A stretch of 64,000 bases of DNA, taken from assembly GCA_031254105.1 (NCBI GenBank), contig JAIRVB010000021.1:186001-250000 (forward strand). The letters run 5' to 3'. The stretch is from Chitinispirillales bacterium. GTDB lineage: Bacteria; Fibrobacterota; Chitinivibrionia; Chitinivibrionales; Chitinispirillaceae. The position numbers were made by a program, and so were the translations under genes. Shown in pieces: positions 1-64,000 of this stretch; positions within the stretch are counted from its first letter, which is position 1; each line of letters opens with the position of its first letter. Under the pieces are notes generated by a model, which was given only the letters and a program-made list of their open reading frames with translations, was not told the origin of the DNA and did not search any database.

Positions 1-858
1 CGCGCTCATCCTGCCTAAGAGTTCAATCTGCCGTATTAAATCCTGCGTTCCGGCGGCAGGAACGCGTTGCGCAAGTTTCTCCATAAGTTGGGGATTATCA
101 AGAATAAGACGGATCCACTGGTTGAGCTTTTCTAATTGAATTTGTGAAGCTGCGTCTACAGGTATGTTACGGTTTTGAAGCAGAGAATCAAGCGCCTTCA
201 AGACGTCAAGATTTATCTCTCCCCGTTCTGTAAAAAGTTGTTCAAGGATAGCCGGCGGCAGGGAGCGCATGAAATTACCTGTAAATCCATTATGTATCTC
301 TTCGATAACTTTTTGCAAATTTTCACGTGTAACAGCGGTCACAACCTGTTGTTCATTGGATGAACTAAGCCGCACGGCAACATAATCTTTCACTTCACCT
401 GAAAGTTCCCGCAACACTTTATCCGCGAGTTCCGTATTTTTCGCCGTGTTGACCGCGTAAAGCCCGTCCGCGAAAATTTTCTCCGGTGAAACAACGAAAT
501 AAGCGCTTTTTTGGCCATTTTGATTAACAGTTTCTTTTGCGCCATCTTTATCTTGAGATGGCTGCCCGCTTGGGCTAAAAAGATCTGATGAGGGAAGCAG
601 TTTTAGTAATTGGGCATCTCGGGGCGTTATGTTGTCAGGAATAAGAACAATTTTGCCTTCAGAAGGACTGATCAAAACATTTTGCCCTACGCTCAGCCCC
701 GCGTTTGCTTCTGTCTTAACAGAAAACTCCCGCCCGTTTTCCGTTCTAAGCACAAAAGAGTTCCCCTGATCAAGCTCACGCACAACAACAGCGCGCGTCA
801 GACCGCTTGCCTGTCCGGCGTTAGTAAATAATGGGCTTGAATTGATCTCTTTTATCAT
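1..858 (-). CDS. Hypothetical protein, N-terminal part, runs off the left edge
   Basis: An open frame of 286 codons reads leftward from an ATG at 858 to base 1 with no stop, so the gene continues outside the window. The protein begins MIKEINSSPLFTNAGQASG. It is mostly polar, with no signal peptide or membrane segment. About residues 25-75 look beta-rich (RELDQGNSFVLRTENGREF), a Gln/Asp-rich linker follows near residue 100, and the rest is probably helical. I do not recognise a family; the early beta segment and loose middle are vaguely like hook-length or scaffold proteins, which is only a guess. The ribosome-binding site is weak. Rightward frames in this stretch are shorter and lack a credible start. 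Confidence 0.7.
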   Translation of the reverse strand, partial: MIKEINSSPLFTNAGQASGLTRAVVVRELDQGNSFVLRTENGREFSVKTEANAGLSVGQNVLISPSEGKIVLIPDNITPRDAQLLKLLPSSDLFSPSGQPSQDKDGAKETVNQNGQKSAYFVVSPEKIFADGLYAVNTAKNTELADKVLRELSGEVKDYVAVRLSSSNEQQVVTAVTRENLQKVIEEIHNGFTGNFMRSLPPAILEQLFTERGEINLDVLKALDSLLQNRNIPVDAASQIQLEKLNQWIRLILDNPQLMEKLAQRVPAAGTQDLIRQIELLGRMSA

Positions 859-1056
859 CGGGTTTATGCTTTTCTACAAAATAATAATACGGAAACAAAA
901 GGTATATGAGACAGCAATACGAAAGTGTTTTTGATCTATTTCTGAATCCGGATATTTTATTTCCGCGTTTTCCTTTGGATACTTTGGATAACTGAAATAT
1001 AAATATCCACATATATTATTGTATATCGGCATGGATGAAATATAAATTAGTATCTT

Positions 1057-2118
1057 ATGGTATTTTCTTACTATATTAACCGCCCCATCTACGCGGCAGC
1101 CTGGTATTTTCTGCGAATTTTCCGCGGAAAGAAGAGATGCGTTCTTTATTGCGAGGATGCTTTCGATATTTTACTTTTTAAAAATGTGGGGCGGCATCTT
1201 GGAAATGTTGAGATAGTTGCCAAAAACAAATCCGTGCGAAGTAATCTGAAAAAATTAGGTTACGAACATGTTTCTACAATGCCCTCTTTTCCCGACGCGG
1301 TAATTATGTTCAGAAACATGGCCTGGAAATTCCCCTGTAAAAAAATCGTTAAAATCGGATTCAAACATGGAGCTTATAATTTTAAGGCACACTCAAAAGC
1401 TCAGTACTATAACATGTTTAATCTGTTCTTTCTTACTTCTAACAATGAAGCCGAAAGGGTAAAAAAGTCGGGAGTCACTGCGGAACTGGCAGCCGCGTAT
1501 CCAAAGATAGATTCTATCTTTGACGGATCAATTACCGCGGATCATCTAAAAGAGCTGTCTGAAAAAATTGGCCTTGATCCTGATAAAAAAACGCTTTTAT
1601 TCTCATCGACATGGGATGGAAGCGGAATGTCCGCAATTGATAAATGGTATGACAAAATCAGCTCTTTAAAAAGCAGGTTTAACCTGCTTGTGACAGTACA
1701 TGACTGGATGAGCGGTAGTTATAAAAACGCTCTGAGGGAAAACAGGGATATCTTTTTCATTGAGGAATTGGACCGCATAAAGTATATCATGCTGGCGGAT
1801 GTTTGTGTAAATGACACAAGTTCGCTTATAGCTGAATGTTGTCTGTTAAACAAGCCGTTGGTTACATTTAAGACAGCTCAAACTTCCCGTACATTGCCTG
1901 ACGTCATAGAGCTGATCGAAAAAATATCGCTCAGAATAGACCGGTTTGACGAACTTGAGGGCGCTGTTGATCTGCTTTTAAAAAACGGTGGATTGTTTGC
2001 CAAAGAGCGCGCTGAAGCAGCAAAAATAATGTTTGATACACCGGATGGTCTCGCCGGTAAAAGGGCGGCGGAAAAGATAGTTGAACTGGTGCCGGAACTG
2101 AAAAAGCAGGTTTGTTAA
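1057..2118 (+). CDS. CDP-glycerol:glycerophosphotransferase-like protein (TagB/SpsB family)
   Basis: A 353-residue protein resembling the CDP-glycerol glycerophosphotransferase family, which transfers polyol-phosphate units from CDP-activated donors onto wall or surface glycans at the inner face of the membrane. Visible family marks are the KHGAYN block (residues 103-108), SSTWDGSG (183-190, in place of the usual PTWR loop) and NDTSSLIAECCLLNKPLV (252-269), which corresponds to the conserved D-x-SS donor-binding segment. The first 25 residues are hydrophobic and basic, consistent with membrane association. The ATG at 1057 has no clear Shine-Dalgarno. No other surface-polysaccharide genes adjoin it, so the acceptor is unknown. 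The neighbouring small minus-strand gene overlaps its end by 4 bases. Confidence 0.75.
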   Translation: MVFSYYINRPIYAAAWYFLRIFRGKKRCVLYCEDAFDILLFKNVGRHLGNVEIVAKNKSVRSNLKKLGYEHVSTMPSFPDAVIMFRNMAWKFPCKKIVKIGFKHGAYNFKAHSKAQYYNMFNLFFLTSNNEAERVKKSGVTAELAAAYPKIDSIFDGSITADHLKELSEKIGLDPDKKTLLFSSTWDGSGMSAIDKWYDKISSLKSRFNLLVTVHDWMSGSYKNALRENRDIFFIEELDRIKYIMLADVCVNDTSSLIAECCLLNKPLVTFKTAQTSRTLPDVIELIEKISLRIDRFDELEGAVDLLLKNGGLFAKERAEAAKIMFDTPDGLAGKRAAEKIVELVPELKKQVC

Positions 2119-2291
2119 GTTTCTTTGAGATAATAAGTTATCAAATCCATGTTTGACAATTTATAAGCCCTGCCGTTTTTTTTACGATTTCTTTCAATAA
2201 TTCCTTTCAGCTGGACATCGCTGCTACGATATTTCACGATTTCGGGGTATTCTTGCGTTGGTTTTGTTTGAGACGCCTTTTTCTTATCCAT
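2115..2291 (-). CDS. Small basic protein, 58 residues
   Basis: A short frame with a good ribosome-binding site (AAAAGGGG followed by TAATATA and ATG). The product begins MDKKKASQTKPTQEYPEIV and ends LITYYLKET. It is lysine/arginine-rich with a central RSSDVQLKGIIERNRKK segment and has no signal or membrane segment. It is convergent with the glycerophosphotransferase gene and overlaps its last 4 bases. I do not recognise a family. The strong start signal and the charged, non-repetitive composition argue that it is real; a basic nucleic-acid-binding role is possible but unproven. Confidence 0.5.
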   Translation of the reverse strand: MDKKKASQTKPTQEYPEIVKYRSSDVQLKGIIERNRKKNGRAYKLSNMDLITYYLKET

Positions 2292-2766
2292 TATATTACC
2301 CCTTTTGAGATGGTTATTTGTTCACGGAACAAACCGGTATTGTTTATCCCGCTGACGCAATGTTTTTGCAAAAAACCAAGAAATCTTACTCTATGCTAAA
2401 CATAACTGTTTTTCGTACACCCGCAGCTCATTTTTTACGAAAATTCGTAATTTTACGAAATAAACTGATGTGAACGCCATTTTTTCGTATAAAAAGGGTT
2501 TCCTCTGACAGGCAATACCACATTTTTTTTATTTGAGAGATATGCTTCTACATATCTCTCAAATACCGTGTCAGTATGGAAAATTATCCGTTATGCTATC
2601 TGAAGCATTGATTTCTTGTTAAAGTTAAAGCTGCCGCAAGATCATACCGCCCAATGACCATGTTGTCCAAAAAACTTCTCTCAATTCATATCCCATCACT
2701 ACAAAATATATATTTACTTTCCCGCCCGAAGATACAGGGTGAATCTAACTTTTAAGGAGTCTGCAC
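2292..2766. other. Intergenic region with TTCGTA/TACGAA half-sites
   Basis: No gene is visible in this 475-base stretch between the divergent small gene and serS. It holds a 16-base inverted repeat, TTACGAA-AA-TTCGTAA at 2435-2450, plus further TTCGTA/TACGAA half-sites near 2412, 2453 and 2484. Such clustering in a divergent promoter region looks like an operator for a dimeric regulator. A Shine-Dalgarno (AAGGAG, 2755-2760) for serS lies at its right end. A separate 14-bp palindrome lies at 2531-2564. Confidence 0.4.
2531..2564. repeat. Perfect 14-bp inverted repeat
   Basis: ATTTGAGAGATATG (2531-2544), a 6-base loop, then the exact complement (2551-2564). A run of eight T precedes the stem on the + strand and none follows, so it lacks the U-tract of an intrinsic terminator in either direction. 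It lies about 200 bases upstream of serS. It could be an RNA structure in the leader or a protein-binding palindrome. Confidence 0.6.
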
Positions 2767-4044
2767 ATGCTTGACATTCAACGTATAAGGGATAATCCGG
2801 AATTTATTGCAGAAGCGGCAGCGAGAAAAAAGAGTCCCGCGGATATAAAAGGCGTCATCGCGCTTGACTCAGAGCGCAGGGAGCTGATACGTGAAGTTGA
2901 GCAGCTTAAGAGCAAGCGTAACAGCAGTTCGCAGGAAATAGCCAAACTCAAGAAAGAGAAAAAAGACGCTGAAGCTCTGATTGCGGAGATGAAGCAAACT
3001 TCCGATTTGATAAAGGAGTTTGACGAAAAACTTGCTGAAACAGAAAAACAGCTCAATTATCTCATGGAGCGTATCCCAAATGTACCGCACGAATCGGTTC
3101 CTCACGGGGAGAGCGAAAAGGATAATGTGGAGGTTTCGCAATGGGGTGAAACGCCAACGTTTAACTTCAAACTCAAAGACCATATAGAAATCGGTACGGC
3201 TCTTGATATAATTGATTTTCCCCGGGGAGCCAAAATTACCGGCGCCGGTTTTCCGGTGCTCAAAGGCAAGGGCGCTCTGCTTGAGCGCGCGCTTTTAAAC
3301 TTTTTTCTGGATACTCATACCAACAAAAACGGGTACACCGAAATTTTTCCTCCGTTTCTTGCTAATAGAGAAAGCCACTGGGGTGTAGGGCAGCTTCCCA
3401 AAAACGAGGGTCAAATGTATTATGTCAATGAAGATGAACTTTTTTGCGTCCCTACATCAGAAGTTCCGGTGACAAATCTTCACAGAAATGAGATTCTTGA
3501 CGCATCAAACTTGCCGGTAAGCTATTGCGCGTACAGCGCGTGTTTCAGACGTGAAGCCGGCTCTTACGGTAAGGATACAAAAGGGTATCTGCGTGTGCAT
3601 CAGTTTAATAAAGTAGAACTCGTGAAATTTGTCGAGCCGGAAAAATCTTACGAAGAACATGAAAAACTGCGCGCTGACGCGGAAAGCATTTTACGCGCTC
3701 TGGAACTTAAATACAGAGTGTTGCTGCTCTGTGACGCGGATATGTCTTTCGCGGCGGCTAAATGTTATGATCTTGAAGTATGGGCTCCTGCCGAAAATAA
3801 ATATCTTGAAGTATCTTCATGCAGTAACTTCGAGGATTTTCAGGCGCGGCGTATGAATATCCGCTGCAGGAACAGGAGCAGCGATAAACCCCGTTTAGTG
3901 CATACGCTTAACGGAAGCGGTCTTGCTACAGCAAGAATTATCGTCGCGATACTTGAGAATTATCAGACCGCTCATGGTACGGTAGTGGTCCCGGGGGTGT
4001 TAAGGCCATATATGAATGGGATGACGGAGATCACCGGAAAGTGA
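2767..4044 (+). CDS. serS: Seryl-tRNA synthetase
   Basis: A cytoplasmic class II synthetase that charges tRNA-Ser (and tRNA-Sec where present) with serine. The 425-residue length is normal for the family. Residues 1-110 form the antiparallel coiled-coil arm that grips the long variable arm of tRNA-Ser. Motif 2 is CFRREAGSYGKDTKGYLRVH (259-278) and motif 3 is NGSGLATAR (382-390). The serine-pocket segment VPTSEVPVTN (228-237) is present. The start is set by AAGGAG six bases before the ATG. Two tRNA-Ser genes lie elsewhere in the window but are not linked in an operon. Confidence 0.97.
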   Translation: MLDIQRIRDNPEFIAEAAARKKSPADIKGVIALDSERRELIREVEQLKSKRNSSSQEIAKLKKEKKDAEALIAEMKQTSDLIKEFDEKLAETEKQLNYLMERIPNVPHESVPHGESEKDNVEVSQWGETPTFNFKLKDHIEIGTALDIIDFPRGAKITGAGFPVLKGKGALLERALLNFFLDTHTNKNGYTEIFPPFLANRESHWGVGQLPKNEGQMYYVNEDELFCVPTSEVPVTNLHRNEILDASNLPVSYCAYSACFRREAGSYGKDTKGYLRVHQFNKVELVKFVEPEKSYEEHEKLRADAESILRALELKYRVLLLCDADMSFAAAKCYDLEVWAPAENKYLEVSSCSNFEDFQARRMNIRCRNRSSDKPRLVHTLNGSGLATARIIVAILENYQTAHGTVVVPGVLRPYMNGMTEITGK

Positions 4045-4066
4045 TTTTGCGGCGTTGTAAATCATC

Positions 4067-4105
4067 AATTAATGCAGAAATAGATGGCAGAATGCAGAAA
4101 TAAAA
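4067..4105. repeat. ATGCAGAA palindromic repeat, copy 1 (partial)
   Basis: Contains AATTAATGCAGAAATAG and GCAGAATGCAGAAATAAAA, the left arm of the recurrent intergenic element described in the findings. The right arm is degenerate (only CGCATTTT near 4160 is left). It lies between serS and porX. Confidence 0.6.
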
Positions 4106-4183
4106 CAAGTAAGATAGTTGAATAGTTTATCTATGTATTTTAAGAATTTTTAATATTTTCGCATTTTCCCAAGGTGTCATAAA

Positions 4184-5740
4184 ATGTCTGGAATGCGTAG
4201 AAAAATTCTGTGGGTTGATGACGAAATTGAATTTCTGAGATCTCATATAATGTTTTTAGAAACGCGCGGCTATAGTGTTTTTCCTGTTTACAGCGGCGAT
4301 GAGGCGGTGCGGCTGATAAAGGAAAACCCTTCCGTTTATGATATAGTGCTGCTTGACGAGCAAATGCCGGGAAAAAGCGGACTTGCCGCTTTGGATGAAA
4401 TAAGAGAGATAGAGCCGGATCTGCCTGTTATAATGATAACCGGAAATCAGAAAGAACAGGCTGTAGAGACCGCTCTCGGCAAAAAAATAGACGCCTACCT
4501 TATAAAGCCCGTAAATCCCAACCAGATCCTTTTATGCTGTAAACGTATTTTAGACTCAAAGCGCCTTATCTCCACTCACCTTTCTGAAAAGTATCTGCGT
4601 AAATTTACAGAAAATAACGCTCTTCTCAATAGTTTTTTAAACGTGTCGGATTGGATAAACCTCTACGAATCTCTTGTAAAGTGGGATCTGAAACTTGAGG
4701 AAGTTGACAACGAAGGTTTACGCCAGATGCATGCCGGGCAGAAATCAGACTGCAACAAACGGTTCGGCAGCTTTGTAAGTGAAAATTACGCTCAATGGAT
4801 AACAGGCGGGCAATCAAAACCCGCTCTGATGTCAAATGATATTGTGGAAAAAGTTGCGGTTCCGCGGCTGCGCAACGGACACAGCGTTCTTATGGTGGTG
4901 TTAAGCGGAATGCGGCTTGATCAGTTTCTCATGATTGAACCGGAGCTAAAAGAACATTTTTCTGTAAATAGTTTACGGTTTGTTTCATCTCTTCCGACAA
5001 GCTATGAGTTTTGCAGAACCTCTCTTGTGTCGGGTGAATATCCGCAAACCGTATCGGAGCTGATACCGGGTATCTTTGAAGGCAAAGTTGATATGTGTAA
5101 TGAAGATGTTATGACGCTGCTCACGCGGCATGGGTTAAAACGTCTTGGGGTTGAAGGTGTTGATACTTTCTACATAAATGCCAACGGGCTTTCGGAAGGT
5201 CAACAGCTCAACGCAATTGTGAATTCTTTGAGAAAAGAACCAACTTTTGGAGTTGTAGCCCTTGATGTTATCAATCAATTCTTAAGTATAAGCGGCGCCG
5301 GTAATCTGTTTAAGGAAGGCGCTTCTGACGATGTTACTTTTCGCGGGCTGGTTAAATTCTGGTTTATCAATTCTGTTATAATGAAGCTTGTAAAAGAGGC
5401 TTCCAATAACTCCTGCACCGTTATTCTGACTTCCGATCATGGTCATATTCTTTGCAGCAGGAGCGCCGAAATTTACGGACGCCCAAAAATTAACAGTAAC
5501 CGCAGGTATCTTTCCGGTAAAAAACTTTCCGCTGATGAACGTAATGTTCTTTTTTTGGAAGAGCCGTCTTATTTCAAACTTCCGGGCGGCGCAGCCGAAA
5601 CAAAATGGTTAATGGCGCGTGAAAATTATTATTTTATTTATCCGGAAAAATTTGGACATTACCAAAAACAGTGCCTTAACTGTTTTCAGTACGGCGGCAT
5701 CTCTCTTGAGGAGATGATCATGCCCCTTTATATCTTTTAG
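4184..5740 (+). CDS. porX: PorX-type response regulator with PglZ domain
   Basis: A fusion of an N-terminal receiver domain (about 1-125) and a C-terminal PglZ/alkaline-phosphatase-fold domain (about 205-518), the architecture of PorX, a regulator of the type IX secretion system in Bacteroidota. Visible marks are ILWVDDEIEF (8-17), phosphoacceptor Asp58 in LLDEQMPG, the switch residues near MITG (84-87) and the receiver lysine in YLIKPVNPNQIL (105-116). The PglZ part keeps LPTSYEFCRTS, with Thr272 as the likely nucleophile, and TSDHGH (416-421). Odd point: the strand that normally gives the first metal-ligand Asp (xxIDNLRYDQW-like in PorX) reads VVLSGMRLDQF here, with Ser241 in place of Asp. 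No PorY-like kinase is nearby. The GH9 enzyme at 7.8-10.5 kb carries the sorting domain of the same export route. AAGGTG precedes the ATG. Confidence 0.85.
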   Translation: MSGMRRKILWVDDEIEFLRSHIMFLETRGYSVFPVYSGDEAVRLIKENPSVYDIVLLDEQMPGKSGLAALDEIREIEPDLPVIMITGNQKEQAVETALGKKIDAYLIKPVNPNQILLCCKRILDSKRLISTHLSEKYLRKFTENNALLNSFLNVSDWINLYESLVKWDLKLEEVDNEGLRQMHAGQKSDCNKRFGSFVSENYAQWITGGQSKPALMSNDIVEKVAVPRLRNGHSVLMVVLSGMRLDQFLMIEPELKEHFSVNSLRFVSSLPTSYEFCRTSLVSGEYPQTVSELIPGIFEGKVDMCNEDVMTLLTRHGLKRLGVEGVDTFYINANGLSEGQQLNAIVNSLRKEPTFGVVALDVINQFLSISGAGNLFKEGASDDVTFRGLVKFWFINSVIMKLVKEASNNSCTVILTSDHGHILCSRSAEIYGRPKINSNRRYLSGKKLSADERNVLFLEEPSYFKLPGGAAETKWLMARENYYFIYPEKFGHYQKQCLNCFQYGGISLEEMIMPLYIF

Positions 5741-5815
5741 TCAGGTTGAGTTGTTATGCCGGATATTAACAGAAACACAAACAGAAGTAACCGTTATTAA
5801 AAAAACCGAGTTAAT

Positions 5816-6235
5816 ATGCGAGAAGAAACATTATCTGTCGAACAAACACGAGCTCTGGGGGCAAGGCTTGCTAAAACAGCGGCGGCAGGCGATATATACG
5901 CCCTTGAAGGCGGCCTCGGAAGCGGCAAGACCGAATTTGTACGCGGATTTGTAAAAGCGCTCTCCCCCGCAAGCGCGGTGCGAAGCCCTACATTTTCTAT
6001 TGTAAATACCTATAAAACACCTTCTTTCCCTGTTTATCACTTCGACTTCTACCGTATAGAGGAGCGGCAGGAACTTTTTTCTGTCGGCTTTGACGAATAC
6101 GTAAACGGCGATGGTGTCTGCTTAGTGGAATGGGGAACTATGTTCCCCGATGTTCTCCCACCATTTACAAAAATTATTCGCTTCAGCGACGCGGGGGAGT
6201 CCAAACGTATTGTTGAGGCAGGGTTTTTGTTTTAG
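5816..6235 (+). CDS. tsaE: tRNA threonylcarbamoyladenosine synthesis ATPase TsaE
   Basis: A small P-loop protein of 139 residues (usual length about 140-160) that works with TsaB and TsaD to make t6A37 in ANN-decoding tRNAs. The Walker A segment is GGLGSGKTEFVRG (32-44). The family blocks SPTFSIVNTY and YHFDFYRI follow, and LVEWG supplies the conserved Glu-Trp near residue 103. It is downstream of porX in the same direction with a 75-base gap. The start chosen gives the canonical N-terminus; no strong Shine-Dalgarno is seen. A longer overlapping frame beginning near 5751 is a shadow. Confidence 0.93.
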   Translation: MREETLSVEQTRALGARLAKTAAAGDIYALEGGLGSGKTEFVRGFVKALSPASAVRSPTFSIVNTYKTPSFPVYHFDFYRIEERQELFSVGFDEYVNGDGVCLVEWGTMFPDVLPPFTKIIRFSDAGESKRIVEAGFLF

Positions 6236-6278
6236 CAGCCGCAAGGCAGCGAAGAACTTTTCGTTAAAACAAAAAGCG

Positions 6279-6728
6279 TTATCTTACGTAATAACTACCC
6301 GCGTATGACCTCGCGGCTTCATCATAATCGGATACCCAGTTAGTTTTGTATATCAATTCCACTTTCTTTGAACCTTTGGAAATTTTATATTCGTAATACC
6401 ATTCTTCGTCACTAATTTTATTTTCCGGACTAGTCGCATCTTCCCGGATATAAAGATTTTTGAGCTCTAAATAGCCATTAGTATTTATATTCCAAGATTT
6501 TGAAACAAAAGTAACCCATTCTCCTGATACATTTTTATGTCCGAATTGCGCCCTGTTACCCGATCTTTTATCATCATAAAAGCTGATGTACCGGCTGTCA
6601 TCGCCAGAAAAAAGCTGACCCAACTCGATTAATTTCTCCCTGTCACTAATATCATCATCATCCCAACATCCGGAAAAAATAAACATCGAGAGAACCACCG
6701 CAGGCAAAACGAAAAACGAATGTTTCAT
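6279..6728 (-). CDS. Hypothetical lipoprotein
   Basis: A 149-residue protein with a type II signal peptide: MKHSFFVLPAVVLSMFIFSGC, with the lipobox ending at Cys21, followed by an acidic WDDDDISD stretch. The mature part is rich in Tyr, Ser and Asp and contains YISFYDDKRSGNRAQF and EEWYYEYKIS, suggesting a small beta-rich domain. No family is recognised. It probably sits on a periplasm-facing or outer membrane leaflet. It is convergent with tsaE; a GGGG-containing ribosome-binding site precedes the ATG. Confidence 0.75.
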   Translation of the reverse strand: MKHSFFVLPAVVLSMFIFSGCWDDDDISDREKLIELGQLFSGDDSRYISFYDDKRSGNRAQFGHKNVSGEWVTFVSKSWNINTNGYLELKNLYIREDATSPENKISDEEWYYEYKISKGSKKVELIYKTNWVSDYDEAARSYAGSYYVR

Positions 6729-7068
6729 TGTTCATTGTAAACCCCTTTACAAAAAATTATTATTTATTGAGTTTTGTACCGGCTGCATATTCATTAGCGG
6801 GTTATATTTCTAATAATATATATTGTTCCGCCAATAAAATACTGCGTCATTTTATAAAAAGATACCGCTTCCCAATCTCTCCACTGTTCATTACGCAGCT
6901 TAAGGTTATTCGTTAAGACTGAGACACATAATACACCTTTATTATATAATAACACCTGAGGCAGGCAATTTTGTTACTGGAATTTATAGATAATGGCGAA
7001 ATAAATTCATAACGCGGTTGTATCCTCTAATGTTATGTGCAAGTTTTGCTGAACGTTTCTGTATTATA
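6729..7068. other. AT-rich intergenic region, no gene seen
   Basis: The stretch between the divergent lipoprotein and methyltransferase genes has no frame with a credible start and composition. It becomes clearly more AT-rich toward its right end, like the methyltransferase that follows, which suggests that the left boundary of an acquired segment lies here. Confidence 0.4.
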
Positions 7069-7097
7069 TTGACAAAATATTTAAATTTGTATATACT
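7069..7097 (+). promoter_or_regulatory. Sigma70-type promoter for the methyltransferase gene
   Basis: TTGACA (7069-7074), exactly 17 bases, then TATACT (7092-7097), about 18 bases before the ATG at 7115. This near-consensus housekeeping promoter leaves only a short leader containing GGGG as ribosome-binding site. Confidence 0.65.
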
Positions 7098-7114
7098 AAA
7101 AATAGGGGTAAATT

Positions 7115-7747
7115 ATGCTTTTGAATAAAAATCAAGAAAATACAATAAAATCTTATGATATTTCCGCAAAAGAATTTATTGAAAAAATTGCTTTATTAAA
7201 TAATTACAATAACACATATGATTACTTAATTAAAATATTAAAGGAAAATGACAATATTCTTGATCTTGCTTGCGGACCTGCTCAAATAAGTAAATACATA
7301 AAAGATAGAATAAATGTGAATATTACAGGTGTGGATTTATCAAATGAAATGTTAAAAATTGCAAATAAAAATATACCTGATGGAGTATTTACAAATGAAT
7401 CAATAATTACATATAATAGCAAAATTAATTATAATTTAATAATTATAGGTTTTGGTATACCGTATTTAAATAAAGAGCAGACAATAAAATGTATTCAAAA
7501 TAGTATAACAATGTTAAAAAACAATGGTCATATTTACATAAGCTTCATGGATGGTAACAAAGAAGGATTTGAAAAAACATCATTTGGCAAGGATAATGAA
7601 TTTTATATTTATTATCACAAAAAAGAAGAAATAGAAAATATATTGGAGAATAATGGAATAAAAATCAAGAAAAAATATGAACTGAAATATAATGAAATGG
7701 ATGGAAAAATAACAAAAGATATAATATTAATTGGAGAAAAAACATAG
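7115..7747 (+). CDS. Class I SAM-dependent methyltransferase
   Basis: A 210-residue Rossmann-fold methyltransferase. Motif I is ILDLACGPAQ (48-57), the acidic loop ITGVDLSNEM binds the SAM ribose, and the post-motif segments YNLIIIGFGIPYL and LKNNGHIYISFMDG follow. The substrate cannot be deduced. The gene is strikingly AT-rich and Lys/Asn/Ile-rich compared with its neighbours (for example KIKKKYELKYNEMDGKITKD), which suggests recent acquisition. It has its own consensus-like promoter and is convergent with the cellulase gene. Confidence 0.8.
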   Translation: MLLNKNQENTIKSYDISAKEFIEKIALLNNYNNTYDYLIKILKENDNILDLACGPAQISKYIKDRINVNITGVDLSNEMLKIANKNIPDGVFTNESIITYNSKINYNLIIIGFGIPYLNKEQTIKCIQNSITMLKNNGHIYISFMDGNKEGFEKTSFGKDNEFYIYYHKKEEIENILENNGIKIKKKYELKYNEMDGKITKDIILIGEKT

Positions 7748-7765
7748 GTAAATCGCAAGTGTACC

Positions 7766-7803
7766 TGTGTACGGACGATATATACTCCCACCATCCGTAC
7801 ACA
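7766..7803. repeat. 10-bp inverted repeat between convergent genes
   Basis: TGTGTACGGA (7766-7775) and its complement (7794-7803) around an 18-base loop, between the ends of the methyltransferase and cellulase genes. Its position suits a bidirectional transcript end, but there is no T-run. Confidence 0.4.
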
Positions 7804-7834
7804 CGGCAACCGCTGCCTGTTCCCTGCACTCCTA

Positions 7835-10489
7835 TTACCTGACAACAAATTTACTTGTCACAACACTTCCCCTCGTTCTATCCTTAACATCCACCACATA
7901 GGTGCCTGCCGCTAGCCGCGACGAAAGTTTTATTGTTGTACTATAGCTGTCTTTTTTGAAAACAGATGAGAACAGCCTCTGCCCGCGTATATTGTAGAGA
8001 GCGATCTCTGTATTGTTATCCGCTTTAAATGGCAAAGTTACGTTAATGCTTCTGTTTCTTGCCGCTGAAATTTTCAGACGGTAAGCATTAACATTTCGTT
8101 TCACCTTTACCGAAATAACTTCCGGTTCAATCTCATTTTCGATTCTATACGAAAGAGAGGATACCGCAATAAGGTACCAGGCGTTGTGCGGGAGCCACTG
8201 CTCTACATAACGCCAATTCATAAACCATCGCTCGCCATTCGGATCGTGAGGCGCGAACTCAATATTATTCTCGTTTACGAACATTGAGGTAATGCCGTTG
8301 CAAATGCCGCCCTTAATATTTGGAATATAGCGCGCGGCACGGCTGTAGTGGACGTATTCGCCGCCCTTGTTTGGGCCGTGTCCATACATCATGCAAAGAT
8401 TAAGCGGATTCCTGCCGAGTATCCAGTCGAGCTGGGCGGTAGCCATTGTAAAAAGCGTGTCTCTCCACATATTACCGGCATCCGTTGTACCAATTGAATC
8501 GGCCATGGGCGCGCCTAATATTAATGCCGAGGCCATGGACGCCAAGCGGGCATTCTCTCCCTGCCACCAGTAGCCGGTTTCGTTTTGCTTGGGGATAAAG
8601 AAACGCGCCTGGTAAGGTGATGGAACGGCAGGGCCGTCGTCAATTTCATCGCCGTAGACCTCAAAATCCCAAAGCGAGAAACCGCCATGCTCAAACCCGC
8701 GTTCTATCCCAAACATTCTAACGTGTTTTGCCTGAACTGCTGTAAAGGTATGCTCTACACGCCCGACAGCCGTATTATTGGTGATCGTAAAAGCGGGTGT
8801 CCAGGTAGTCCCATTTGTAGAGACATCTATCCGGTAATGCCTTCCAAAAGCTCCCTCCCAGTTAAGGACAGCGCGGTTTACCATGTAGGTTTTACCGAGA
8901 TCTACAGCGATCCACTGGGAATCGTTTTGGCTGCCGTTCTGGTAACTCGACCAACGTGTAGTTGAACTGCCATCAACCGCGTTTGAGGCTGTATAACTCG
9001 CTTCTTCACGCGAAGCTGTAACTGTCTTCCCCCGCGCCAAATCGCCCAACGGCCCGCCGCTTGTCTCTCCGCTCTCCGCCCTATACATTTTTGCGTACTC
9101 AAACGGGTTTGAACCGCTTTCATAAGTGATATTATGGTATGACAGCAAATTTTTCCTTATAGCCGCGCGCAGCTCTATCTTTTCGTAAGAATTGGCTGCG
9201 GTCTGATAATAGCGCGAGAGCGCGACTACCGGAAACCCCTCCTCCGCCGCGTGATAGAATGGACGGATGTTATCTCCGTTATTATCGGTTCCCGAATAAA
9301 ACCAACCGTTCGATGATTGACGATTGAGAAGAGATTCTACCCTTGCGCGCGCGTCAACACGGTACTGATTTTCTCCAGTTGCTATGTAAAGCTCCGTCGC
9401 CGCGAGGAGACCGGTATAATCGTCAATTATATTTTCCTTGCCGTCATCCTGATATTTTGTAGGATTAGATTTAAGATGCGCGTATGCCCGCACCGCTCCG
9501 GCCAAGTATTGCGCCGCGCTGCTGTCGCCTGAAGAAATACCGGCTTTATAAGCCCGCGCAAGCGCGGCTATAGATACACCCGCCCCCTCGCGCATCGCCG
9601 ATTGATAGGTGTTGGAGCGTATTCCGTTGGAGTTGGGCGGATTATTCGGTAAAGCGGAGCTGTCTATTCCGCTCAAGTTACCCCAGTTGCAAATCTCGCG
9701 CGCCCCACGGGTTCCCGAACCATGCGCCGATGCGTCTACCCACCTGTACCCGTCGCCCCAGTTGTCAAACACGGAGAGATAAAAGAACCCTTCCGAGTCG
9801 AGCGACCGCAAGAGATAATCGGCCCCCCAAGCGGCCTCTTCCAAAGCCGCCGCGCCGAACGCCGCCGGCTGAGCCTCGTTCGCGTGTAAAAGCGCCCATA
9901 CGACAAGCGGTATTTGCTGAGGCGTTAAATAATTGGAATATGTTAAATGCGAAAGATGCTTCCCAGGATCGCCGGTGGCGTCCCACCAACCGCCGTAAAT
10001 ATTGTGCGTTCTGTTTGTTCCGAATACAGGAAGAGCTCTGTCCGAATCATCTGTGTTTCGCATAGTTTTAAAGAAATTTACCTGATCGGCGCCGGTTCTT
10101 GTTTGCAAGAGCTTTTCACCAATGGAAAACGGCGGCGATGCCGCTGTACCCACTCTCACCCTGTATCCATCCCCAACCTGATTAAACGCGGAAAAATCCG
10201 CGACTTTAAAATAACGGAAACCATCCCCGCTCCATTGGCTGACAGTGCTTTCCTCCCCAAGGGTAATTGTATGCACAACACCAACACCGCTCTGTTCACT
10301 GATAACTTCAGCGGTTGTGGCGGTAATATTATAAACAGACTGCACTATTGCGCGCTTAGTTCCGCTTTTTTCGTAGCCGACATTGTTTACTACAATTGTA
10401 ATTTGACCCGGTTGCGCAAAAAGTAAAGAAAACGCGCAGATAAGGATCGCCGCGGCGTTGCGGGCTTGAATAACAGCCGAACATTTCAT
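7835..10489 (-). CDS. Secreted GH9 endoglucanase with inserted F5/8-type domain and T9SS sorting domain
   Basis: An 884-residue exported cellulase. Order: signal peptide (1-25), cellulase N-terminal Ig-like domain (about 29-121, starting ITIVVNNVGYE), GH9 (alpha/alpha)6 catalytic domain (about 132-780), and a C-terminal type A T9SS sorting domain (about 798-884, with IALYNIRGQRLF and AAGTYVVDV). Catalytic features are WWDATGDPGKH, with Asp170 and Asp174 as nucleophilic-water pair, the LGRNPLNLCMMYGHG block (691-705), and YVEQWLPHNAWYL with Glu763 as general acid. Odd: a discoidin/F5-8C domain (about 484-615, ARGKTVTASREE to DFEVYGD) is inserted inside the catalytic domain. It probably binds glycan. 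The enzyme would cleave beta-1,4-glucan outside the cell or on its surface. It is monocistronic as far as seen. Confidence 0.93.
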   Translation of the reverse strand: MKCSAVIQARNAAAILICAFSLLFAQPGQITIVVNNVGYEKSGTKRAIVQSVYNITATTAEVISEQSGVGVVHTITLGEESTVSQWSGDGFRYFKVADFSAFNQVGDGYRVRVGTAASPPFSIGEKLLQTRTGADQVNFFKTMRNTDDSDRALPVFGTNRTHNIYGGWWDATGDPGKHLSHLTYSNYLTPQQIPLVVWALLHANEAQPAAFGAAALEEAAWGADYLLRSLDSEGFFYLSVFDNWGDGYRWVDASAHGSGTRGAREICNWGNLSGIDSSALPNNPPNSNGIRSNTYQSAMREGAGVSIAALARAYKAGISSGDSSAAQYLAGAVRAYAHLKSNPTKYQDDGKENIIDDYTGLLAATELYIATGENQYRVDARARVESLLNRQSSNGWFYSGTDNNGDNIRPFYHAAEEGFPVVALSRYYQTAANSYEKIELRAAIRKNLLSYHNITYESGSNPFEYAKMYRAESGETSGGPLGDLARGKTVTASREEASYTASNAVDGSSTTRWSSYQNGSQNDSQWIAVDLGKTYMVNRAVLNWEGAFGRHYRIDVSTNGTTWTPAFTITNNTAVGRVEHTFTAVQAKHVRMFGIERGFEHGGFSLWDFEVYGDEIDDGPAVPSPYQARFFIPKQNETGYWWQGENARLASMASALILGAPMADSIGTTDAGNMWRDTLFTMATAQLDWILGRNPLNLCMMYGHGPNKGGEYVHYSRAARYIPNIKGGICNGITSMFVNENNIEFAPHDPNGERWFMNWRYVEQWLPHNAWYLIAVSSLSYRIENEIEPEVISVKVKRNVNAYRLKISAARNRSINVTLPFKADNNTEIALYNIRGQRLFSSVFKKDSYSTTIKLSSRLAAGTYVVDVKDRTRGSVVTSKFVVR

Positions 10490-10640
10490 AGTTCCTCCCT
10501 GTTTTTATCAATGATATATTAAGATTATGATAAAGATAATATACATAACCACGTTGGTTAAGGGTATTGTTTATTCGTTTAAAAAATGCTGCGGGGTGTG
10601 CGAGGTCTTTTGAGTGGTTAATACGCTGGTTTTTAATTGA

Positions 10641-11047
10641 TCAAATAAAGATATTAACAACTTTTAACGTTTTTTCGATGACCTGCCCGTTCTGCAAATC
10701 TTCGGTGAAAATCATCTTGCATCCATTTTCAAGCGCAGAAGCGAGGATAAGGCTGTCGTAATATGAATACCGATATTTTTCATGTAAATATAAAGCCTTT
10801 TTTATTGTATCCATATTTATTAAGCTGATTTTGCAATACGAACAAATTTCATCAAATGCGTTCCCTATGATTTTTTTGCTGATGTTCCATTTTTTAATGC
10901 ATATGTTACTTAATTCGTTTAACGCCTGCGTACTTGTATAGCATGTGTTTTAATAACCGCGTTTTTGCATATATCATTTTTGGACGGCTCTGTATCTGAA
11001 TAGATATATACAAGTATATTTGTATCAAGAAAGACCTTATCGTTCAT
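10641..11047 (-). pseudogene. VapC-like PIN ribonuclease, frameshifted
   Basis: From an ATG at 11047 the frame reads MNDKVFLDTNILVYIYSD, a classic PIN-domain start with the first catalytic Asp, but stops near 10922-10924. The rest of the family continues in another frame: STQALNELSNICIKKW, then YSYYDSLILASALENG with further acidic residues, and ends at a TGA at 10641. The frame change falls around 10922-10950. The ATG overlaps the end of the antitoxin gene by 11 bases, as in intact VapBC pairs. It is either an inactivated toxin or a sequencing error in the ATTAAAACACATG stretch. Confidence 0.75.
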
Positions 11048-11246
11048 TGGCGTCTTCTCTGTTGAATACAAAACCACGGGTATCAAGCTTCATAGCTTTG
11101 AATATAACTTTTTTGTTATCCGCCTGGTTCTCAGGTTCTTCCGACAAAATAATTACTTTCACCTGATTGGAAATTTTGTTTCTGTATTCTGCCGGAATCG
11201 TAATTACGCCGCCGCTTACGGATGCGCGAAATTCATAAGCCGTCAT
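11037..11246 (-). CDS. VapB-like antitoxin (AbrB-type swapped hairpin)
   Basis: A 69-residue protein beginning MTAYEFRASVSGGVITIPAEY. The pattern of short strands with VITIPAEYRNKI is that of AbrB/MazE-like DNA-binding antitoxins, which autorepress their operon and neutralise the partner nuclease through the C-terminal tail (here KLDTRGFVFNREDANER). A strong Shine-Dalgarno (AGGAGG) precedes the ATG. Its partner downstream is frameshifted, so the antitoxin may now stand alone. Confidence 0.7.
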   Translation of the reverse strand: MTAYEFRASVSGGVITIPAEYRNKISNQVKVIILSEEPENQADNKKVIFKAMKLDTRGFVFNREDANER

Positions 11247-11638
11247 TTTATTGTCCTCCTGTAGTCCGCAAATTTAGTGCTACCTTAATAATATGATAGG
11301 AAACGTTGAAAAGTACAGAACAATTTTTATGCCCGCGCGGTGCAAAGCATGTGTGAAAAAGTTTTATGTTAGATTAGTGAGGAAAGATTTTGAATAGTAT
11401 GGCGTGATTTGTAAATTGTTTTTGAATGTTTTATTTGATTGTAGTTGTATGACCGTTTAGATATTTTGCTAATTACAAAAATCAAAAAGCATAAATAATC
11501 TACCCTCTGTATAACATGCGCATTTTATATTGTCAGTTGGATATATGCAGGAATAGATATGCAAAATACGTACATGCCTAAATTATAGCTTTTGCGAAAA
11601 TTGTGATGTTTTTGGCGATTTTTATACAATCAGAAATT
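11247..11638. other. AT-rich intergenic region, no gene seen
   Basis: About 390 bases between the divergent antitoxin and TraB-like genes. No coding frame, tRNA or clear hairpin is visible. The composition is AT-rich, as in the rest of this accessory block. Confidence 0.35.
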
Positions 11639-12277
11639 ATGTACAATATCACTTTCATTAGTACAGTTCATAAAGAAAACGGCAAATGCAATTCTGACGA
11701 GTTGCATAAAATTATTGAATTAATAAGCCCTGATGTAATATTTTTGGAAGCGCTCAAAGATACCTGCAGCAATTATGAGCGGATGTTGTTTTCTCGCTTC
11801 GGAGTATTTCACAAAAAATTGGAAATTAGTGCAATTCAAAAATATTCTCAAAGTCATTCGTTTGAATATGTTCCTGTACTTGATACTGGATTATCCGATG
11901 AGTTTGATACAAAAATTAAGATAGTAACAGAACTTTCTGAATACCAAAGATTAATAGATAAGCATAATTTATTGACAATAGAATACGGTTTTCCTTTTCT
12001 AAACAGTGAAAAGAGCACTCAACTACACAGAGAAATGAGAGAATTAGAAAAACAAATTTTCGCCGATAATGAGGCGTTTCAAAAAGCTAATGCAAGCATT
12101 GATGCATATGAAAACTCAATGCTTCACAATATTTATGCTTACAGTAAAGAAAACATGTTCAATAAGGCAATATTTATGTGTGGTTCAGCACATAGAGAAT
12201 CAATTATTGACAAAATCGGAAAATTTGACACAGAGGAAGATTTGAAGCTCAGTTGGAAATTCTTTAATGAGATATGA
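11639..12277 (+). CDS. TraB/PrgY-like hypothetical protein
   Basis: A 212-residue protein if started at the ATG at 11639 (MYNITFISTVHKENGKC); a start 12 codons upstream at 11603 is possible but adds an atypical hydrophobic leader. The N-terminal FISTVHKE with SPDVIFLEAL and the late FMCGSAHRESIID resemble the two conserved halves (GTxH and lExxxD/GxxH) of the TraB/PrgY/TIKI superfamily, whose members are proposed metal-dependent peptidases. The middle is a helical coil (about 95-165). The match is by eye and modest. It lies in the AT-rich accessory block with no operon partner. Confidence 0.5.
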   Translation: MYNITFISTVHKENGKCNSDELHKIIELISPDVIFLEALKDTCSNYERMLFSRFGVFHKKLEISAIQKYSQSHSFEYVPVLDTGLSDEFDTKIKIVTELSEYQRLIDKHNLLTIEYGFPFLNSEKSTQLHREMRELEKQIFADNEAFQKANASIDAYENSMLHNIYAYSKENMFNKAIFMCGSAHRESIIDKIGKFDTEEDLKLSWKFFNEI

Positions 12278-12595
12278 GACAAAGAAAAACACCTGCCGCT
12301 AACAGAGCTGCTTTGTGTCAAGCAAGGGTATACGCATGCTGATAGTTTTGTGAGGTTTTGTGAACGTAGCGCTATTTTACCCTCCGACCCACCCAACCGT
12401 GGACAGGTAAGAACCAGACCGCCGCAAGCGCCCCCTATTTCTAATAACATCGCTAACATGCGCCACTGTAGCCTTGTTACACGCGGATACTCATAAGGGC
12501 TGACTCTCATTTACATTAATTACGGTATAAACCAGAGAAGAGAAAAAGCTGAGAGCGCGGGAGAGCGTTTGTACGGCATATATTATTTTATATCA
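12278..12595. other. Intergenic region, no gene seen
   Basis: The 318 bases between the TraB-like gene and the RhuM remnant show no supported gene. A minus-strand frame here (about 12139-12510) mostly lies opposite the TraB-like gene and has no family signal. Confidence 0.35.
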
Positions 12596-12872
12596 ATGAA
12601 AAACGAGATCATTTTATACTGTTTCAACGAGCTTGCCAAGCATATCGAGGTAAGAAGGACGAAGAAACAGTTTGGTTGACGCAAGCGCAAATAGTGGAAT
12701 TATTTGAAACAAAACGGCAGGCAATCACAAAGCACCTTAAAAATATTTCTGAATGTGGAGAATTGGAAGAAGAAGTGGTTAGTTCCATTTTGGAACTAAC
12801 CACTATACACGGGCTATAGCTGATAAAACCCAAACAAAAACGGTAAAGTGCTATATTTTGACATCTTGGTGA
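12596..12872 (+). pseudogene. RhuM-family protein remnant
   Basis: From the ATG at 12596 the sequence reads MKNEIILYCFNELAKHIEVR, then stops. In another frame it continues KDEETVWLTQAQIVELFETK and ITKHLKNISECGELEEEVVS, the diagnostic N-terminal helix-turn-helix-like part of RhuM (virulence RhuM/DUF1016-neighbour) proteins. After a second frame change come RAIADKTQTKTVKCYIL and a stop at 12870-12872. The C-terminal two thirds of the usual protein is missing. Within it lies a perfect 12-bp inverted repeat at 12775-12803. It is dead by at least two frameshifts and a truncation. Confidence 0.7.
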
Positions 12873-12935
12873 AAAATAACAAGAAAAATGTAACTTGACA
12901 GTGTGTGAGTAAGAACAATTAGAATAAAGCAAGGT

Positions 12936-13301
12936 ATGAAATTAATTTTTGCGGTTGGTATCGGCAGTTTTATAGGTGGAATTTTTCGCTATCTGTTAAC
13001 TTTACTTATACAGACAAAATCAACGGCGAACTTCCCGTCAGGCACATTGATTGTGAATATTATCGGTTGCTTTTTCATTGGAATAGTTATTGGACTTTTC
13101 GATAAAGGGCAGATTTCAAACGAGTGGAAACTATTTCTCGCAACGGGAGTTCTTGGCGGATTTACTACTTTTTCCGCGTTTTCAAACGAAACTTTGACTT
13201 TATTCAGGGAAGGACAATCCGCTTATGCTTTGATTTACATTTGTGCGTCTGTAATATTTGGATTGTTAGCGACTTATGCCGCTTATTTGGTTGCAAAGTA
13301 A
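12936..13301 (+). CDS. crcB: Fluoride exporter CrcB/FluC
   Basis: A 121-residue inner-membrane protein with four predicted helices, the dual-topology Fluc channel that expels fluoride. Conserved segments are GSFIGGIFRYLLT (10-22), GTLIVNIIGCFFIG and GVLGGFTTFSAFSNE, carrying the pore Asn and the Phe-box residues. AAGG lies just before the ATG. A TTGACA at 12895 with TAGAAT 19 bases later is a possible promoter but leaves almost no leader. I looked for a fluoride riboswitch upstream and did not find one. Confidence 0.92.
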   Translation: MKLIFAVGIGSFIGGIFRYLLTLLIQTKSTANFPSGTLIVNIIGCFFIGIVIGLFDKGQISNEWKLFLATGVLGGFTTFSAFSNETLTLFREGQSAYALIYICASVIFGLLATYAAYLVAK

Positions 13302-13559
13302 CATAAATAAAATTCGAGTATGTAAAAAATTTTCTGTAATTAATTCTTCCGTTGTTTTGTTTCCTTGTTTTTCCCAACATTGGCAAATCTCCGCCGCTTA
13401 TCCCCTCTCTGCATATATTATTTTCCTACCACAGGACACAGCCGCTCCGCCGCCAAATTAACCGGACGCCGCTGACCCCCACCCCAAAACCTCCTGCCAA
13501 AACGTAATGGAGAAACATAATACCGGGAATTCACATTTTCGACAGAGACTTCCTCAAAA

Positions 13560-16500
13560 ATGAAAAATACAAAATCGCGAAAAATACCTTTACAGAACAG
13601 CATCACTATTCAGGGCGCGTGTCAAAACAATCTGAAAAACCTCTCTCTTGAACTGCCGCTCAATAAACTTATTGTTGTGACAGGGGTGAGCGGGTCGGGC
13701 AAAAGTTCGTTAGCGTTTGACACGGTTTACGCCGAAGGGCAGAGACGTTATGTTGAAACGTTTTCCTCTTACGCCCGCCAATTTTTAGAGAGAATGGACA
13801 AACCCAGAGTAGACCGCATTGACGGGATACCGCCCTCTATCGCGATTGACCAGACTAATCCGGTGCGCACATCACGTTCTACCGTTGGTACGATGACTGA
13901 GCTTAATGATCATCTCAAACTGCTTTTCGCGCGGTGCGGACGTTTACATTGTAAACAGTGTGGCAAAGAGGTAAACCCGGAGAGCGCGGAGTCGATCTGC
14001 CGTACCATTCTTAAAGACGCTATACAAAATGATGATAGCGGTAATCTTATTTTGATAACTTTCCCTGTAAATAGACCTTCAAATTTTGCGGAGCAGGAAA
14101 TTATTGACCTGCTGCAATCAAAAGGTTTCAGCCGTATCCTTAACAAATATGAATGGGGAGTAGAAGTAGCTCTTGACAGAGTAGCGGCAGTTCCAAAGAA
14201 CCGGGGCAGAATTACAGAGGATCTGGAGCAAGCGATAGCCGCGGGAAACGGTCAGGTATGGATTTACAAGGTAGACAACGCAGGAAACGCTCATTCTGTG
14301 CGCCGTTTTTCATCCGGGCTGCATTGCGCTGATTGCGGGATACAATACAGTCCATCAACACAGAGCCTGTTTTCGTTTAATTCGCCGGTGGGAGCGTGCG
14401 AAAAGTGCCGCGGGTTCGGCAGGACTATAGGTATTGATTACTCACTTGTAATTCCCGACGCGTCGCTTTCACTTTCAGGCGGCGCTATCAAACCTTTTCA
14501 GACGCGAAGCTATAAAGAATGTCAAGATGATTTAGAAAAGTTTGCCCGCAGACGGGGAATCCAGCTTAACAAACCCTGGTCGCAATTGACCGATGCGCAA
14601 AAAAATATGGTTATTGAAGAGGAGGGCAAATGGGAAGATGGAAAATGGTACGGGGTGAAAGGCTTTTTTGATTGGCTTGAGAGCAGAAGCTATAAAATGC
14701 ACATTCGGGTTTTGCTTTCACGATACCGCACCTATCAGCTTTGTCCATCATGTAACGGCGCGAGGCTTAAGCCGGAAGCGCTTGGTTGGAAAGTCGGCCC
14801 TTACGACATGCATGAGATCACGCAGCTCCCCATAAGCGCGCTTGTGGATTTTTTTGAAACTTTTTCATCAAAAAATAAACTTGATCCGGCAGCGCAGCTT
14901 GTTATAGATGAGATAAAAAGCCGCCTTGGGTACTTGACGGAAGTTGGACTTGGTTACCTTACTCTTGACCGTCAATCGCGCACTTTGAGCGGAGGCGAAG
15001 TGCAGAGGATAAACTTAACAACCGCGCTTGGTACGCGCCTTGTAAATACACTTTTTGTACTTGATGAACCAAGTATCGGTTTGCATCCGCGGGATATCAA
15101 CCGGTTGATAAGTGTATTGCGGAAATTACGGGACGCCGGAAACAGTCTGCTTATAGTTGAACATGATCCTGATGTTATAAAAGCCGCCGACTATGTAATT
15201 GATATGGGGCCCGGCCCAGGGGCGCTTGGCGGACATATTGTTTTTGAGGGCACTCTTGATTTAATGTTGTCAGATAAGATTTCGCCTACCGCGGGATTTA
15301 TAAATGGCAAAAAAAGCGTCCTTGATAACATTACGCAAAAGAAAGTGACAAAAGATACGGCGGTTATCGAAATTATCGGCGCCCGGGAACATAATTTAAA
15401 GGACGTTGACGTATCTATACCATTAGGTCGTCTTGTATGCGTAACCGGAGTGAGCGGGTCGGGAAAAAGTACTCTGATCGTAGATATTCTTCATAACGGA
15501 ATAGCCGCGCTTAAGGCTAAACCTGTCGCGCAGCCCGGGAAACATGTTGAGATAAAAGGGTACGAAAAAATCACAGAAACGGTTCTTGTCGATCAATCAC
15601 CAATTGGAAAAACAACCCGTTCAAATCCGGCAAGTTATGTTGGATCTCTTGACTCAATAAGAAAACTGTTCGCGGCAGATCCGCTTTCAAAAGAACGCGG
15701 TTATACGGCAGGCACTTTCAGTTTTAACTCAGGAAATGGCCGCTGCCCGGTTTGTTCCGGTAATGGTTTTGAACATGTAGAGATGCAGTTTCTAAGCGAT
15801 GTGTACATCCGCTGCCCTGAGTGCGATGGCAAACGGTTCAGAGAAGAGGTATTGGAGGTCAAAATCTCCGGAAGCGGAGATCAAAAGTTTTCATTTTCCG
15901 AAATTCTTGATCTTACCGTACAGGAAGCGTGTGACTTTTTCGCCGGCCATAAACCGATTATTAAAAGTCTTGCTCCGCTTCGCGATGTTGGTTTATCCTA
16001 TATCAAACTTGGTCAACCAGTGCCAACCCTTAGCGGCGGAGAAGCTCAACGGTTAAAACTTGCCGGTCATCTTGCAAAAAGTGATCTTCGCTTTAACAGC
16101 AAGGGAACGCTCTTCCTCTTTGACGAGCCGACTACCGGTTTACATTTTCAGGATATATCAATACTTCTTAAAGCCTTTCGCAAATTAGTTGACGCGGGAC
16201 ACAGCGTATTAATCATCGAGCATAATGTTGACTGCGTAAGAGCCTCGGACTGGGTGATTGACTTAGGTCCGGAGGGCGGTGAACTGGGGGGAACTCTTGT
16301 TTGTGCCGGACCACCCGAACAGATCGCGAAAAATAAACGCAGCCATACGGGGCAGGCTCTTGCAAATCAATTCGAAATTAAAAAAAGCGGTATTGATGGG
16401 GTATATACCGAGGTACAGGTTGATTCCGGAAATGATATTATTATTAGAAACGCGCGGGAACACAATCTGAAAAATATTAGTACAAACATTCCGCGTAATA

Positions 16501-19040
16501 CATTTACAGTTATTACAGGCGTAAGCGGAAGCGGCAAAAGCACCGTTGCGTTTGACATTTTGTTTGCTGAGGGGCAAAGACGCTACCTGGAATCGCTTAA
16601 CGCATACGCGCGTCAATTCGTACAACCCGCTTCCTGTCCGGACGTTGACGCTATCGCCGGAGTTCCTCCGACAGTCGCCATAGAACAGCGCACAAGCAGA
16701 GGAGGACGCAAAAGCACAGCCGCCACGGTAACGGAGATTTATCATTATCTTAGATTACTTTTCGTAAAGCTCGGAACACAGCATTGCCCAACATGCGCCA
16801 TACCGATTGAAAGTCAATCGCCTGATTCCATCGCGGCTTCAATAATGAAACATTTTAAGGGACAGACAGTTGAACTACTCGCTCCGCTTGTAACCGGCCG
16901 TAAAGGTATATATAAAGATTTGGCGGCATGGGCGCTTCAGAAAGGTTTTAGTGAGTTAAGGGTTGATGGCAAAAAGCTTTCCACTGCCAGCTGGCCAAAA
17001 CTTGACCGATACAAAGAACACACAATTGAGCTTCCTGTTGGAACTTGCCAAATCAAACCCAATAATGAGAAACAGTTTCTTGAGCTTTTAAAAATCGCTT
17101 TAGAGCATGGTAACGGCAGTGTAAAATTAATGACTTACTCGCAAGAGAGGCTCTACTCCACTCACCGCACCTGCCCGCGCTGTTCACGCTCTTTCGCGGA
17201 ACTTGATCCGCGCATGTTCTCATTTAACTCAAAGCACGGTTGGTGTCCCAAATGTTTTGGTACGGGGATGGAGATTTCAGGCTTTGACGAAAACCAGACC
17301 GGAGAAGAGATATGGTGGAACGAGTGGTTTGAGGGCAGTGAGAAAACATGTTCGGGCTGTGAGGGAAAGCGTCTCAATGAGAATGCGTTATCCGTACTTT
17401 TTCGTGATATGTCAATATCAGATTATACGGCATGGACAGTTCAGGAAGCTTTGAATGAAATTAAAAAAATGAGATGGGACAAACGGGAAGAGGAGATCAG
17501 CCGCGACATTACGGCGGAACTTCTTTCGCGCCTCTCATTCTTGTGTCAAGTCGGACTTGGGTATCTTTCATTAGACAGAGCCGCCCCAACGCTCAGCGGC
17601 GGAGAAGCGCAGCGCATAAGGCTTGCGGCGCAGCTTGGCTCAAATTTGCGCGGTGTCTGTTATATACTTGATGAACCGACTATCGGGCTTCACCCGCGCG
17701 ACAACAGCATGCTTTTAAACACTCTCTTTGACCTCAAAAACAAAGGCAACACAGTTGTAGTTGTAGAACACGATGAAGAGACGATACGCCGTGCCGAACA
17801 TATTATAGACCTTGGCCCGGGTGGGGGAGCAAGAGGCGGTGAGCTTCTTGTGCAGGGGTCAATTAACAATCTTCTCAAAAATAAACGATCAATAACCGGA
17901 AAGTTTTTGCGTGAGCCTTTAGTTCATGATCAGGGAAATGTAAGAGAACATCCGGGCAAAAAAAATTGTCTGACAGTTTCAAACGCTTCGCTTCATAATC
18001 TTAAAAACATAACAGCTCATATCCCTTTAGAAAGATTTGTTTGTGTGACAGGCGTAAGCGGGAGCGGCAAAAGTACGCTTGTAAAAGATGTGTTGTATGA
18101 CAATCTTAAACTGCTCTTTTCCGGTAACAAAAAGGGAAAACAAAATCTGAACTTGCGCGGATGCGGCCAGATAGAGGGTTGGGAGATGATTGACAGGACG
18201 CTTGAGGTAGATCAACGCCCGATTGGAAAAACTCCCCGCTCCTGTCCAGCGACTTATGTGGGATTCTGGGATGAGATACGCAAACTTTTCGCGAAAACAT
18301 CTGAGGCGATGGTGCGCGGTTACACCCCGAGCCGCTTCTCCTTTAATGTTCACGGCGGCAGATGCGAAGCGTGCGAGGGTCAGGGAATGCGAAAGGTAGA
18401 AATGAGTTTTCTACCGGACGTAAATGTTTCATGTGAGGTATGCGGCGGAGCGCGGTTTAATCAGGAAACGCTCACTGTACTTTTCAAAGGTAAATCAATA
18501 GGCGACGTACTCGCAATGAGCGTGGATGAGGCTCTTCATTTTTTTGATGCTCATCCCAAAATACACTCCGCCCTGGAACTTCTGCATGATGTAGGTTTAG
18601 GATACCTTTCTCTTGGTCAGCAAAGTCCGGCTTTAAGCGGCGGAGAGGCGCAGAGGATAAAACTTGTTACCGAACTTGGCAGATCCGGACAAAAACGTAC
18701 AAGAGGGAATGTTCAAAATATCCGCACTCTTTATGTTCTTGACGAACCGACAATAGGTTTACACATGGCTGATACTGAAATGCTCATAAAAGTACTTCGC
18801 AGATTAGTTGACTCAGGCAACAGCGTTGTGGTTATTGAGCATGATCTTGACGTAATCGCGGAAGCTGATTGGGTGATAGATCTTGGCCCTGAAGGCGGTG
18901 ACGGAGGCGGCAAACTTATTGCCGAAGGCACTCCGTGGGAGCTTATTGCAAGTAAAAGAAAAATATCTCATACCGCCTGTTTTCTGGGTGATTTTCTTGA
19001 GAAACGTACTAACATAAAAGAGCTGTCAACGCTTAGATAA
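13560..19040 (+). CDS. uvrA: Double-length UvrA (two UvrA units in one chain)
   Basis: An 1826-residue protein made of two complete UvrA-like halves, so four ABC ATPase modules instead of two. Walker A motifs of the form GVSGSGKS lie near residues 42, 630, 986 and 1497. ABC signatures (LSGGE-x-QR) lie near 475, 823, 1344 and 1691. Each half has the UvrA zinc-binding segments (for example CPVCSGNGF with CPECDG, and CEACEGQGM with CEVCGG). The join is near residue 950. UvrA scans DNA for lesions and loads UvrB in nucleotide excision repair. A tandem UvrA of similar size is known from Chlamydia. Since a canonical uvrA starts at 61280, this copy may be a specialised paralogue. An MFS gene follows after 11 bases. 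Confidence 0.9.
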   Translation: MKNTKSRKIPLQNSITIQGACQNNLKNLSLELPLNKLIVVTGVSGSGKSSLAFDTVYAEGQRRYVETFSSYARQFLERMDKPRVDRIDGIPPSIAIDQTNPVRTSRSTVGTMTELNDHLKLLFARCGRLHCKQCGKEVNPESAESICRTILKDAIQNDDSGNLILITFPVNRPSNFAEQEIIDLLQSKGFSRILNKYEWGVEVALDRVAAVPKNRGRITEDLEQAIAAGNGQVWIYKVDNAGNAHSVRRFSSGLHCADCGIQYSPSTQSLFSFNSPVGACEKCRGFGRTIGIDYSLVIPDASLSLSGGAIKPFQTRSYKECQDDLEKFARRRGIQLNKPWSQLTDAQKNMVIEEEGKWEDGKWYGVKGFFDWLESRSYKMHIRVLLSRYRTYQLCPSCNGARLKPEALGWKVGPYDMHEITQLPISALVDFFETFSSKNKLDPAAQLVIDEIKSRLGYLTEVGLGYLTLDRQSRTLSGGEVQRINLTTALGTRLVNTLFVLDEPSIGLHPRDINRLISVLRKLRDAGNSLLIVEHDPDVIKAADYVIDMGPGPGALGGHIVFEGTLDLMLSDKISPTAGFINGKKSVLDNITQKKVTKDTAVIEIIGAREHNLKDVDVSIPLGRLVCVTGVSGSGKSTLIVDILHNGIAALKAKPVAQPGKHVEIKGYEKITETVLVDQSPIGKTTRSNPASYVGSLDSIRKLFAADPLSKERGYTAGTFSFNSGNGRCPVCSGNGFEHVEMQFLSDVYIRCPECDGKRFREEVLEVKISGSGDQKFSFSEILDLTVQEACDFFAGHKPIIKSLAPLRDVGLSYIKLGQPVPTLSGGEAQRLKLAGHLAKSDLRFNSKGTLFLFDEPTTGLHFQDISILLKAFRKLVDAGHSVLIIEHNVDCVRASDWVIDLGPEGGELGGTLVCAGPPEQIAKNKRSHTGQALANQFEIKKSGIDGVYTEVQVDSGNDIIIRNAREHNLKNISTNIPRNTFTVITGVSGSGKSTVAFDILFAEGQRRYLESLNAYARQFVQPASCPDVDAIAGVPPTVAIEQRTSRGGRKSTAATVTEIYHYLRLLFVKLGTQHCPTCAIPIESQSPDSIAASIMKHFKGQTVELLAPLVTGRKGIYKDLAAWALQKGFSELRVDGKKLSTASWPKLDRYKEHTIELPVGTCQIKPNNEKQFLELLKIALEHGNGSVKLMTYSQERLYSTHRTCPRCSRSFAELDPRMFSFNSKHGWCPKCFGTGMEISGFDENQTGEEIWWNEWFEGSEKTCSGCEGKRLNENALSVLFRDMSISDYTAWTVQEALNEIKKMRWDKREEEISRDITAELLSRLSFLCQVGLGYLSLDRAAPTLSGGEAQRIRLAAQLGSNLRGVCYILDEPTIGLHPRDNSMLLNTLFDLKNKGNTVVVVEHDEETIRRAEHIIDLGPGGGARGGELLVQGSINNLLKNKRSITGKFLREPLVHDQGNVREHPGKKNCLTVSNASLHNLKNITAHIPLERFVCVTGVSGSGKSTLVKDVLYDNLKLLFSGNKKGKQNLNLRGCGQIEGWEMIDRTLEVDQRPIGKTPRSCPATYVGFWDEIRKLFAKTSEAMVRGYTPSRFSFNVHGGRCEACEGQGMRKVEMSFLPDVNVSCEVCGGARFNQETLTVLFKGKSIGDVLAMSVDEALHFFDAHPKIHSALELLHDVGLGYLSLGQQSPALSGGEAQRIKLVTELGRSGQKRTRGNVQNIRTLYVLDEPTIGLHMADTEMLIKVLRRLVDSGNSVVVIEHDLDVIAEADWVIDLGPEGGDGGGKLIAEGTPWELIASKRKISHTACFLGDFLEKRTNIKELSTLR

Positions 19041-19051
19041 GTAACTAAAAA

Positions 19052-20320
19052 ATGAGATATGCAAAGCCGCGCCTGAGCCTTTTAATGTTCATACAGTTTT
19101 TTGTATCCGGCGCGACGCTTCCAATACTGAGTCTTTATCTGAAAGATCATCTTGGCTTTACGGGAGCTCAGGTCGGTTTGGTGATGGGACTATCAGCCGT
19201 AGGTTCCATTATATCTCCGGTGCTCATGACTTTTATAGCCGGCAGAATAATCTCCTCCGAAAGATTATTAGGTTTGTTGCATTTGTCAGGCGGACTATGC
19301 ATGGTGGTTTTCTCCATGCAGACAGAGTTTTATTCTGTTTTGTTTCTATATATTGTTTATAATCTTATTACTGTCCCCTGTCATTCCCTTATAACCGCAA
19401 TCACATTTCACCATATGCCTTCCGAGGGCAGTAAGTTTGGTAATATTCGGGTCTGGGGAACAATCGGCTGGATTTCGGTCGCGTGGATTTTCAGTTTCAT
19501 TGTTGTTCAGTCAGATACCTCGGTTCATAATATCAGTCAACTGCCGCTTCTGCTCGTGATATCCGCCGCCGCATCATTTATTATGAGCGTGTACAGTCTC
19601 ACCATTCCGGCAAGCTTGACACATGAACTCAAAAATCAGAAACGCGCGTTCTTTCCGGTTGACTCATTCAAAATTATGTTAAACCCGCAAGTGCTTACGC
19701 TGTCGCTAATAGTAACAGCAGTCAATTTTGTTGACCGCTTTTATTCTGTGGGCACAGCCCCATATTTAAAGCAAATCGGCTTTAGCGAAGAAAGCATCAT
19801 GCCGGCAATGAGCCTTGGACAGATACCTGAAATATTCGCGATGGGGATATTGGCTTACGTATTAAAACGCTGGGGCATGAAAAAAGTGCTTATAGCAGGA
19901 ATGTGTTTGGAGATGTTTCGCTTTGGTGCGTGCGCGTTGGGGCAAAACAGCCTGCTCGTATTTTCAAGTTTGAGCATGCATGGACTGGCGTACACTTTCA
20001 TATTCATAACCGCCCTCATAAGTCTTGACAGTTTCTGCAATAAAAATGAGCGCACCGGAGTTCATCAGCTCTTTTCTGTACTTAACGGAGGCGTTGGAGG
20101 ATTTTTGGGAAGCTTTACAGCAGGTAAAGTCGCGGATTATTTCAGCGACAGCGCCGGAACAGTATACTACGACGCTTACTGGATGGTACCGTTTCTGCTG
20201 TCAGGTTTTATTTTGGGACTTCTGGTGATATTTATTGAGGATGTGAAAAAACCTGTACCGATGGGTGAGGAGAATGCAGAAATAATAATGCAGAATGCAG
20301 AAATTAAGGAAGTCACATAG
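19052..20320 (+). CDS. MFS transporter (nucleoside/sugar symporter-like)
   Basis: A 422-residue inner-membrane protein with about twelve hydrophobic helices. The N-terminal FFVSGATLPILSLYLKDHLG, the loop SEGSKFGNIRVWGTIGWIS (with the Gly-x-x-R-x-W-G-x-x-G pattern) and the C-terminal GFLGSFTAGKVADYF resemble the NupG/LacY-like branch of the MFS. The substrate is not deducible. It follows the double uvrA by 11 bases, so it is probably co-transcribed. Odd: its last residues (ENAEIIMQNAEIKEVT) are encoded by a copy of the ATGCAGAA intergenic repeat, meaning that the repeat has been captured as a C-terminal tail. Confidence 0.85.
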   Translation: MRYAKPRLSLLMFIQFFVSGATLPILSLYLKDHLGFTGAQVGLVMGLSAVGSIISPVLMTFIAGRIISSERLLGLLHLSGGLCMVVFSMQTEFYSVLFLYIVYNLITVPCHSLITAITFHHMPSEGSKFGNIRVWGTIGWISVAWIFSFIVVQSDTSVHNISQLPLLLVISAAASFIMSVYSLTIPASLTHELKNQKRAFFPVDSFKIMLNPQVLTLSLIVTAVNFVDRFYSVGTAPYLKQIGFSEESIMPAMSLGQIPEIFAMGILAYVLKRWGMKKVLIAGMCLEMFRFGACALGQNSLLVFSSLSMHGLAYTFIFITALISLDSFCNKNERTGVHQLFSVLNGGVGGFLGSFTAGKVADYFSDSAGTVYYDAYWMVPFLLSGFILGLLVIFIEDVKKPVPMGEENAEIIMQNAEIKEVT

Positions 20321-20489
20321 AAATTATGTTCTCTATTTTTGCGGTGATGATGGATATATAAACAGTAGTCAATCTTGAAAAAATCAATTTGTTACTTCAC
20401 CAAAATCACTGCTGATATATTTACTTCTGCACTGCCATCTCTGCATTGTTTCTTATTTCTGCATTCTGCATTATTATTTCTGCGTTGTT
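20272..20489. repeat. ATGCAGAA repeat, copies 2 and 3 in inverted orientation
   Basis: Left part 20272-20306 (GAATGCAGAAATAATAATG and on) and right part about 20424-20489 (TTTCTGCATTCTGCATTATT and on) are inverted copies facing each other across about 120 bases. Each lies within the 3' end of one of two convergent transporter genes and supplies its C-terminal codons. The pair could fold as a long bidirectional hairpin. Confidence 0.75.
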
Positions 20490-21704
20490 TTTGTTAATCG
20501 TATTCAAAACCATCATCATAACAATCCCCGCAACCGCACAGCCCGAAGCTATTACAAATGCCGGAAACATGAGGTTAATATTATCCGCGGCAATATTCTT
20601 ATAATAACCTGCGATTTGCGATGAGATGATCGCTCCGCCGCCAAAGCCTATAAGCACCAATCCATAGTTGGTCGCTGCGTTTTTGGGGCCAAAGAGGTTT
20701 GCGGTCAATGTTGGAAAGTTACTTAAAAGTCCGCCGTAGAAAAATCCGATAAGGGCGATAAGAGCGTAAACCAAATAACCATTTATGCTGTTGACTAAAA
20801 GAGAAAGTACCGCTGTTCCGGAAAGAATAATGATTATTGTTTTTATTTGTCCTAACTTATCCGAAACTATACCCCAGGTAAGACGGCCAAGGGAATTGAA
20901 CATTGATATCGCAAGCACTCCGATTGTGGCTGTTGCTCCAAGGCCTTTTGCTACAGCTATAGGTTTTGCAAACCCTATAACCATGAGCCCGCCCATACAG
21001 CCAAGCAGAAAAGTAGCTGTTACTAAATAAAACTGCGGCATTTTAAGTATTTCTGCGGGTGAATAATCCTTTACTTTCTTTACTGCTGTTTTAGCGGCGG
21101 CGGCAGTTTGCGCCATGTAATTGTCGGGCGGATTTTTCATGAAAAAACTTCCTATTGTACATACGGTAAAGAAAACCGTGCTCATAATCATGAATGTTTT
21201 GGATTCTCCTATGCCTGTTCCCCCGAAGTTTTTGATCAGGCTCTCAATAATAGGAGTAAAAATAACACCCCCAAACCCCAGCGCAGATACGATTATTCCG
21301 GTGACTAATCCTTTTTTGTGCGGATACCATTTTTGCGCGCAGGCGATAGTTGTTGAGTATGTAAATCCCATCCCCGTCCCGCCCATAATACCATAAGTGA
21401 GCCACAGCAGCCAGGAATAGTTTGCGCTGACTTGTGAGGCGAAGAGGAATCCGGTACCAATAATGATACCGCCCATAAGAACGACAAACTGTGTGGAATA
21501 CTTTACGGCCAATTTACCGCCTATTATGCCGCCAACAGACAACATCGCGAGCATAAACGAAAAAGAGAGTCCTGCTGCGGCGTGATTGCCTCCAAAGATG
21601 CTCTCCGCAATACCTGTCTGAAACACGCTCCAGATATATGCTATACCAAGAGTAAGCTGTATGGATATTGCCGCGAGTACGGCGTAAAGACCTTGCTTTT
21701 TCAT
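20421..21704 (-). CDS. OFA-family MFS antiporter (oxalate/formate antiporter-like)
   Basis: A 427-residue twelve-helix membrane protein. The start MKKQGLYAVLAAISIQLTLG with IAYIWSVFQTG, the loop YGIMGGTGMGFTYSTTIACA with QKWYPHKKGLVTGI, and GRLTWGIVSDKLG match the oxalate/formate antiporter (OFA) family, which exchanges or imports small carboxylates. The exact substrate is unknown. The C-terminal tail KNNAEIIMQNAEIRNNAEMA is translated from the ATGCAGAA repeat and is not part of the family. It is convergent with the other MFS gene, 100 bases apart. No oxalate-degrading genes are nearby. Confidence 0.88.
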   Translation of the reverse strand: MKKQGLYAVLAAISIQLTLGIAYIWSVFQTGIAESIFGGNHAAAGLSFSFMLAMLSVGGIIGGKLAVKYSTQFVVLMGGIIIGTGFLFASQVSANYSWLLWLTYGIMGGTGMGFTYSTTIACAQKWYPHKKGLVTGIIVSALGFGGVIFTPIIESLIKNFGGTGIGESKTFMIMSTVFFTVCTIGSFFMKNPPDNYMAQTAAAAKTAVKKVKDYSPAEILKMPQFYLVTATFLLGCMGGLMVIGFAKPIAVAKGLGATATIGVLAISMFNSLGRLTWGIVSDKLGQIKTIIIILSGTAVLSLLVNSINGYLVYALIALIGFFYGGLLSNFPTLTANLFGPKNAATNYGLVLIGFGGGAIISSQIAGYYKNIAADNINLMFPAFVIASGCAVAGIVMMMVLNTINKNNAEIIMQNAEIRNNAEMAVQK

Positions 21705-21824
21705 AGTTTGCGCTTCACTTCTTATAAAATGAGTTTATCAATTTTGTTCGGTATTGATTTTCTAATAAACGGAGCTTGAAATTTATCGGAAATGAAAGCA
21801 AAACTTGGATCCGGTCGGCTTAGT

Positions 21825-21854
21825 AAAAAAGCCCCCATCAACGTTGATAGAGGC
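21825..21854 (-). terminator. Intrinsic terminator downstream of the minus-strand exported-protein gene
   Basis: On the minus strand GCCTCTATCAAC (21854-21843) pairs with GTTGATGGGGGC (21842-21831), with two G-U pairs, followed by six T (21830-21825). It sits 38 bases beyond the stop of the gene at 21892-22338. Confidence 0.7.
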
Positions 21855-21891
21855 CCGTCGTATCTAAGCTTTGAGTTTTAAACTCCAAGTT

Positions 21892-22338
21892 CTATAATTT
21901 TTCGACTCCTTCGCCGCGGTTCTCAAGCTTTTCGATGAATTTCTCCGGATTGCGTTTTACTCTGCCTATGCATGAGGCGCTGCATACGTAAATCCTCCGG
22001 TTATCGTAATCTACAAACTGGTTTTTCTTAAGTTTTTTGCTGACGCATACAGGGCATGTTACCTGATCGCCGGAGGCTCCCGCGGAAGCTCTTCTGGCTG
22101 GTTTCTCAGCGGCGGGAGCCACAGGAGCCGTGACAGCTTCCGGTTCCACAGCGGGTTGAAAACTCTCTGATGAGCTGCCGGAGAAATCGCTGTTAAAAGA
22201 GGATTCCGAAGATGATTCGGATCCAAAGGAGGATTCCGGAGTTGATTCAATTTCCCATGGAAACTGGGCTGCTACAAATGTGAACGCTGCCGCGCAGGTT
22301 AGGGCTAAGAAGCTTCTTGTTATAGTTTCTTTGAGCAT
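21892..22338 (-). CDS. Exported protein with a TRASH/YHS-like metal-binding domain
   Basis: A 148-residue protein. A signal peptide covers about 1-24 (LALTCAAAFTFVAA). A Ser/Glu/Phe-rich linker (about 30-62, repeats of ESSF/SESS) and a Pro/Ala linker follow. Residues 93-137 form a compact domain: VTCPVCVSKKLKKNQFVDYD, then IYVCSASCIGRV. Cys95, Cys98, Cys119 and Cys123 make the paired-Cys pattern of TRASH/YHS domains, which bind transition metals. It likely acts in the periplasm or at the surface as a metal sensor or chaperone. AAAGGAGAG precedes the ATG. It is divergent from another small exported protein, with a 252-base shared upstream region. A terminator follows. Confidence 0.7.
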   Translation of the reverse strand: MLKETITRSFLALTCAAAFTFVAAQFPWEIESTPESSFGSESSSESSFNSDFSGSSSESFQPAVEPEAVTAPVAPAAEKPARRASAGASGDQVTCPVCVSKKLKKNQFVDYDNRRIYVCSASCIGRVKRNPEKFIEKLENRGEGVEKL

Positions 22339-22590
22339 TATGCTCTCCTTTCAGTTGAGATAGTTAGAAAAATAATATAATATAACCACATTCAAGATGT
22401 TAAACATTTGTCTTGTGAGATCGAAATTGAAACAAATAATAGTAATTCCGGCTTCTACAATCATGATATATATATCGTTATCCGGCACGTAACTTGCTTC
22501 ATGTATTTTCGCACTAACAAATTTACGGGCGCGCCCCGCGTGTCCGCCACTTCTCAAAAACACTAACCTACAATATCAGGAGGCTCACGT

Positions 22591-23043
22591 ATGAAGTTAC
22601 GTACTTGCAGATTCTCACTGTTTTTCGCGTTTGTATTTGCTGTCTGTAGTTTTGCTCAAGGAGAACATGGCGATACGACAGGATCGCATGGCGGCGGGGA
22701 TGGAGGATCAAGGGACAGAGGGGGTAAGGGCAGGGAGCATAGCAAAGAGTATAAGCAGAAGTCGGGATGCGGCAGCATGATCGGATGCCTTTCTGTCGCT
22801 CATACCAGAATTATCCCTACAAATGACGGCGGAGTTGTGGTAGCCATAGGAAATAAGCTTATCAAGTTTGACCGCAACATGCGGCCCAAGGAAGAGGTGG
22901 TAATTGAGATGAGCAGAGAAGAGGTACAGATGTCAATACAGCGCATGAAGGATATTATGGATATGTGCAAGGAGATGATGCCTCGCGGGCAGGGGATGGA
23001 GAATACCATGTATGACAACTGCTGCGATGAGGAACTTTATTAA
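22591..23043 (+). CDS. Hypothetical exported protein, Gly/His-rich N-terminus
   Basis: A 150-residue protein with a signal peptide (about 1-22, cut after CSFAQ). A low-complexity Gly/His/Asp segment (23-50) and a Cys-containing SGCGSMIGCLSVAH block follow. Then comes a beta-like stretch RIIPTNDGGVVVAIGNKLIK, and a Met-rich helix (about 105-138) with RMKDIMDMCKEMM. The ending includes a Cys pair (NCCDEE). The mix of His, Met and Cys suggests metal binding, possibly functionally linked to the divergent TRASH-domain protein, but no family is recognised. AGGAGG gives a strong start. Confidence 0.7.
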   Translation: MKLRTCRFSLFFAFVFAVCSFAQGEHGDTTGSHGGGDGGSRDRGGKGREHSKEYKQKSGCGSMIGCLSVAHTRIIPTNDGGVVVAIGNKLIKFDRNMRPKEEVVIEMSREEVQMSIQRMKDIMDMCKEMMPRGQGMENTMYDNCCDEELY

Positions 23044-23118
23044 TACAGAAATAATAATGCGGAATGCGGAAATGATTGGATTAGATGTTTTATTTCTGCA
23101 TTCTGATCTGCATTGCGG
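23043..23118. repeat. ATGCAGAA palindromic repeat, copy 4
   Basis: Left arm ATACAGAAATAATAATGCGG and right arm TTATTTCTGCATTCTGATCT around an AT-rich loop. It lies between the small exported-protein gene, which ends at its first bases, and the GH65 gene. Confidence 0.7.
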
Positions 23119-23161
23119 TTCAATAAACACGGTCTTCATTATTATTTGAAAATGAGGCTGT

Positions 23162-25558
23162 ATGGAGAATGGAAATTTCTTCCACTTAACCTATAAAGGT
23201 TATATGGCCGCAAGTGAAACTCATCGTGAAGCGTTGTGTACTTTAGGGAATGGATATTTTGCGACACGCGGCGCTCACGAGAGTTCCCACGCGGACGGTT
23301 TTCATTATCCAGGCACGTATCTGGCAGGCGGTTATAACCGTTTAAAAAGCACTGTCGCCGGACATGTCGTGGAAAATGAGGATTTAGTCAACTGGCCAAA
23401 CTGGCTTGTGTTGAAACTTCGCGTAGGGGATGGGCAGTGGTTCTCACTTGACCATAGCGAGCTTCTTTTTTATGAACAGACGCTCGATATGAGACATGGA
23501 GTTCTTCATACAAAAATTCGTTTTAAAGATGAGTCTGGCCGCGTCAGCCGTTTGGAATCAGAACGTTTGGTACACATAAAGAATCCCCATATTGCCGCAA
23601 TCCGCTGGAAGTTAACCGCCGAGAACTGGTCAGGCCCGGCTGCGGTAGAGAACGCTATTGACGCAACAGTGACAAACAGCGGTGTAAAACGTTACAGGGA
23701 TCTCAGTTCCACTCATCTGGAAGTCTTACGCTGCGGCGCGTTTTCGGATGACGGGATATTTTTGGAAGCGCAGAGCTGTCAGTCTCATCTGCGCATGGCG
23801 GTTGCGGCGCGCTGCCGGGTATTTAATGATATTGGAGATATGGCGCTCGAACGCACTTCCATAAATAAGGAAAAATATATAGCTCAACAACTCTCATTTG
23901 AATTGCGTGAAGAAACCACAGCAACTGTTGAGAAATATATTTCGATTTACACATCCAGGGATACGGCGATAAGTGAACCTGCTTTTGAGGCTTGCAATGA
24001 GGTTAAACGGCTGTGGACTTTTGAAAAACTTTTCATCTCTCAGCGCAAAGCATGGAAGCACCTCTGGAACCGTTTTGATATTCATGTTGAGAGCGATTTT
24101 GAAAGCCAGCTTTTGATACATCTGCACATATTCCATATTTTGCAGACTGCCTCCCCAAGCACTTATGTTTTAGATGTCGGTATCCCTCCAAGGGGTCTTC
24201 ATGGTGAAGCCTACAGAGGACATATTTTTTGGGATGAGCTCTTTGTGTTCCCGCTTCTCAATTTGCGAAATCCGCTTCTTACCCGTGAATTTCTTCTTTA
24301 CCGGTATCACCGGTTGGAAGAGGCGCGTCACGCGGCTAAAAAAGCTGGCTTTAAAGGCGCAATGTTTCCGTGGCAAAGCGGTTCGGATGGCAGGGAGGAA
24401 AACCAAAAAATCCACCTTAACCCGCAGTCCGGACGCTGGCTGCCGGATGTCACTCATCTGCAGCATCATGTAAATTCAGCGGTGGCCTTTAACGTATGGC
24501 ACTACTATCAGGTTACTGATGACAAGGAGTTTCTCTATTATTTCGGCGCGGAGATAATACTTGAGATCGCCCGGTTTTGGTCATCAAAAGCTCATTTTAA
24601 TCCCAAAAGAGAGCGCTTTGAAATTCACGGGGTTATGGGGCCGGATGAGTACCACACCGCCTATCCCGGCGCGTCAAATCCCGGCATAAACAACAACGCT
24701 TATACAAATTTTATGGCTGCCTGGGTGATAGACAAAGCTTTAAAAACACTGCGAATTTTAGATAAAAGACGCCGCGAAGAACTGCTTGCGGATCTTGAAA
24801 TAGACAATAAAGAGCTTGATCGATGGAATATAGTGTGCGCCCGGATGTTCATCCCTATCAACTGCGGGGTAATAGAACAGTATGAAGGCTTTTGCGAACT
24901 TAAGGAGCTTGATTGGGCCCATTACAGAAAACGGTACGGAGATAATTTCAGGCTTGACAGAATTCTTGAAAGTGAGAATGATTCGGTAAATAATTATCAG
25001 GCTGGGAAACAGGCTGACGCGCTTATGCTTTTTTATCTCTTCTCAATCGAAGAGTTAAGCGAGATGTTCGTAAAAATGGGCTATGACTTTGCGCCGCAAA
25101 CAATTTTGAGCACCATCGACTACTACAAAACCCGTACAGCGCACGGCTCCTCCTTAAGCCGCATTGTATTCTCATGGGTTATATCAAGATCAGACCGCAA
25201 CGGCTCATGGGATATTTTCAAAAATGCCCTTGAAGCCGATTTTAAAGACGCGCTGGGCGGTACAACATCAGAGGGAATTCACCTCGGAGCGATGGCCGGA
25301 ACAGTTGACTTAATACAACGCTGCTACACCGGACTCGAGATAAGAGAAAATGTTCTATATTTCAAACCGCGCCTTCCGAAAACGGTTTCTGAAATCCGCA
25401 TGTCAATACGCTTCCGCAGTCACTGGATTGCAGTGACTATGAACCATAAAACCCTCACCCTCTCTTTTGAAAGAGGGTGGGGTAATCCGATAAGGGTTAA
25501 TGTAGAGGGAGAGGAATTTATCTTCTCCGAGGAAGAAACCCGTTTTTTTAGGTTATGA
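23162..25558 (+). CDS. Glycoside hydrolase family 65 enzyme (disaccharide phosphorylase-like)
   Basis: A 798-residue cytoplasmic protein (no signal peptide) with the GH65 layout: N-terminal beta-sandwich (about 1-270), helical linker, (alpha/alpha)6 barrel (about 310-690) and a small C-terminal beta domain. The general acid is Glu496 in HGVMGPDEYH. Other marks are FWDEL (356-360), KQADALMLFYLF and the phosphate/substrate loop RTAHGSSLSR with GGTTSEGIHLG. Family members phosphorolyse maltose, trehalose, kojibiose or nigerose, and a few are hydrolases. The phosphate-binding-type loop favours a phosphorylase but the substrate is open. No beta-phosphoglucomutase gene adjoins it. GAGG precedes the ATG. 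Confidence 0.88.
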   Translation: MENGNFFHLTYKGYMAASETHREALCTLGNGYFATRGAHESSHADGFHYPGTYLAGGYNRLKSTVAGHVVENEDLVNWPNWLVLKLRVGDGQWFSLDHSELLFYEQTLDMRHGVLHTKIRFKDESGRVSRLESERLVHIKNPHIAAIRWKLTAENWSGPAAVENAIDATVTNSGVKRYRDLSSTHLEVLRCGAFSDDGIFLEAQSCQSHLRMAVAARCRVFNDIGDMALERTSINKEKYIAQQLSFELREETTATVEKYISIYTSRDTAISEPAFEACNEVKRLWTFEKLFISQRKAWKHLWNRFDIHVESDFESQLLIHLHIFHILQTASPSTYVLDVGIPPRGLHGEAYRGHIFWDELFVFPLLNLRNPLLTREFLLYRYHRLEEARHAAKKAGFKGAMFPWQSGSDGREENQKIHLNPQSGRWLPDVTHLQHHVNSAVAFNVWHYYQVTDDKEFLYYFGAEIILEIARFWSSKAHFNPKRERFEIHGVMGPDEYHTAYPGASNPGINNNAYTNFMAAWVIDKALKTLRILDKRRREELLADLEIDNKELDRWNIVCARMFIPINCGVIEQYEGFCELKELDWAHYRKRYGDNFRLDRILESENDSVNNYQAGKQADALMLFYLFSIEELSEMFVKMGYDFAPQTILSTIDYYKTRTAHGSSLSRIVFSWVISRSDRNGSWDIFKNALEADFKDALGGTTSEGIHLGAMAGTVDLIQRCYTGLEIRENVLYFKPRLPKTVSEIRMSIRFRSHWIAVTMNHKTLTLSFERGWGNPIRVNVEGEEFIFSEEETRFFRL

Positions 25559-25662
25559 TTATCAACGCGCGTGCCTGCTGTTCTTACGCAGGGGAACGAT
25601 CATTGACCGTTCCGCTATAACAAACAGGAATATTGGATTGCCTTACAGCTTGATAAATACGA

Positions 25663-25678
25663 TCCCGCCTTCGCGGGA
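25663..25678. repeat. Short GC-rich hairpin of the CCCGC-TTCG-GCGGG type
   Basis: TCCCGC-CTTC-GCGGGA between the convergent GH65 and second prkA genes, followed by AATGACG. The same core, in the reverse sense, appears at 47732-47745. Its position suits a transcript end, but there is no T-run. Confidence 0.45.
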
Positions 25679-25694
25679 ATGACGCTGCTATAGA

Positions 25695-28034
25695 CTACCT
25701 GACGTCAAATTTACGCGCAAGATCATTATCAATAACATATATACATACCTCTTTAGCTCCCTGTTCTGTGTAGTCAAATTTTTTACGCAAGTTGCGTATA
25801 AGGTATTTGACGTCATCTCTGATTCGCTTGTCATAAGTTTTAAAGTCTTTGGCGCCATAATCTTTAATTGCTCTGCGGAAATTTTCATTGTCAAGAAACG
25901 GATCAAGCGCCTTTTCCTTGAGGTTTTGTATAAAGCGTTCCTGCAAAGCTTTAAAGAGCGCGGTCTCAGTAATGGGAAGCCCGCCAAGCATTATGTCCTG
26001 AGTAAGAGTTTTAGAAGTATACTCTTTTTGCGTCTCTTCCCGAAATGACCAGCGTCTGGACGCGCTTATACCCGCTCCAAGAAGGCGGCTTTCAACGCTT
26101 TCAAAGAATTCTTCGTTGATTTTCAGTTTCTCTCCTGTATAAGTACAAGTTTCGTAAGCGGGAGGTTCAAAGTTTACGGCGTATATATAGTTGAGTATAT
26201 CACGCTCAATTTGGTCTTCATTGTAATAATAAAGAGACTCCTTGACTTCCTGCAATACTGTATAATTATACATCCGTAAAAGTGAATCTAAAAAACCTGC
26301 CGGAATTGATCTCATTAAGTCACGTTTTTTGCTCATAAAAAAGTCCACAAGCATGGACATATTTATAAGTTTACCGGAGCGGGAATAGGTGGAGATAAAC
26401 TCATTAAATATTTTAATTGAGTCACGTCCTGATATTCCGCTTATACCCTCGCGGTCTGATTCCCCGATAATCTTACGGCGCCGTTTTGCTGTGAGATTTT
26501 TCCTATCCTCTTCGGAAAGCCATGACGGAATAACTCCTGAATAAATCTCCATCTTAAGCAGCTGTAAGTTTTCGTCACAGTAAAGACTATACTTTCTCGG
26601 ATCACTGATCCAGTCAAGGAGCGCTTCAGACCGGGTGTTCATCCGTGAAGAGATAATAATTCTGGCAAAGTTATTGAGAACTCTTGGCAGAAATGTCTCC
26701 TCTATATTAGCTCCGAACGTATGCCGGTAGATCTTTACCTCTGTAGTAAGATCAAGCACGTAAGGGATATTAATATACTCTATTCTGTCTGAAAAAGAAC
26801 GGAACTCTTTTACATTGTTCTGATCTTCAGGGTTCATGATCGCTAAGAGAAGTGAATTTACATTTTCTTCTATATTGTCAACTTTATGCACCCCTTCGCT
26901 TATGATGTTGTGAAGCTCAATAAGCCTCTCTGTATTATGAGATTTTACATCCATAAGAGCGTAGATGCCGTTATTGGTTTTAGCATAACGGGAATAAAGA
27001 TAATAAACCTCATCTGTTCCATTCAGAAAAGCGTCAAGTTTTCTCTGCACCGCGTGGTTAATTACCACCGGACTTTCCGGAGGTATGTCCCCTGGATTGA
27101 ATACGGAAATACCTTCGCCAAGCCTGCGGTTAAACCGGTAAGGCCGTGCGTAAAGCATTTTATAAACAGCTTCCGAATTTTTAAGTTTATTAAGCAGCGC
27201 GCGGTAAACCCCGCTGCAAAATGTACAGGGTTTGTCTTTAAATACCCAGTGATACTCCTTAGAATGAAAAAGCGCGTCTTTGAAATCGGAATTCGCATAA
27301 AGATCATTGTAAAAGCTTTCCCTGTATTTTTTAGGTATAATTGTCAAAGGGTGATCATGGCTTGGGCACGGAATTTCCAAAGCATTGTCTTTATCAGCGC
27401 TTTTTATTCCCTCGTTAATATTACTGCCGGAAGCTTCTAGAAGAAGAGCAAGCCGTTCCAAAATTGGCTCTGTGTCAAGCACAGGCCCTAAGACGGAAGC
27501 GTCTAAACGCCATACTATCTCATAGCGCATCCCCTGTTCCGAATTTGCGTACGCCTCAAGCTTTCTCAGCAGATTATTGAGGAAAGTACTTTTACCGCAT
27601 CCGGGCGGCCCGTTAAAAATGTAAATCTTATTTTGCTGGCTTCCCCGGCGCATGCCTTCTACCATATGTATAAGACGGTTTGCAAATATCCTGTCCGCGA
27701 AAAACGGCCTGTCAAGCTCATTTTCAAACAAGTGGCTGCAGTCGTAATTAACATAGTTTATCGACTCTGGGTCATTCGGATATTCATCTGTTCCCGGGCC
27801 GATATTTGTCGCAATCAGATCATGGAAAACCTGAAACACACTGCGCAATACCGAACGCGGATTGGAGGCAGCCTCAGCGAGAAACTTCTCAAACGGAATA
27901 GGCTGATGATTACTGCATTCCGTTATCCGTACATTCAGATTGTTAATCGCTTGCTTTATACTGTTATCAACATTTTTAACAAACATTTTAGTTAAATTTT
28001 CTTGATTGAGATTTGTAAGGTATTCTATTCTCAA
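25695..28034 (-). CDS. Second PrkA-like AAA+ serine kinase
   Basis: A 779-residue paralogue of the PrkA family (AAA_PrkA domain plus a C-terminal kinase-like part). Walker A is NGPPGCGKST (141-150). A cysteine/histidine set, Cys223-PSHDH and Cys270-TFC, matches the position of the family's CP..EEPL...CRF region and may bind zinc. The C-terminal EKLKINEEFFESVESRLLG aligns by eye with the equivalent segment of the first PrkA. It is the last gene of the prkA-yeaH-spoVR operon, 45 bases after spoVR. The start is uncertain: TTG at 28034, or the ATG at 27986 (MFVKNVDNS). It is longer and more divergent than the first copy, so it may have a different target. Confidence 0.8.
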   Translation of the reverse strand: MRIEYLTNLNQENLTKMFVKNVDNSIKQAINNLNVRITECSNHQPIPFEKFLAEAASNPRSVLRSVFQVFHDLIATNIGPGTDEYPNDPESINYVNYDCSHLFENELDRPFFADRIFANRLIHMVEGMRRGSQQNKIYIFNGPPGCGKSTFLNNLLRKLEAYANSEQGMRYEIVWRLDASVLGPVLDTEPILERLALLLEASGSNINEGIKSADKDNALEIPCPSHDHPLTIIPKKYRESFYNDLYANSDFKDALFHSKEYHWVFKDKPCTFCSGVYRALLNKLKNSEAVYKMLYARPYRFNRRLGEGISVFNPGDIPPESPVVINHAVQRKLDAFLNGTDEVYYLYSRYAKTNNGIYALMDVKSHNTERLIELHNIISEGVHKVDNIEENVNSLLLAIMNPEDQNNVKEFRSFSDRIEYINIPYVLDLTTEVKIYRHTFGANIEETFLPRVLNNFARIIISSRMNTRSEALLDWISDPRKYSLYCDENLQLLKMEIYSGVIPSWLSEEDRKNLTAKRRRKIIGESDREGISGISGRDSIKIFNEFISTYSRSGKLINMSMLVDFFMSKKRDLMRSIPAGFLDSLLRMYNYTVLQEVKESLYYYNEDQIERDILNYIYAVNFEPPAYETCTYTGEKLKINEEFFESVESRLLGAGISASRRWSFREETQKEYTSKTLTQDIMLGGLPITETALFKALQERFIQNLKEKALDPFLDNENFRRAIKDYGAKDFKTYDKRIRDDVKYLIRNLRKKFDYTEQGAKEVCIYVIDNDLARKFDVR

Positions 28035-28079
28035 ATGATATGTTTTTGTATCCGTTTATATCACTTTAATTATTGTCCT

Positions 28080-29717
28080 TTATGTGAGGATTTTACGTGA
28101 AAGATTCCGGTTTTTCATAGTATACAGTACTCTTTGCCAATTGAGTTCCCTACTGTTGCCATCCTCCCCCTTACGCAAATTCCTGCCATCGCTCCGCGAC
28201 TCTCCCCTCTCTACCTCACTTGTCTCAAGCTGCACAGGGCCATCCCACAGGAACTCAAGGCCAAGCATGACATTAGATATAAATTCCGCCACAAGCGGCT
28301 TACCCTCAAAGTGATGGTACAGGTACAGAGTATTGTTTGCGTTACGTTCAGGGTCTACCGTAATAAACGGCGGATGATATAAACTGTCCTGAAGCATTTT
28401 GCAGTAATCTCCTGCGTTGCGGCTCTTGACATAGTATTCATACACCATTTTGTTTGAATTAAGCCGCTTACCGGCTACAAATAAATCATGCTTTGTCACG
28501 AAATCCTGATCAACAAAAGTGTCAATAAAAAGATAATCGCACATGTTGTTTCTTACGTCAAATATTTTTTCAATACCTTTACCTTCAGCTTTGTCGTAAC
28601 GCTCTCTTTCACGAATTGAGGATATACGCTGAAAATCTTGAGACAGTTTCCCCTTATCAGCCAACTCTTCTATATATTGGAAAATTCGGATACCCAAGGC
28701 GTAGGGATTGAGTCCAACGCGGGGCATACTAGCTATTCCCGCATGCAAACGTGCAAAGTCTACTTCATGACCTAAAATACGGTCATCGCTTAAAAAAAGT
28801 TTCTCATGCCAGTAACTTGCCCAACCCTCATTCATGATTTTTGTTCTGATTTGAGGCTGAAAGAAAAGTGATGTTTTGCGCACCAATTCTATAACAGATT
28901 TCATCCATTGATTTTTTCCCCGGTTAAGATTTTCGGAGTGACGCAGAACATACTGCATAATGTCAAGGTTGCGTTCATTGCGTGAAATGTTTGCCTTTTC
29001 ATATAAAGATGAAAACTCAGGATACTTTTTGTGAACATCGCTGAAAAAAACCTGTTCCGCAATAGTACTGTCCTGACGGACGCAGGCGTTATACCGTTCC
29101 ACTTCCTTTATATACTCCGTCATTGGTATCTTTTTAACAGATTGTAAAAAAATATCAAAGTAATAGTCAAGGGGAGTTGCGGAAGATACACCGCTGTTGT
29201 CAATACGCGACAACTCGGAATGATATCCCACCAGATTGTCTATAGATCTGGAGAACTCTATCACATAATCTACCCACCGCCCCTTCTCCGAACGCAGTTT
29301 GGCGATAGTGCGTTTATCGGAGAGAGCCTGACCTGTAAAGTCAAAGTCCCATGTATTACGGAAATACTGATTACATCTGAAAAAATCTATATGTCCGAGA
29401 ACGTGATAGAAAATCATCACGTTCATCCAATCCGGGTTATTGTCATTGTAGAATGAGATAGCCGGACGGGTGTTAATTACCGTTTCATACGGGTTATTAG
29501 GATATAGTTCATAACGTCCCTTTTCCTTAAGACATTCCACATCATGTACCCAGTAGTCGTAAAGGGTAGGTATCATGTACTTGGGTGTCAATTCGATAAG
29601 GTCGCGGTTAGTAACTATATATTCCAAAGTCTCATCGCCAAACCGCAGTCCGGCATCGTAAGCTCTCTCCTTACAGCCTTCCATGATACGTTTGGTTTTC
29701 TGATCTACTAATTCCAT
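28080..29717 (-). CDS. spoVR: SpoVR family protein
   Basis: A 545-residue soluble SpoVR-family protein (usual length about 470-520). Marks include FGDETLEYIVTNRDLIELTP near the start, PDWMNVMIFYHVLGHIDFFR (His-rich), the long central helical part, NPYALGIRIFQYIEELADKG, and the C-terminal KWQRVLYTMK-type ending (NWQRVLYTMKNRNLSR). SpoVR proteins nearly always travel with PrkA and YeaH/YhbH and are linked to sporulation, stationary-phase or stress survival. The biochemical activity is unknown. The gene starts in a TAATG overlap with the yeaH stop, a sign of translational coupling. Confidence 0.93.
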   Translation of the reverse strand: MELVDQKTKRIMEGCKERAYDAGLRFGDETLEYIVTNRDLIELTPKYMIPTLYDYWVHDVECLKEKGRYELYPNNPYETVINTRPAISFYNDNNPDWMNVMIFYHVLGHIDFFRCNQYFRNTWDFDFTGQALSDKRTIAKLRSEKGRWVDYVIEFSRSIDNLVGYHSELSRIDNSGVSSATPLDYYFDIFLQSVKKIPMTEYIKEVERYNACVRQDSTIAEQVFFSDVHKKYPEFSSLYEKANISRNERNLDIMQYVLRHSENLNRGKNQWMKSVIELVRKTSLFFQPQIRTKIMNEGWASYWHEKLFLSDDRILGHEVDFARLHAGIASMPRVGLNPYALGIRIFQYIEELADKGKLSQDFQRISSIRERERYDKAEGKGIEKIFDVRNNMCDYLFIDTFVDQDFVTKHDLFVAGKRLNSNKMVYEYYVKSRNAGDYCKMLQDSLYHPPFITVDPERNANNTLYLYHHFEGKPLVAEFISNVMLGLEFLWDGPVQLETSEVERGESRSDGRNLRKGEDGNSRELNWQRVLYTMKNRNLSRKILT

Positions 29718-31108
29718 TATGTTACACTTTCCGTGGAAAGAAGCTGTTTTATACCTTCTATCAAGCGAGATTCATCCGCGTTTTCGTTAATAACATCCAT
29801 GCGCAGATAATCGGAGAACTCACTGAGAACCCCTGAGTCTTCCAGATATTTTTGCACCTCTGTTTTCTGCCCCGCGCTGTAGCTGTGCTCAGCTATCGTT
29901 ATACCTACACGGCTCGCGTAGGAGAGAATTTTTTTTAGTTCAGGGATGGCTTTTTCACCTACCGCGTCCCAGTCATCGCCATCTGTACCCTGAAAAACAA
30001 AAATGTTATACTCCTGGGCTAGATTTTCCTTTTCGACAATTTCATTTATAAATTCATAGCCGGTTGAAACCTGAGTGCCGCCTGCGACTTTTGAGTTGTA
30101 ATAAGTATAAAAGTCGGGAACTTCCCGCGCTTCGGTATCATGAACTATAAATCGGGTTTCAACCCTCTTTGAATATTGATAAAGAAGCCAACTGTAGATT
30201 AGCACATGCTGCGCTACTACAAGCTCAGTACATTTACCTGCCATAGAACCGGAATAGTCCCTGAGAAAAAAGACCATCGCCTGCGACTCGTAATCTTTCT
30301 CGCGTGACAATACCCTGTATATTTTGTCTTTAGGCGACACTAAAAACTCAGAAGTGTCAATAGTTGCCATATCTGATATACGTTCCAGGCCGATATTAGT
30401 TTCAATCACTTTGCGTAGGGTTGCTTTCTTATCAAGCACTTGCCCAAACCCGCGGTTCTTATCAGTAATATCATAGATAAATCTTGTAAGCGCGCGTTTG
30501 GTTCCGCGGTCCTTAAGGTTTGGAAGCGCGAATTGCTGAGTAAGAACACGCCCGAGATCGTAAGCGCTCGATTCCATCTCGTGTCCGGAACCATTACCCT
30601 GCCCGGCGCCGTTTCCATCACCCTGCTGCTCAGGACGAATCGGCTGCTCACCAATGACCTCTCCCTCGTCCCCTTGTCCGCTTCCCCCAGCCTGACCTTC
30701 CTGCGTTGGGTCGCTTACAGAATCATGAATAAGTTTCTCTTCAACAGTTGACGGAACAATAACAACAGAATCGTTTGCGCCCCGGCCGGGCTTAAAGAGA
30801 CGTCCCACACGAATTTTGCGTGGAAATCCATCTTGTTCCCGTTGTTTATCCCGTTCCAGAAGTTCATCAATTGTAGAGGCGCCGACCGCATTTATAAATG
30901 ATTGTTTATCAATGCCGCTAAACGCCTCAAAGTCATTTAAGGTATAGAGACCGGGCAGAGCGTGGCGCCGCTCTACCCCATTCTCGATAACAGGCTCATG
31001 GCTTTCCTGACTGGTAACTTTCTCAAATTCCATGGCCTCTTTACGTCTTTGATCACCATAATCATTATGTAAAGCATTACTCATTATAGCTGTTACCTCA
31101 ATTCTCAT
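29717..31108 (-). CDS. yeaH: YeaH/YhbH family protein (DUF444, von Willebrand A-like)
   Basis: A 463-residue DUF444 protein. Residues about 130-180 are a low-complexity Gly/Gln/Glu linker. The C-terminal half is a VWA-like fold with the metal-site motif DYSGSMAG (284-291) and the later TDGDDWD. It works with PrkA and SpoVR in the conserved stress trio. The start may be the ATG at 31108 or the second one at 31084 (MSNALHNDYG), which has GAGG about 11 bases upstream. The gene overlaps the end of prkA by 11 bases and its stop overlaps the spoVR start. Confidence 0.92.
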   Translation of the reverse strand: MRIEVTAIMSNALHNDYGDQRRKEAMEFEKVTSQESHEPVIENGVERRHALPGLYTLNDFEAFSGIDKQSFINAVGASTIDELLERDKQREQDGFPRKIRVGRLFKPGRGANDSVVIVPSTVEEKLIHDSVSDPTQEGQAGGSGQGDEGEVIGEQPIRPEQQGDGNGAGQGNGSGHEMESSAYDLGRVLTQQFALPNLKDRGTKRALTRFIYDITDKNRGFGQVLDKKATLRKVIETNIGLERISDMATIDTSEFLVSPKDKIYRVLSREKDYESQAMVFFLRDYSGSMAGKCTELVVAQHVLIYSWLLYQYSKRVETRFIVHDTEAREVPDFYTYYNSKVAGGTQVSTGYEFINEIVEKENLAQEYNIFVFQGTDGDDWDAVGEKAIPELKKILSYASRVGITIAEHSYSAGQKTEVQKYLEDSGVLSEFSDYLRMDVINENADESRLIEGIKQLLSTESVT

Positions 31109-33158
31109 CTTCCTGCGTACAGAAGTACTCTATTGTTTTCTGCGCGCATGTGGTACAGTAGTTGAGTTTCTCAAACATCGTTTCTACCATCCGGTCGTAA
31201 AGCTTCTGGTTCTCATCGTTTGTCCTGTTGGCAAGCGCGCCCACAAGACTTCCCGCTCCGGCTATGTCGCTTTTAAGCCTGACATCCGTTACAGCTTTAA
31301 CAAGTTCAAGATTATCCATGAAATCATATCCGGGATTGAGAGATATTTTTTGTCCGTAAATTTTTCTTATTGAAGTACGGAACGTGTCTCTCTGCTCTCT
31401 GGTTTTGAGTCCCAGTCTTTCCTCAACGCTGTTAATGTAACGTTCATCAATTTTGAGCGCCTTGAGCTCGCCGTTTTGCGGATCCTTATATTTCCACATA
31501 CGGTCCGGGCCCAAATTTTCCGCGTCAATACCGATGATCATATTGACATAGTTCATTACGTCTTTACGGATCGCCTGCGGTTCGTCCATGTAGGCGTTAA
31601 ACATCTCAGTCATAACCCTTTCGCGGTATAGACCTTTTGCTACCTTGAGGTCTTCAAGGTACTTCTTGCGGTCATTGGGATCCGGCACATAGTCAAGCAC
31701 TACCCTTTCACACGCTTTAAACACATCGTAAGAGAACATGCACCGTCCTTCATTAGTTTCGCTGCTTTCAATCAAGAGCTGAATAGCGCGGCCAAGGTTT
31801 CTCTGTCCCATTCCCTTTTGTCCGAACCTCTTCACAATGGATGGGTCTTGATTAAGGGTATCTATAACCTCAGCCAGAGTTTTTATACTCTTTTCCCCCG
31901 CAACTTCCCCCGCGGAAAGCTTGAGCATCTCAATAGGCGTAAGCTTCTCGGAACGCGGCAGACGGGTAAGCACAACCGCTACCGAAGCGGCGTAGTTAAG
32001 GTTAGGGTCTTGGTGCAATTTCTCCCTGTTGAGAGTCGTACGCGCTTCAGAGCCTATTGTATACTTAGTCAATGATGTTTGCAGTCTGTAATTTGTATTG
32101 TGAGAAACATAACAGATTCTGCATCGGTCAATAATCGGAGCTTCCTCTTTTTCAGAAAGAAATCTGTTAAATTCAGAGTTATTTGATGTGGCGATAATAA
32201 GCGTATCTATCGGCCACTTGAAACCGTCAATCTCAATCGTACGGTTCTGAATTACTCCAAGATATACCTGTACCAGGTCTTTCTTATTCTTATAAATTTC
32301 ATCACTGAAATGGATGCCGCCTCCGGCTACTCTGGCAAGCGCTCCACGGCGCAAGTCAAATCTGTAAGGGTTGTTGGTATCCGAAATGTGAAGAAGCCTC
32401 TGAATAGATTCTTCACCTAAAAGGTCTACCGCGGAGGATGTCATCTTATCCTTAGCGGGATATTTTCCTGTTATTGTTCCCAGACTCTCAGAAAGAGGTA
32501 CAGATAAAATCTCTATAAAGGAAAGCATATCCTCAACTTTACCGTCAGTATGCTCTCTGATCTCATTCCAGATATAGCCGCTGCAAGCTCCAAGGGCTCT
32601 GTAGTTCTGATATAATTTCTCAATCTCTTCATCGCTGAATCCGCCTAATTTCGTAAGAATCTCCTGAGACGCGCCTCTTGTATCAGCCATGTTCATAGCT
32701 AAGATCATTGGGTCTTCATACGTCTGCGATTCAATAGTTTTAATCTTTCCATATGAACCCAGTTTATCAAGATTGACGAATTTAAAACTATATTTACGGT
32801 TGTTTTCCTGAGCAAGAAATTCTCTGTAACGGGTGCAGAGGAATTCAACGAAAAATGTTTTTCCGTTCCCTGGTTCGCCAACAAGAACGAAAGCCATTTC
32901 AGCCGATGAACCGTTTTCCGCCGCGTCTTTTACATAGGATACAAAGCTGTTAATTTCGTCATACATCCCGATTACCGGTTTTTTTCCGGTGCGAAAGATG
33001 CTGAAGTCATAAGTTGTCTTTCCATTGACTACAACTTTGTCAATCGGGCTTTCCAAAATCATTCGCGCTACGCCCTGGAACGCGTTTTCAAATACCCGCT
33101 CTTTTTTCTTAACTGCTGTCAGATGATGAAGCAGACCGCCGAGGTTCTGTGAACCCAT
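31098..33158 (-). CDS. prkA: PrkA-type AAA+ serine protein kinase
   Basis: A 686-residue protein, the usual PrkA length. The ATG at 33158 (MGSQNLGGLLHHL) is chosen because GGAGG lies 7-8 bases upstream; a TTG eight codons earlier is less likely. Walker A is GEPGNGKT (94-101), followed by the AAA_PrkA core (CRICYVSHN; DLRRGALARVAGGGIHFSDE is the Walker-B region) and the C-terminal kinase-like domain. PrkA phosphorylates serine in partner proteins or acts as a protease-like AAA machine in stress and developmental responses. It heads a four-gene operon with yeaH, spoVR and a second PrkA. Confidence 0.93.
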   Translation of the reverse strand: MGSQNLGGLLHHLTAVKKKERVFENAFQGVARMILESPIDKVVVNGKTTYDFSIFRTGKKPVIGMYDEINSFVSYVKDAAENGSSAEMAFVLVGEPGNGKTFFVEFLCTRYREFLAQENNRKYSFKFVNLDKLGSYGKIKTIESQTYEDPMILAMNMADTRGASQEILTKLGGFSDEEIEKLYQNYRALGACSGYIWNEIREHTDGKVEDMLSFIEILSVPLSESLGTITGKYPAKDKMTSSAVDLLGEESIQRLLHISDTNNPYRFDLRRGALARVAGGGIHFSDEIYKNKKDLVQVYLGVIQNRTIEIDGFKWPIDTLIIATSNNSEFNRFLSEKEEAPIIDRCRICYVSHNTNYRLQTSLTKYTIGSEARTTLNREKLHQDPNLNYAASVAVVLTRLPRSEKLTPIEMLKLSAGEVAGEKSIKTLAEVIDTLNQDPSIVKRFGQKGMGQRNLGRAIQLLIESSETNEGRCMFSYDVFKACERVVLDYVPDPNDRKKYLEDLKVAKGLYRERVMTEMFNAYMDEPQAIRKDVMNYVNMIIGIDAENLGPDRMWKYKDPQNGELKALKIDERYINSVEERLGLKTREQRDTFRTSIRKIYGQKISLNPGYDFMDNLELVKAVTDVRLKSDIAGAGSLVGALANRTNDENQKLYDRMVETMFEKLNYCTTCAQKTIEYFCTQEDEN

Positions 33159-33467
33159 ATTTTTTCCTCCCGAAAGCGTCAATGTTGTATCCGTTTTGGG
33201 CTTGTTTCGCCTTCTCTAATCGGATTTTTTTCAGTTAGTTAGTTATCAGTTGTCAGTCAATTATTTGTAGAAACTCTTGTGTAGAACCACATAATAGAAA
33301 TTCTGTCCGCGCACTTTGAAATAAACGAAATGGTGTGTGTTTTATTGTCTTGTTTTTTGAGTTTTAGATTATAATGTTATATAAAATGTGCGCTTGTTGT
33401 TTGTATACGGTTACTATGGGGGGAATATTTTGAGAGGTGGTAAAACGACGGATATAGTTTTTTAGAT
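33159..33467. other. Upstream region of the prkA operon
   Basis: Holds the GGAGG ribosome-binding site at 33166-33170 (minus strand) and presumably the operon promoter. A TTGACT (minus strand, around 33246-33251) is a possible -35 box, but no convincing -10 follows at the right distance. A short GTTAGTTAGTTATCAG repetition lies at 33235-33252. No gene is seen. Confidence 0.35.
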
Positions 33468-33701
33468 TCACTCTTCAAGCTGCACAAATTTTCCATTTGC
33501 TAATTCATCTTTTAGTAATTCGTAATTATAACCTGCGCTTTCACGGTACATTCCTGTTTCAACGTCATTCAATTTACCGAAGAAAGTAGAATTGTAAACA
33601 ATATCCATTGCTTCGGCAACAGATACGTTTTTGTCATCAACAATAAATGATACTACATCGGCTGTAACAAATTCAATTAATTTTTGTTGATTACCGGTCA
33701 T
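33468..33701 (-). CDS. DUF3791-like protein (third gene of a three-gene cluster)
   Basis: A 77-residue protein starting at the ATG at 33701 (MTGNQQKLIEFVTADVV), preceded by AGGTG. It is helical and acidic, containing SVAEAMDIVYNSTFFGKL and VETGMYRESAGYNYELLKDE, the pattern of DUF3791 proteins. Its start overlaps the end of the DUF3990 gene by 11 bases, so the two are translationally coupled. In such clusters the small acidic DUF3791 protein is a natural antitoxin candidate, which is an inference. Confidence 0.7.
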   Translation of the reverse strand: MTGNQQKLIEFVTADVVSFIVDDKNVSVAEAMDIVYNSTFFGKLNDVETGMYRESAGYNYELLKDELANGKFVQLEE

Positions 33702-34203
33702 TTTGCACACCTGTTACATCTAAATATTTTATCGCGTTTTCTGTGTGAAACGAATATTGACTTGTCAATTCTTTGAACTCCAGCCGTTTAACCATAATGT
33801 CAATATCTATATATCCCTGTAAAAACAGATTGAATGTGACAGACAAATCATCATTGGCAACACATCCTATAACAACGTCATATTTGCTGTCATAATTGGT
33901 TAGCGGATTTGCAATGTCCTTGAAATTTCTGTTACGGTTATTCATAACAAAATATGCCCACTCATGGCAGGGGTTTTCAAACCGCTTAATTTTAACATTT
34001 TTGTCCTGAAAAATTTCCTCGTTAAAAACAAACGGAGTTACTTTAGGAGAACCGCCATACTGCTTTGCGGTTCTAATTGCCATCCGTTCAGCTTGTTCTT
34101 TGATGTCTGTCAAATAAAAACCTTTTCCAAAATCTTTGAACAAACGACATTTCGTCAAGTCGATACATTTGATTTCTACATTGGAACCATGATATAGAAT
34201 CAT
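33691..34203 (-). CDS. DUF3990 protein, putative ADP-ribosyltransferase-like toxin
   Basis: A 170-residue protein beginning MILYHGSNVEIKCIDLTKC, with FGKGFYLTDIKEQAERMA (25-42) and EWAYFVMNNR. The LYHGS start, the GKGFYLT segment and a later acidic/aromatic motif follow the layout of DUF3990, a family related to the ADP-ribosyltransferase/RNA-phosphotransferase fold (H-Y-x-type NAD site). It sits between two DUF3791 genes, overlapping the first by an ATGA and the last by 11 bases. No signal peptide. Activity as a toxin is inferred from the fold and the gene arrangement. Confidence 0.75.
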   Translation of the reverse strand: MILYHGSNVEIKCIDLTKCRLFKDFGKGFYLTDIKEQAERMAIRTAKQYGGSPKVTPFVFNEEIFQDKNVKIKRFENPCHEWAYFVMNNRNRNFKDIANPLTNYDSKYDVVIGCVANDDLSVTFNLFLQGYIDIDIMVKRLEFKELTSQYSFHTENAIKYLDVTGVQNDR

Positions 34204-34424
34204 ATAAGTCCGCCGTTTTTCTTGCAGACATATTGCATATCTTCAATTGCGGCGTCTAATCCTAATGTATGCTCAATCTCATATTGCTCTAATAAAAATT
34301 GCAGTCCGCCATTTGCTTTAAGATAACGAAAAGCGGAGAGGTCGTCCAACTCAAATCTACTCCCAAACTCGTGTACGCACATAACGGCATATCTGATTAT
34401 TTTTTTATCTTTTTCTGCAATCAT
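34200..34424 (-). CDS. DUF3791-like protein (first gene of a three-gene cluster)
   Basis: A 74-residue protein: MIAEKDKKIIRYAVMCVHEF then SRFELDDLSAFRYLKANGG. The helical pattern (…AFRYLKANGGLQFLLEQYEIEHTL) is typical of DUF3791. Its TGA overlaps the ATG of the DUF3990 gene. No clear Shine-Dalgarno is visible. It differs strongly from the second DUF3791 gene 500 bases away, so it is not a recent duplication. Confidence 0.7.
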   Translation of the reverse strand: MIAEKDKKIIRYAVMCVHEFGSRFELDDLSAFRYLKANGGLQFLLEQYEIEHTLGLDAAIEDMQYVCKKNGGLI

Positions 34425-34675
34425 AAATCATGGTTTTCTCAATAATTATCTGATATTTGTGTGCAAATTGTATATAAAAATACGTTTATATCAAGATACT
34501 ATTTGCCGGATTAAAAGAGATAATGGTCTGCATGTTCCAAAATGTATGCAATACAAGCGCACGAAAAACAATCGCTAAAACAGGAGCGAGCATTATCAGG
34601 TTAATTTCAATTTATTACATCATAACGCAATAATCGCCAATTTTCCATTCCGCGCCCATTCAGGGCGCAGGAGAA

Positions 34676-34738
34676 ATATTGTATCTACTATCTTGCGCTG
34701 TTTTAAAGATTTTGGAGCGGTACCTAGCGGTTGAAGTA
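34676..34738 (+). pseudogene. Degenerate 5' part of a tRNA-Ser gene with its upstream sequence
   Basis: The stretch from TATCTACTATCTTGCGCTG through TTTTGGAGCGG to CTAGCGGTTGAAG matches the region 39416-39474, which leads into tRNA-Ser(GGA): TATTTATTATCTTGTGCTG, TTGGAGAGGTG, CCGAGCGGTTGAAG. About three of four positions agree over some 60 bases, with one indel. Similarity stops in the D-arm. The remainder of the tRNA is absent. The 460 bases from 34425 to 34884 hold nothing else. Confidence 0.65.
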
Positions 34739-34884
34739 AGAGAAAAATTGGGCGGATACGGCGCTTTAATTATATTTTCATAGAGTTGATTGTCCTCCAT
34801 AGGTTAAAATCAGGCATTTTATCTCCATCCCGCTTCTAAATCAAATATTCGTATTACCCGAACTAATTGACAGCAGGTGTATAT

Positions 34885-36372
34885 ATGATTCCATTGAAGT
34901 TAGAAACATTGTTAGAAGGCCGCGTGATTGAACATGACCGTGTAGAGTATAAACGCCGGTGGAATCCATCCGAGATCATTCACACCATTTGCGCTTACGC
35001 AAATGATTTTACCAACACTAACGGCGGATATGTTATTATAGGTATTGAGGAAAAAGATGGCCGCCCTATACTTCCGCCGGTTGGAATTGATGAAGATCAG
35101 CTTGACAGGATTCAGCAGGAATTGTTTCAATATTGCAATTTTATTGAGCCGCGCTATATTCCCCAAACAGAAATTGTGCGCTGCGAAGATAAATCGCTTT
35201 TGTATCTTTGGTGTTCTGCGGGTGATGACGGGCCGTATAAGGCTCCTAACGATGTGTATGCCAAGGGCAGAGAAGATAAACGCGGGGAATATTGGATTAA
35301 GCCGATGTCCATAACAACAATCGCAAAGGGTAATGAACTTTCAGAGTTATTTGAAAAATTTAACTCAGTTCCGTTTGACGATCGCATAAACCGTCAGGCA
35401 AAAATTACCGACATACGCCGTGGATTTGTTGAGGATTTTCTTGTTGAAAGCAACAGCTCTTTGGCAGATGAAATTAACAATAAATCATTAGATGATCTAA
35501 TGGCTGCTTTGGAAGTCGCCAATGTTACGGATGTTGGAATTTGCGTCCGAAATATTGGATTACTTATGTTTTCTGAACATCCTGAAAAATTTTTACCAGG
35601 CACACAGATTGAATTGGTTTGCTTCAACTCTCCGGACGCTGAGGGGTCAGATGATTTTACCGAAAAAGTGTTCACCGGTCCAATACAAAAACAGATTCGT
35701 GATACGCTTTCATATCTGAAAACCAACCATATTCAGGAAAAGGTTGTTAAGCATCGGGATCGCGCAGAGGCTGACCGTTTTTACAATTACCCGTACAGCG
35801 CGTTAGAAGAAACGTTAGTCAATGCGGTTTTTCATAAATCTTACCGCATCCAGGAACCTGTGGAAATCCGTATATATCTTGATTGCATAAAAATTATCAA
35901 TTACCCCGGCCCTGAAAAATGGATAAACATGGATGCATTGAGAACCGGTAAAGCTGTCGCCCGCCGTTATCTAAATCGCCGAATTGGTGAATTTCTTAAA
36001 GAGATTGATTTATCAGAAAAAAGATCCACCGGTATCACAAAAATTTTGCGTGCACTCAAAATTAATGGTTCACCATTGCCTGAATTTGAAACTGACGAGG
36101 AACGGAACTATTTTATTGTAACAATTCGTCCCCACGAAGCATTCAAAACAAATGAGGTTGTAAATGAGGTTGTAAATGAGGTTGTAAATCGCCAAACTAA
36201 AATTTTACACGCGATGAAAGAAAATCCCAACATAACCATTAAACAACTTGTAGAAAAAACCGGCATTGCAAAACCAACTCTTGAGCGCGATATAAAGAAA
36301 ATGAAACAGACTGTAACCATTAAACGAGTTGGGTCTGATAAAACAGGGTGTTGGGAGATATTTGATAAGTAG
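34885..36372 (+). CDS. AlbA_2 (Schlafen-like) domain regulator with ATP-binding C-terminal half
   Basis: A 495-residue protein starting at the ATG at 34885 (MIPLKLETLLEGRVIEHDRV); a TTG six codons earlier is less likely. Residues about 10-130 form an AlbA_2 domain (VEYKRRWNPSEI, then GGYVIIGIEEKDG). About 300-410 is a GHKL-like ATPase region (YPYSALEETLVNAVFHKSY, RSTGITKI). The C-terminus is a winged-helix segment (ITIKQLVEKTGIAKPTLERD). Before it comes a 12-base unit (AATGAGGTTGTA) repeated three times at 36151-36186, encoding NEVV repeats. Such proteins are common in accessory islands as DNA-binding or defence-linked regulators; the target here is unknown. Confidence 0.8.
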   Translation: MIPLKLETLLEGRVIEHDRVEYKRRWNPSEIIHTICAYANDFTNTNGGYVIIGIEEKDGRPILPPVGIDEDQLDRIQQELFQYCNFIEPRYIPQTEIVRCEDKSLLYLWCSAGDDGPYKAPNDVYAKGREDKRGEYWIKPMSITTIAKGNELSELFEKFNSVPFDDRINRQAKITDIRRGFVEDFLVESNSSLADEINNKSLDDLMAALEVANVTDVGICVRNIGLLMFSEHPEKFLPGTQIELVCFNSPDAEGSDDFTEKVFTGPIQKQIRDTLSYLKTNHIQEKVVKHRDRAEADRFYNYPYSALEETLVNAVFHKSYRIQEPVEIRIYLDCIKIINYPGPEKWINMDALRTGKAVARRYLNRRIGEFLKEIDLSEKRSTGITKILRALKINGSPLPEFETDEERNYFIVTIRPHEAFKTNEVVNEVVNEVVNRQTKILHAMKENPNITIKQLVEKTGIAKPTLERDIKKMKQTVTIKRVGSDKTGCWEIFDK

Positions 36373-36510
36373 ATTATTTTACTGAGTATGTTTTGGGATG
36401 GATTGGGGGAATTACCTGTTGTCGGGAGTGACGCGACAGAATGATTAATAGACGGATCTATATAACAAATCCAAATTCAAATATATTGCGTACAACATAA
36501 ACGCCTTATA

Positions 36511-36528
36511 CCGCAAAAATGCGGTTTT
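36511..36528 (+). terminator. Weak stem-loop followed by TTTT
   Basis: CCGCA-AAAA-TGCGG then TTTT, between the convergent AlbA_2-type and membrane-anchored genes. The stem is only five base pairs (extendable by an A-T pair), so it is a modest terminator candidate. Confidence 0.4.
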
Positions 36529-36545
36529 AGGCGGCAGACAAGAAA

Positions 36546-37328
36546 TTATAATGCCCTTTGCTGATCATAACTGTCGATCATCATTTTTGCTGACTTTGTT
36601 TGTGTTAACATGCTTTGGTAGGCATCATAATCCCAGTGTAGGTACATATCCCATAGACCAATTTCAATGTCTTGCGTAAATTGCTCAATGTTCTTAGGTT
36701 TCCCTGTTTCATTATCAAAATAATGATCAGATTTTATTGAATCAGTAAACACTAGTATTGCTTTATATTCCCCATACGAAAATTTATCACGCCAATCAGA
36801 TGGATATGTTATATTACGATTATTCGAATCATATGTACACTTGCTAAACACTTCATTTACAAATTTTTTTGCAGCATTCCTAATCGTTTTAATTCTTGTA
36901 TCTTCTATAAAATACTTGTCAACATCCATAAAAAATAAATGGTCACAATGTCCGTTGTTAATTTGAATTCTTATTCCCTCAATTTCATCTTTATCAATAA
37001 GTTTTGGTAAAAATTGAATTTTTTTAATATCGAAAATGTTCTTGATAGGAATTTCAATAGGGATACCTAATTTATGAAGACAAACTAAAACGGCTCGCTT
37101 TTCTGCGATACTCAAAGTATTATTAAAATCTTCTTTAGCATTACAATACGTATTTTCTCCTTTGGCGTATTTTTCCATAATATCTGATGCCTTGATCGCT
37201 ATCTTTCTCACTTTTTTAATTTTATTTTCACTTTTTAGATTATTAAAAAAAGTGCCAAAGAAAGTTCCTATAAATGCGCCTACTAATGCACTTATCAATG
37301 TGATTAATACCGGTGTTAACGTCATCAT
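36546..37328 (-). CDS. Hypothetical membrane-anchored protein
   Basis: A 260-residue protein with one N-terminal membrane helix containing small-residue repeats (LISALVGAFIGTFFGTFFNN, about 9-28). A basic stretch and a cytoplasmic domain rich in Lys, Asp and aromatic residues follow (for example YFIEDTRIKTIRNAAKKFV, YPSDWRDKFSYGEYK). A GxxxGTFxGTF pattern suggests helix packing in the membrane. No family is recognised. Strong AGGAGA start. The gene is AT-rich and lies in the presumed tRNA-bounded accessory block, so an element-encoded function such as defence or immunity is possible but unsupported. Confidence 0.65.
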   Translation of the reverse strand: MMTLTPVLITLISALVGAFIGTFFGTFFNNLKSENKIKKVRKIAIKASDIMEKYAKGENTYCNAKEDFNNTLSIAEKRAVLVCLHKLGIPIEIPIKNIFDIKKIQFLPKLIDKDEIEGIRIQINNGHCDHLFFMDVDKYFIEDTRIKTIRNAAKKFVNEVFSKCTYDSNNRNITYPSDWRDKFSYGEYKAILVFTDSIKSDHYFDNETGKPKNIEQFTQDIEIGLWDMYLHWDYDAYQSMLTQTKSAKMMIDSYDQQRAL

Positions 37329-37527
37329 AAATTCTCCTATTTTTGTTCTTTCTAAAATTACTCCAACTTATACTTTGTAACTACCCAAATGCTCCTTTTG
37401 GAAATAATTAAATACATAGAGGAGGGTACAAAATATTTCTTAATATGATAATTCTGTATGACATTGATATATTTCCAGTGTTGAATATTGTGAATAGATG
37501 ATATATTTAATGGTAACAAATCTATAA

Positions 37528-37551
37528 ACAAATCAACAAATCAACAAATCA
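37528..37551. repeat. Three tandem copies of ACAAATCA
   Basis: An 8-base unit repeated exactly three times in the AT-rich 420-base region upstream of hipB (37329-37748), which has no gene. A TATAAT at about 37676-37681 could be a -10 box, but no -35 is clear. The repeats could be binding sites for the HipB-like repressor, which is a guess. Confidence 0.4.
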
Positions 37552-37748
37552 ATATCTAATCAAATTGCTATAATTGCACTATATATAAAAGCAGCAATTC
37601 CAATAAATTTCAACCGATGATTAGCGAATATAAAATTGATACATTATAACGTAATTTTTTGTTGCACTTATTACTCTATAATGTCATAATACTAATGACT
37701 GTAGTAAATTCAAAGCGCAATACAACTTACTCCCTGCAGAGTGCAGAA

Positions 37749-38084
37749 ATGATAGAGAAAAAGAAATCTTCAAAAAAACTACCTTTTGATGTTGCAAAGT
37801 CTATCTCGGAGTTGGGCAAAAATCTTCACCTTGCCCGTAAGCGCCGTGGTCTATCTGCCCGCGCTGTAGCGGAAAGGATAGGCATGGATCAGCGTTCTGT
37901 GCTTGACGCAGAGAAAGGTAAATCCACCACAGCAGTGTCAACATATCTTAGTTTACTGTGGGCGTATGATCTGCTCGGGTGTATGAAAGATGTCGCTGAC
38001 CCGATGAAAGATGTTGAGGGCATACGTCTTGCCGCTGCCCGCGAAAACAGACCCTTAAAATCGGATTTAGATAATGACTTCTAA
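37749..38084 (+). CDS. hipB: HipB-like helix-turn-helix antitoxin
   Basis: A 111-residue protein if started at the ATG at 37749 (MIEKKKSSKKLPFDVAKS); longer starts at 37695 and 37659 exist but add poor sequence. The HTH is GKNLHLARKRRGLSARAVAE with the recognition part RIGMDQRSVLDAEKG. It would bind operator DNA, repress the operon and hold HipA inactive. Its last 11 bases overlap hipA, typical of hipBA. No good Shine-Dalgarno is seen. Confidence 0.8.
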   Translation: MIEKKKSSKKLPFDVAKSISELGKNLHLARKRRGLSARAVAERIGMDQRSVLDAEKGKSTTAVSTYLSLLWAYDLLGCMKDVADPMKDVEGIRLAAARENRPLKSDLDNDF

Positions 38085-39354
38085 AAACAACACTTGTTTC
38101 GTCTATATTACACTTCCGGGAGAGACAAAACCTGTTACTGCGGGAAAATTAGTCATAAACGACACCGATATCGGGGCGGTAGGCCGTTTCATTTATGGTA
38201 AGTCGTATCTTAGCCGGCCGCAAGCTGTGGCTATTGACCCCATTGAACTGAAACTTACTGATAAGATTTATGATACCGTTAAAATGGGTGGTGTTTTTGG
38301 AGCGATTCGTGACGCTTCGCCTGATCACTGGGGACGGCGTGTAATCCAAAAAGAGCTTAACCGAATTGATGTATCTGAAATGGAGTATTTGTTAAAATCA
38401 CCAGATGACCGTATTGGGGCTTTGGGGTTTGGACTTAATAATGAACCGCCCGCGCCGTTGTATGAGTTTAATAAAACACTTGATCTTGAAAGATTGCAAA
38501 TTATCGCGGACAAGATTATTTCAGGAGATTATGCTGAAGATAACATAACCGAAAAACATGAACGTGTCCAAGCGGAAGAACTATTATTGATAGGTACTTC
38601 TATGGGTGGAGCGCGTCCCAAAGCAGTTGTATATGATGATAATAGCCTGTGGTTGGCAAAATTCAACACTAACAGAGACAACTGGAATAATACTCTGGTT
38701 GAACACGCCATGCTGAATTTGGCAGCTGCCTGTGGATTAAATGTCGCACAAAGTAAAACGCTGCGCATTGGCAGCAGGGATGTGTTGTTGGTAAAACGTT
38801 TTGACCGTGAGTATGCAAAGGATGGTTTTTTCCGCAACCGAATGTTCAGCGCACTGACTGCTTTACGTTCTGATGACAGTCCTACACTTCGGGAAAATTG
38901 GTCTTACCCTGCATTAGTGGAAGAGTTGCGTAGATTTTCCCATGCGCCGCGCGAAGACGCGAAAGAATTATTTATGCGAATGGTATTTAATTCGCTGATT
39001 ACTAACACAGACGATCACCCACGCAATCATGCGTTTATTGCTCGTGAAGGCAACAAGTGGCGATTAGCTCCAGCTTATGACCTGACACCTTCGCCCGTAT
39101 TATCGCAGCGACGGGATTTAGCTATGGCGGTTGGCAAACACGGCCGAGGAGCGAATATTGAAAATTTAACGTCTGAATGTGAAAGATTTCTGTTAGAACC
39201 ACCGCAAGCTGAATCTATAATTAAAACAATGGCTGAAATAGTAGGTTCAAACTGGTATAGGGTAATGCGCAGCGCCGGAGTGAACGAAACTGATTGCGAA
39301 AAGCTTAACGCCGCGTTTGTTTATGATGGCTTTTGGGCATGCCGCGATTGGTAA
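38074..39354 (+). CDS. hipA: HipA-like serine/threonine kinase toxin
   Basis: A 426-residue protein of normal HipA length. The N-terminal subdomain 1 (about 10-110) is followed by the phosphotransfer core: GTSMGGARPKAVV (174-186, ATP loop), catalytic Asp313 with Asn318 in NTDDHPRNH, and metal-binding Asp336 in APAYDLTPS, at the same spacing as the E. coli enzyme. E. coli HipA phosphorylates glutamyl-tRNA synthetase and induces dormancy. It is the second gene of a hipBA operon, intact, and ends about 100 bases before tRNA-Ser(GGA). Confidence 0.92.
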   Translation: MTSKNNTCFVYITLPGETKPVTAGKLVINDTDIGAVGRFIYGKSYLSRPQAVAIDPIELKLTDKIYDTVKMGGVFGAIRDASPDHWGRRVIQKELNRIDVSEMEYLLKSPDDRIGALGFGLNNEPPAPLYEFNKTLDLERLQIIADKIISGDYAEDNITEKHERVQAEELLLIGTSMGGARPKAVVYDDNSLWLAKFNTNRDNWNNTLVEHAMLNLAAACGLNVAQSKTLRIGSRDVLLVKRFDREYAKDGFFRNRMFSALTALRSDDSPTLRENWSYPALVEELRRFSHAPREDAKELFMRMVFNSLITNTDDHPRNHAFIAREGNKWRLAPAYDLTPSPVLSQRRDLAMAVGKHGRGANIENLTSECERFLLEPPQAESIIKTMAEIVGSNWYRVMRSAGVNETDCEKLNAAFVYDGFWACRDW

Positions 39355-39451
39355 TGAAAACATTTGCGTGAGCAATTATCTATATATTAGTTATTCGCCT
39401 TCCCCCCTTCCCGCATATTATATTTATTATCTTGTGCTGTTTTGCAGACTT

Positions 39452-39538
39452 GGAGAGGTGCCCGAGCGGTTGAAGGGGCACGCCTGGAAAGCGTGTGTAC
39501 GGGTAACCGTACCCAGGGTTCAAATCCCTGCCTCTCCG
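39452..39538 (+). tRNA. tRNA-Ser (GGA)
   Basis: Acceptor arms GGAGAGG (39452-39458) and CCTCTCC (39531-39537) pair fully, and the discriminator is G. The anticodon loop CTGGAAA gives GGA, closed by CACGC/GCGTG. The long variable arm (GTACGGGTAACCGTAC) is typical of class II tRNA-Ser. The T-arm is CAGGG-TTCAAAT-CCCTG, perfectly paired. No encoded CCA. Confidence 0.95.
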
Positions 39539-39725
39539 TTTTTTCAGGTACTGATTGCAGGAGCGCGGGTTTCATCGATTCTTGCTGCGGAATGATGGAA
39601 TTATCGCATTGATAATTGCGGGTTTTATAATAATGATTATTAAGGCGCGTGAAGTTCGCCATCCCTGCACCCGCGGATGTGACGGGACAGATGAGACACG
39701 CGTTTCTATAATCGCGATCAAAAAA

Positions 39726-39827
39726 GGGGCCAGGCCCTGCGCAACTAAAGGCCGTGAACCCCGCCAGGCCCGGAAGGGAGCAACGGTAAGCGGAGTCTGA
39801 GTGTGCCGCAGGTAAACTTGGCCCCCC
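39726..39827 (+). ncRNA. ffs: 4.5S (small) signal recognition particle RNA
   Basis: Conserved core: GAACCCCGCCAGGCCCGGAA with the GGAA tetraloop, then GGGAGCAACGGTAAGCGG, the Ffh-binding symmetric loop, and GTGTGCCGCAGG. The ends GGGGCCAGG and CTTGGCCCCCC form the terminal helix, followed by six T (39828-39833) as intrinsic terminator. It lies between tRNA-Ser and dnaX, a neighbourhood seen in many bacteria. Confidence 0.93.
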
Positions 39828-39884
39828 TTTTTTCGTTTGGGTAAAATGGTTTTCTGTAATTTGCAATCAACGCATAACATTAAA

Positions 39885-39992
39885 TAATAATGCAGAATGC
39901 AGAAAGCAGAAATAAATTCAAAAACGATTAATGCGGGATGATCGAAATTAATGTTTTTATTTCTGCATTCGGACATTTTATTTCAGCATTGC
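39885..39992. repeat. ATGCAGAA palindromic repeat, copy 5
   Basis: Left arm AATAATGCAGAATGCAGAAA and right arm TTTTTATTTCTGCATTCGG, with a further TTATTTCAGCATTG. It ends about 11 bases before the dnaX start, so it lies in the dnaX leader. Confidence 0.7.
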
Positions 39993-40003
39993 TTTGAGGA
40001 AAG

Positions 40004-41218
40004 ATGGGATATTTAGTTTTTGCGCGAAAATGGCGGCCTAAAACTTTTGACGATGTAGTCGGTCAGGAACACATCGTTAATACTTTATGCAGAGCTATTG
40101 AGAAAGACAGGGTGGCTCACGCCTATATTTTTACAGGTACGCGCGGGGTGGGTAAAACTACTACCGCCCGAATTCTTGCGAGAGCTCTAAATTGTGAAAA
40201 AGGGCCTACGCCAACGCCTTGCGGTGAGTGTGAGGCGTGCAAGAATATTCTAAGCGGATCTGGTTTTGATGTACAGGAGATAGACGGCGCCTCAAATAAC
40301 AGGGTGGAGGATATACGAAAACTTCGCGAAGATGTCGGTTATACTTCCATGAGCGGTAAGCACCGTATTTTTGTTATTGATGAAGTTCATATGCTTACTA
40401 CCTCCGCCTTTAACGCTCTTCTCAAAACATTGGAGGAGCCGCCGCCAAATGTCATCTTTATTTTCGCGACAACCGAACCCCACAAAATTCCGGCCACTAT
40501 TCACTCGCGCTGCCAGCGCTACGATTTCAGGCGTGTGAGCGCGGAGCAGCTGGCTGCGCATCTGGCGAAAATCTGTACGGCTGAAAATATATCTTTTGAC
40601 AAAAGCGCGCTGATGCTTGTAGCCCGTAAAGCGGAAGGCAGCGTTCGCGATTCGCTGAGTCTTTTGGATCAGGTTTGTTCTTTTTGCGGAGATTCTCTGT
40701 CGGAAAAAGAGGTTCGTTCCGTGCTTGGTCTTGTTAGTACTGAGATTTACCGCCAACTCATGAAAGACATAAAAGAAAAAAACGCGGGCAGCGCTCTTGA
40801 GGCGGTTCAGAAAGTGCTTTTTGACGGTTACGACCTTCATGAGTTTGTCATGGGTTTACAGGAACATATAAGAAATCTCCTTTTTGCGCGTATTCCAGGG
40901 GCCCTTAAAGCGCGCGGACTTGATTTGGAAGACAGTGAGACCGCTGTTTTTGCCGGTGAATCCAAAGAGTTTGCGGAATCCGATCTTCTTCGCATGGCTG
41001 AGATCGCTAAAAAGTGCGAGTATGAACTTAAATGGAGCGCTTATCCCCGGTTTTTAGCTGAGGTGATGGTTTTAAAGCTTCTGTATCTTGACAGCTCAGC
41101 AAGTATCGAACAGCTGCTTAAACTTGCGGCAGATGGAAATGATGGAACCTCTTTGCAGAGCGCTGCCGCCGGGCTTGCGACCTCTTCTGACGAAGACGTA
41201 AAAAAAAAACTGAATTAG
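40004..41218 (+). CDS. dnaX: DNA polymerase III gamma/tau subunit (zero-frame product)
   Basis: The clamp-loader ATPase. Read in the zero frame it gives 404 residues, a gamma-like short form. Walker A is GTRGVGKT (45-52). The zinc module uses Cys64, Cys73, Cys76 and Cys79. DEVHMLTTSAFNALLKTLEE is the DEAD-box-like Walker B/sensor region, and SRC (502-nt area, HSRCQRYDF) is the arginine-finger motif. The frame ends at TAG 41216-41218, just after ten A (41200-41209). The next 300 bases remain coding in the -1 frame to 41511, so the full tau form (about 502 residues) is made by frameshifting. GAGGAAAG precedes the ATG. ybaB and recR follow. Confidence 0.95.
   Translation: MGYLVFARKWRPKTFDDVVGQEHIVNTLCRAIEKDRVAHAYIFTGTRGVGKTTTARILARALNCEKGPTPTPCGECEACKNILSGSGFDVQEIDGASNNRVEDIRKLREDVGYTSMSGKHRIFVIDEVHMLTTSAFNALLKTLEEPPPNVIFIFATTEPHKIPATIHSRCQRYDFRRVSAEQLAAHLAKICTAENISFDKSALMLVARKAEGSVRDSLSLLDQVCSFCGDSLSEKEVRSVLGLVSTEIYRQLMKDIKEKNAGSALEAVQKVLFDGYDLHEFVMGLQEHIRNLLFARIPGALKARGLDLEDSETAVFAGESKEFAESDLLRMAEIAKKCEYELKWSAYPRFLAEVMVLKLLYLDSSASIEQLLKLAADGNDGTSLQSAAAGLATSSDEDVKKKLN
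41200..41209 (+). promoter_or_regulatory. dnaX: A10 slippery run in dnaX, likely programmed frameshift site
   Basis: Zero-frame codons GTA AAA AAA AAA CTG AAT TAG place ten consecutive A across the run. A -1 ribosomal shift, or insertion of one A by RNA polymerase slippage, moves translation into the open frame that continues downstream. E. coli dnaX uses ribosomal -1 slippage on an A-rich heptamer, and Thermus dnaX uses transcriptional slippage on an A run; which one applies here is not visible. Confidence 0.8.
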
Positions 41219-41511
41219 TACCGCCTTCTCCATCATCTGATTTCACTATACAAAGTAACCATAATTTACATTTTAATGAAGACAGCAGCGATGCAAAAGA
41301 GCAGGATGCGCCCTGCTCCGAAGGGCTTAACGCTTCCGCTATACAGGTAAGAGAACCTGAAAAACCGCTGCCCGGCTTTTTGGAGAATTTGAATCCTGCC
41401 GGTGACAGTTACAATTTTACATCCACGAAAGCCGGAATAGATAAAGATATCGAAGAAGAACCGCTTATTAAGATACTTTTAGATAAATTTAACGGTGAAC
41501 TGCTAAATTAG
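41209..41511 (+). CDS. dnaX: Tau-specific C-terminal extension of dnaX (-1 frame)
   Basis: One hundred codons in the -1 frame relative to dnaX, beginning TELVPPSPSSDFTIQSNH after the A run and ending EEPLIKILLDKFNGELLN at TAG 41509-41511. The middle is a Ser/Asp/Pro-rich linker. The end matches the helix that closes many DnaX proteins (D-P-x-V-x-x-x-L-x-x-F-x-G). It has no start codon or ribosome-binding site of its own, so it is read only by frameshift. It would carry the tau contacts to polymerase or helicase. Confidence 0.8.
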   Translation, partial: TELVPPSPSSDFTIQSNHNLHFNEDSSDAKEQDAPCSEGLNASAIQVREPEKPLPGFLENLNPAGDSYNFTSTKAGIDKDIEEEPLIKILLDKFNGELLN

Positions 41512-41524
41512 GAGAAGTAGACAG

Positions 41525-41833
41525 ATGAAAAACATGAGTAAATTGCTGAAGCAGGCGCAAAAAATGCAGTCTCAGGTAGTTAAGGCGCAGGAGGAGCTGC
41601 AGAGAAAAGAGTTTGAAGGAACTGCCGGAGGCGGCATGGTGAAAGTGGTTGTTAATGGCAAAAATGAACTTACATCTATCAAAATCAATCCTGAGGTGGT
41701 GGATCCGCAGGATGTAGAGATGCTTGAGGATTTGATAGTCGCGGCTCATCATAACGCAATGGAAAAAATCAAGGAAGCGACAGACTCGGCGTTTGGTTCA
41801 ATTCAGGGCGGGCTTGGGCTGCCTGGGCTGTAA
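41525..41833 (+). CDS. ybaB: YbaB/EbfC nucleoid-associated protein
   Basis: A 102-residue dimeric DNA-binding protein of usual length. KNMSKLLKQAQKMQSQVVKA is the N-terminal helix, and the conserved GGGMVKVVVNGKNELTSIKI sheet and DPQDVEMLEDLIVAAHHNA follow. It lies between dnaX and recR, its typical place, 13 bases after the end of the tau frame. GGAGAAG precedes the ATG. Confidence 0.95.
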   Translation: MKNMSKLLKQAQKMQSQVVKAQEELQRKEFEGTAGGGMVKVVVNGKNELTSIKINPEVVDPQDVEMLEDLIVAAHHNAMEKIKEATDSAFGSIQGGLGLPGL

Positions 41834-41839
41834 TGCTTT

Positions 41840-41915
41840 GATTAATGCAGAAATAATAATGCAGAAATGATTAAGATTAGATTTTTTATTTCTGCATTCT
41901 GCGTTATTATTTTAA
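41840..41915. repeat. ATGCAGAA palindromic repeat, copy 6
   Basis: The cleanest copy: left arm ATTAATGCAGAAATAATAAT, ATGCAGAAATG, an AT loop, right arm TTATTTCTGCATTCTGCG and TTATTATTTT. It fills the gap between ybaB and recR. Confidence 0.75.
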
Positions 41916-41934
41916 ATTAGTATCAGGAATAAAA

Positions 41935-42528
41935 ATGTTAGAAAGTCTTGAAGAGTTAGTGATTGCGTTAAGCAAGCTGCCTGCCATAGGGAGAAAGAGC
42001 GCCTGGAGGCTTGCGCTGCATATTATGGAACGGCCTGAATCTGAAGTAAAGCACCTGGCCGATACTGTGCTTTCGGTGAGGCGGAAAGTCAGACGATGCG
42101 CAATTTGCTTTAATTACAGCGAACAGGAAATTTGCGCGGTATGCTCTTCTCAGGCGCGTGACAGGTCTGTGATTTGTGTGGTTGAAAAGCCTACGGATAT
42201 GTTTATTATAGAAAAAGCGGGGCGGTACAGAGGATTGTATCATATATTGGGCGGTCTTTTATCTCCGCTTAATGGAGTGACAGCTGAAAAATTGCAAATC
42301 GCCTCGCTCAAGAAAAGGCTCACTAAGGATGAGGTAAAAGAGGTAATTATAGGTCTTGGAGGCAGCGGCGACGCTGAAACTACCGGGCTTTATCTGGCGA
42401 GCCTTCTTAAAAGTGAAAAGATGAAGCTCACAAGATTTGCGCGTGGACTGCCCGCCGGACTTGAGCTTGAGTATGTGGATCAGCTTACACTCACTCAGGC
42501 TCTTAATGAACGCATTGATATTCTTTAA
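41935..42528 (+). CDS. recR: Recombination protein RecR
   Basis: A 197-residue protein of normal length. It has a helix-hairpin-helix (LSKLPAIGRKSAWRLALHIM, 13-32), a four-Cys zinc finger (CAICFNYSEQEICAVC) and a Toprim domain starting ICVVEKPTDMFIIEKAG, with GLGGSGDAETTGLYL inside. RecR with RecO/RecF loads RecA on gapped DNA. Confidence 0.96.
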   Translation: MLESLEELVIALSKLPAIGRKSAWRLALHIMERPESEVKHLADTVLSVRRKVRRCAICFNYSEQEICAVCSSQARDRSVICVVEKPTDMFIIEKAGRYRGLYHILGGLLSPLNGVTAEKLQIASLKKRLTKDEVKEVIIGLGGSGDAETTGLYLASLLKSEKMKLTRFARGLPAGLELEYVDQLTLTQALNERIDIL

Positions 42529-42531
42529 TAG

Positions 42532-42579
42532 TGGTTAGTTACCGTAAAACCAGTTCGCGGGTTGTTCTTTAACTAACCA
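42532..42579. repeat. 10-bp inverted repeat before pgpA
   Basis: TGGTTAGTTA (42532-42541) and its complement TAACTAACCA (42570-42579) with a 28-base loop, in the recR-pgpA gap. The same word (GTGGTTAGTT) forms a 12-bp palindrome at 12775-12803. Confidence 0.5.
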
Positions 42580-42597
42580 TTAATTATGGAGGGAGAT

Positions 42598-43104
42598 ATG
42601 ACAAAATCTCTTTTACGCTGGGTTAGAAAGGTTGGAGCTTCCTGCTTCTTCCTGGGGTATTTTCCTTTTGCGCCTGGTACGGTGGGAGCGTTGATCACGG
42701 TTGTAACGCTTTTTTTGGCAAAGGATCAACTTGCGTTTATGCTTGGGCCGGAAAACGCTCTTAACTTCTGGTGGACGATGATCGCTCTTATCGCGGTAAG
42801 CTTCTTTCTTACTGATAAAGGGAAAGAGGTTTTTGGCAGGGATGATCCCCCGCAGACAATATTTGACGAAGTGGCGGGACAGTTTGTAACTTTCTTTATG
42901 GTGCCAATAAATATAAAAACGCTTCTTTTAGGTTTTGTACTGTTTCGTTTTTATGATATTGTTAAACCCTTTCCGGTGTATAATCTCGAAGAGATTGAAG
43001 GCGGGGTTGGTGTGACAATGGATGATGTGGGAGCCGGTGTGCTTGCTAATATTACTCTGATGATTCTTCTTGGAACGTATCACTGGATTCAGGGGTATTT
43101 TTAA
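42598..43104 (+). CDS. pgpA: Phosphatidylglycerophosphatase A
   Basis: A 168-residue inner-membrane phosphatase that turns phosphatidylglycerophosphate into phosphatidylglycerol. The ATG at 42598 is chosen because GGAGGG lies just upstream; an ATG at 42586 would overlap that site. Marks are GYFPFAPGTVGALI, DDPPQTIFDEVAGQFVTF (metal/phosphate site), RFYDIVKPFPVYNLEE and VTMDDVGAGVLAN, with four hydrophobic segments. The next gene begins one base after its stop. Confidence 0.94.
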   Translation: MTKSLLRWVRKVGASCFFLGYFPFAPGTVGALITVVTLFLAKDQLAFMLGPENALNFWWTMIALIAVSFFLTDKGKEVFGRDDPPQTIFDEVAGQFVTFFMVPINIKTLLLGFVLFRFYDIVKPFPVYNLEEIEGGVGVTMDDVGAGVLANITLMILLGTYHWIQGYF

Positions 43105-43105
43105 A

Positions 43106-43426
43106 ATGGATATTGTAAACACTGTTACGCAGTATCTGCAAAGTAATATAGGTGGAATCAGTTTCAGTGTTACCGCTGTGACAATAATGATTGCCGGACC
43201 TCATATTACCTCTTTTTTTAAACGGTTCACCAAGTCATACAACTGGTTTTTCAGATATTGCTGTTACGTTATCCTTTGTACTGTGGGAATCAGTTTTTTG
43301 GCAAAGTTTATTTATCAAGGACTCAAGCACTGGTTTGAACAACAAAGCGGGCTTGCGCTTATTTTATGGGTAACAGGTGTGTATCTGGGTCTTGCTCTGC
43401 TTGCAAAGCAGCAAAAGGAGATCTGA
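43106..43426 (+). CDS. Small membrane protein, unknown
   Basis: A 106-residue protein starting at the ATG at 43106, one base after the pgpA stop, and ending in a TGATG overlap with pncC. Hydrophobic segments cover about 15-35 (ISFSVTAVTIMIAGP), 48-70 and 82-100 (GLALILWVTGVYLGLALLA). A basic loop, FKRFTKSYNW, lies between. No family is recognised. Its tight coupling to pgpA and pncC says only that it is expressed with them. Confidence 0.7.
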   Translation: MDIVNTVTQYLQSNIGGISFSVTAVTIMIAGPHITSFFKRFTKSYNWFFRYCCYVILCTVGISFLAKFIYQGLKHWFEQQSGLALILWVTGVYLGLALLAKQQKEI

Positions 43427-43905
43427 TGGAACAGAAAGCCGCTCAACTTGGAGAACTTCTTAAACGTAAAAACCTTACGCTTGCTGTGGCTGAGTCGTGT
43501 ACCGGAGGTCTTGTGGGCGCAGCGGTTACCTCTGTTGATGGATCATCGGCTTATTTTCGTGGAGGAGTTATTGCATATGACAATAACATCAAGCGCGATA
43601 TACTGGGGGTGTCATCAGCAGATCTTGAAAAATATGGAGCGGTGAGCGATCCGGTGGTAAAAGAAATGGCTTATGGGGTTGCAAATTTTTTTAACTGCGA
43701 TTGCGGCGTAAGCGTTTCCGGGGTTGCCGGCCCGCATGGCGGTACAAAAGATAAACCTGTAGGTCTCGTTTTTATCGGCGCGTTTTTTCGCGGACGAACG
43801 TATGCCCGCTCATTTTTGTTTATCGGAAACCGTCGTGAGATAAGATCTCAGAGTGTGATGGCCGCATTGGATTTTTTAATCGGAATTATTGATACCGATG
43901 AATAA
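43426..43905 (+). CDS. pncC: Nicotinamide-nucleotide amidohydrolase PncC (CinA C-terminal type)
   Basis: A 159-residue stand-alone CinA-C domain that deamidates NMN to NaMN in pyridine-nucleotide recycling. The ATG at 43426 has AAGGAG seven bases upstream; a longer in-frame start is not needed. Marks are LAVAESCTGGLVGAAVTSVDG (split here: LAVAESCTGG, then LVGAAVTSVDGSSAYF), GGVIAYDNNIKRDILGV, and VSGVAGPHGGTKDKPVG. The N-terminal MoCF domain of full CinA is absent, as in many PncC proteins. Confidence 0.93.
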   Translation: MEQKAAQLGELLKRKNLTLAVAESCTGGLVGAAVTSVDGSSAYFRGGVIAYDNNIKRDILGVSSADLEKYGAVSDPVVKEMAYGVANFFNCDCGVSVSGVAGPHGGTKDKPVGLVFIGAFFRGRTYARSFLFIGNRREIRSQSVMAALDFLIGIIDTDE

Positions 43906-46900
43906 TAAAAACCTCCCCCTTCTCTCTACTAAGGCAATTGTTTTGTTGCTGATGATAGCCGCAGGTGTAAATGCGTCGCAAGTAAGAACGAATGCTCAGG
44001 GGTTCTCTGCTCTTGTCAATAATGATCCGTACAGGGCGCTTGATATTTTCACTGAAAACGCGAAATCACGCGATCCAAATACCGCAGGCGCGGCTTACAG
44101 GGGTCTGGCGTTTACACATGAATTTCTGGGGCAAAACGATTTGGCGCTCCGCTCCATTTTCAGAGGATATCTGGCTGATAGAAACGATATCTTCCTGAGC
44201 GCTGTGGCAAGTGATCTTATCCCCTTTTCAAGAAGTCATATAGGTTCCGCAATTAATGAAGGTTATACGGTTTTAGAGGAATTAAGCAAGCGCAGAAGCA
44301 TCTTCAGCGCTACGTTTACGGCCGATCTCGCCAGCCGCTATCTTAATGACGGCAAAGTGGGTAAGGCGAAAAAACTTATAAGACCGCTTGGGATAGTGCG
44401 CACATTTCGTATGATAGGACCGTTTGAAAATATTTCAGGATCAGGTTACCGTAAAGTTTTTGCTCCTGAGCAGGAACTTGATTTTGAAGCGAAGTATTCG
44501 GGAAAAGATGGAACGCAAGCGGCCTGGTTTCCTTACCACAACAGCGCCGTTGACGGTTGGGCGCGAACCGAAAGCAATTATAGTTCTACAGACGCGGTAA
44601 TCTATTATTATGCTAATGTTGTCAGCGAAGCAGCTCAGGATGTTAATATAGGATTTGGGGCAAGCGGCGCATTCAAAGTTTTCCTGAATGACAATTTAGT
44701 CCTTGCCGATTCGGTTTTCCGAAATACCGGCATGGATATGTTCATGCAAACGGTAAAACTTAACAAAGGTGATAATAAGCTTCTGATAAAAATGTGCCAT
44801 GAGGAGAAGCATTCCAATTTCCTAATCAGGTTTTTCAATGATCATGGCAGGGGGCTTTCTTCTATTACTTATAATAATAATATTGGAGTTTTCCAAAAAG
44901 AGACGTCTACTTTTTCCGATCTGGTAAATTCACCATTCAGCCAGTGGATAGAGAACTATCTGCTTGACCGCATAAATGGTAATAGAGAAGACCTCGAAGC
45001 TGTGCTCATGCTCATGAAATTCTACAACACAGCGGAGCTCACCGACAAGGGGCAGCAATTTAGCCGGCACTTTATCGCCCGTTACCCTAAAAGTTCAATC
45101 ATGCATAGCCTCTACAGCGAGTCGCTCTCAAGAAGCGGTAAATTAACAGACGCTCAAACAGCCATGCGCTGGGCGTTTCGGCTGTGCAAAAACAATTATT
45201 ACGCATGGTGGAATGAACTGCAGATGTTATTTGCGTCTGCGGCGCTTCCTGAGATCAGGGCGTTTATGGATACCTCGCCTGCTCACTGCCGCAACTCATT
45301 TCAAGCGCTTCTCTTTATGTTGAGCCACTACTCTCAGGCTGGCAACAGAAGTGAGTTTGTAAAGGTACTTGATGAGATAGGGGAAAATTATTTGAACGTG
45401 AGTACCGCGGTAAGTCTTTTGAGCGGTCATTACAGCGCTCATGGAAATATCAATCAGGCGGAAGCGCTTCTGAAAGGGTATCTCCGTTATGAACAAACAT
45501 CAAATGAGATGTATTCGGAGCTTGCCTCACTTTATTTAAGATCGGGACAAAAGAAAAAAGCCACGCAGGCATTTAAACAGAGTTTACAATTTTCACCTAA
45601 TAACCCTTCCGCTTATTATTATTTGTCTAGACTGGCTTTTCAGAGCCGTAATTATACTTCCGCGTATACTTATGTTAAAAAAGGGCTTGAGCTTATGCCT
45701 GGCTCATCGGCGCTGACCTCTTTAAAAGGTTCTATCCTCAGCGCGCAGGGTAAAACCGAAGAAGCTAAAGACGTTTTTCGAATGGCTATCGCTTACGCAT
45801 ATAATAATTTTGAAGCGTGGAACCAGCTGTTTTTGCTTGAAGGCAAACATGATCCTCAATCAATAGTCAGCGCGCCCGATCCTGCCGATATCGCCAGACG
45901 ATCTAATGGGTGGTATGGTTTAGCCGGCGCCAATGGCTCAATACTTTCTTATTCCAAAGATTTGTTTCTTTATCCTAGTCGAGGTGTCAGAGAGCGCCAT
46001 TTTTTAATGGTACACCTCCCAACACAAGCAGCTGTAGCGACATGGAAAGAATACCGCATAAACCACAACAGTAACTTTCAGTTATTAAACATTACCAGAG
46101 CCTATTCCAAAAGCGCTGACGGCAAGGAGACGCCTGCCGATATCTCTCAAAACTTGGCTGTCTTCAAAACATTGCAGCCCGGCGACAATATAATTTTGGA
46201 ATGGACAATAGAGAATCATTACCGCCACGATATGGCTCGCCAGGTTTGGGGTGAGCATGAATTTGCTCTGCATCTGCCTGTTTTTGAAACGCGGTTACGC
46301 CTTGTAACGCCGCTTTCGGATACTATTCCGTATACAGTAACCGGTAATAATATAAAAGTTGAGAAACAGAACATTTCCGATTTTATGGTAACTATTTTTT
46401 CAAGAGAGTCTTACAGCAGGCCGGCTTGGGAACCATTTGCGCCCACAGGAACCCAAAACGATGATAAAGTGTCTTATTCCACATTTACGGCGTGGTCTCA
46501 GATTTCAGACTGGTATCTTAATTTAACCGAAAGTAAACATAATCAAGCTTATGAGTTTAAAGAGCTTGTAGATTCACTGACCCTCAATGCGGTTGATTCA
46601 TTAGAGATGGTACGCAGAATCCACGAATATATAACAGAAACAATACGCTACAGCTATGTCCCTTTCAGGCAGTCCGGTTGGATTCCGCAGTCGCCGATAG
46701 AAGTGCTGTCTACCAGGATTGGTGATTGTAAAGATATGGCTTCTCTGGGTAAAAATCTGCTTAACGCGGCAGGAATACAGAGCGAACTTGTGCTTGTTAA
46801 TACGCGGGAGCAAAACGGAACATTCCCCTCTTTTATTGGCCCTAATTTTAATCACTGTATTCTCTCTTATACTATAAACGGCGTACGGGAGTTTATAGAT

Positions 46901-47674
46901 TTTACAGACAAATATAATTCTCTGGGTAACCTGTCGCGTATGAATCAGGGTTCACGCGCCCTTGCTGTAAAGCGGGGAACCAACTCTCTCATTCATTTGC
47001 CTGTAGACAGCGCTCATAACAGGGTGCTTATAAGAAGTGTCGTCTCTATAGTTGATTCTAAAGGAACACTGTGGCGCAGAGTAAAGTCATCGCGTACAGG
47101 AGTTCACGCGGGTGATTACAGGGCAAATACCTGGGCTGTGTCTCCTGAGGAGCAAAAGAAAGATTTACAGAGGCAGCTTTCTGTCAGTTTCCCCAAAGCT
47201 GCTGTTAACTCTATGCACGTAGAAGGCGCGGAGGGCGTAGGTGATTATGTGAATGTGGAATATAGCTTTACAGCAGCTAACGCAGCTCAATTCAGCGGTA
47301 ATAATACGGTGCTGCTGGATCTTGATATTGCCGACCGTATTCGCCCTGAGCACTTTCCAATCGAGAACAAACGCACTCAGGATATTGATATGGCGCAGGC
47401 ATGGTTTGGCATCGGGACTTTTGAATTGGATGGACTTCTTGAATTTCCGGAAGGATGGAAACTTGTCAATAAACCCGATGATGTAAGCTTTTCGGGAGAG
47501 TGGGGAGAGTACTCAGTTACTTTTAAACAAGCCGGCAATAAACTTGAGTATTCGCGCAGGGCGGTTTTTAATTTTCAGGAACCAGTACCCGCGGGAGCAG
47601 GCGGACAGCTTTATTCATTTTTTTCAAGCGTCATTGCTGCTGATAATGTTCAGCTTGTTTTTTTTAGAAAGTAA
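43898..47674 (+). CDS. Exported TPR protein with DUF3857 and transglutaminase-like domains
   Basis: A 1258-residue protein starting at the ATG at 43898, overlapping pncC by 8 bases. A signal peptide (about 1-29) is followed by a helical repeat region. A beta domain around 170-310 (with AFKVFLNDNLVLAD, PA14/jelly-roll-like) comes next, then TPR repeats around 360-660. The C-terminal part has DUF3857 (about 690-880) and a transglutaminase-like domain with the triad Cys944 (GDCKDMA), His986 (NFNHC) and Asp1001 (FIDFTDKY). Such proteins are common in Bacteroidota and relatives as periplasmic or surface proteins. The substrate is unknown; the intact triad suggests protease or crosslinking activity. 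Confidence 0.85.
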   Translation: MNNKNLPLLSTKAIVLLLMIAAGVNASQVRTNAQGFSALVNNDPYRALDIFTENAKSRDPNTAGAAYRGLAFTHEFLGQNDLALRSIFRGYLADRNDIFLSAVASDLIPFSRSHIGSAINEGYTVLEELSKRRSIFSATFTADLASRYLNDGKVGKAKKLIRPLGIVRTFRMIGPFENISGSGYRKVFAPEQELDFEAKYSGKDGTQAAWFPYHNSAVDGWARTESNYSSTDAVIYYYANVVSEAAQDVNIGFGASGAFKVFLNDNLVLADSVFRNTGMDMFMQTVKLNKGDNKLLIKMCHEEKHSNFLIRFFNDHGRGLSSITYNNNIGVFQKETSTFSDLVNSPFSQWIENYLLDRINGNREDLEAVLMLMKFYNTAELTDKGQQFSRHFIARYPKSSIMHSLYSESLSRSGKLTDAQTAMRWAFRLCKNNYYAWWNELQMLFASAALPEIRAFMDTSPAHCRNSFQALLFMLSHYSQAGNRSEFVKVLDEIGENYLNVSTAVSLLSGHYSAHGNINQAEALLKGYLRYEQTSNEMYSELASLYLRSGQKKKATQAFKQSLQFSPNNPSAYYYLSRLAFQSRNYTSAYTYVKKGLELMPGSSALTSLKGSILSAQGKTEEAKDVFRMAIAYAYNNFEAWNQLFLLEGKHDPQSIVSAPDPADIARRSNGWYGLAGANGSILSYSKDLFLYPSRGVRERHFLMVHLPTQAAVATWKEYRINHNSNFQLLNITRAYSKSADGKETPADISQNLAVFKTLQPGDNIILEWTIENHYRHDMARQVWGEHEFALHLPVFETRLRLVTPLSDTIPYTVTGNNIKVEKQNISDFMVTIFSRESYSRPAWEPFAPTGTQNDDKVSYSTFTAWSQISDWYLNLTESKHNQAYEFKELVDSLTLNAVDSLEMVRRIHEYITETIRYSYVPFRQSGWIPQSPIEVLSTRIGDCKDMASLGKNLLNAAGIQSELVLVNTREQNGTFPSFIGPNFNHCILSYTINGVREFIDFTDKYNSLGNLSRMNQGSRALAVKRGTNSLIHLPVDSAHNRVLIRSVVSIVDSKGTLWRRVKSSRTGVHAGDYRANTWAVSPEEQKKDLQRQLSVSFPKAAVNSMHVEGAEGVGDYVNVEYSFTAANAAQFSGNNTVLLDLDIADRIRPEHFPIENKRTQDIDMAQAWFGIGTFELDGLLEFPEGWKLVNKPDDVSFSGEWGEYSVTFKQAGNKLEYSRRAVFNFQEPVPAGAGGQLYSFFSSVIAADNVQLVFFRK

Positions 47675-47710
47675 GTGCGGGCGTTTTTTATATTACAATT
47701 GTTGATTGGG

Positions 47711-47796
47711 GTGTATCTTCCGTCCGTCATCCCCGCGAAGGCGGGAATCCATTGTTCCTGTTCTTTGTTTTAAATTGCAAAAGAGAACAATAGCCA
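47711..47796. repeat. CTTGAAAATC-family repeat, internal part, copy A
   Basis: From GTGTATCTTCC through CCCCGCGAAGGCGGGAATCC to AGAACAATAGCC the sequence matches 49761-49846, the interior of the second repeat family, but the flanking terminal repeats are not recognisable. It contains the hairpin CCCGC-GAAG-GCGGG. Confidence 0.55.
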
Positions 47797-47885
47797 TCGT
47801 CTTCACAGGGTGACGTTTGCATGAACCTTTCACAATAATCAACAGTGCTGTACCCTGGACAAAATGTACACTATGGAGTAATATT

Positions 47886-48662
47886 ATGCCTGTCAAGCAC
47901 GTCATCTCCGATATGGACGGAGTAATTTACCGGGGAAAAAGTCTCATTCCCGGAGCTAAAGAATTTATTTCGGGGCTGATCTCTTCCAATACAAAATTTC
48001 TATTTCTAACCAACAATTCCGAACAGACGCCCCTTGACCTTGCGCGGAAATTAGAGCGTCTTGGCGTTAAAGGCATACAAGAATCAAATTTCATAACATC
48101 AGCTATGGCCACGGCCACATTTTTGCACAATCAGCGTCCGGCGGGTACTGTATTTGTAGTCGGCGGAGGCGGTCTCATAAGCGAACTTTACAAAGCTGGT
48201 TTTTCCGTTTCAGAGCATAAGCCGGACTATGTCGTAGTAGGTAAAACCGCGTCCTTTAATTTTGAAATGTTAAAGAAAGCGATATCTCTTATTATGGATG
48301 GCGCAAAATTTATCGGTACTAATCCTGATGTAATAGACCCAATGGAAAATGGATTCGAACCCGCATGCGGAAGCTTGCTTGCGGCAATAGAGATAGCTTC
48401 AGGCAAAAAACCTTATATTGTCGGTAAACCAAATTCTCTAATGATGACTATCGCGCTGAATCAGCTTGGAGTAGTTGCCAATGAAACAGTTATGATTGGC
48501 GACAGGATGGATACCGATATAGTAGCGGGTATGGAGGCTGGCATGAAGACATGTCTTGTGTTATCGGGTGTCAGCACAAAAGATACTATTGATGAGTTCC
48601 CTTACAAACCGGATTACATTTGTGAAAACGTTGGTGAAATTGACCTTAGTAGAATGGACTGA
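47886..48662 (+). CDS. HAD-superfamily phosphatase, NagD-like (class IIA)
   Basis: A 258-residue cytoplasmic protein starting at the ATG at 47886 with GGAG eight bases before. Motif I is ISDMDGVIYRG (nucleophile Asp), motif II is FLTNNSEQT, and motif III/IV is VGKPNS with MIGDRMDTDIVAGMEAGM. The C2a cap (VVVGKTASFNFEML) is that of NagD/p-nitrophenyl phosphatases, which remove phosphate from nucleotides or sugar/glycerol phosphates. The glycerol-1-phosphate dehydrogenase gene follows after 8 bases, so a glycerol-phosphate substrate is plausible but not shown. Confidence 0.88.
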   Translation: MPVKHVISDMDGVIYRGKSLIPGAKEFISGLISSNTKFLFLTNNSEQTPLDLARKLERLGVKGIQESNFITSAMATATFLHNQRPAGTVFVVGGGGLISELYKAGFSVSEHKPDYVVVGKTASFNFEMLKKAISLIMDGAKFIGTNPDVIDPMENGFEPACGSLLAAIEIASGKKPYIVGKPNSLMMTIALNQLGVVANETVMIGDRMDTDIVAGMEAGMKTCLVLSGVSTKDTIDEFPYKPDYICENVGEIDLSRMD

Positions 48663-48670
48663 TTTTACGT

Positions 48671-49720
48671 ATGGAAATATCAATACCTACACTTTTACGT
48701 ATTAAGCCTAATGCCATTTATAAAATTGGTAAATACTTGCGTAAAGAACGCGTCATCCGTATAGCGCTCTTTTTTGGCGCCGATCTCAAAGAGAAATTCG
48801 CCGAACCGCTTATGATCTCCTTTGATTCTTCAGAGATTGACGTAGTTCATGAAGAGACTGTGACTACAAACGAAGCGAAAGCCATCTTTAAAAGCGCTTT
48901 TGCCCTTCCTTCTACTGTTCAGGCAATAGTGGCAATCGGCGGAGGGAAAGTGATAGATTATTGCAAGTATATTGCTTTTGTTATGCAGCTGCCTGTTATA
49001 AGCGTTCCGACATCAATTTCAAACGATGGTTTCGCTTCACCTGGAGCCTCACTTATTATAGACGGAAAGCGCAGGTCTCAAAAAGCGCGGATCCCTTACG
49101 GCGTAGTGATAGATACGGAGATCATCAGAAAATCGCCGGAGTCTTACACTTATTCAGGCATTGGCGACCTTATCTCAAAATATACCGCGAATTACGACTG
49201 GAAACTTGCTTACCGGATGACACAGGAACCTGTCAACGATTTCGCTGAACTCATATCAAGCAACGCTGTCGCCATTATGGTTAATTATCCCAAAAAAGAT
49301 ATCAAAGACCTGGAGTTTCTGAGACTTATTTGCGGATGTCTTGTCATGAGCGGCGTGTCTATGGAGGTAAGCGGGTCAAGCCGTCCCGCAAGCGGAAGCG
49401 AGCATCTTATTTCGCACGCTTATGATATGATAGCTTCAAAGCCGTCTCTTCATGGTATACAGGTAGGAATTGCTACGTATGCGGTGAGCTGGCTCCAAAA
49501 CAATCGTTTTCATGGCACTATAAAATCGGTACTTGAGGAGACAGGTTTTGTAGAGTACGTAATGAAAAATCCTTTGAACAAAGATGATTTTATTGAAGCG
49601 GTAAAACATGCTAATAACGTAAAGGATAATTATTATACGATTCTCTCTGATCTTGGAAATGTAGAGAAATTGATTGAATTTATAAAGGAAGACGAATATT
49701 TTAATAAGTTTTTATCATAA
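48671..49720 (+). CDS. sn-glycerol-1-phosphate dehydrogenase
   Basis: A 349-residue NAD(P)-dependent, metal-containing enzyme that reduces dihydroxyacetone phosphate to sn-glycerol-1-phosphate, the archaeal lipid backbone enantiomer (AraM/EgsA family). The nucleotide site is AIGGGKVIDYCKYIA (88-102). PTSISNDGFASP (113-124) follows. The metal ligands are Asp166 (GIGDLISK), His245 (SGSEHLISH) and His261 (LHGIQVG). In Bacillus the product feeds heptaprenylglyceryl phosphate; in some FCB-group bacteria it accompanies archaeal-type lipid genes. No prenyl transferase is in this window. It is the second gene after the HAD phosphatase. Confidence 0.88.
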   Translation: MEISIPTLLRIKPNAIYKIGKYLRKERVIRIALFFGADLKEKFAEPLMISFDSSEIDVVHEETVTTNEAKAIFKSAFALPSTVQAIVAIGGGKVIDYCKYIAFVMQLPVISVPTSISNDGFASPGASLIIDGKRRSQKARIPYGVVIDTEIIRKSPESYTYSGIGDLISKYTANYDWKLAYRMTQEPVNDFAELISSNAVAIMVNYPKKDIKDLEFLRLICGCLVMSGVSMEVSGSSRPASGSEHLISHAYDMIASKPSLHGIQVGIATYAVSWLQNNRFHGTIKSVLEETGFVEYVMKNPLNKDDFIEAVKHANNVKDNYYTILSDLGNVEKLIEFIKEDEYFNKFLS

Positions 49721-49732
49721 GATGTAGTTGAT

Positions 49733-49889
49733 CTGCTTGAAAATCTCTTATTGCGCTGGAGTGTATTTTCCAGCGCCGCCGCCCGCAAAGGCGGATACGT
49801 TGTCTCTGCTCTTTATTTTAAGTCACCAGATTAAGAACAATAAGCCCCCGCTTTCGCGGGGGCTATGTGAGGCGGATCTTTTCAAGTGA
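49733..49889. repeat. CTTGAAAATC-family element, copy B (MITE-like)
   Basis: Left end CTGCTTGAAAATCTCTTATT at 49733, right end GATCTTTTCAAGTGA at 49875-49889, in inverse orientation. Inside are a small hairpin (GCGCTGGA/TCCAGCGC, 49753-49776) and a strong one, GCCCCCGC-TTTC-GCGGGGGC at 49844-49863, which may act as terminator for the G1P dehydrogenase transcript, though no T-run follows. No coding capacity. Confidence 0.6.
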
Positions 49890-49990
49890 GTCGATTATAT
49901 GGCGTTTACGCGCTTGAGCTTCTTAAGAGGGTTTGGAATACCGGTTGCATTAAGTGTTCCGTTAGCTAACTTTTTTAGGGAGAGAGTAAG

Positions 49991-50179
49991 ATGAAAGCGA
50001 ACGTAAATCCTGATACGTGTATAGGTTGTGAACTTTGTACAAGTGTTTGCCCCGATGTTTTTAAGATGGAAGATGATGGTCTTGCGCATTGCATAGTTGA
50101 TGAAGTGCCAACTAATGCGAAAGCATGCGCTCAGGAAGCTTCAGATAGTTGCCCGACAAGCGCTATAAGCCTGAGTTGA
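49991..50179 (+). CDS. Ferredoxin, [4Fe-4S]
   Basis: A 62-residue soluble electron carrier: CIGCELCTSVCP (Cys10, 13, 16, 20), a middle Cys34, then Cys46 and CPTSAI (Cys54). This is the pattern of single-cluster ferredoxins of the Desulfovibrio/Thermotoga type, in which Cys10, 13, 16 and 54 bind the cluster and Cys20 and Cys46 may form a disulphide. The acidic surface (DVFKMEDDG) is usual. GGGAGAGAG precedes the ATG. No obvious redox partner adjoins it. Confidence 0.93.
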   Translation: MKANVNPDTCIGCELCTSVCPDVFKMEDDGLAHCIVDEVPTNAKACAQEASDSCPTSAISLS

Positions 50180-50219
50180 AGAAGCAGGGAAATATTTTTT
50201 ATTGTAAAATGGGATAAGA

Positions 50220-50672
50220 TTGAATATAAGCATCAGCGATTACATTGACGAATATTTGCATGGCGGCCTGTTCGCTCAGTGGACCTCTTTATCCGGTGAG
50301 CAGGCAGGGTCGCTGCTTACTTTAATGCTTTCTGGTTTGGAAAGTCAGGCAGTTGATCTAATTGCCCTTGAAACTGTACTATTTAAGATTGGCAGCCGTG
50401 ATGATTTGTCATTTGACGTCAAAACCGCGCTGCCTGCTCTTTTAGAGAGTTATTTTGATTTTCTTTCGGCAAGCGGAAAATATCCTCCCGCAAAAAACTG
50501 GCTCAGTGATCTGCGGCTTATCACGCCAAAATTTTTGTCCCGGTTAAAAAAAGATGGTTCGGTAAAGGGTGAAACATTTCGCAAAAACTACAGCGATGTC
50601 GGAAGAAACGGCAATTGTCCCTGCGGGAGCGGAAAAAAATTTAAGAAGTGCTGTATGCAGCTGCTTGGGTAA
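50220..50672 (+). CDS. SEC-C motif protein
   Basis: A 150-residue protein from a TTG start at 50220 (NISISDYIDEYLHGG), with only GGGATAAGA as a weak ribosome-binding site. The C-terminus carries a SEC-C zinc motif, RNGNCPCGSGKKFKKCC (about 131-147), as found at the end of SecA and in many small proteins. The rest is helical with no further match. Function unknown; SEC-C domains bind zinc and ribosomes or SecB in SecA. Confidence 0.72.
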   Translation: MNISISDYIDEYLHGGLFAQWTSLSGEQAGSLLTLMLSGLESQAVDLIALETVLFKIGSRDDLSFDVKTALPALLESYFDFLSASGKYPPAKNWLSDLRLITPKFLSRLKKDGSVKGETFRKNYSDVGRNGNCPCGSGKKFKKCCMQLLG

Positions 50673-51046
50673 TAATAGAATTGTTTTATTTGTAATTTTT
50701 ATATTGTAATCTGTAATTTGCTTTGTAAATACCAGTAATTTTTTTACTTGCGTTTCAATATCGTGTTCCTGCCGCGCATACTGCGCTCCATGCATCCCCA
50801 TTTCCCTTCTAAGGGTGGAGTTTTCTGAAAGTGTGCAGAGATTTGTTGCAAGCGCGCCGATATCACATTCTTCCGAAAGTAAACCAGAATAACCATGAGA
50901 TACAATATTTGGAATATCACAGTGACTGCTTCCAACAACCGGAATCCCGGCGTATAAAGCTTTTATTACAACGATAGGAGCTCCGCCTGATAATATGTAA
51001 TAAAATGACAAATTTTCAAAGGTAAAGCGGGATTAGTGGAATCCAT
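50544..51046 (-). pseudogene. Glycosyltransferase family 4 remnant (internal deletion and frameshift)
   Basis: An ATG at 51046 with a strong GAGGAG site begins MDSTNPALPLKICHFITYY, a typical GT4 N-terminus. A few codons later the sense shifts frame and reads GGAPIVVIKALYAGIPVVGS with CDIPNIVSHGYSGLL and MGMHGAQYARQEHD, the donor-binding C-terminal domain. The entire middle of a normal 350-400 residue enzyme is missing. The C-terminal frame runs on to 50544 without further family signal, overlapping the SEC-C gene on the opposite strand. It is non-functional as a glycosyltransferase. Confidence 0.65.
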
Positions 51047-51056
51047 AGGGTTCTCC

Positions 51057-52046
51057 TCAGTTTACCTCTTTTAGGTTTAAGCTGTCTCTGTGCTTTTTCT
51101 TAACGTTAAGGGAAGGAAGGTACGGGGATTGCATCGCTTTGTCAAAAAGCATATTAATTACCTGCATACTGATTTGCCTCTCTCTTCTCCTGCCCCGGTT
51201 CAGTTCTATTTCAAGCAGTTTAAGCAGATCGCTGCCGCCGTTGACGATATTTTTCATCGCTTTTTTTGACAGGATATATCCGACAGGGCAGTTAATTTTT
51301 TCTCCAAGAAGTTCCCTGAAAATCCACAACAGAGCCGCTTGACGCTTCTTGCCATAAGGCATCCGCAAATAACCTGGAAATTTCGCCTGGTATTGACAGT
51401 GTTGATTTATGATGAAATTTCTTTCACTCACCGCTTTTGCCGAAGCGATATACTGCCCGTAAAGGTTTTCTTCTATGAGCTGAGCTGCCAATGTATGTTC
51501 AATATCAAGAAGCTTTAGAACATCGTTTATAGCATATTCCAGAAGCTCCGGCTTAATCGGGCGGATAAGCCAGTTAGCCCTTTGAAATCCATCCTTTTTG
51601 TCTTTATCAATATTAAGGTAATTTGCGAGATTGACAGGAAGCCCTAATAGTTTTTGCGCTGCGGCAATATCATTTACCGGAGATATTGTACAGCCCAGTA
51701 CATTTTGGGTCATAAACACATCATTGCTAAAAGAGAACATGACTTTTGTTATATCTCCGCAAGTAAGAAACTCCTTCAGTGCGGAATTGTTACCCATACG
51801 CAGCACGTCAATAACCACAGATTCTTCGCCGTCAAAACATTGAAATATGGAGATTGAGTACTTGTAACGGAATGAGCCCTGATCACCTTCCAAATCAAGA
51901 GCGATCTTTTTTACCTGCCTTTTGCGCAAACTGTCTAAATAACTATTTAGCTCCTCTTCGGTAGTTATAATGCGGTCGATATTAGTTTTGGGCTCAACAG
52001 ATTCGCGTATTTGTGTTGTATTTAAATTACCTGCTGCTGAATGCAT
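51057..52046 (-). CDS. RNase D-like 3'-5' exonuclease
   Basis: A 329-residue protein with a DEDDy exonuclease domain: Asp51 and Glu53 in ALDLEGDQGS, Asp109 in FSFSNDVF, and Tyr171/Asp175 in YAINDVLKL. An HRDC-like helical domain follows (about 230-300, KRQAALLWIFRELLGEKINC and LSKKAMKNIV). RNase D trims tRNA 3' ends and structured RNAs. The first acidic motif is DLE-G rather than DTE, still family-compatible. The 5' side faces a 563-base non-coding stretch. Confidence 0.85.
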   Translation of the reverse strand: MHSAAGNLNTTQIRESVEPKTNIDRIITTEEELNSYLDSLRKRQVKKIALDLEGDQGSFRYKYSISIFQCFDGEESVVIDVLRMGNNSALKEFLTCGDITKVMFSFSNDVFMTQNVLGCTISPVNDIAAAQKLLGLPVNLANYLNIDKDKKDGFQRANWLIRPIKPELLEYAINDVLKLLDIEHTLAAQLIEENLYGQYIASAKAVSERNFIINQHCQYQAKFPGYLRMPYGKKRQAALLWIFRELLGEKINCPVGYILSKKAMKNIVNGGSDLLKLLEIELNRGRRRERQISMQVINMLFDKAMQSPYLPSLNVKKKHRDSLNLKEVN

Positions 52047-52609
52047 ATGTTATTGTCAACTTCCGAAAATAAGATACTGTACCTTTTTTATACGGATAAC
52101 ACATATAGATATTGTGTTGTAATTGATACCATCATCAAGGCCGTATGCGGTTTAGTTTTATGAAAAATACTAAATGGGCTTTAGTGTTTTTATCAAGCAG
52201 CTCTCAAATTTTTATAAAAGCTATTCCCCTCCTGACAATTGCCTGATCAGGGCGAAGCGTGGCTGAAACAAAACTCATATAAAAACAGATAAGGGCTGCA
52301 TCTCAGAAAATTTGCGTATAAGACTTATTAAAAACGCAAAGTGCGTGTAGGTAGATAGTATGGTGTTAAATAAAAATTGTCATAACTAATGTTCATAAAT
52401 TATATTAAAACAGGGTGTGCGTAGAAATAATACAATGATATACAAAGGTTATTAATCAGCACGCTTAAAAATTGCATATTAAAGTAAAATGTATGAAACC
52501 TAAGAAACGGTAAACGGTTGAATTGCTGTACTTTAAACCATAAACTTATACGTATCGGGTAGGAGATACAAAATAACGAATTGATACCGGTATTAATGGA
52601 GGATTTACA
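52047..52609. other. Long intergenic region, no gene seen
   Basis: 563 bases between divergent genes without a supported coding frame. A minus-strand frame inside (about 52400-52690) is aromatic, low in charge and overlaps the next gene, so it is not credible. The region presumably holds the promoters of the nuclease gene and of the gene at 52610, but I cannot point to boxes with confidence. Confidence 0.35.
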
Positions 52610-53110
52610 ATGTTTCAGTTGATGTTTGTTGTATTGGTATTTGTAGTATTGTTGTTGATTGCATGGAAGCATTTGGTTGCACGGAAACAAAAAGGAATGA
52701 AAAAACCACAGAAGGAGCGTATAATGGGATGTAAGACTGCCACAAAAGAGATTAATGTTGCGTTTCCAGCCGGGTATGATATGTCATGGTACGTTACCAC
52801 GCAGGCTGGCAATAAAGTAACCGTCAAATTATTTGATGACACAACAGTTTATTTTGAAAAATCAAAGCAGGGTACAGAGGCGATGCCGCCGCTTGACTAT
52901 GGTGTAAGCAAGGTTAAAGGAAATAACCTGAAGGTAAAGATAACTGTTGAAAGTTGTTCTGAGGATCAAATCAAATCAGCTATCAGCGGTCACAATATCA
53001 TAACACCTTCAGGCAGAGAAGTTGGAAAGGGAATGCATATTGCCATCGAAGATTGGACTGATAACGATTATAATGATGTATCAATCTCATTGCTGGCATG
53101 GAAAAGGTAA
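52610..53110 (+). CDS. Hypothetical protein with one N-terminal membrane helix
   Basis: A 166-residue protein: a membrane anchor at about 2-20 (QLMFVVLVFVVLLLIAW), a basic linker, then a predicted beta-rich domain from about 45. That domain has AFPAGYDMSWYVTTQAGNKV and ends in EDWTDNDYNDVSISLLAWKR. The acidic DWTDNDYNDV resembles calcium-binding loops near the end of some secreted beta-sandwich domains. No family is assigned. GGAGG precedes the ATG. A stem-loop follows about 90 bases after the stop. Confidence 0.65.
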   Translation: MFQLMFVVLVFVVLLLIAWKHLVARKQKGMKKPQKERIMGCKTATKEINVAFPAGYDMSWYVTTQAGNKVTVKLFDDTTVYFEKSKQGTEAMPPLDYGVSKVKGNNLKVKITVESCSEDQIKSAISGHNIITPSGREVGKGMHIAIEDWTDNDYNDVSISLLAWKR

Positions 53111-53201
53111 GGTTGATCTCACCAGTATGCACTTGATGTAAGCGATAAACAACCGTAAAAAGCTTAACATCTGAAACCAATAAAAGACCAGCCCGCCGTA
53201 A

Positions 53202-53230
53202 GGCGATGGCGGATTACAGCCGCCATCGCC
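53202..53230 (+). terminator. Stem-loop downstream of the 166-residue protein gene
   Basis: A perfect 11-bp stem GGCGATGGCGG/CCGCCATCGCC with a 7-base loop, followed by GGTATTTTAT. It is an intrinsic terminator candidate with a weak T-tract. The remaining 300 bases up to the tRNA hold no gene. Confidence 0.55.
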
Positions 53231-53418
53231 GGTATTTTATACTCTGCTTATAAACCTGTTTCATCTGCGGCTTGTTTTGATTGTATGCCGCTTCAATGGT
53301 AATATAAACAAGTTTCAAAGATAAATCGACTTCGCTAATGTAAATAAATCGCGTATTGTATTCGGCCATTCATTATATTTTTCTATTAAAGCGGTTTCCC
53401 CCAAATACGACATTTTTT

Positions 53419-53504
53419 GGAGAGGTGTCCGAGCGGTTGAAGGGGGCGGTCTCGAAAACCGTTGTACCTTATGGGTACCCGGGGTTCGAATCCATGCCTC
53501 TCCG
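53419..53504 (+). tRNA. tRNA-Ser (CGA)
   Basis: Acceptor arms GGAGAGG and CCTCTCC pair, and the discriminator is G. The anticodon loop CTCGAAA gives CGA (reads UCG), with GCGGT/ACCGT stem. The variable arm is long (TGTACCTTATGGGTACC). Odd: the T-stem CGGGG/CCATG has a G-A mismatch and a G-U pair, unlike the fully paired T-stem of the GGA tRNA. Confidence 0.92.
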
Positions 53505-53667
53505 AGTTATTTTGGAACAAGTGGGAACCCGTGGTTAATGTGGATGAGCATTTTATTGAAGCCAATAAATTGGTCGAGACCGGCAGCAAGACAAATCACA
53601 AATCCCCAAAGCCATTGATGCTGAACGAATAGATTTTATGGTAGTCTTAAACAAGGAGCGTATCTTT

Positions 53668-54885
53668 ATGAAACAAAAATCAACAGTGGCAATTGTAAAG
53701 TGCAGTTCTTATGACGATCAGGAGTTAGAAACAGCCGTCAACAAAGGTTTAGCGCTTCTCGGAGGAGTGGACAAATTCGCTTCTCCAAAAGAAAAGATTC
53801 TTTTTAAACCAAATATTTTATGGCCGACAAATCCCGACAAATGTGTTGTGACACATCCGGCTGTTTTTAAAGCAGTGTTGAGCGTTTTCAAATCTACAGG
53901 AGCTTCGCTTTTTTTCGGCGATTCCTCGGGCGGCTTGCAGTCCCCTGAGAGCGCGTTGAAGAAGAGCGGACATTTTCAAGCCGCACAGCCGCTTGGAGCG
54001 GAGCTCGCCGACTTTGTTAATGGAGAATCTGTTTCGTATCCGGCAGGAGTTACAAGTAAACGGCTTTTAATAGCAAAAGGAGTTCTTGACGCGGATGGAG
54101 TGATAAGTCTTCCAAAGCTCAAAACACACATTTTGACCCGTATGACCGGAGCTGTGAAAAATCAATATGGATGTGTGCCTGGAATGGGCAAAGGACAGTA
54201 CCATGCTCAATTTCCTGATCTGCATGACTTTTCAAAATTATTAGTGGACATTTGCGGCTTTGTCAACCCAAGGCTTTACATTATGGACGCGGTAATGGGC
54301 ATGGAGGGCAATGGGCCTCAGAGCGGAGATCCTCGCCATATCGGCGCGCTGATTTTCTCAACAGATCCTGTAGCGCTTGACGCGGTGGCTGCCGGAATTA
54401 TTGACTTGGATCCAAGTTTTATTCCCACTTCCACAGCAGGCTTGCAGGCAGGGTTAGGTACTTACAAAAATGAAGATATCGAACTTTTGGGTGATCCGTT
54501 AGAGCAGTTTGTCATAAAGGATTACAAAGTGGTGAAAAAGCCAGTTCAATCTATACCGGAAACTCCTTTTCTTAAGAATCTGAAAAGGTTGATAAATCCA
54601 GCTCCTGTAATTGATAAAAAAGCGTGTACCCGCTGCGGCCGCTGTATTGACGTATGTCCGGTGGAACCAAAAGCTGTAGGTTGGAAAAAAGGAAGTATTC
54701 CTAAAAAGAGCGTACCCGTTTATAACTATCGCGAATGTATACGCTGTTATTGCTGCCATGAGATGTGTCCCTCCCGCGCTATCAATGTAAAGAAGCCTTT
54801 TTTAGGCAGGTGTTTTCCTTTTTTGTCATATATCGCGCTTCTCATGAGCAGCATATTCGCAAAGCGAAATGACAAAACTAAATGA
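53668..54885 (+). CDS. DUF362 protein with a double [4Fe-4S] ferredoxin domain
   Basis: A 405-residue protein starting at the ATG at 53668 with AAGGAG upstream. The N-terminal DUF362 domain (about 10-280) has ILFKPNILWPTNPDKCVVTH, GDSSGG and LPKLKTHILTRMTGAVKNQYG. The C-terminal module (about 310-375) has two cluster motifs, CTRCGRCIDVCP and CIRCYCCHEMCP. The end is hydrophobic (FLSYIALLMSSIF), so it may touch the membrane. Family function is poorly known but redox-linked. Its TGA overlaps the ATG of the lipoate-ligase homologue, implying a joint role. Confidence 0.85.
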   Translation: MKQKSTVAIVKCSSYDDQELETAVNKGLALLGGVDKFASPKEKILFKPNILWPTNPDKCVVTHPAVFKAVLSVFKSTGASLFFGDSSGGLQSPESALKKSGHFQAAQPLGAELADFVNGESVSYPAGVTSKRLLIAKGVLDADGVISLPKLKTHILTRMTGAVKNQYGCVPGMGKGQYHAQFPDLHDFSKLLVDICGFVNPRLYIMDAVMGMEGNGPQSGDPRHIGALIFSTDPVALDAVAAGIIDLDPSFIPTSTAGLQAGLGTYKNEDIELLGDPLEQFVIKDYKVVKKPVQSIPETPFLKNLKRLINPAPVIDKKACTRCGRCIDVCPVEPKAVGWKKGSIPKKSVPVYNYRECIRCYCCHEMCPSRAINVKKPFLGRCFPFLSYIALLMSSIFAKRNDKTK

Positions 54886-55523
54886 AACAGCCTCTCCCGA
54901 AATTTCCCGGGCAGCTTAAAAAAAATGACGCTGTTTTTATCTATGGAGCGGCACAGAAAAAACCATTTTTATTAGTTTACAAACAAGAAAAGATTGAAGT
55001 TGTGCACGGGCCTTCCTGCCGCTGCGATAAAGAGATATTTATTGAGCGTTGTAACAAGGATGGCGTTGATGTTATTGAGCGCAGAGGAGGAGGGGGTACG
55101 GTTGTACTTTCCCCGGGGATGCTTGTTACAATTGTAGTGGGGCAGAAGAGAGAAAAAGACGGCGCTCTTGACATTTTTCACAGGGTACATGAGGCGTTTA
55201 TCCCCGCTCTTTCGCAAGCTGGGGCGGCGGGTGTTACTCATGAAGGGATCAGTGATCTGGCTGTAAGGGGGAGAAAAGTTTTAGGCAGTTCTCTTTATAT
55301 GGGTTCAAATACAACGTTTTATTATTATCAATCCAGTTTAATGGTTTCATGCGATCTCTCGCTTTTGGATCGTTATCTTTATCATCCGCCAAGAGAGCCA
55401 AATTATAGAAGGGGCAGAGCGCACAGCGAGTTTTGCGCGAATTTAAGTGAATTTGGTTTATGCGTTGATATTAATGAGCTTTTGGTATTGATAGAAGAAT
55501 CCTTAAAAAAACATCTGACATAG
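54882..55523 (+). CDS. Lipoate-protein ligase A-like protein
   Basis: A 213-residue BPL/LplA/LipB-fold protein. Recognisable parts are PFLLVYKQEKIEVVHGPSCR, VIERRGGGGTVVLSPGMLV (the RRxxGGG-type lipoyl-AMP site), ISDLAVRGRKVLGSSLYM with the catalytic-type Lys, and PPREPNYRRGRAH. It is shorter than E. coli LplA and lacks its C-terminal accessory domain, as do LipM/octanoyl-transferase relatives. It could attach lipoate or octanoate, or act on another acyl-protein. It is translationally coupled (ATGA) to the DUF362 gene. Confidence 0.8.
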   Translation: MKQPLPKFPGQLKKNDAVFIYGAAQKKPFLLVYKQEKIEVVHGPSCRCDKEIFIERCNKDGVDVIERRGGGGTVVLSPGMLVTIVVGQKREKDGALDIFHRVHEAFIPALSQAGAAGVTHEGISDLAVRGRKVLGSSLYMGSNTTFYYYQSSLMVSCDLSLLDRYLYHPPREPNYRRGRAHSEFCANLSEFGLCVDINELLVLIEESLKKHLT

Positions 55524-55527
55524 TCGA

Positions 55528-55700
55528 TTTACTTGAAAATGTCTGCTCAGATGTCACCACGCGCGAAGACGGAGGTCTAAATACCCGGCAAGCGCTTACT
55601 ACTTCACCCCGCGAAGGGCGGAGGCCTATTTGTGTCTGTCTTTGCGGGGATACCGGTGCGGGAATTTATGTTATAGAGCGATAAGAGATTTTCAAGTAGA
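55528..55700. repeat. CTTGAAAATC-family element, copy C (MITE-like)
   Basis: Left end TTTACTTGAAAATGTCTGCT at 55528, right end GATAAGAGATTTTCAAGTAG at about 55680-55699, in inverse orientation. The right end, reversed, matches the left end of copy B nearly base for base (CTACTTGAAAATCTCTTATC). The 170-base element fills the gap between the lipoate-ligase gene and rsmE and codes for nothing. Confidence 0.65.
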
Positions 55701-55733
55701 ATGAATATACGGTAATCTGGAGCAAAGACTGAA

Positions 55734-56450
55734 ATGTTAGATACGCGGCACTATCTTTTTTACAGCGTCAATATTACAGACGGCAATATCATACTCGATG
55801 AGGGTGAAACGGCTCATGCAGTCTCTGTTCTGAGGGTAAAAGAGGGTCAACAAATACAAATAACAGATGGTAACGGATCTATTTATGAATGTAAATGCGA
55901 ACAACGGTTGAAGAACTCTTTATCATGTAAAACTTTAACAAAAAAAAGTGTCTCCAGAACAAACCCGCGGCTTACTCTGCTCTTAGGCATTCCCGACAAG
56001 GAACCTTTTGAAACAGTTCTTGAGCAGGTAACCGCTATCGGCGTTTTTCGTATAATACCCCTTGTCATGGATCACTGCCGCAAACCTTGGTGGGAAAATT
56101 GGGACAAGATACAGAAACGGTTTATATCAAAGATGATCGTATCTATGAAACAGAGTCTTTATCCTTATATGCCTCAACTTGACAGACCAACACGTCTTCC
56201 TGAAATTATTGATACATGTCCAAAACCGCTGATCGCGGCTGATCAGAATGGAGAAACCTTACGCGATGATATTTTAACTTCACAATCTCAAATTTGCTGC
56301 CTGATCGGCCCGCCTGGCGGTTTGTCGATTGAGGAGGAAAATTTACTTGAATCGCATAAAGCGTTAACGGTAAAAATCGCGCCCCACAGATTACGAACCG
56401 AACTTGCCGCTGCGGTTCTTTGTTCACGGATTATGGCTTCGTTTCTTTAA
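55734..56450 (+). CDS. rsmE: 16S rRNA (uracil1498-N3)-methyltransferase RsmE
   Basis: A 238-residue SPOUT-class enzyme that methylates U1498 in the 30S decoding region. It has an N-terminal PUA-like part (HAVSVLRVKEGQQIQITDG) and a SPOUT knot with LLLGIPDKEPFETVLEQVTA, CLIGPPGGLSIEEENL and HRLRTELAAAVL. Length and order are normal. GGAG lies about 11 bases before the ATG. Its last 27 bases overlap the convergent beta-barrel gene. Confidence 0.94.
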   Translation: MLDTRHYLFYSVNITDGNIILDEGETAHAVSVLRVKEGQQIQITDGNGSIYECKCEQRLKNSLSCKTLTKKSVSRTNPRLTLLLGIPDKEPFETVLEQVTAIGVFRIIPLVMDHCRKPWWENWDKIQKRFISKMIVSMKQSLYPYMPQLDRPTRLPEIIDTCPKPLIAADQNGETLRDDILTSQSQICCLIGPPGGLSIEEENLLESHKALTVKIAPHRLRTELAAAVLCSRIMASFL

Positions 56451-57227
56451 GCTGTTATTTGTAGAACGGGCCGCTCGCGATGGGGGAAAAAGGATTTGAA
56501 CCTGGAGCATATTTGTAAAGAACAGTTCCTTGTAATCTACGCCCATTGGAAAGATACTGAGATCGTTATAGGCTACGGGTCTCCATATTCTGAGGTTGTA
56601 GCCAACGGACACCGCGTTTTTTTTGTTAAGAAAATATTCCATACCTGCGCCGAGATTTAAGCCAAACCCGGTATTATCAACTCTGTTTGGTTTTGTTACC
56701 TCGATGCCCATTCCTGTTTTATAGGTTGTTGTGAAGATGTTCCAACCAACATTTGGTCCGATTGACAAAAAGTAGCAATGCCTGGGATTAACCGGAAAAA
56801 GCAGATGCAACTCCGTTTGAATACCGATTGTTAAAAGACTGTTATGGACGATCACATCATCATACAAACCGTTAGTATATTGCACCGCGTCTTCATAAAT
56901 TTCTTCATCGATAGAACCCCGCCCAAACTCAAGTGCGGATTGAATCCTCAAGCGCGGATTTTTGAGCGCAAACCGTTTTCCTCCCGCTGTGCCAAACATA
57001 AACATATTGTTACGGCCAACATGTTCCGGCTCTTTCACATCGTCATATTTTCTGTAGCCTTCGCGCACGTTGTAAGAAATAAACCCCGCCGGCAGCACCA
57101 GCGCGGAAGATAGTCTTGAGGGTCTTCCTGATTGAGAATGAATATCAGTTGCCGCGGCGGCGATGACGATAAGAACACTGGCCGCAATTTTTAAAGGGCT
57201 GCGCACAGGGAGGATATATTTTTGCAT
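56424..57227 (-). CDS. Outer-membrane beta-barrel protein
   Basis: A 267-residue protein from the ATG at 57227 (MQKYILPVRSPLKIA); earlier in-frame ATGs add a non-signal-like leader. The signal peptide (about 1-31) ends after AAAATDIHS. The mature part alternates polar and aromatic residues as in small beta-barrels (ELHLLFPVNPRHCYFLSIGP, GFGLNLGAGMEYFLNKKNAV, VSVGYNLRIW). A basic tail follows the last strand (ARSTNNSLKKRSHNP), which is unusual because barrels normally end in Phe/Trp at the C-terminus. The tail is encoded by the overlap with rsmE, so the stop may have drifted. Confidence 0.7.
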   Translation of the reverse strand: MQKYILPVRSPLKIAASVLIVIAAAATDIHSQSGRPSRLSSALVLPAGFISYNVREGYRKYDDVKEPEHVGRNNMFMFGTAGGKRFALKNPRLRIQSALEFGRGSIDEEIYEDAVQYTNGLYDDVIVHNSLLTIGIQTELHLLFPVNPRHCYFLSIGPNVGWNIFTTTYKTGMGIEVTKPNRVDNTGFGLNLGAGMEYFLNKKNAVSVGYNLRIWRPVAYNDLSIFPMGVDYKELFFTNMLQVQILFPPSRAARSTNNSLKKRSHNP

Positions 57228-57351
57228 GGTTTTAAAATACATTTTTCGCCAGGTATCATTCTTCAATTGGCAGCTGCTGAATATGAGAAAGCTTCGGTAA
57301 CATGCATGGCAAACTCAAAAGAACTGTAAAACTGTAAGTCCGGCGGCATGA

Positions 57352-57699
57352 TCAGTTACTCATACCTTCACTGTCATCATTAAGATATCCCACGGATCCC
57401 ATATATTTTTCGAAGTTCGCTTCAAAGGCTTCCATACCGCCCCACTTGTTTATCTCATACTCGAAAGCATCGAGCACTTTGTCCTCAATCAGCTTTCTGG
57501 CCTCATTATTAATGGGGTGCAGGATATCCTGATACGTTCCATCCCGTCTGCGCCTGCTTGGCATGGATACAAAATACCCCTGAGCGCCGCTGATAATTCT
57601 CAGCCCTGTTACTACAAAGCACTCATCCAGCGTAATACTGGCGAACGCTTTGAGTTTCTCTTCGTTTCTAAGCACAATTTTTACGTCCGTAATATCCAC
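57352..57699 (-). CDS. spoVG: SpoVG-family RNA-binding regulator
   Basis: A 115-residue protein. The GTG at 57699 is chosen because GGAGGG lies 9 bases upstream and the product then starts MDITDVKIVLRNEEKLKAFA, like known SpoVG (MEVTDVRL...). FASITLDECFVVTGLRIISG and YFVSMPSRRRRDGTYQDILH are diagnostic. SpoVG is a small regulator that binds RNA and DNA, involved in development and stress in Firmicutes and spirochaetes. A C-terminal acidic extension follows the core. It is notable that spoVR and prkA, also sporulation-named stress genes, occur in the same window. Confidence 0.88.
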   Translation of the reverse strand: MDITDVKIVLRNEEKLKAFASITLDECFVVTGLRIISGAQGYFVSMPSRRRRDGTYQDILHPINNEARKLIEDKVLDAFEYEINKWGGMEAFEANFEKYMGSVGYLNDDSEGMSN

Positions 57700-57825
57700 A
57701 ACAGAAAGCCCTCCATGATGGTAATATATATGTCGGCCCGGCATATAACATAAATATAAGAAGCAACTTCCCTTCATGCCAAAAAAATTTAAACTTTTTT
57801 AACCCTAACCCCTATATTATATTAA

Positions 57826-57866
57826 TATTCATATCGAATACGTTTAAAATCAGGTTTAAAATCAGG
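57826..57866 (+). promoter_or_regulatory. Candidate operator and tandem 12-mer before argF
   Basis: TATTC-ATATC-GAATA (57826-57840) is a small palindrome in an AT-rich setting, faintly like an ARG box. It is followed by two exact copies of TTTAAAATCAGG (57843-57866), the second of which supplies the AGG ribosome-binding site. The regulator is not known. Confidence 0.35.
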
Positions 57867-57874
57867 TTAATAAT

Positions 57875-58801
57875 ATGAGCACGCAAAAAAAAGATCTTCT
57901 GACACTTTTCGACTATTCTACCGAACAGATTCGGGAAATGATCCGTCTGGCCGCAGAGATTAAAGCTCGGCGGCACAGTAACCAGTACAACAAACTCCTT
58001 GATAAAAAAACAGGAGTGCTTATTTTTGAAAAGCCCTCGCTTCGTACACGTATTTCATTTGAAACAGCGATATATGAGCTGGGAGGGCATGTAATAAACC
58101 TTGCTTCTGAGGCTGTGGGCGTAGGCACGCGTGAGAGTGTTGAGGATGTAGCGAAAAATCTGGAGAGAATCGTACATCTGATCGTATTCCGCACTTTCGG
58201 ACACGGTAAGTTAGAACGGCTGGCCCGTTCCAGTTCGATTCCTGTTATAAACGCGCTTACTGATTCGCATCATCCCTGCCAGGCGCTGGCCTTTGGCCTG
58301 ACGATGCATGAGGCGCGGCCTGACACAAAACTAAATGTACTTTTTGCGGGTGACGGCAACAATGTATGTAATTCCATTATGGTTCTTTGCGCAAAATTAG
58401 GACATAATTTCACATTCGCGGGGCCAAAAGGATATGAGCCTGACGCTGATGTGGTAAACCGCTGTTTGGAAGTTTGCGCTCAGAGCGGCGGCAGCGTAAA
58501 GGTTACCAATGACTTACACTCAGCCGCTCCGGATGCGGAGGTCATTTATACCGATGTATGGACAAGTATGGGACAGGAAGCGGAAGCGCAGGAACGCAGA
58601 AAACTTTTTATAGACTATCAAGTAAACAGAGCGCTTATCGAGACAGCGACACGTGATGTACTTGTTTCGCACTGTCTGCCGGCGCTGCGGGAAGAGGAAA
58701 TTACAAGCGATGTGCTTGATTCCGCTCACAGCGTTGCTTTTGAGGAAGCGGAGAACCGCCTCCATATTCAGAAAGCTGTGATTGTGCATCTTTTTTCATG
58801 A
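57875..58801 (+). CDS. argF: Ornithine carbamoyltransferase
   Basis: A 308-residue cytoplasmic enzyme that makes citrulline from ornithine and carbamoyl phosphate in arginine synthesis. The carbamoyl-phosphate motif is SLRTR (55-59), then HPCQ (133-136), and the ornithine loop HCLP (266-269) in VSHCLPALREEE. The closing segment is FEEAENRLHIQKAV. HCLP and the SMG loop (TDVWTSMGQE) favour the ornithine over the acetylornithine or aspartate enzymes. No other arg genes adjoin it. Confidence 0.95.
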   Translation: MSTQKKDLLTLFDYSTEQIREMIRLAAEIKARRHSNQYNKLLDKKTGVLIFEKPSLRTRISFETAIYELGGHVINLASEAVGVGTRESVEDVAKNLERIVHLIVFRTFGHGKLERLARSSSIPVINALTDSHHPCQALAFGLTMHEARPDTKLNVLFAGDGNNVCNSIMVLCAKLGHNFTFAGPKGYEPDADVVNRCLEVCAQSGGSVKVTNDLHSAAPDAEVIYTDVWTSMGQEAEAQERRKLFIDYQVNRALIETATRDVLVSHCLPALREEEITSDVLDSAHSVAFEEAENRLHIQKAVIVHLFS

Positions 58802-58808
58802 GGAGATA

Positions 58809-58908
58809 GTTTCCAGTTGTCGGTTATATGTTTCCAGTTAAAAGAAAAGACCGTTCATAAAATAGTGCGCGTGAAAATGTTTTTAACTGGAAACTGATAA
58901 CTGGAAAC
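58809..58908. repeat. Inverted repeat of GTTTCCAGTT words
   Basis: Left part (58809-58843) carries GTTTCCAGTT twice and ends TTCCAGTTAAAA. Right part (58881-58908) reads TTTTAACTGGAAACTGATAA and CTGGAAAC, its complement with one internal slip. The stem would be about 28-30 bp with a 37-base loop, in the gap before the KaiC-like gene. Confidence 0.65.
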
Positions 58909-58921
58909 AAAAAGAAAAATT

Positions 58922-59692
58922 ATGAGTGAAAATCGTGTTCCTTTTGGGATAAAATCCTTAGATAAAATGATATACGGAGGGCTTATTCCCTTCTCCGCCA
59001 ATCTTCTTGAAGGCGCTCCGGGTACAGGCAAAACTACAATGGGGATGCAGTTTATATATAACGGTATCACTATGTACAATGAACCTGGGCTTATTATCAC
59101 TTTTGAGGAGTTCCCTCAGCAGTATTACCATGACGCGCTGAAGTTTGGATGGGATTTTAAGAAGCTTGAGAGCGAAGGTAAACTTAAAATCATTTTTTCC
59201 GATCCGTCTACTACTCTTAATGAATTTGACAAGCCGGGAGGAGAGTTTGTCTCACTTGTAGAGGAGATGGGAATAAAGCGCGTAGTGGTTGATTCTATGA
59301 CGCACTTTGAATCTATAAGCGCAAATCCCCATGAATTAAGAACCATGGAGAGGCGCTTTATAAATGCGCTCAAAAGGGAGAGTCTAACAAGCATCCTGCT
59401 GCGGGAGAACGATACGCTTTTGGGTAATGTATCTCAGATATCAAGCAAGATCTCTTTTATTGTTGACACTTATGTGCTTTTACGGTATGTTGAAATAGAC
59501 AGTGCCATTGAGAAGGCTCTTTGTTTTCTTAAAATGCGCGGCAGTGATCATCAGAAGGAGATCCGCTGCTTTAAGATAACGCAAAAAGGGATAGAGGTCT
59601 CCTCGAAGTTCAGCGGCAAAGAAGGTATCATGAGCGGAATCACACACTCAACGCCTCAAGACGCGTTTGTAAATGTATTCGGAAAGAGGTAA
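58922..59692 (+). CDS. KaiC-like RecA-superfamily ATPase
   Basis: A 256-residue single-domain KaiC/GvpD/RAD55-type ATPase. PFGIKSLDKMIYGGLIPFSA opens the fold, Walker A is GAPGTGKTT (31-39), the catalytic Glu pair is TFEEFPQQYY, and Walker B is VVVDSMTHFE. The C-terminal RGSDHQKEIRCFKITQKGIE matches the KaiC substrate-facing strand. It has one ATPase domain, not two as in cyanobacterial KaiC. It begins a five-gene run with two small membrane proteins and two receiver proteins, so it is probably a signalling switch rather than a clock part. Confidence 0.88.
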   Translation: MSENRVPFGIKSLDKMIYGGLIPFSANLLEGAPGTGKTTMGMQFIYNGITMYNEPGLIITFEEFPQQYYHDALKFGWDFKKLESEGKLKIIFSDPSTTLNEFDKPGGEFVSLVEEMGIKRVVVDSMTHFESISANPHELRTMERRFINALKRESLTSILLRENDTLLGNVSQISSKISFIVDTYVLLRYVEIDSAIEKALCFLKMRGSDHQKEIRCFKITQKGIEVSSKFSGKEGIMSGITHSTPQDAFVNVFGKR

Positions 59693-59705
59693 TCGGGAGA
59701 GTTTT

Positions 59706-60005
59706 ATGGAGCTTCCGACAACCGCAGAGGTATTTCTCATTGCCGGATACGTTTTGTTCTGCATGGGATTAAACGGCGTTGCTTTTTTGATCTCCGCTTT
59801 TTACAGAAAAAAGTTGAAGCATTACGCTCCGTATTTGGGTTTTCTACTCTCGCTTTTATTTGGGGCGGTGTTTATAGGAACCCTTTTGATAAAAGACGGC
59901 GGATCAAGCGTGAGTATTGTTAGAACGACATCTCTTTTAGGATGCAGCATGTTTTCCGCTTTAAGTGTAACCGGATTATATATGTCAATGAGAAAGGCGA
60001 GATAA
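59706..60005 (+). CDS. Small membrane protein in the KaiC-like operon (first)
   Basis: A 99-residue protein from the ATG at 59706 (MELPTTAEVFLIAGYVL). Three hydrophobic segments: about 7-29, 41-63 and 72-92. A basic loop, FYRKKLKHYAP, separates the first two. No family is recognised. It sits 13 bases after the ATPase gene and 6 bases before the next membrane protein, and is probably co-expressed. Confidence 0.7.
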   Translation: MELPTTAEVFLIAGYVLFCMGLNGVAFLISAFYRKKLKHYAPYLGFLLSLLFGAVFIGTLLIKDGGSSVSIVRTTSLLGCSMFSALSVTGLYMSMRKAR

Positions 60006-60011
60006 GGGAGA

Positions 60012-60311
60012 GTGATTTACGAACAGACCCTCTTCTTTTTCGATATGTCGGCTGTCACAACGATGCTTGTATTCGCCTACCTGAGCAAGCGTCTTGGCGA
60101 AGCTCTGCCTATAAAACCGTATTATATAATACTTTTCTTTACATCAGCGGCGATTGTCGCTGCTTCCGGTATTGAGACTATTCCGCAGTCATTGAGTTTG
60201 AAATTTATCTCATTATTAACATATACAATCCGGTGCGCCGCGACAGGCGTTGCTTTTTTTGTTGTGCTGAGGTATTGGAAATGGCTCTTCGCCGAGTTCT
60301 CAAAAAGTTGA
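60012..60311 (+). CDS. Small membrane protein in the KaiC-like operon (second)
   Basis: A 99-residue protein from a GTG at 60012 just after AAGGGAGA. Three hydrophobic segments: about 10-24, 37-55 and 66-88. The order of charged loops (YLSKRLGEALPIKPYY) differs from the first membrane protein, but the size and three-helix layout are alike, so the two may form a complex. No family is recognised. Confidence 0.65.
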   Translation: MIYEQTLFFFDMSAVTTMLVFAYLSKRLGEALPIKPYYIILFFTSAAIVAASGIETIPQSLSLKFISLLTYTIRCAATGVAFFVVLRYWKWLFAEFSKS

Positions 60312-60325
60312 GGGTTTGATTAAAA

Positions 60326-60703
60326 GTGAAGAAAAAAATTTTACTTATTGAAGATGATGTCGACAGCGCGGCGCTTGCAAAGTTAGTGCTTGAGACTGAT
60401 ATGTTTGAGGTAAAAACAATTTTTGATCCTGAAGCCGCATGCGATGAAGCGAGAGCGTACAGGCCGGACGCCATATTACTTGACCTGTGCATGCCCAAGC
60501 TTGACGGATGGGCGGTGTTCAGGCTTATTCGCGAAGACAAATCTTTCGATAATATACCAGTCGCTATTCTCACAGGTAAAGGTGAATCGTTTGATCATAT
60601 GGTGGGTCTTCATATAATGAACGCAGACGCTTACATCACGAAACCATTTGGGAAACAGGAATTGATAGATAAAACATATGAGCTCCTTGAAAGAAAAAAA
60701 TAA
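60326..60703 (+). CDS. Single-domain response regulator (first)
   Basis: A 125-residue CheY-like receiver without an output domain, from a GTG at 60326. The acidic pocket is IEDD (8-11), the phosphoacceptor is Asp53 (LLDLCMPK), the switch Thr is in AILTGKG, and Lys106 is in YITKPFG. It must act through a partner, probably the KaiC-like ATPase or a histidine kinase elsewhere. Its last 26 bases overlap the next receiver gene. Confidence 0.9.
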   Translation: MKKKILLIEDDVDSAALAKLVLETDMFEVKTIFDPEAACDEARAYRPDAILLDLCMPKLDGWAVFRLIREDKSFDNIPVAILTGKGESFDHMVGLHIMNADAYITKPFGKQELIDKTYELLERKK

Positions 60704-61112
60704 ACGCATTCTTATCGTTGACGATGAGGTAGATGTTCTTGATTTTTTAAAGATCTATCTTGAATCGCTTGGCTGGGAAGTAACGACCGTTCCTGCCATA
60801 CGGCAGGCTTTTGATGAGCTTGACAAACAGGCTTACTTTCTGGTAATTACCGATATCGCAATGCCGGATATGGACGGTTACGAATTCATCAGTAAAATTA
60901 AAGAGAAAAACTATGGTTCTCAGATCGCTCTTATGACAGGTTTCGGTTACAACCCAAAACATACGCTTGTCAAGATTTACAAAACAATCCGCTATCCCTG
61001 CCTTTTCAAACCTTTTAACAGGGCGAAAGTGGCCGAAGCGGTTCAAAACGCTTTTGACAATTATAACAACGGCAGTGCCGCGCAGGCTGTTGACCCTAAT
61101 TCTCAAAATTAG
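60678..61112 (+). CDS. Single-domain response regulator (second)
   Basis: A 144-residue receiver. VDDEVDV (14-20) supplies the acidic pair, Asp59 the phosphoacceptor (VITDIAMPDMDG) and Lys111 the switch lysine (CLFKPFN). A 20-residue tail follows the fold. It is clearly different from the first receiver, so the two may form a relay or respond to separate kinases. The coding overlap of 26 bases suggests coupled translation. Confidence 0.9.
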   Translation: MSSLKEKNKRILIVDDEVDVLDFLKIYLESLGWEVTTVPAIRQAFDELDKQAYFLVITDIAMPDMDGYEFISKIKEKNYGSQIALMTGFGYNPKHTLVKIYKTIRYPCLFKPFNRAKVAEAVQNAFDNYNNGSAAQAVDPNSQN

Positions 61113-61120
61113 TAGAAGCT

Positions 61121-61228
61121 GATTAATGCAAAATGCATAAATAAAGCAACGGACATATGAGACATCTTCTTTTTGTACTCGAGTGATTTTAATGTTTCTG
61201 CATTTTGCGTTATTATTTCTGCATTACA
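61121..61228. repeat. ATGCAGAA palindromic repeat, copy 7
   Basis: Left arm ATTAATGCAAAATGCATAAA and right arm TTTCTGCATTTTGCGTTATT with TTATTTCTGCATTAC, around a loop of about 50 bases. It lies between the second receiver gene and the canonical uvrA. Confidence 0.7.
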
Positions 61229-61279
61229 CTTTTGTGTGGCAAAAATAAAATTTTTTACAGAAAGATTTTTACCGGTTCG

Positions 61280-64000
61280 ATGCGTAACATAATAATAAGG
61301 GGCGCGCGTGTTCATAACTTAAAGAACATAGATGTGACTATTCCGCGCAACACACTTACGGTTATTACAGGTTTAAGCGGCAGCGGAAAATCATCTCTTG
61401 CCTTTGATACACTTTATTCTGAAAGTCAAAGACGGTATGTGGAATCCCTCTCCTCTTACGCCCGGCAGTTTCTTGGGCTTATGGAAAAACCTGACGTTGA
61501 CCAAATAGATGGTCTCTCTCCCGCTATCTCCATAGAGCAGAAAACTACAAGTCAGAATCCCCGCTCCACAGTAGGGACAATAACCGAGATACATGACTAT
61601 CTGCGTCTGCTTTTTGCAAGAGCGGGTACGCCTACCTGCTGCGGACGCGTTATTTCCCGCCAAAGCATACAGGAGATAACAGATAAAATTCTTGGATTGA
61701 ACCAAGGGACAAAGTTTCAAATCCTTGCGCCTGTAGTCAATAACCGCAAAGGCATTCACAAAGAACTTTTGTCAAAGTTACAAAAGAACGGGTACGTTAG
61801 AGTAAGAGTTGATAAAATAGTGTATAATATTGATGAAGAAATACCAATCGATCCGAACAAAAAGCATACTATAGAAGTTGTAATTGACAGACTGATAAAC
61901 TCTCCAAAAATAGCTTCGCGCCTTACAGAGTCAATTGAGACTGCTGTCGCGGTCAGCAGCAACGAAACTGTTGTCGCGGATATAACAGGCGGTGAGGAAC
62001 TTCTTTTTTCGCAGCGTCTTGCCTGCATTTCCTGCGGCATGAGCTATGATGAACCTACACCGGCCATGTTCTCCTTTAACAACCCTTTGGGAGCGTGTGA
62101 GCAGTGTCACGGTTTAGGATTTCTTATGGAGATAGATCCGGAGCTTGTAGTGCCTGATCCGGCTGTTAGTTTAAGCAATGGAGCGATTGTGCCGTGGAAC
62201 GGCGCTTATACCGAAGGCGGATGGAACTATCAGATTTTGCAGGGTGTATGTAAGCATTATAAGATATCAATGGACAAACCATACAAGTCATTCACCGAAA
62301 AGCAAAAACATATATTGCTGTATGGTTCCGGGGATGAGCTTATTGAAGTGATGCACGAAACTAAAAACGGCAACTACCGCGGAAAGCTTAATAAAGTTTT
62401 TGAGGGAGTAATACCTAATCTGCTGCGGCGTTACAAAGATACTTCCTCTGAGGAGGTCAGGCGCTGGATAGAGGGGTTCATGGCCCGTAAAACCTGTAAT
62501 GTGTGTAAAGGAACAAGATACAAAAAGCAAAGTCTTGCGGTTTTGATTGAGGGTAGAAATATCGCGGAACTTTCAAACTTGTCAATAGAATCCGCGCTTG
62601 AGTTTTTTAAAAACTACAATCCTCGGGGCCAGCATCAAAAAGAGATCGCAAAGCCAATTGTACGGGAGATTTTGCAACGTTTTGGATTTCTCAACGATGT
62701 GGGGCTTAGCTATTTAAGCCTTGACAGAACGGCATCAACACTTTCAGGAGGAGAGTCTCAACGGATTCGTCTTGCCACTCAGATCGGTTCAAAACTTACG
62801 GGTGTGCTTTACATTTTAGATGAACCGAGCATTGGTCTTCACCCCAGAGACAATACGCGGCTGCTCGCCACCCTTACCGCGCTAAGAGACCTTGATAATA
62901 CGGTTGTCGTGATTGAGCATGACAAAGAGACAATAATGGCGGCGGATTATCTTATTGACATTGGCCCGGGCGCGGGAACCCATGGAGGCGAGCTTGTTGC
63001 GCAGGGAACGCCTGTTGATATAGCCAAATCAGGAAAATCGCTCACCGGACAGTATCTCTCCGGAAAACGCTCAATTCCGCTCCCTGTAAAAAGGCGCGGC
63101 GGAAACGGCATGTCTATAAAGATTAATGGCGCGGCCGGACACAATCTAAAAAGTATAGATGTGACTTTTCCTCTTGGAATGCTTGTTTGCGTGACCGGAG
63201 TATCAGGATCGGGTAAAAGTTCTCTTGTAAATCAAACGCTTTATCCGGCATTAGTCAAAAAGCTGTACAAGTCAAAAGCTATCCCCTTGCCGCACAAAAG
63301 TATAGAGGGATTATCCAATCTCGACAAGGTAATCGATATTGATCAATCGCCTATCGGCAGAACGCCAAGATCCAATCCAGCTACCTATACTAAAATGTTT
63401 GACACAATAAGAAACCTCTTCGCTATGCTGCCTGAAAGCAAGATAAGAGGATACTCTCCAGGCCGTTTCAGCTTTAATATTAAAGGGGGCAGGTGCGAAA
63501 CCTGCGAAGGCGATGGAGAACTTCGCATAGAAATGCATTTTTTACCGGACGTTTATGTTCAGTGTGAAACATGCAGAGGAAAACGCTATAACCGCGAAAC
63601 ACTTGAGGTACTTTACAAAGGCAGATCAATAGCGGATGTGCTGAACATGACTGTTGACGAAGCGCTTGTGTTTTTTGACAATCTCAGCGTAATCAAGCAA
63701 AAACTTCAGGTGCTCTCTCAAGTTGGTTTAGGGTATATCCGGCTGGGGCAGCCCGCAAACACCCTCTCCGGGGGTGAAGCCCAGCGGATAAAGCTTGCTT
63801 CGGAACTTGCTAAACGCGCAACAGGGAAAACGCTTTACATCCTTGATGAACCCACAACGGGCCTTCACTTCGAAGATATTTTAATGCTTATGAACGTCAT
63901 ACAGGAGCTTGTAGACAAGGGTAACTCAGTCATTGTCATTGAGCATAATCTTGACGTAATAAAATCCGCGGATTATATAATTGACATCGGGTTGGAGGGT
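61280..64000 (+). CDS. uvrA: UvrA excinuclease subunit, canonical, cut by the right edge
   Basis: From the ATG at 61280 (MRNIIIRGARVHNLKNIDV) the frame is open for 907 codons to the last base, about 35-45 short of the usual length of UvrA. It has two ABC modules: Walker A GLSGSGKSSLAFD near residue 32, signature TLSGGESQR near 488, and, in the second half, GVSGSGKSSL near 642 and TLSGGEAQR near 827. The zinc segments CISCGMSYDE/CEQCHGLG and CETCEGDGEL/CETCRG are present; the first UvrA-type finger reads TPTCCGRV. It recognises damaged DNA with UvrB. No stop is in view. It is separate from the double-length UvrA at 13.6-19.0 kb. Confidence 0.95.
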   Translation, partial: MRNIIIRGARVHNLKNIDVTIPRNTLTVITGLSGSGKSSLAFDTLYSESQRRYVESLSSYARQFLGLMEKPDVDQIDGLSPAISIEQKTTSQNPRSTVGTITEIHDYLRLLFARAGTPTCCGRVISRQSIQEITDKILGLNQGTKFQILAPVVNNRKGIHKELLSKLQKNGYVRVRVDKIVYNIDEEIPIDPNKKHTIEVVIDRLINSPKIASRLTESIETAVAVSSNETVVADITGGEELLFSQRLACISCGMSYDEPTPAMFSFNNPLGACEQCHGLGFLMEIDPELVVPDPAVSLSNGAIVPWNGAYTEGGWNYQILQGVCKHYKISMDKPYKSFTEKQKHILLYGSGDELIEVMHETKNGNYRGKLNKVFEGVIPNLLRRYKDTSSEEVRRWIEGFMARKTCNVCKGTRYKKQSLAVLIEGRNIAELSNLSIESALEFFKNYNPRGQHQKEIAKPIVREILQRFGFLNDVGLSYLSLDRTASTLSGGESQRIRLATQIGSKLTGVLYILDEPSIGLHPRDNTRLLATLTALRDLDNTVVVIEHDKETIMAADYLIDIGPGAGTHGGELVAQGTPVDIAKSGKSLTGQYLSGKRSIPLPVKRRGGNGMSIKINGAAGHNLKSIDVTFPLGMLVCVTGVSGSGKSSLVNQTLYPALVKKLYKSKAIPLPHKSIEGLSNLDKVIDIDQSPIGRTPRSNPATYTKMFDTIRNLFAMLPESKIRGYSPGRFSFNIKGGRCETCEGDGELRIEMHFLPDVYVQCETCRGKRYNRETLEVLYKGRSIADVLNMTVDEALVFFDNLSVIKQKLQVLSQVGLGYIRLGQPANTLSGGEAQRIKLASELAKRATGKTLYILDEPTTGLHFEDILMLMNVIQELVDKGNSVIVIEHNLDVIKSADYIIDIGLEG

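Follow-up and report, generated by a model that had tools for sequence, protein, structure and literature searches.

Introduction

To our knowledge, few partners are known for bacterial KaiC homologues that occur without KaiB. Cyanobacterial KaiC of the KaiABC clock has two domains. Its phosphorylation sites are Ser431 and Thr432 (PMC10076222). Other KaiC-like proteins have been linked to membranes and to signalling. ArlH (FlaH) is a single-domain KaiC-like protein within a signal-regulated membrane machine, the archaellum motor (PMC8978795), and archaeal KaiC-like proteins have been proposed to act as signal hubs in which the ATPase is joined to receiver domains (PMC5847659). In Myxococcus, the single-domain receiver of the EpsW-EpsZ pair is predicted to act on a membrane enzyme by protein contact (PMC12802240).

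Here, we describe a locus from the Fibrobacterota in which the gene for a single-domain KaiC-like ATPase (KaiC-a) lies next to genes for two orphan membrane proteins (M1 and M2) and two stand-alone receivers (RR1 and RR2). The conserved operon and its orphan membrane proteins suggest an undescribed membrane-docked signalling machine.

Results

Organization of the kaiC locus

The window analysed here is a stretch of 64,000 nucleotides from a Chitinispirillales bacterium (assembly GCA_031254105.1, contig JAIRVB010000021.1, positions 186,001 to 250,000). An initial annotation had reported five tightly spaced genes near its end, and all five were found in place on the plus strand, with intergenic gaps from kaiC to RR2 of 13, 6, 14 and -26 bases. 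The first gene (58922-59692) encodes KaiC-a, which is the annotated one-domain KaiC-like ATPase: the 256-residue protein carries one domain and matches Pfam PF06745 with an E-value of 3.4e-49 over profile positions 1-228 of 231. It is followed by the genes for M1 (59706-60005) and M2 (60012-60311, GTG start), each of 99 residues, and by those for RR1 (60326-60703, GTG start) and RR2 (60678-61112). The two receivers account for two Response_reg (PF00072) matches, with E-values of 3e-21 and 4e-21, as had been expected of a pair of stand-alone response regulators. Pfam searches found no histidine kinase among the five genes, in agreement with the annotation, and no RNA element was found in the region. 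Downstream of the cassette, on the same strand, uvrA (61280-64000) runs off the window end; it occupies the same position in most Chitinispirillales.

Upstream of kaiC lies argF (57875-58801, plus strand), which encodes a true ornithine carbamoyltransferase, with matches to TIGR00658 and NF001986 that both exceed the curated cut-offs. argF is directly upstream of kaiC in relatives from nine families, and the two frames overlap by 4-8 bases in several of these families. argF is thus the constant upstream companion of the cassette and the first gene of the operon. The argF-kaiC gap is 120 bases in the window genome (58802-58921), whereas in most relatives it lies between -8 and 38. This spacer carries a palindromic, repeat-like insert that is peculiar to the window genome, in which two copies of GTTTCCAGTT face two copies of AACTGGAAAC to give 28-nt inverted arms plus smaller perfect ones. 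Five partial copies are found elsewhere in the same genome. The insert resembles mobile or REP-type elements, and may provide a separate start or stop signal for kaiC in this genome. A 567-residue open frame in one relative (G022) was considered as an argF-kaiC fusion and rejected, because argF stops in another frame.

Conservation of the cassette across the phylum

The initial annotation had proposed a survey of gene order as a check. We found the argF-kaiC-M1-M2-RR1-RR2 order, complete or nearly so, at matching spacing in 20 relatives, and M1 and M2 did not prove to be members of an ordinary family. The KaiC proteins of relatives that share this order and tight spacing are only 47-86% identical to the window protein, and the RR1 and RR2 frames of relatives overlap by 23-47 bases. 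Because order, spacing and overlap recur at this degree of divergence, the gene arrangement is far beyond chance. Profiles made from these loci recovered the order in additional families. Two more distant families (f11 and f12) have argF-kaiC-M1-M2-RR1 and no RR2; M1 is strongly diverged in both, with its FYxxKF motif still present.

A profile search of 168 Fibrobacterota genomes for KaiC matched 45, one of which was dropped from the KaiC-a count because it has only a paralogue, KaiC-b. KaiC-a is therefore present in 44 genomes, which represent nine families. The proteins retrieved with KaiC-a come from Chitinispirillia and Chitinispirillales bacteria, Chitinispirillum and "Fibrobacteria bacterium GUT77". 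M1 was detected in 43 KaiC-a genomes, plus one weak match off the cassette, and M2 in 42 of the 44; the two genomes without an M2 match (G012 and G028) have contigs that end inside the cassette. M1 and M2 adjoin KaiC-a wherever the contig extends that far, and nothing convincing was found for either protein away from KaiC-a in the 168 genomes of the phylum. Adjacency itself accounts for part of this co-inheritance of neighbouring genes. Three of the four same-family genomes that lack KaiC-a also lack a detectable argF, and most of these absences are therefore probably due to missing contigs.

The proteins of the cassette are conserved to different degrees. Mean column identity is 73% for KaiC (alignment A1, 26 orthologues), 67% for RR1, 61% for RR2, 41% for M1 and 42% for M2. 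At each of the 19 loci that allowed both to be scored, KaiC-a is better conserved than the neighbouring ArgF, as expected for a protein with several partners. Beyond the phylum, about 224 genomes gave no KaiC match at E ≤ 1e-60. Another 377-genome set, which shares some members with the first, gave none better than 1e-55, and most matches there were two-domain KaiC proteins.

Natural variants point to the core genes

One genome, G020, lacks most of the cassette that the rest of its genus carries. In this genome, an intact RR2 gene starts about 10 bases after argF and is followed by uvrA, and kaiC, M1, M2 and RR1 are gone from both the locus and the rest of the genome. The block kaiC-M1-M2-RR1 has thus been lost from G020, where argF-RR2 remains. 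In genus g17 (G029 and G038), kaiC-M1-M2 remain next to argF without RR1, and RR1 is therefore not indispensable. RR2 is limited to part of the Chitinispirillales and is a later, separable addition in that one order. Together, the G020 deletion, the g17 arrangement and the restricted distribution of RR2 indicate that kaiC-M1-M2 form the core, with RR1 as a near-constant member. The five-gene unit described initially must be redrawn: argF joins the string, and the genes that are kept or lost together are kaiC, M1, M2 and RR1, not all five.

A gene for a PaaK-type acyl-CoA ligase lies after kaiC-M1-M2 in g17. In family f7 (L038, L039 and L040), a PaaK-type ligase gene stands after the cassette, where RR2 would be, and the closest NCBIfam model to the L039 ligase is flexirubin FlxY, with a score below cut-off.

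We considered whether the locus is an ordinary gene string, held together by general synteny, in which the neighbours do not work together. The argF and uvrA genes that flank the cassette in most Chitinispirillales fit such a string, but the order persists in f11 and f12 despite different flanking genes, and where the cassette is absent, the genes beside argF are unrelated. In addition, the genes are tightly spaced with overlaps, and the block was lost as a unit in G020. We give very little credence to this explanation.

KaiC-a keeps the catalytic residues and lacks the KaiC phosphorylation sites

KaiC-a aligns with cyanobacterial KaiC through the whole domain (E-value of 4e-95 with the profile) and matches both domains of solved KaiC chains, with a C-terminal tail and KMRGS segment that are CII-like. 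All 26 aligned orthologues keep the Walker A sequence GAPGTGKTT, the catalytic pair E62-E63, the Walker B residue D124 and the inter-subunit K/R fingers K204 and R206. KaiC-a therefore resembles cyanobacterial KaiC, and especially its CII domain, in RecA-like fold, P-loop, glutamate pair, K/R fingers and C-terminal segment. Unlike cyanobacterial KaiC, it does not have two tandem domains, scoring 136 bits against the circadian model TIGR02655 (cut-off 546), and both phosphorylation sites are replaced. The position of S431 is Pro in the family, with Ser only in the genus of the window, and that of T432 is an invariant Phe (F179 in the window protein). With its catalytic residues intact and both of these positions replaced, the KaiC-a family looks like a working ATPase that lacks the KaiC autokinase sites.

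These residues bear on the possibility that KaiC-a is an autokinase that passes phosphate to RR1 and RR2, in a KaiC-driven variant of two-component signalling. Such a role would fit the KaiC homology, the likeness of the tail and KMRGS segment to the CII (kinase) domain, the nearby receivers with no histidine kinase, and the example of ArlH, which autophosphorylates without ATP hydrolysis (PMC8978795). However, Pro occupies the S431 position in nearly all orthologues and Phe the T432 position in every one, and the catalytic residues indicate hydrolysis. We also know of no Ser/Thr phosphate that serves as donor to a receiver Asp, which counts further against this model, and we regard it as improbable.

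KaiC homology, together with the KaiBC systems present in the phylum, could also suggest a relic or part of a KaiBC-type clock or timer. Searches for KaiB (PF07689) gave no match in the window genome, and the Synechococcus elongatus positive control did match. KaiB was found in 15 genomes of the phylum and is absent from most KaiC-a genomes. In several genomes, it is only a few hundred bases away from another KaiC, which belongs to the same superfamily and shares some genomes with KaiC-a, but has two domains, is only 24-33% identical and lacks M1 and M2. KaiC-a is unlikely to be a clock component or a classical KaiC autokinase, because the two phosphorylation sites are missing and the genome has no KaiB. 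Since the missing sites are those that drive oscillation, and KaiB is often found near the two-domain KaiC instead, the clock explanation is largely refuted and is the least credible of those considered here.

The paralogue KaiC-b is a solo single-domain protein of families f10-f12 that groups with KaiC-a (support 92/87). Its gene (L058-L064) is conserved beside greA and holA-like genes, with no M1, M2 or receiver partner.

M1 and M2 are predicted three-helix membrane proteins

The annotation of M1 and M2 as three-helix membrane proteins without family held up on closer analysis (alignments A2 and A3). AlphaFold2 models of fair confidence place helices at residues 6-37, 43-60 and 67-98 of M1 (pLDDT 81) and at residues 2-31, 39-55 and 64-98 of M2 (pLDDT 87), a long-short-long layout in both. 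Positive-inside counts give about 3 Lys and Arg residues for loop 1 and for the C-terminal tail of each protein, and under 1 for the N terminus and loop 2. This distribution of charge indicates that both are inner-membrane proteins with a predicted N-out/C-in topology. The cytosolic side would include the motif FYxKKF in M1, and LSxRLGEAL and YWxWLFxE in M2.

Searches of Pfam, NCBIfam and PDB sequences returned scattered weak matches for M1 and M2, none common to most members, and Foldseek found no known fold in the PDB at E ≤ 0.001. Matches to M2 outside the phylum were at chance level (E about 0.001-0.003). We also considered that M1 and M2 might be paralogues, given their similar predicted helix layouts, but profile comparison gave no support.

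RR1 and RR2 have intact receiver sites

The acidic pocket, phospho-acceptor Asp, Thr/Ser and Lys are all present in both receivers (alignments A4 and A5). In RR1, D11, D54 and K107 (A4 alignment numbering) are invariant, and these include the phospho-acceptor Asp and the active-site Lys. No second RR1 orthologue was found in the genomes tested. RR2 contains an invariant TGFGYNPxHT loop. Since the KaiC family lacks the S431/T432 sites and no phosphate donor could be identified among the genes of the cassette, RR1 would have to receive its phosphate from an external source.

In families f13 and f14, which have no KaiC-a cassette, the gene immediately upstream of argF (L100:2442-2678 and L102:2455-2691, both minus strand) encodes a stand-alone protein of 79 residues whose H-box (HEYNNIFNTLNGYAEL) resembles that of histidine kinases. 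It was rejected as the missing kinase because clear matches occur in only these two cassette-less genomes, and the other matches are weak, partial and inside long frames.

Carbamoyl phosphate is worth considering as a donor because the argF link is fixed, carbamoyl phosphate is the substrate of ArgF, and it can phosphorylate many receivers (PMC3369931). RR1, perhaps with RR2, could thus be phosphorylated by this metabolite and report its level, as a carbamoyl-phosphate or nitrogen/energy sensor, to the KaiC ATPase and the membrane proteins. The adjacency of argF and kaiC in nine families, the overlapping frames and the lack of a kinase in the cassette are consistent with such a sensor. However, co-expression with argF may merely supply a convenient promoter, phosphorylation by small donors is a generic property of receivers, and carbamoyl phosphate did not dimerise the receiver protein EutV (PMC3369931). 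Moreover, g17 keeps argF-kaiC-M1-M2 and has no RR1. We consider the sensor a minor possibility, though it has more to commend it than the autokinase.

Discussion

We propose that the cassette encodes a KaiC-type ring ATPase that docks at the membrane on M1 and M2, with phosphorylated RR1 as its gate, a model to which we give an even chance of being correct. KaiC-a would form a RecA-fold ring that hydrolyses ATP; we assume a hexamer, from the family. M1 and M2 would assemble in the inner membrane and anchor the ring there. RR1 would receive its phosphate from a kinase whose gene lies outside the locus or from a small-molecule donor, and phosphorylated RR1 could then bind the complex and change the ATPase state of the ring. 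The module may convert a phospho-signal into an event at the membrane, or work in the opposite direction, and RR2 could be a lineage-specific second input or output. The sequences themselves establish gene content and order, co-inheritance, the intact ATPase and receiver residues, the missing KaiC phosphorylation sites and a charge-based topology; the ring, the complex, its gating, the direction in which signals pass and the cellular output are inferred. The model has precedents in the single-domain receiver of EpsW-EpsZ, which acts on a membrane enzyme (PMC12802240), and in ArlH, a KaiC-like protein in a membrane motor (PMC8978795). Against it stand the strong divergence of M1 in f11 and f12 and the persistence of kaiC-M1-M2 in g17 in the absence of RR1.

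The initial annotation had interpreted the locus as a self-contained, membrane-linked phospho-signalling switch. Our results uphold a membrane-linked module of KaiC, membrane proteins and receivers in conserved order. Its self-contained nature is not supported, however, because it is tied to argF and RR2 is separable, and the replaced phosphorylation sites, together with the lack of an identifiable donor in the cassette, leave a phospho-switch in the sense first proposed unsupported as well.

The annotation had also matched the locus to no described system, and our searches found no counterpart; within the literature covered, which is incomplete, no published description of the kaiC-M1-M2-RR1 gene set was found. 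The KaiC-a operon differs from the KaiABC clock in its membrane proteins and receivers, and in the lack of KaiB from the window genome. ArlH is also a single-domain KaiC-like protein, but it does not hydrolyse ATP (PMC8978795), its ArlI and ArlJ partners were not found in the cassette, and KaiC-a scores 31.7 bits against the NCBIfam ArlH model (cut-off 215). The archaeal KaiC-REC proteins are fusions (PMC5847659), whereas here the ATPase and receivers are separate genes of a bacterial phylum, accompanied by two new membrane proteins. EpsW is a stand-alone receiver like RR1, but its target is a sugar-phosphate transferase rather than an ATPase ring. The ATPase and the receivers are of known kinds, and what is new is their combination with two orphan membrane proteins.

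The cassette provides a strongly conserved bacterial KaiC whose partners are constant and include two orphan membrane proteins, and the natural deletion in G020 marks which genes belong together. With four small genes, the role of a single-domain bacterial KaiC becomes directly testable. The combination of KaiC, receivers and membrane proteins resembles the signal hubs proposed for archaea. More tentatively than the model itself, we suggest that the Fibrobacterota may possess a bacterial machine of a new class, ancient in the phylum, in which a receiver-gated KaiC ring ATPase acts on a dedicated two-subunit membrane platform or uses it for sensing, possibly tuned by carbamoyl phosphate through argF.
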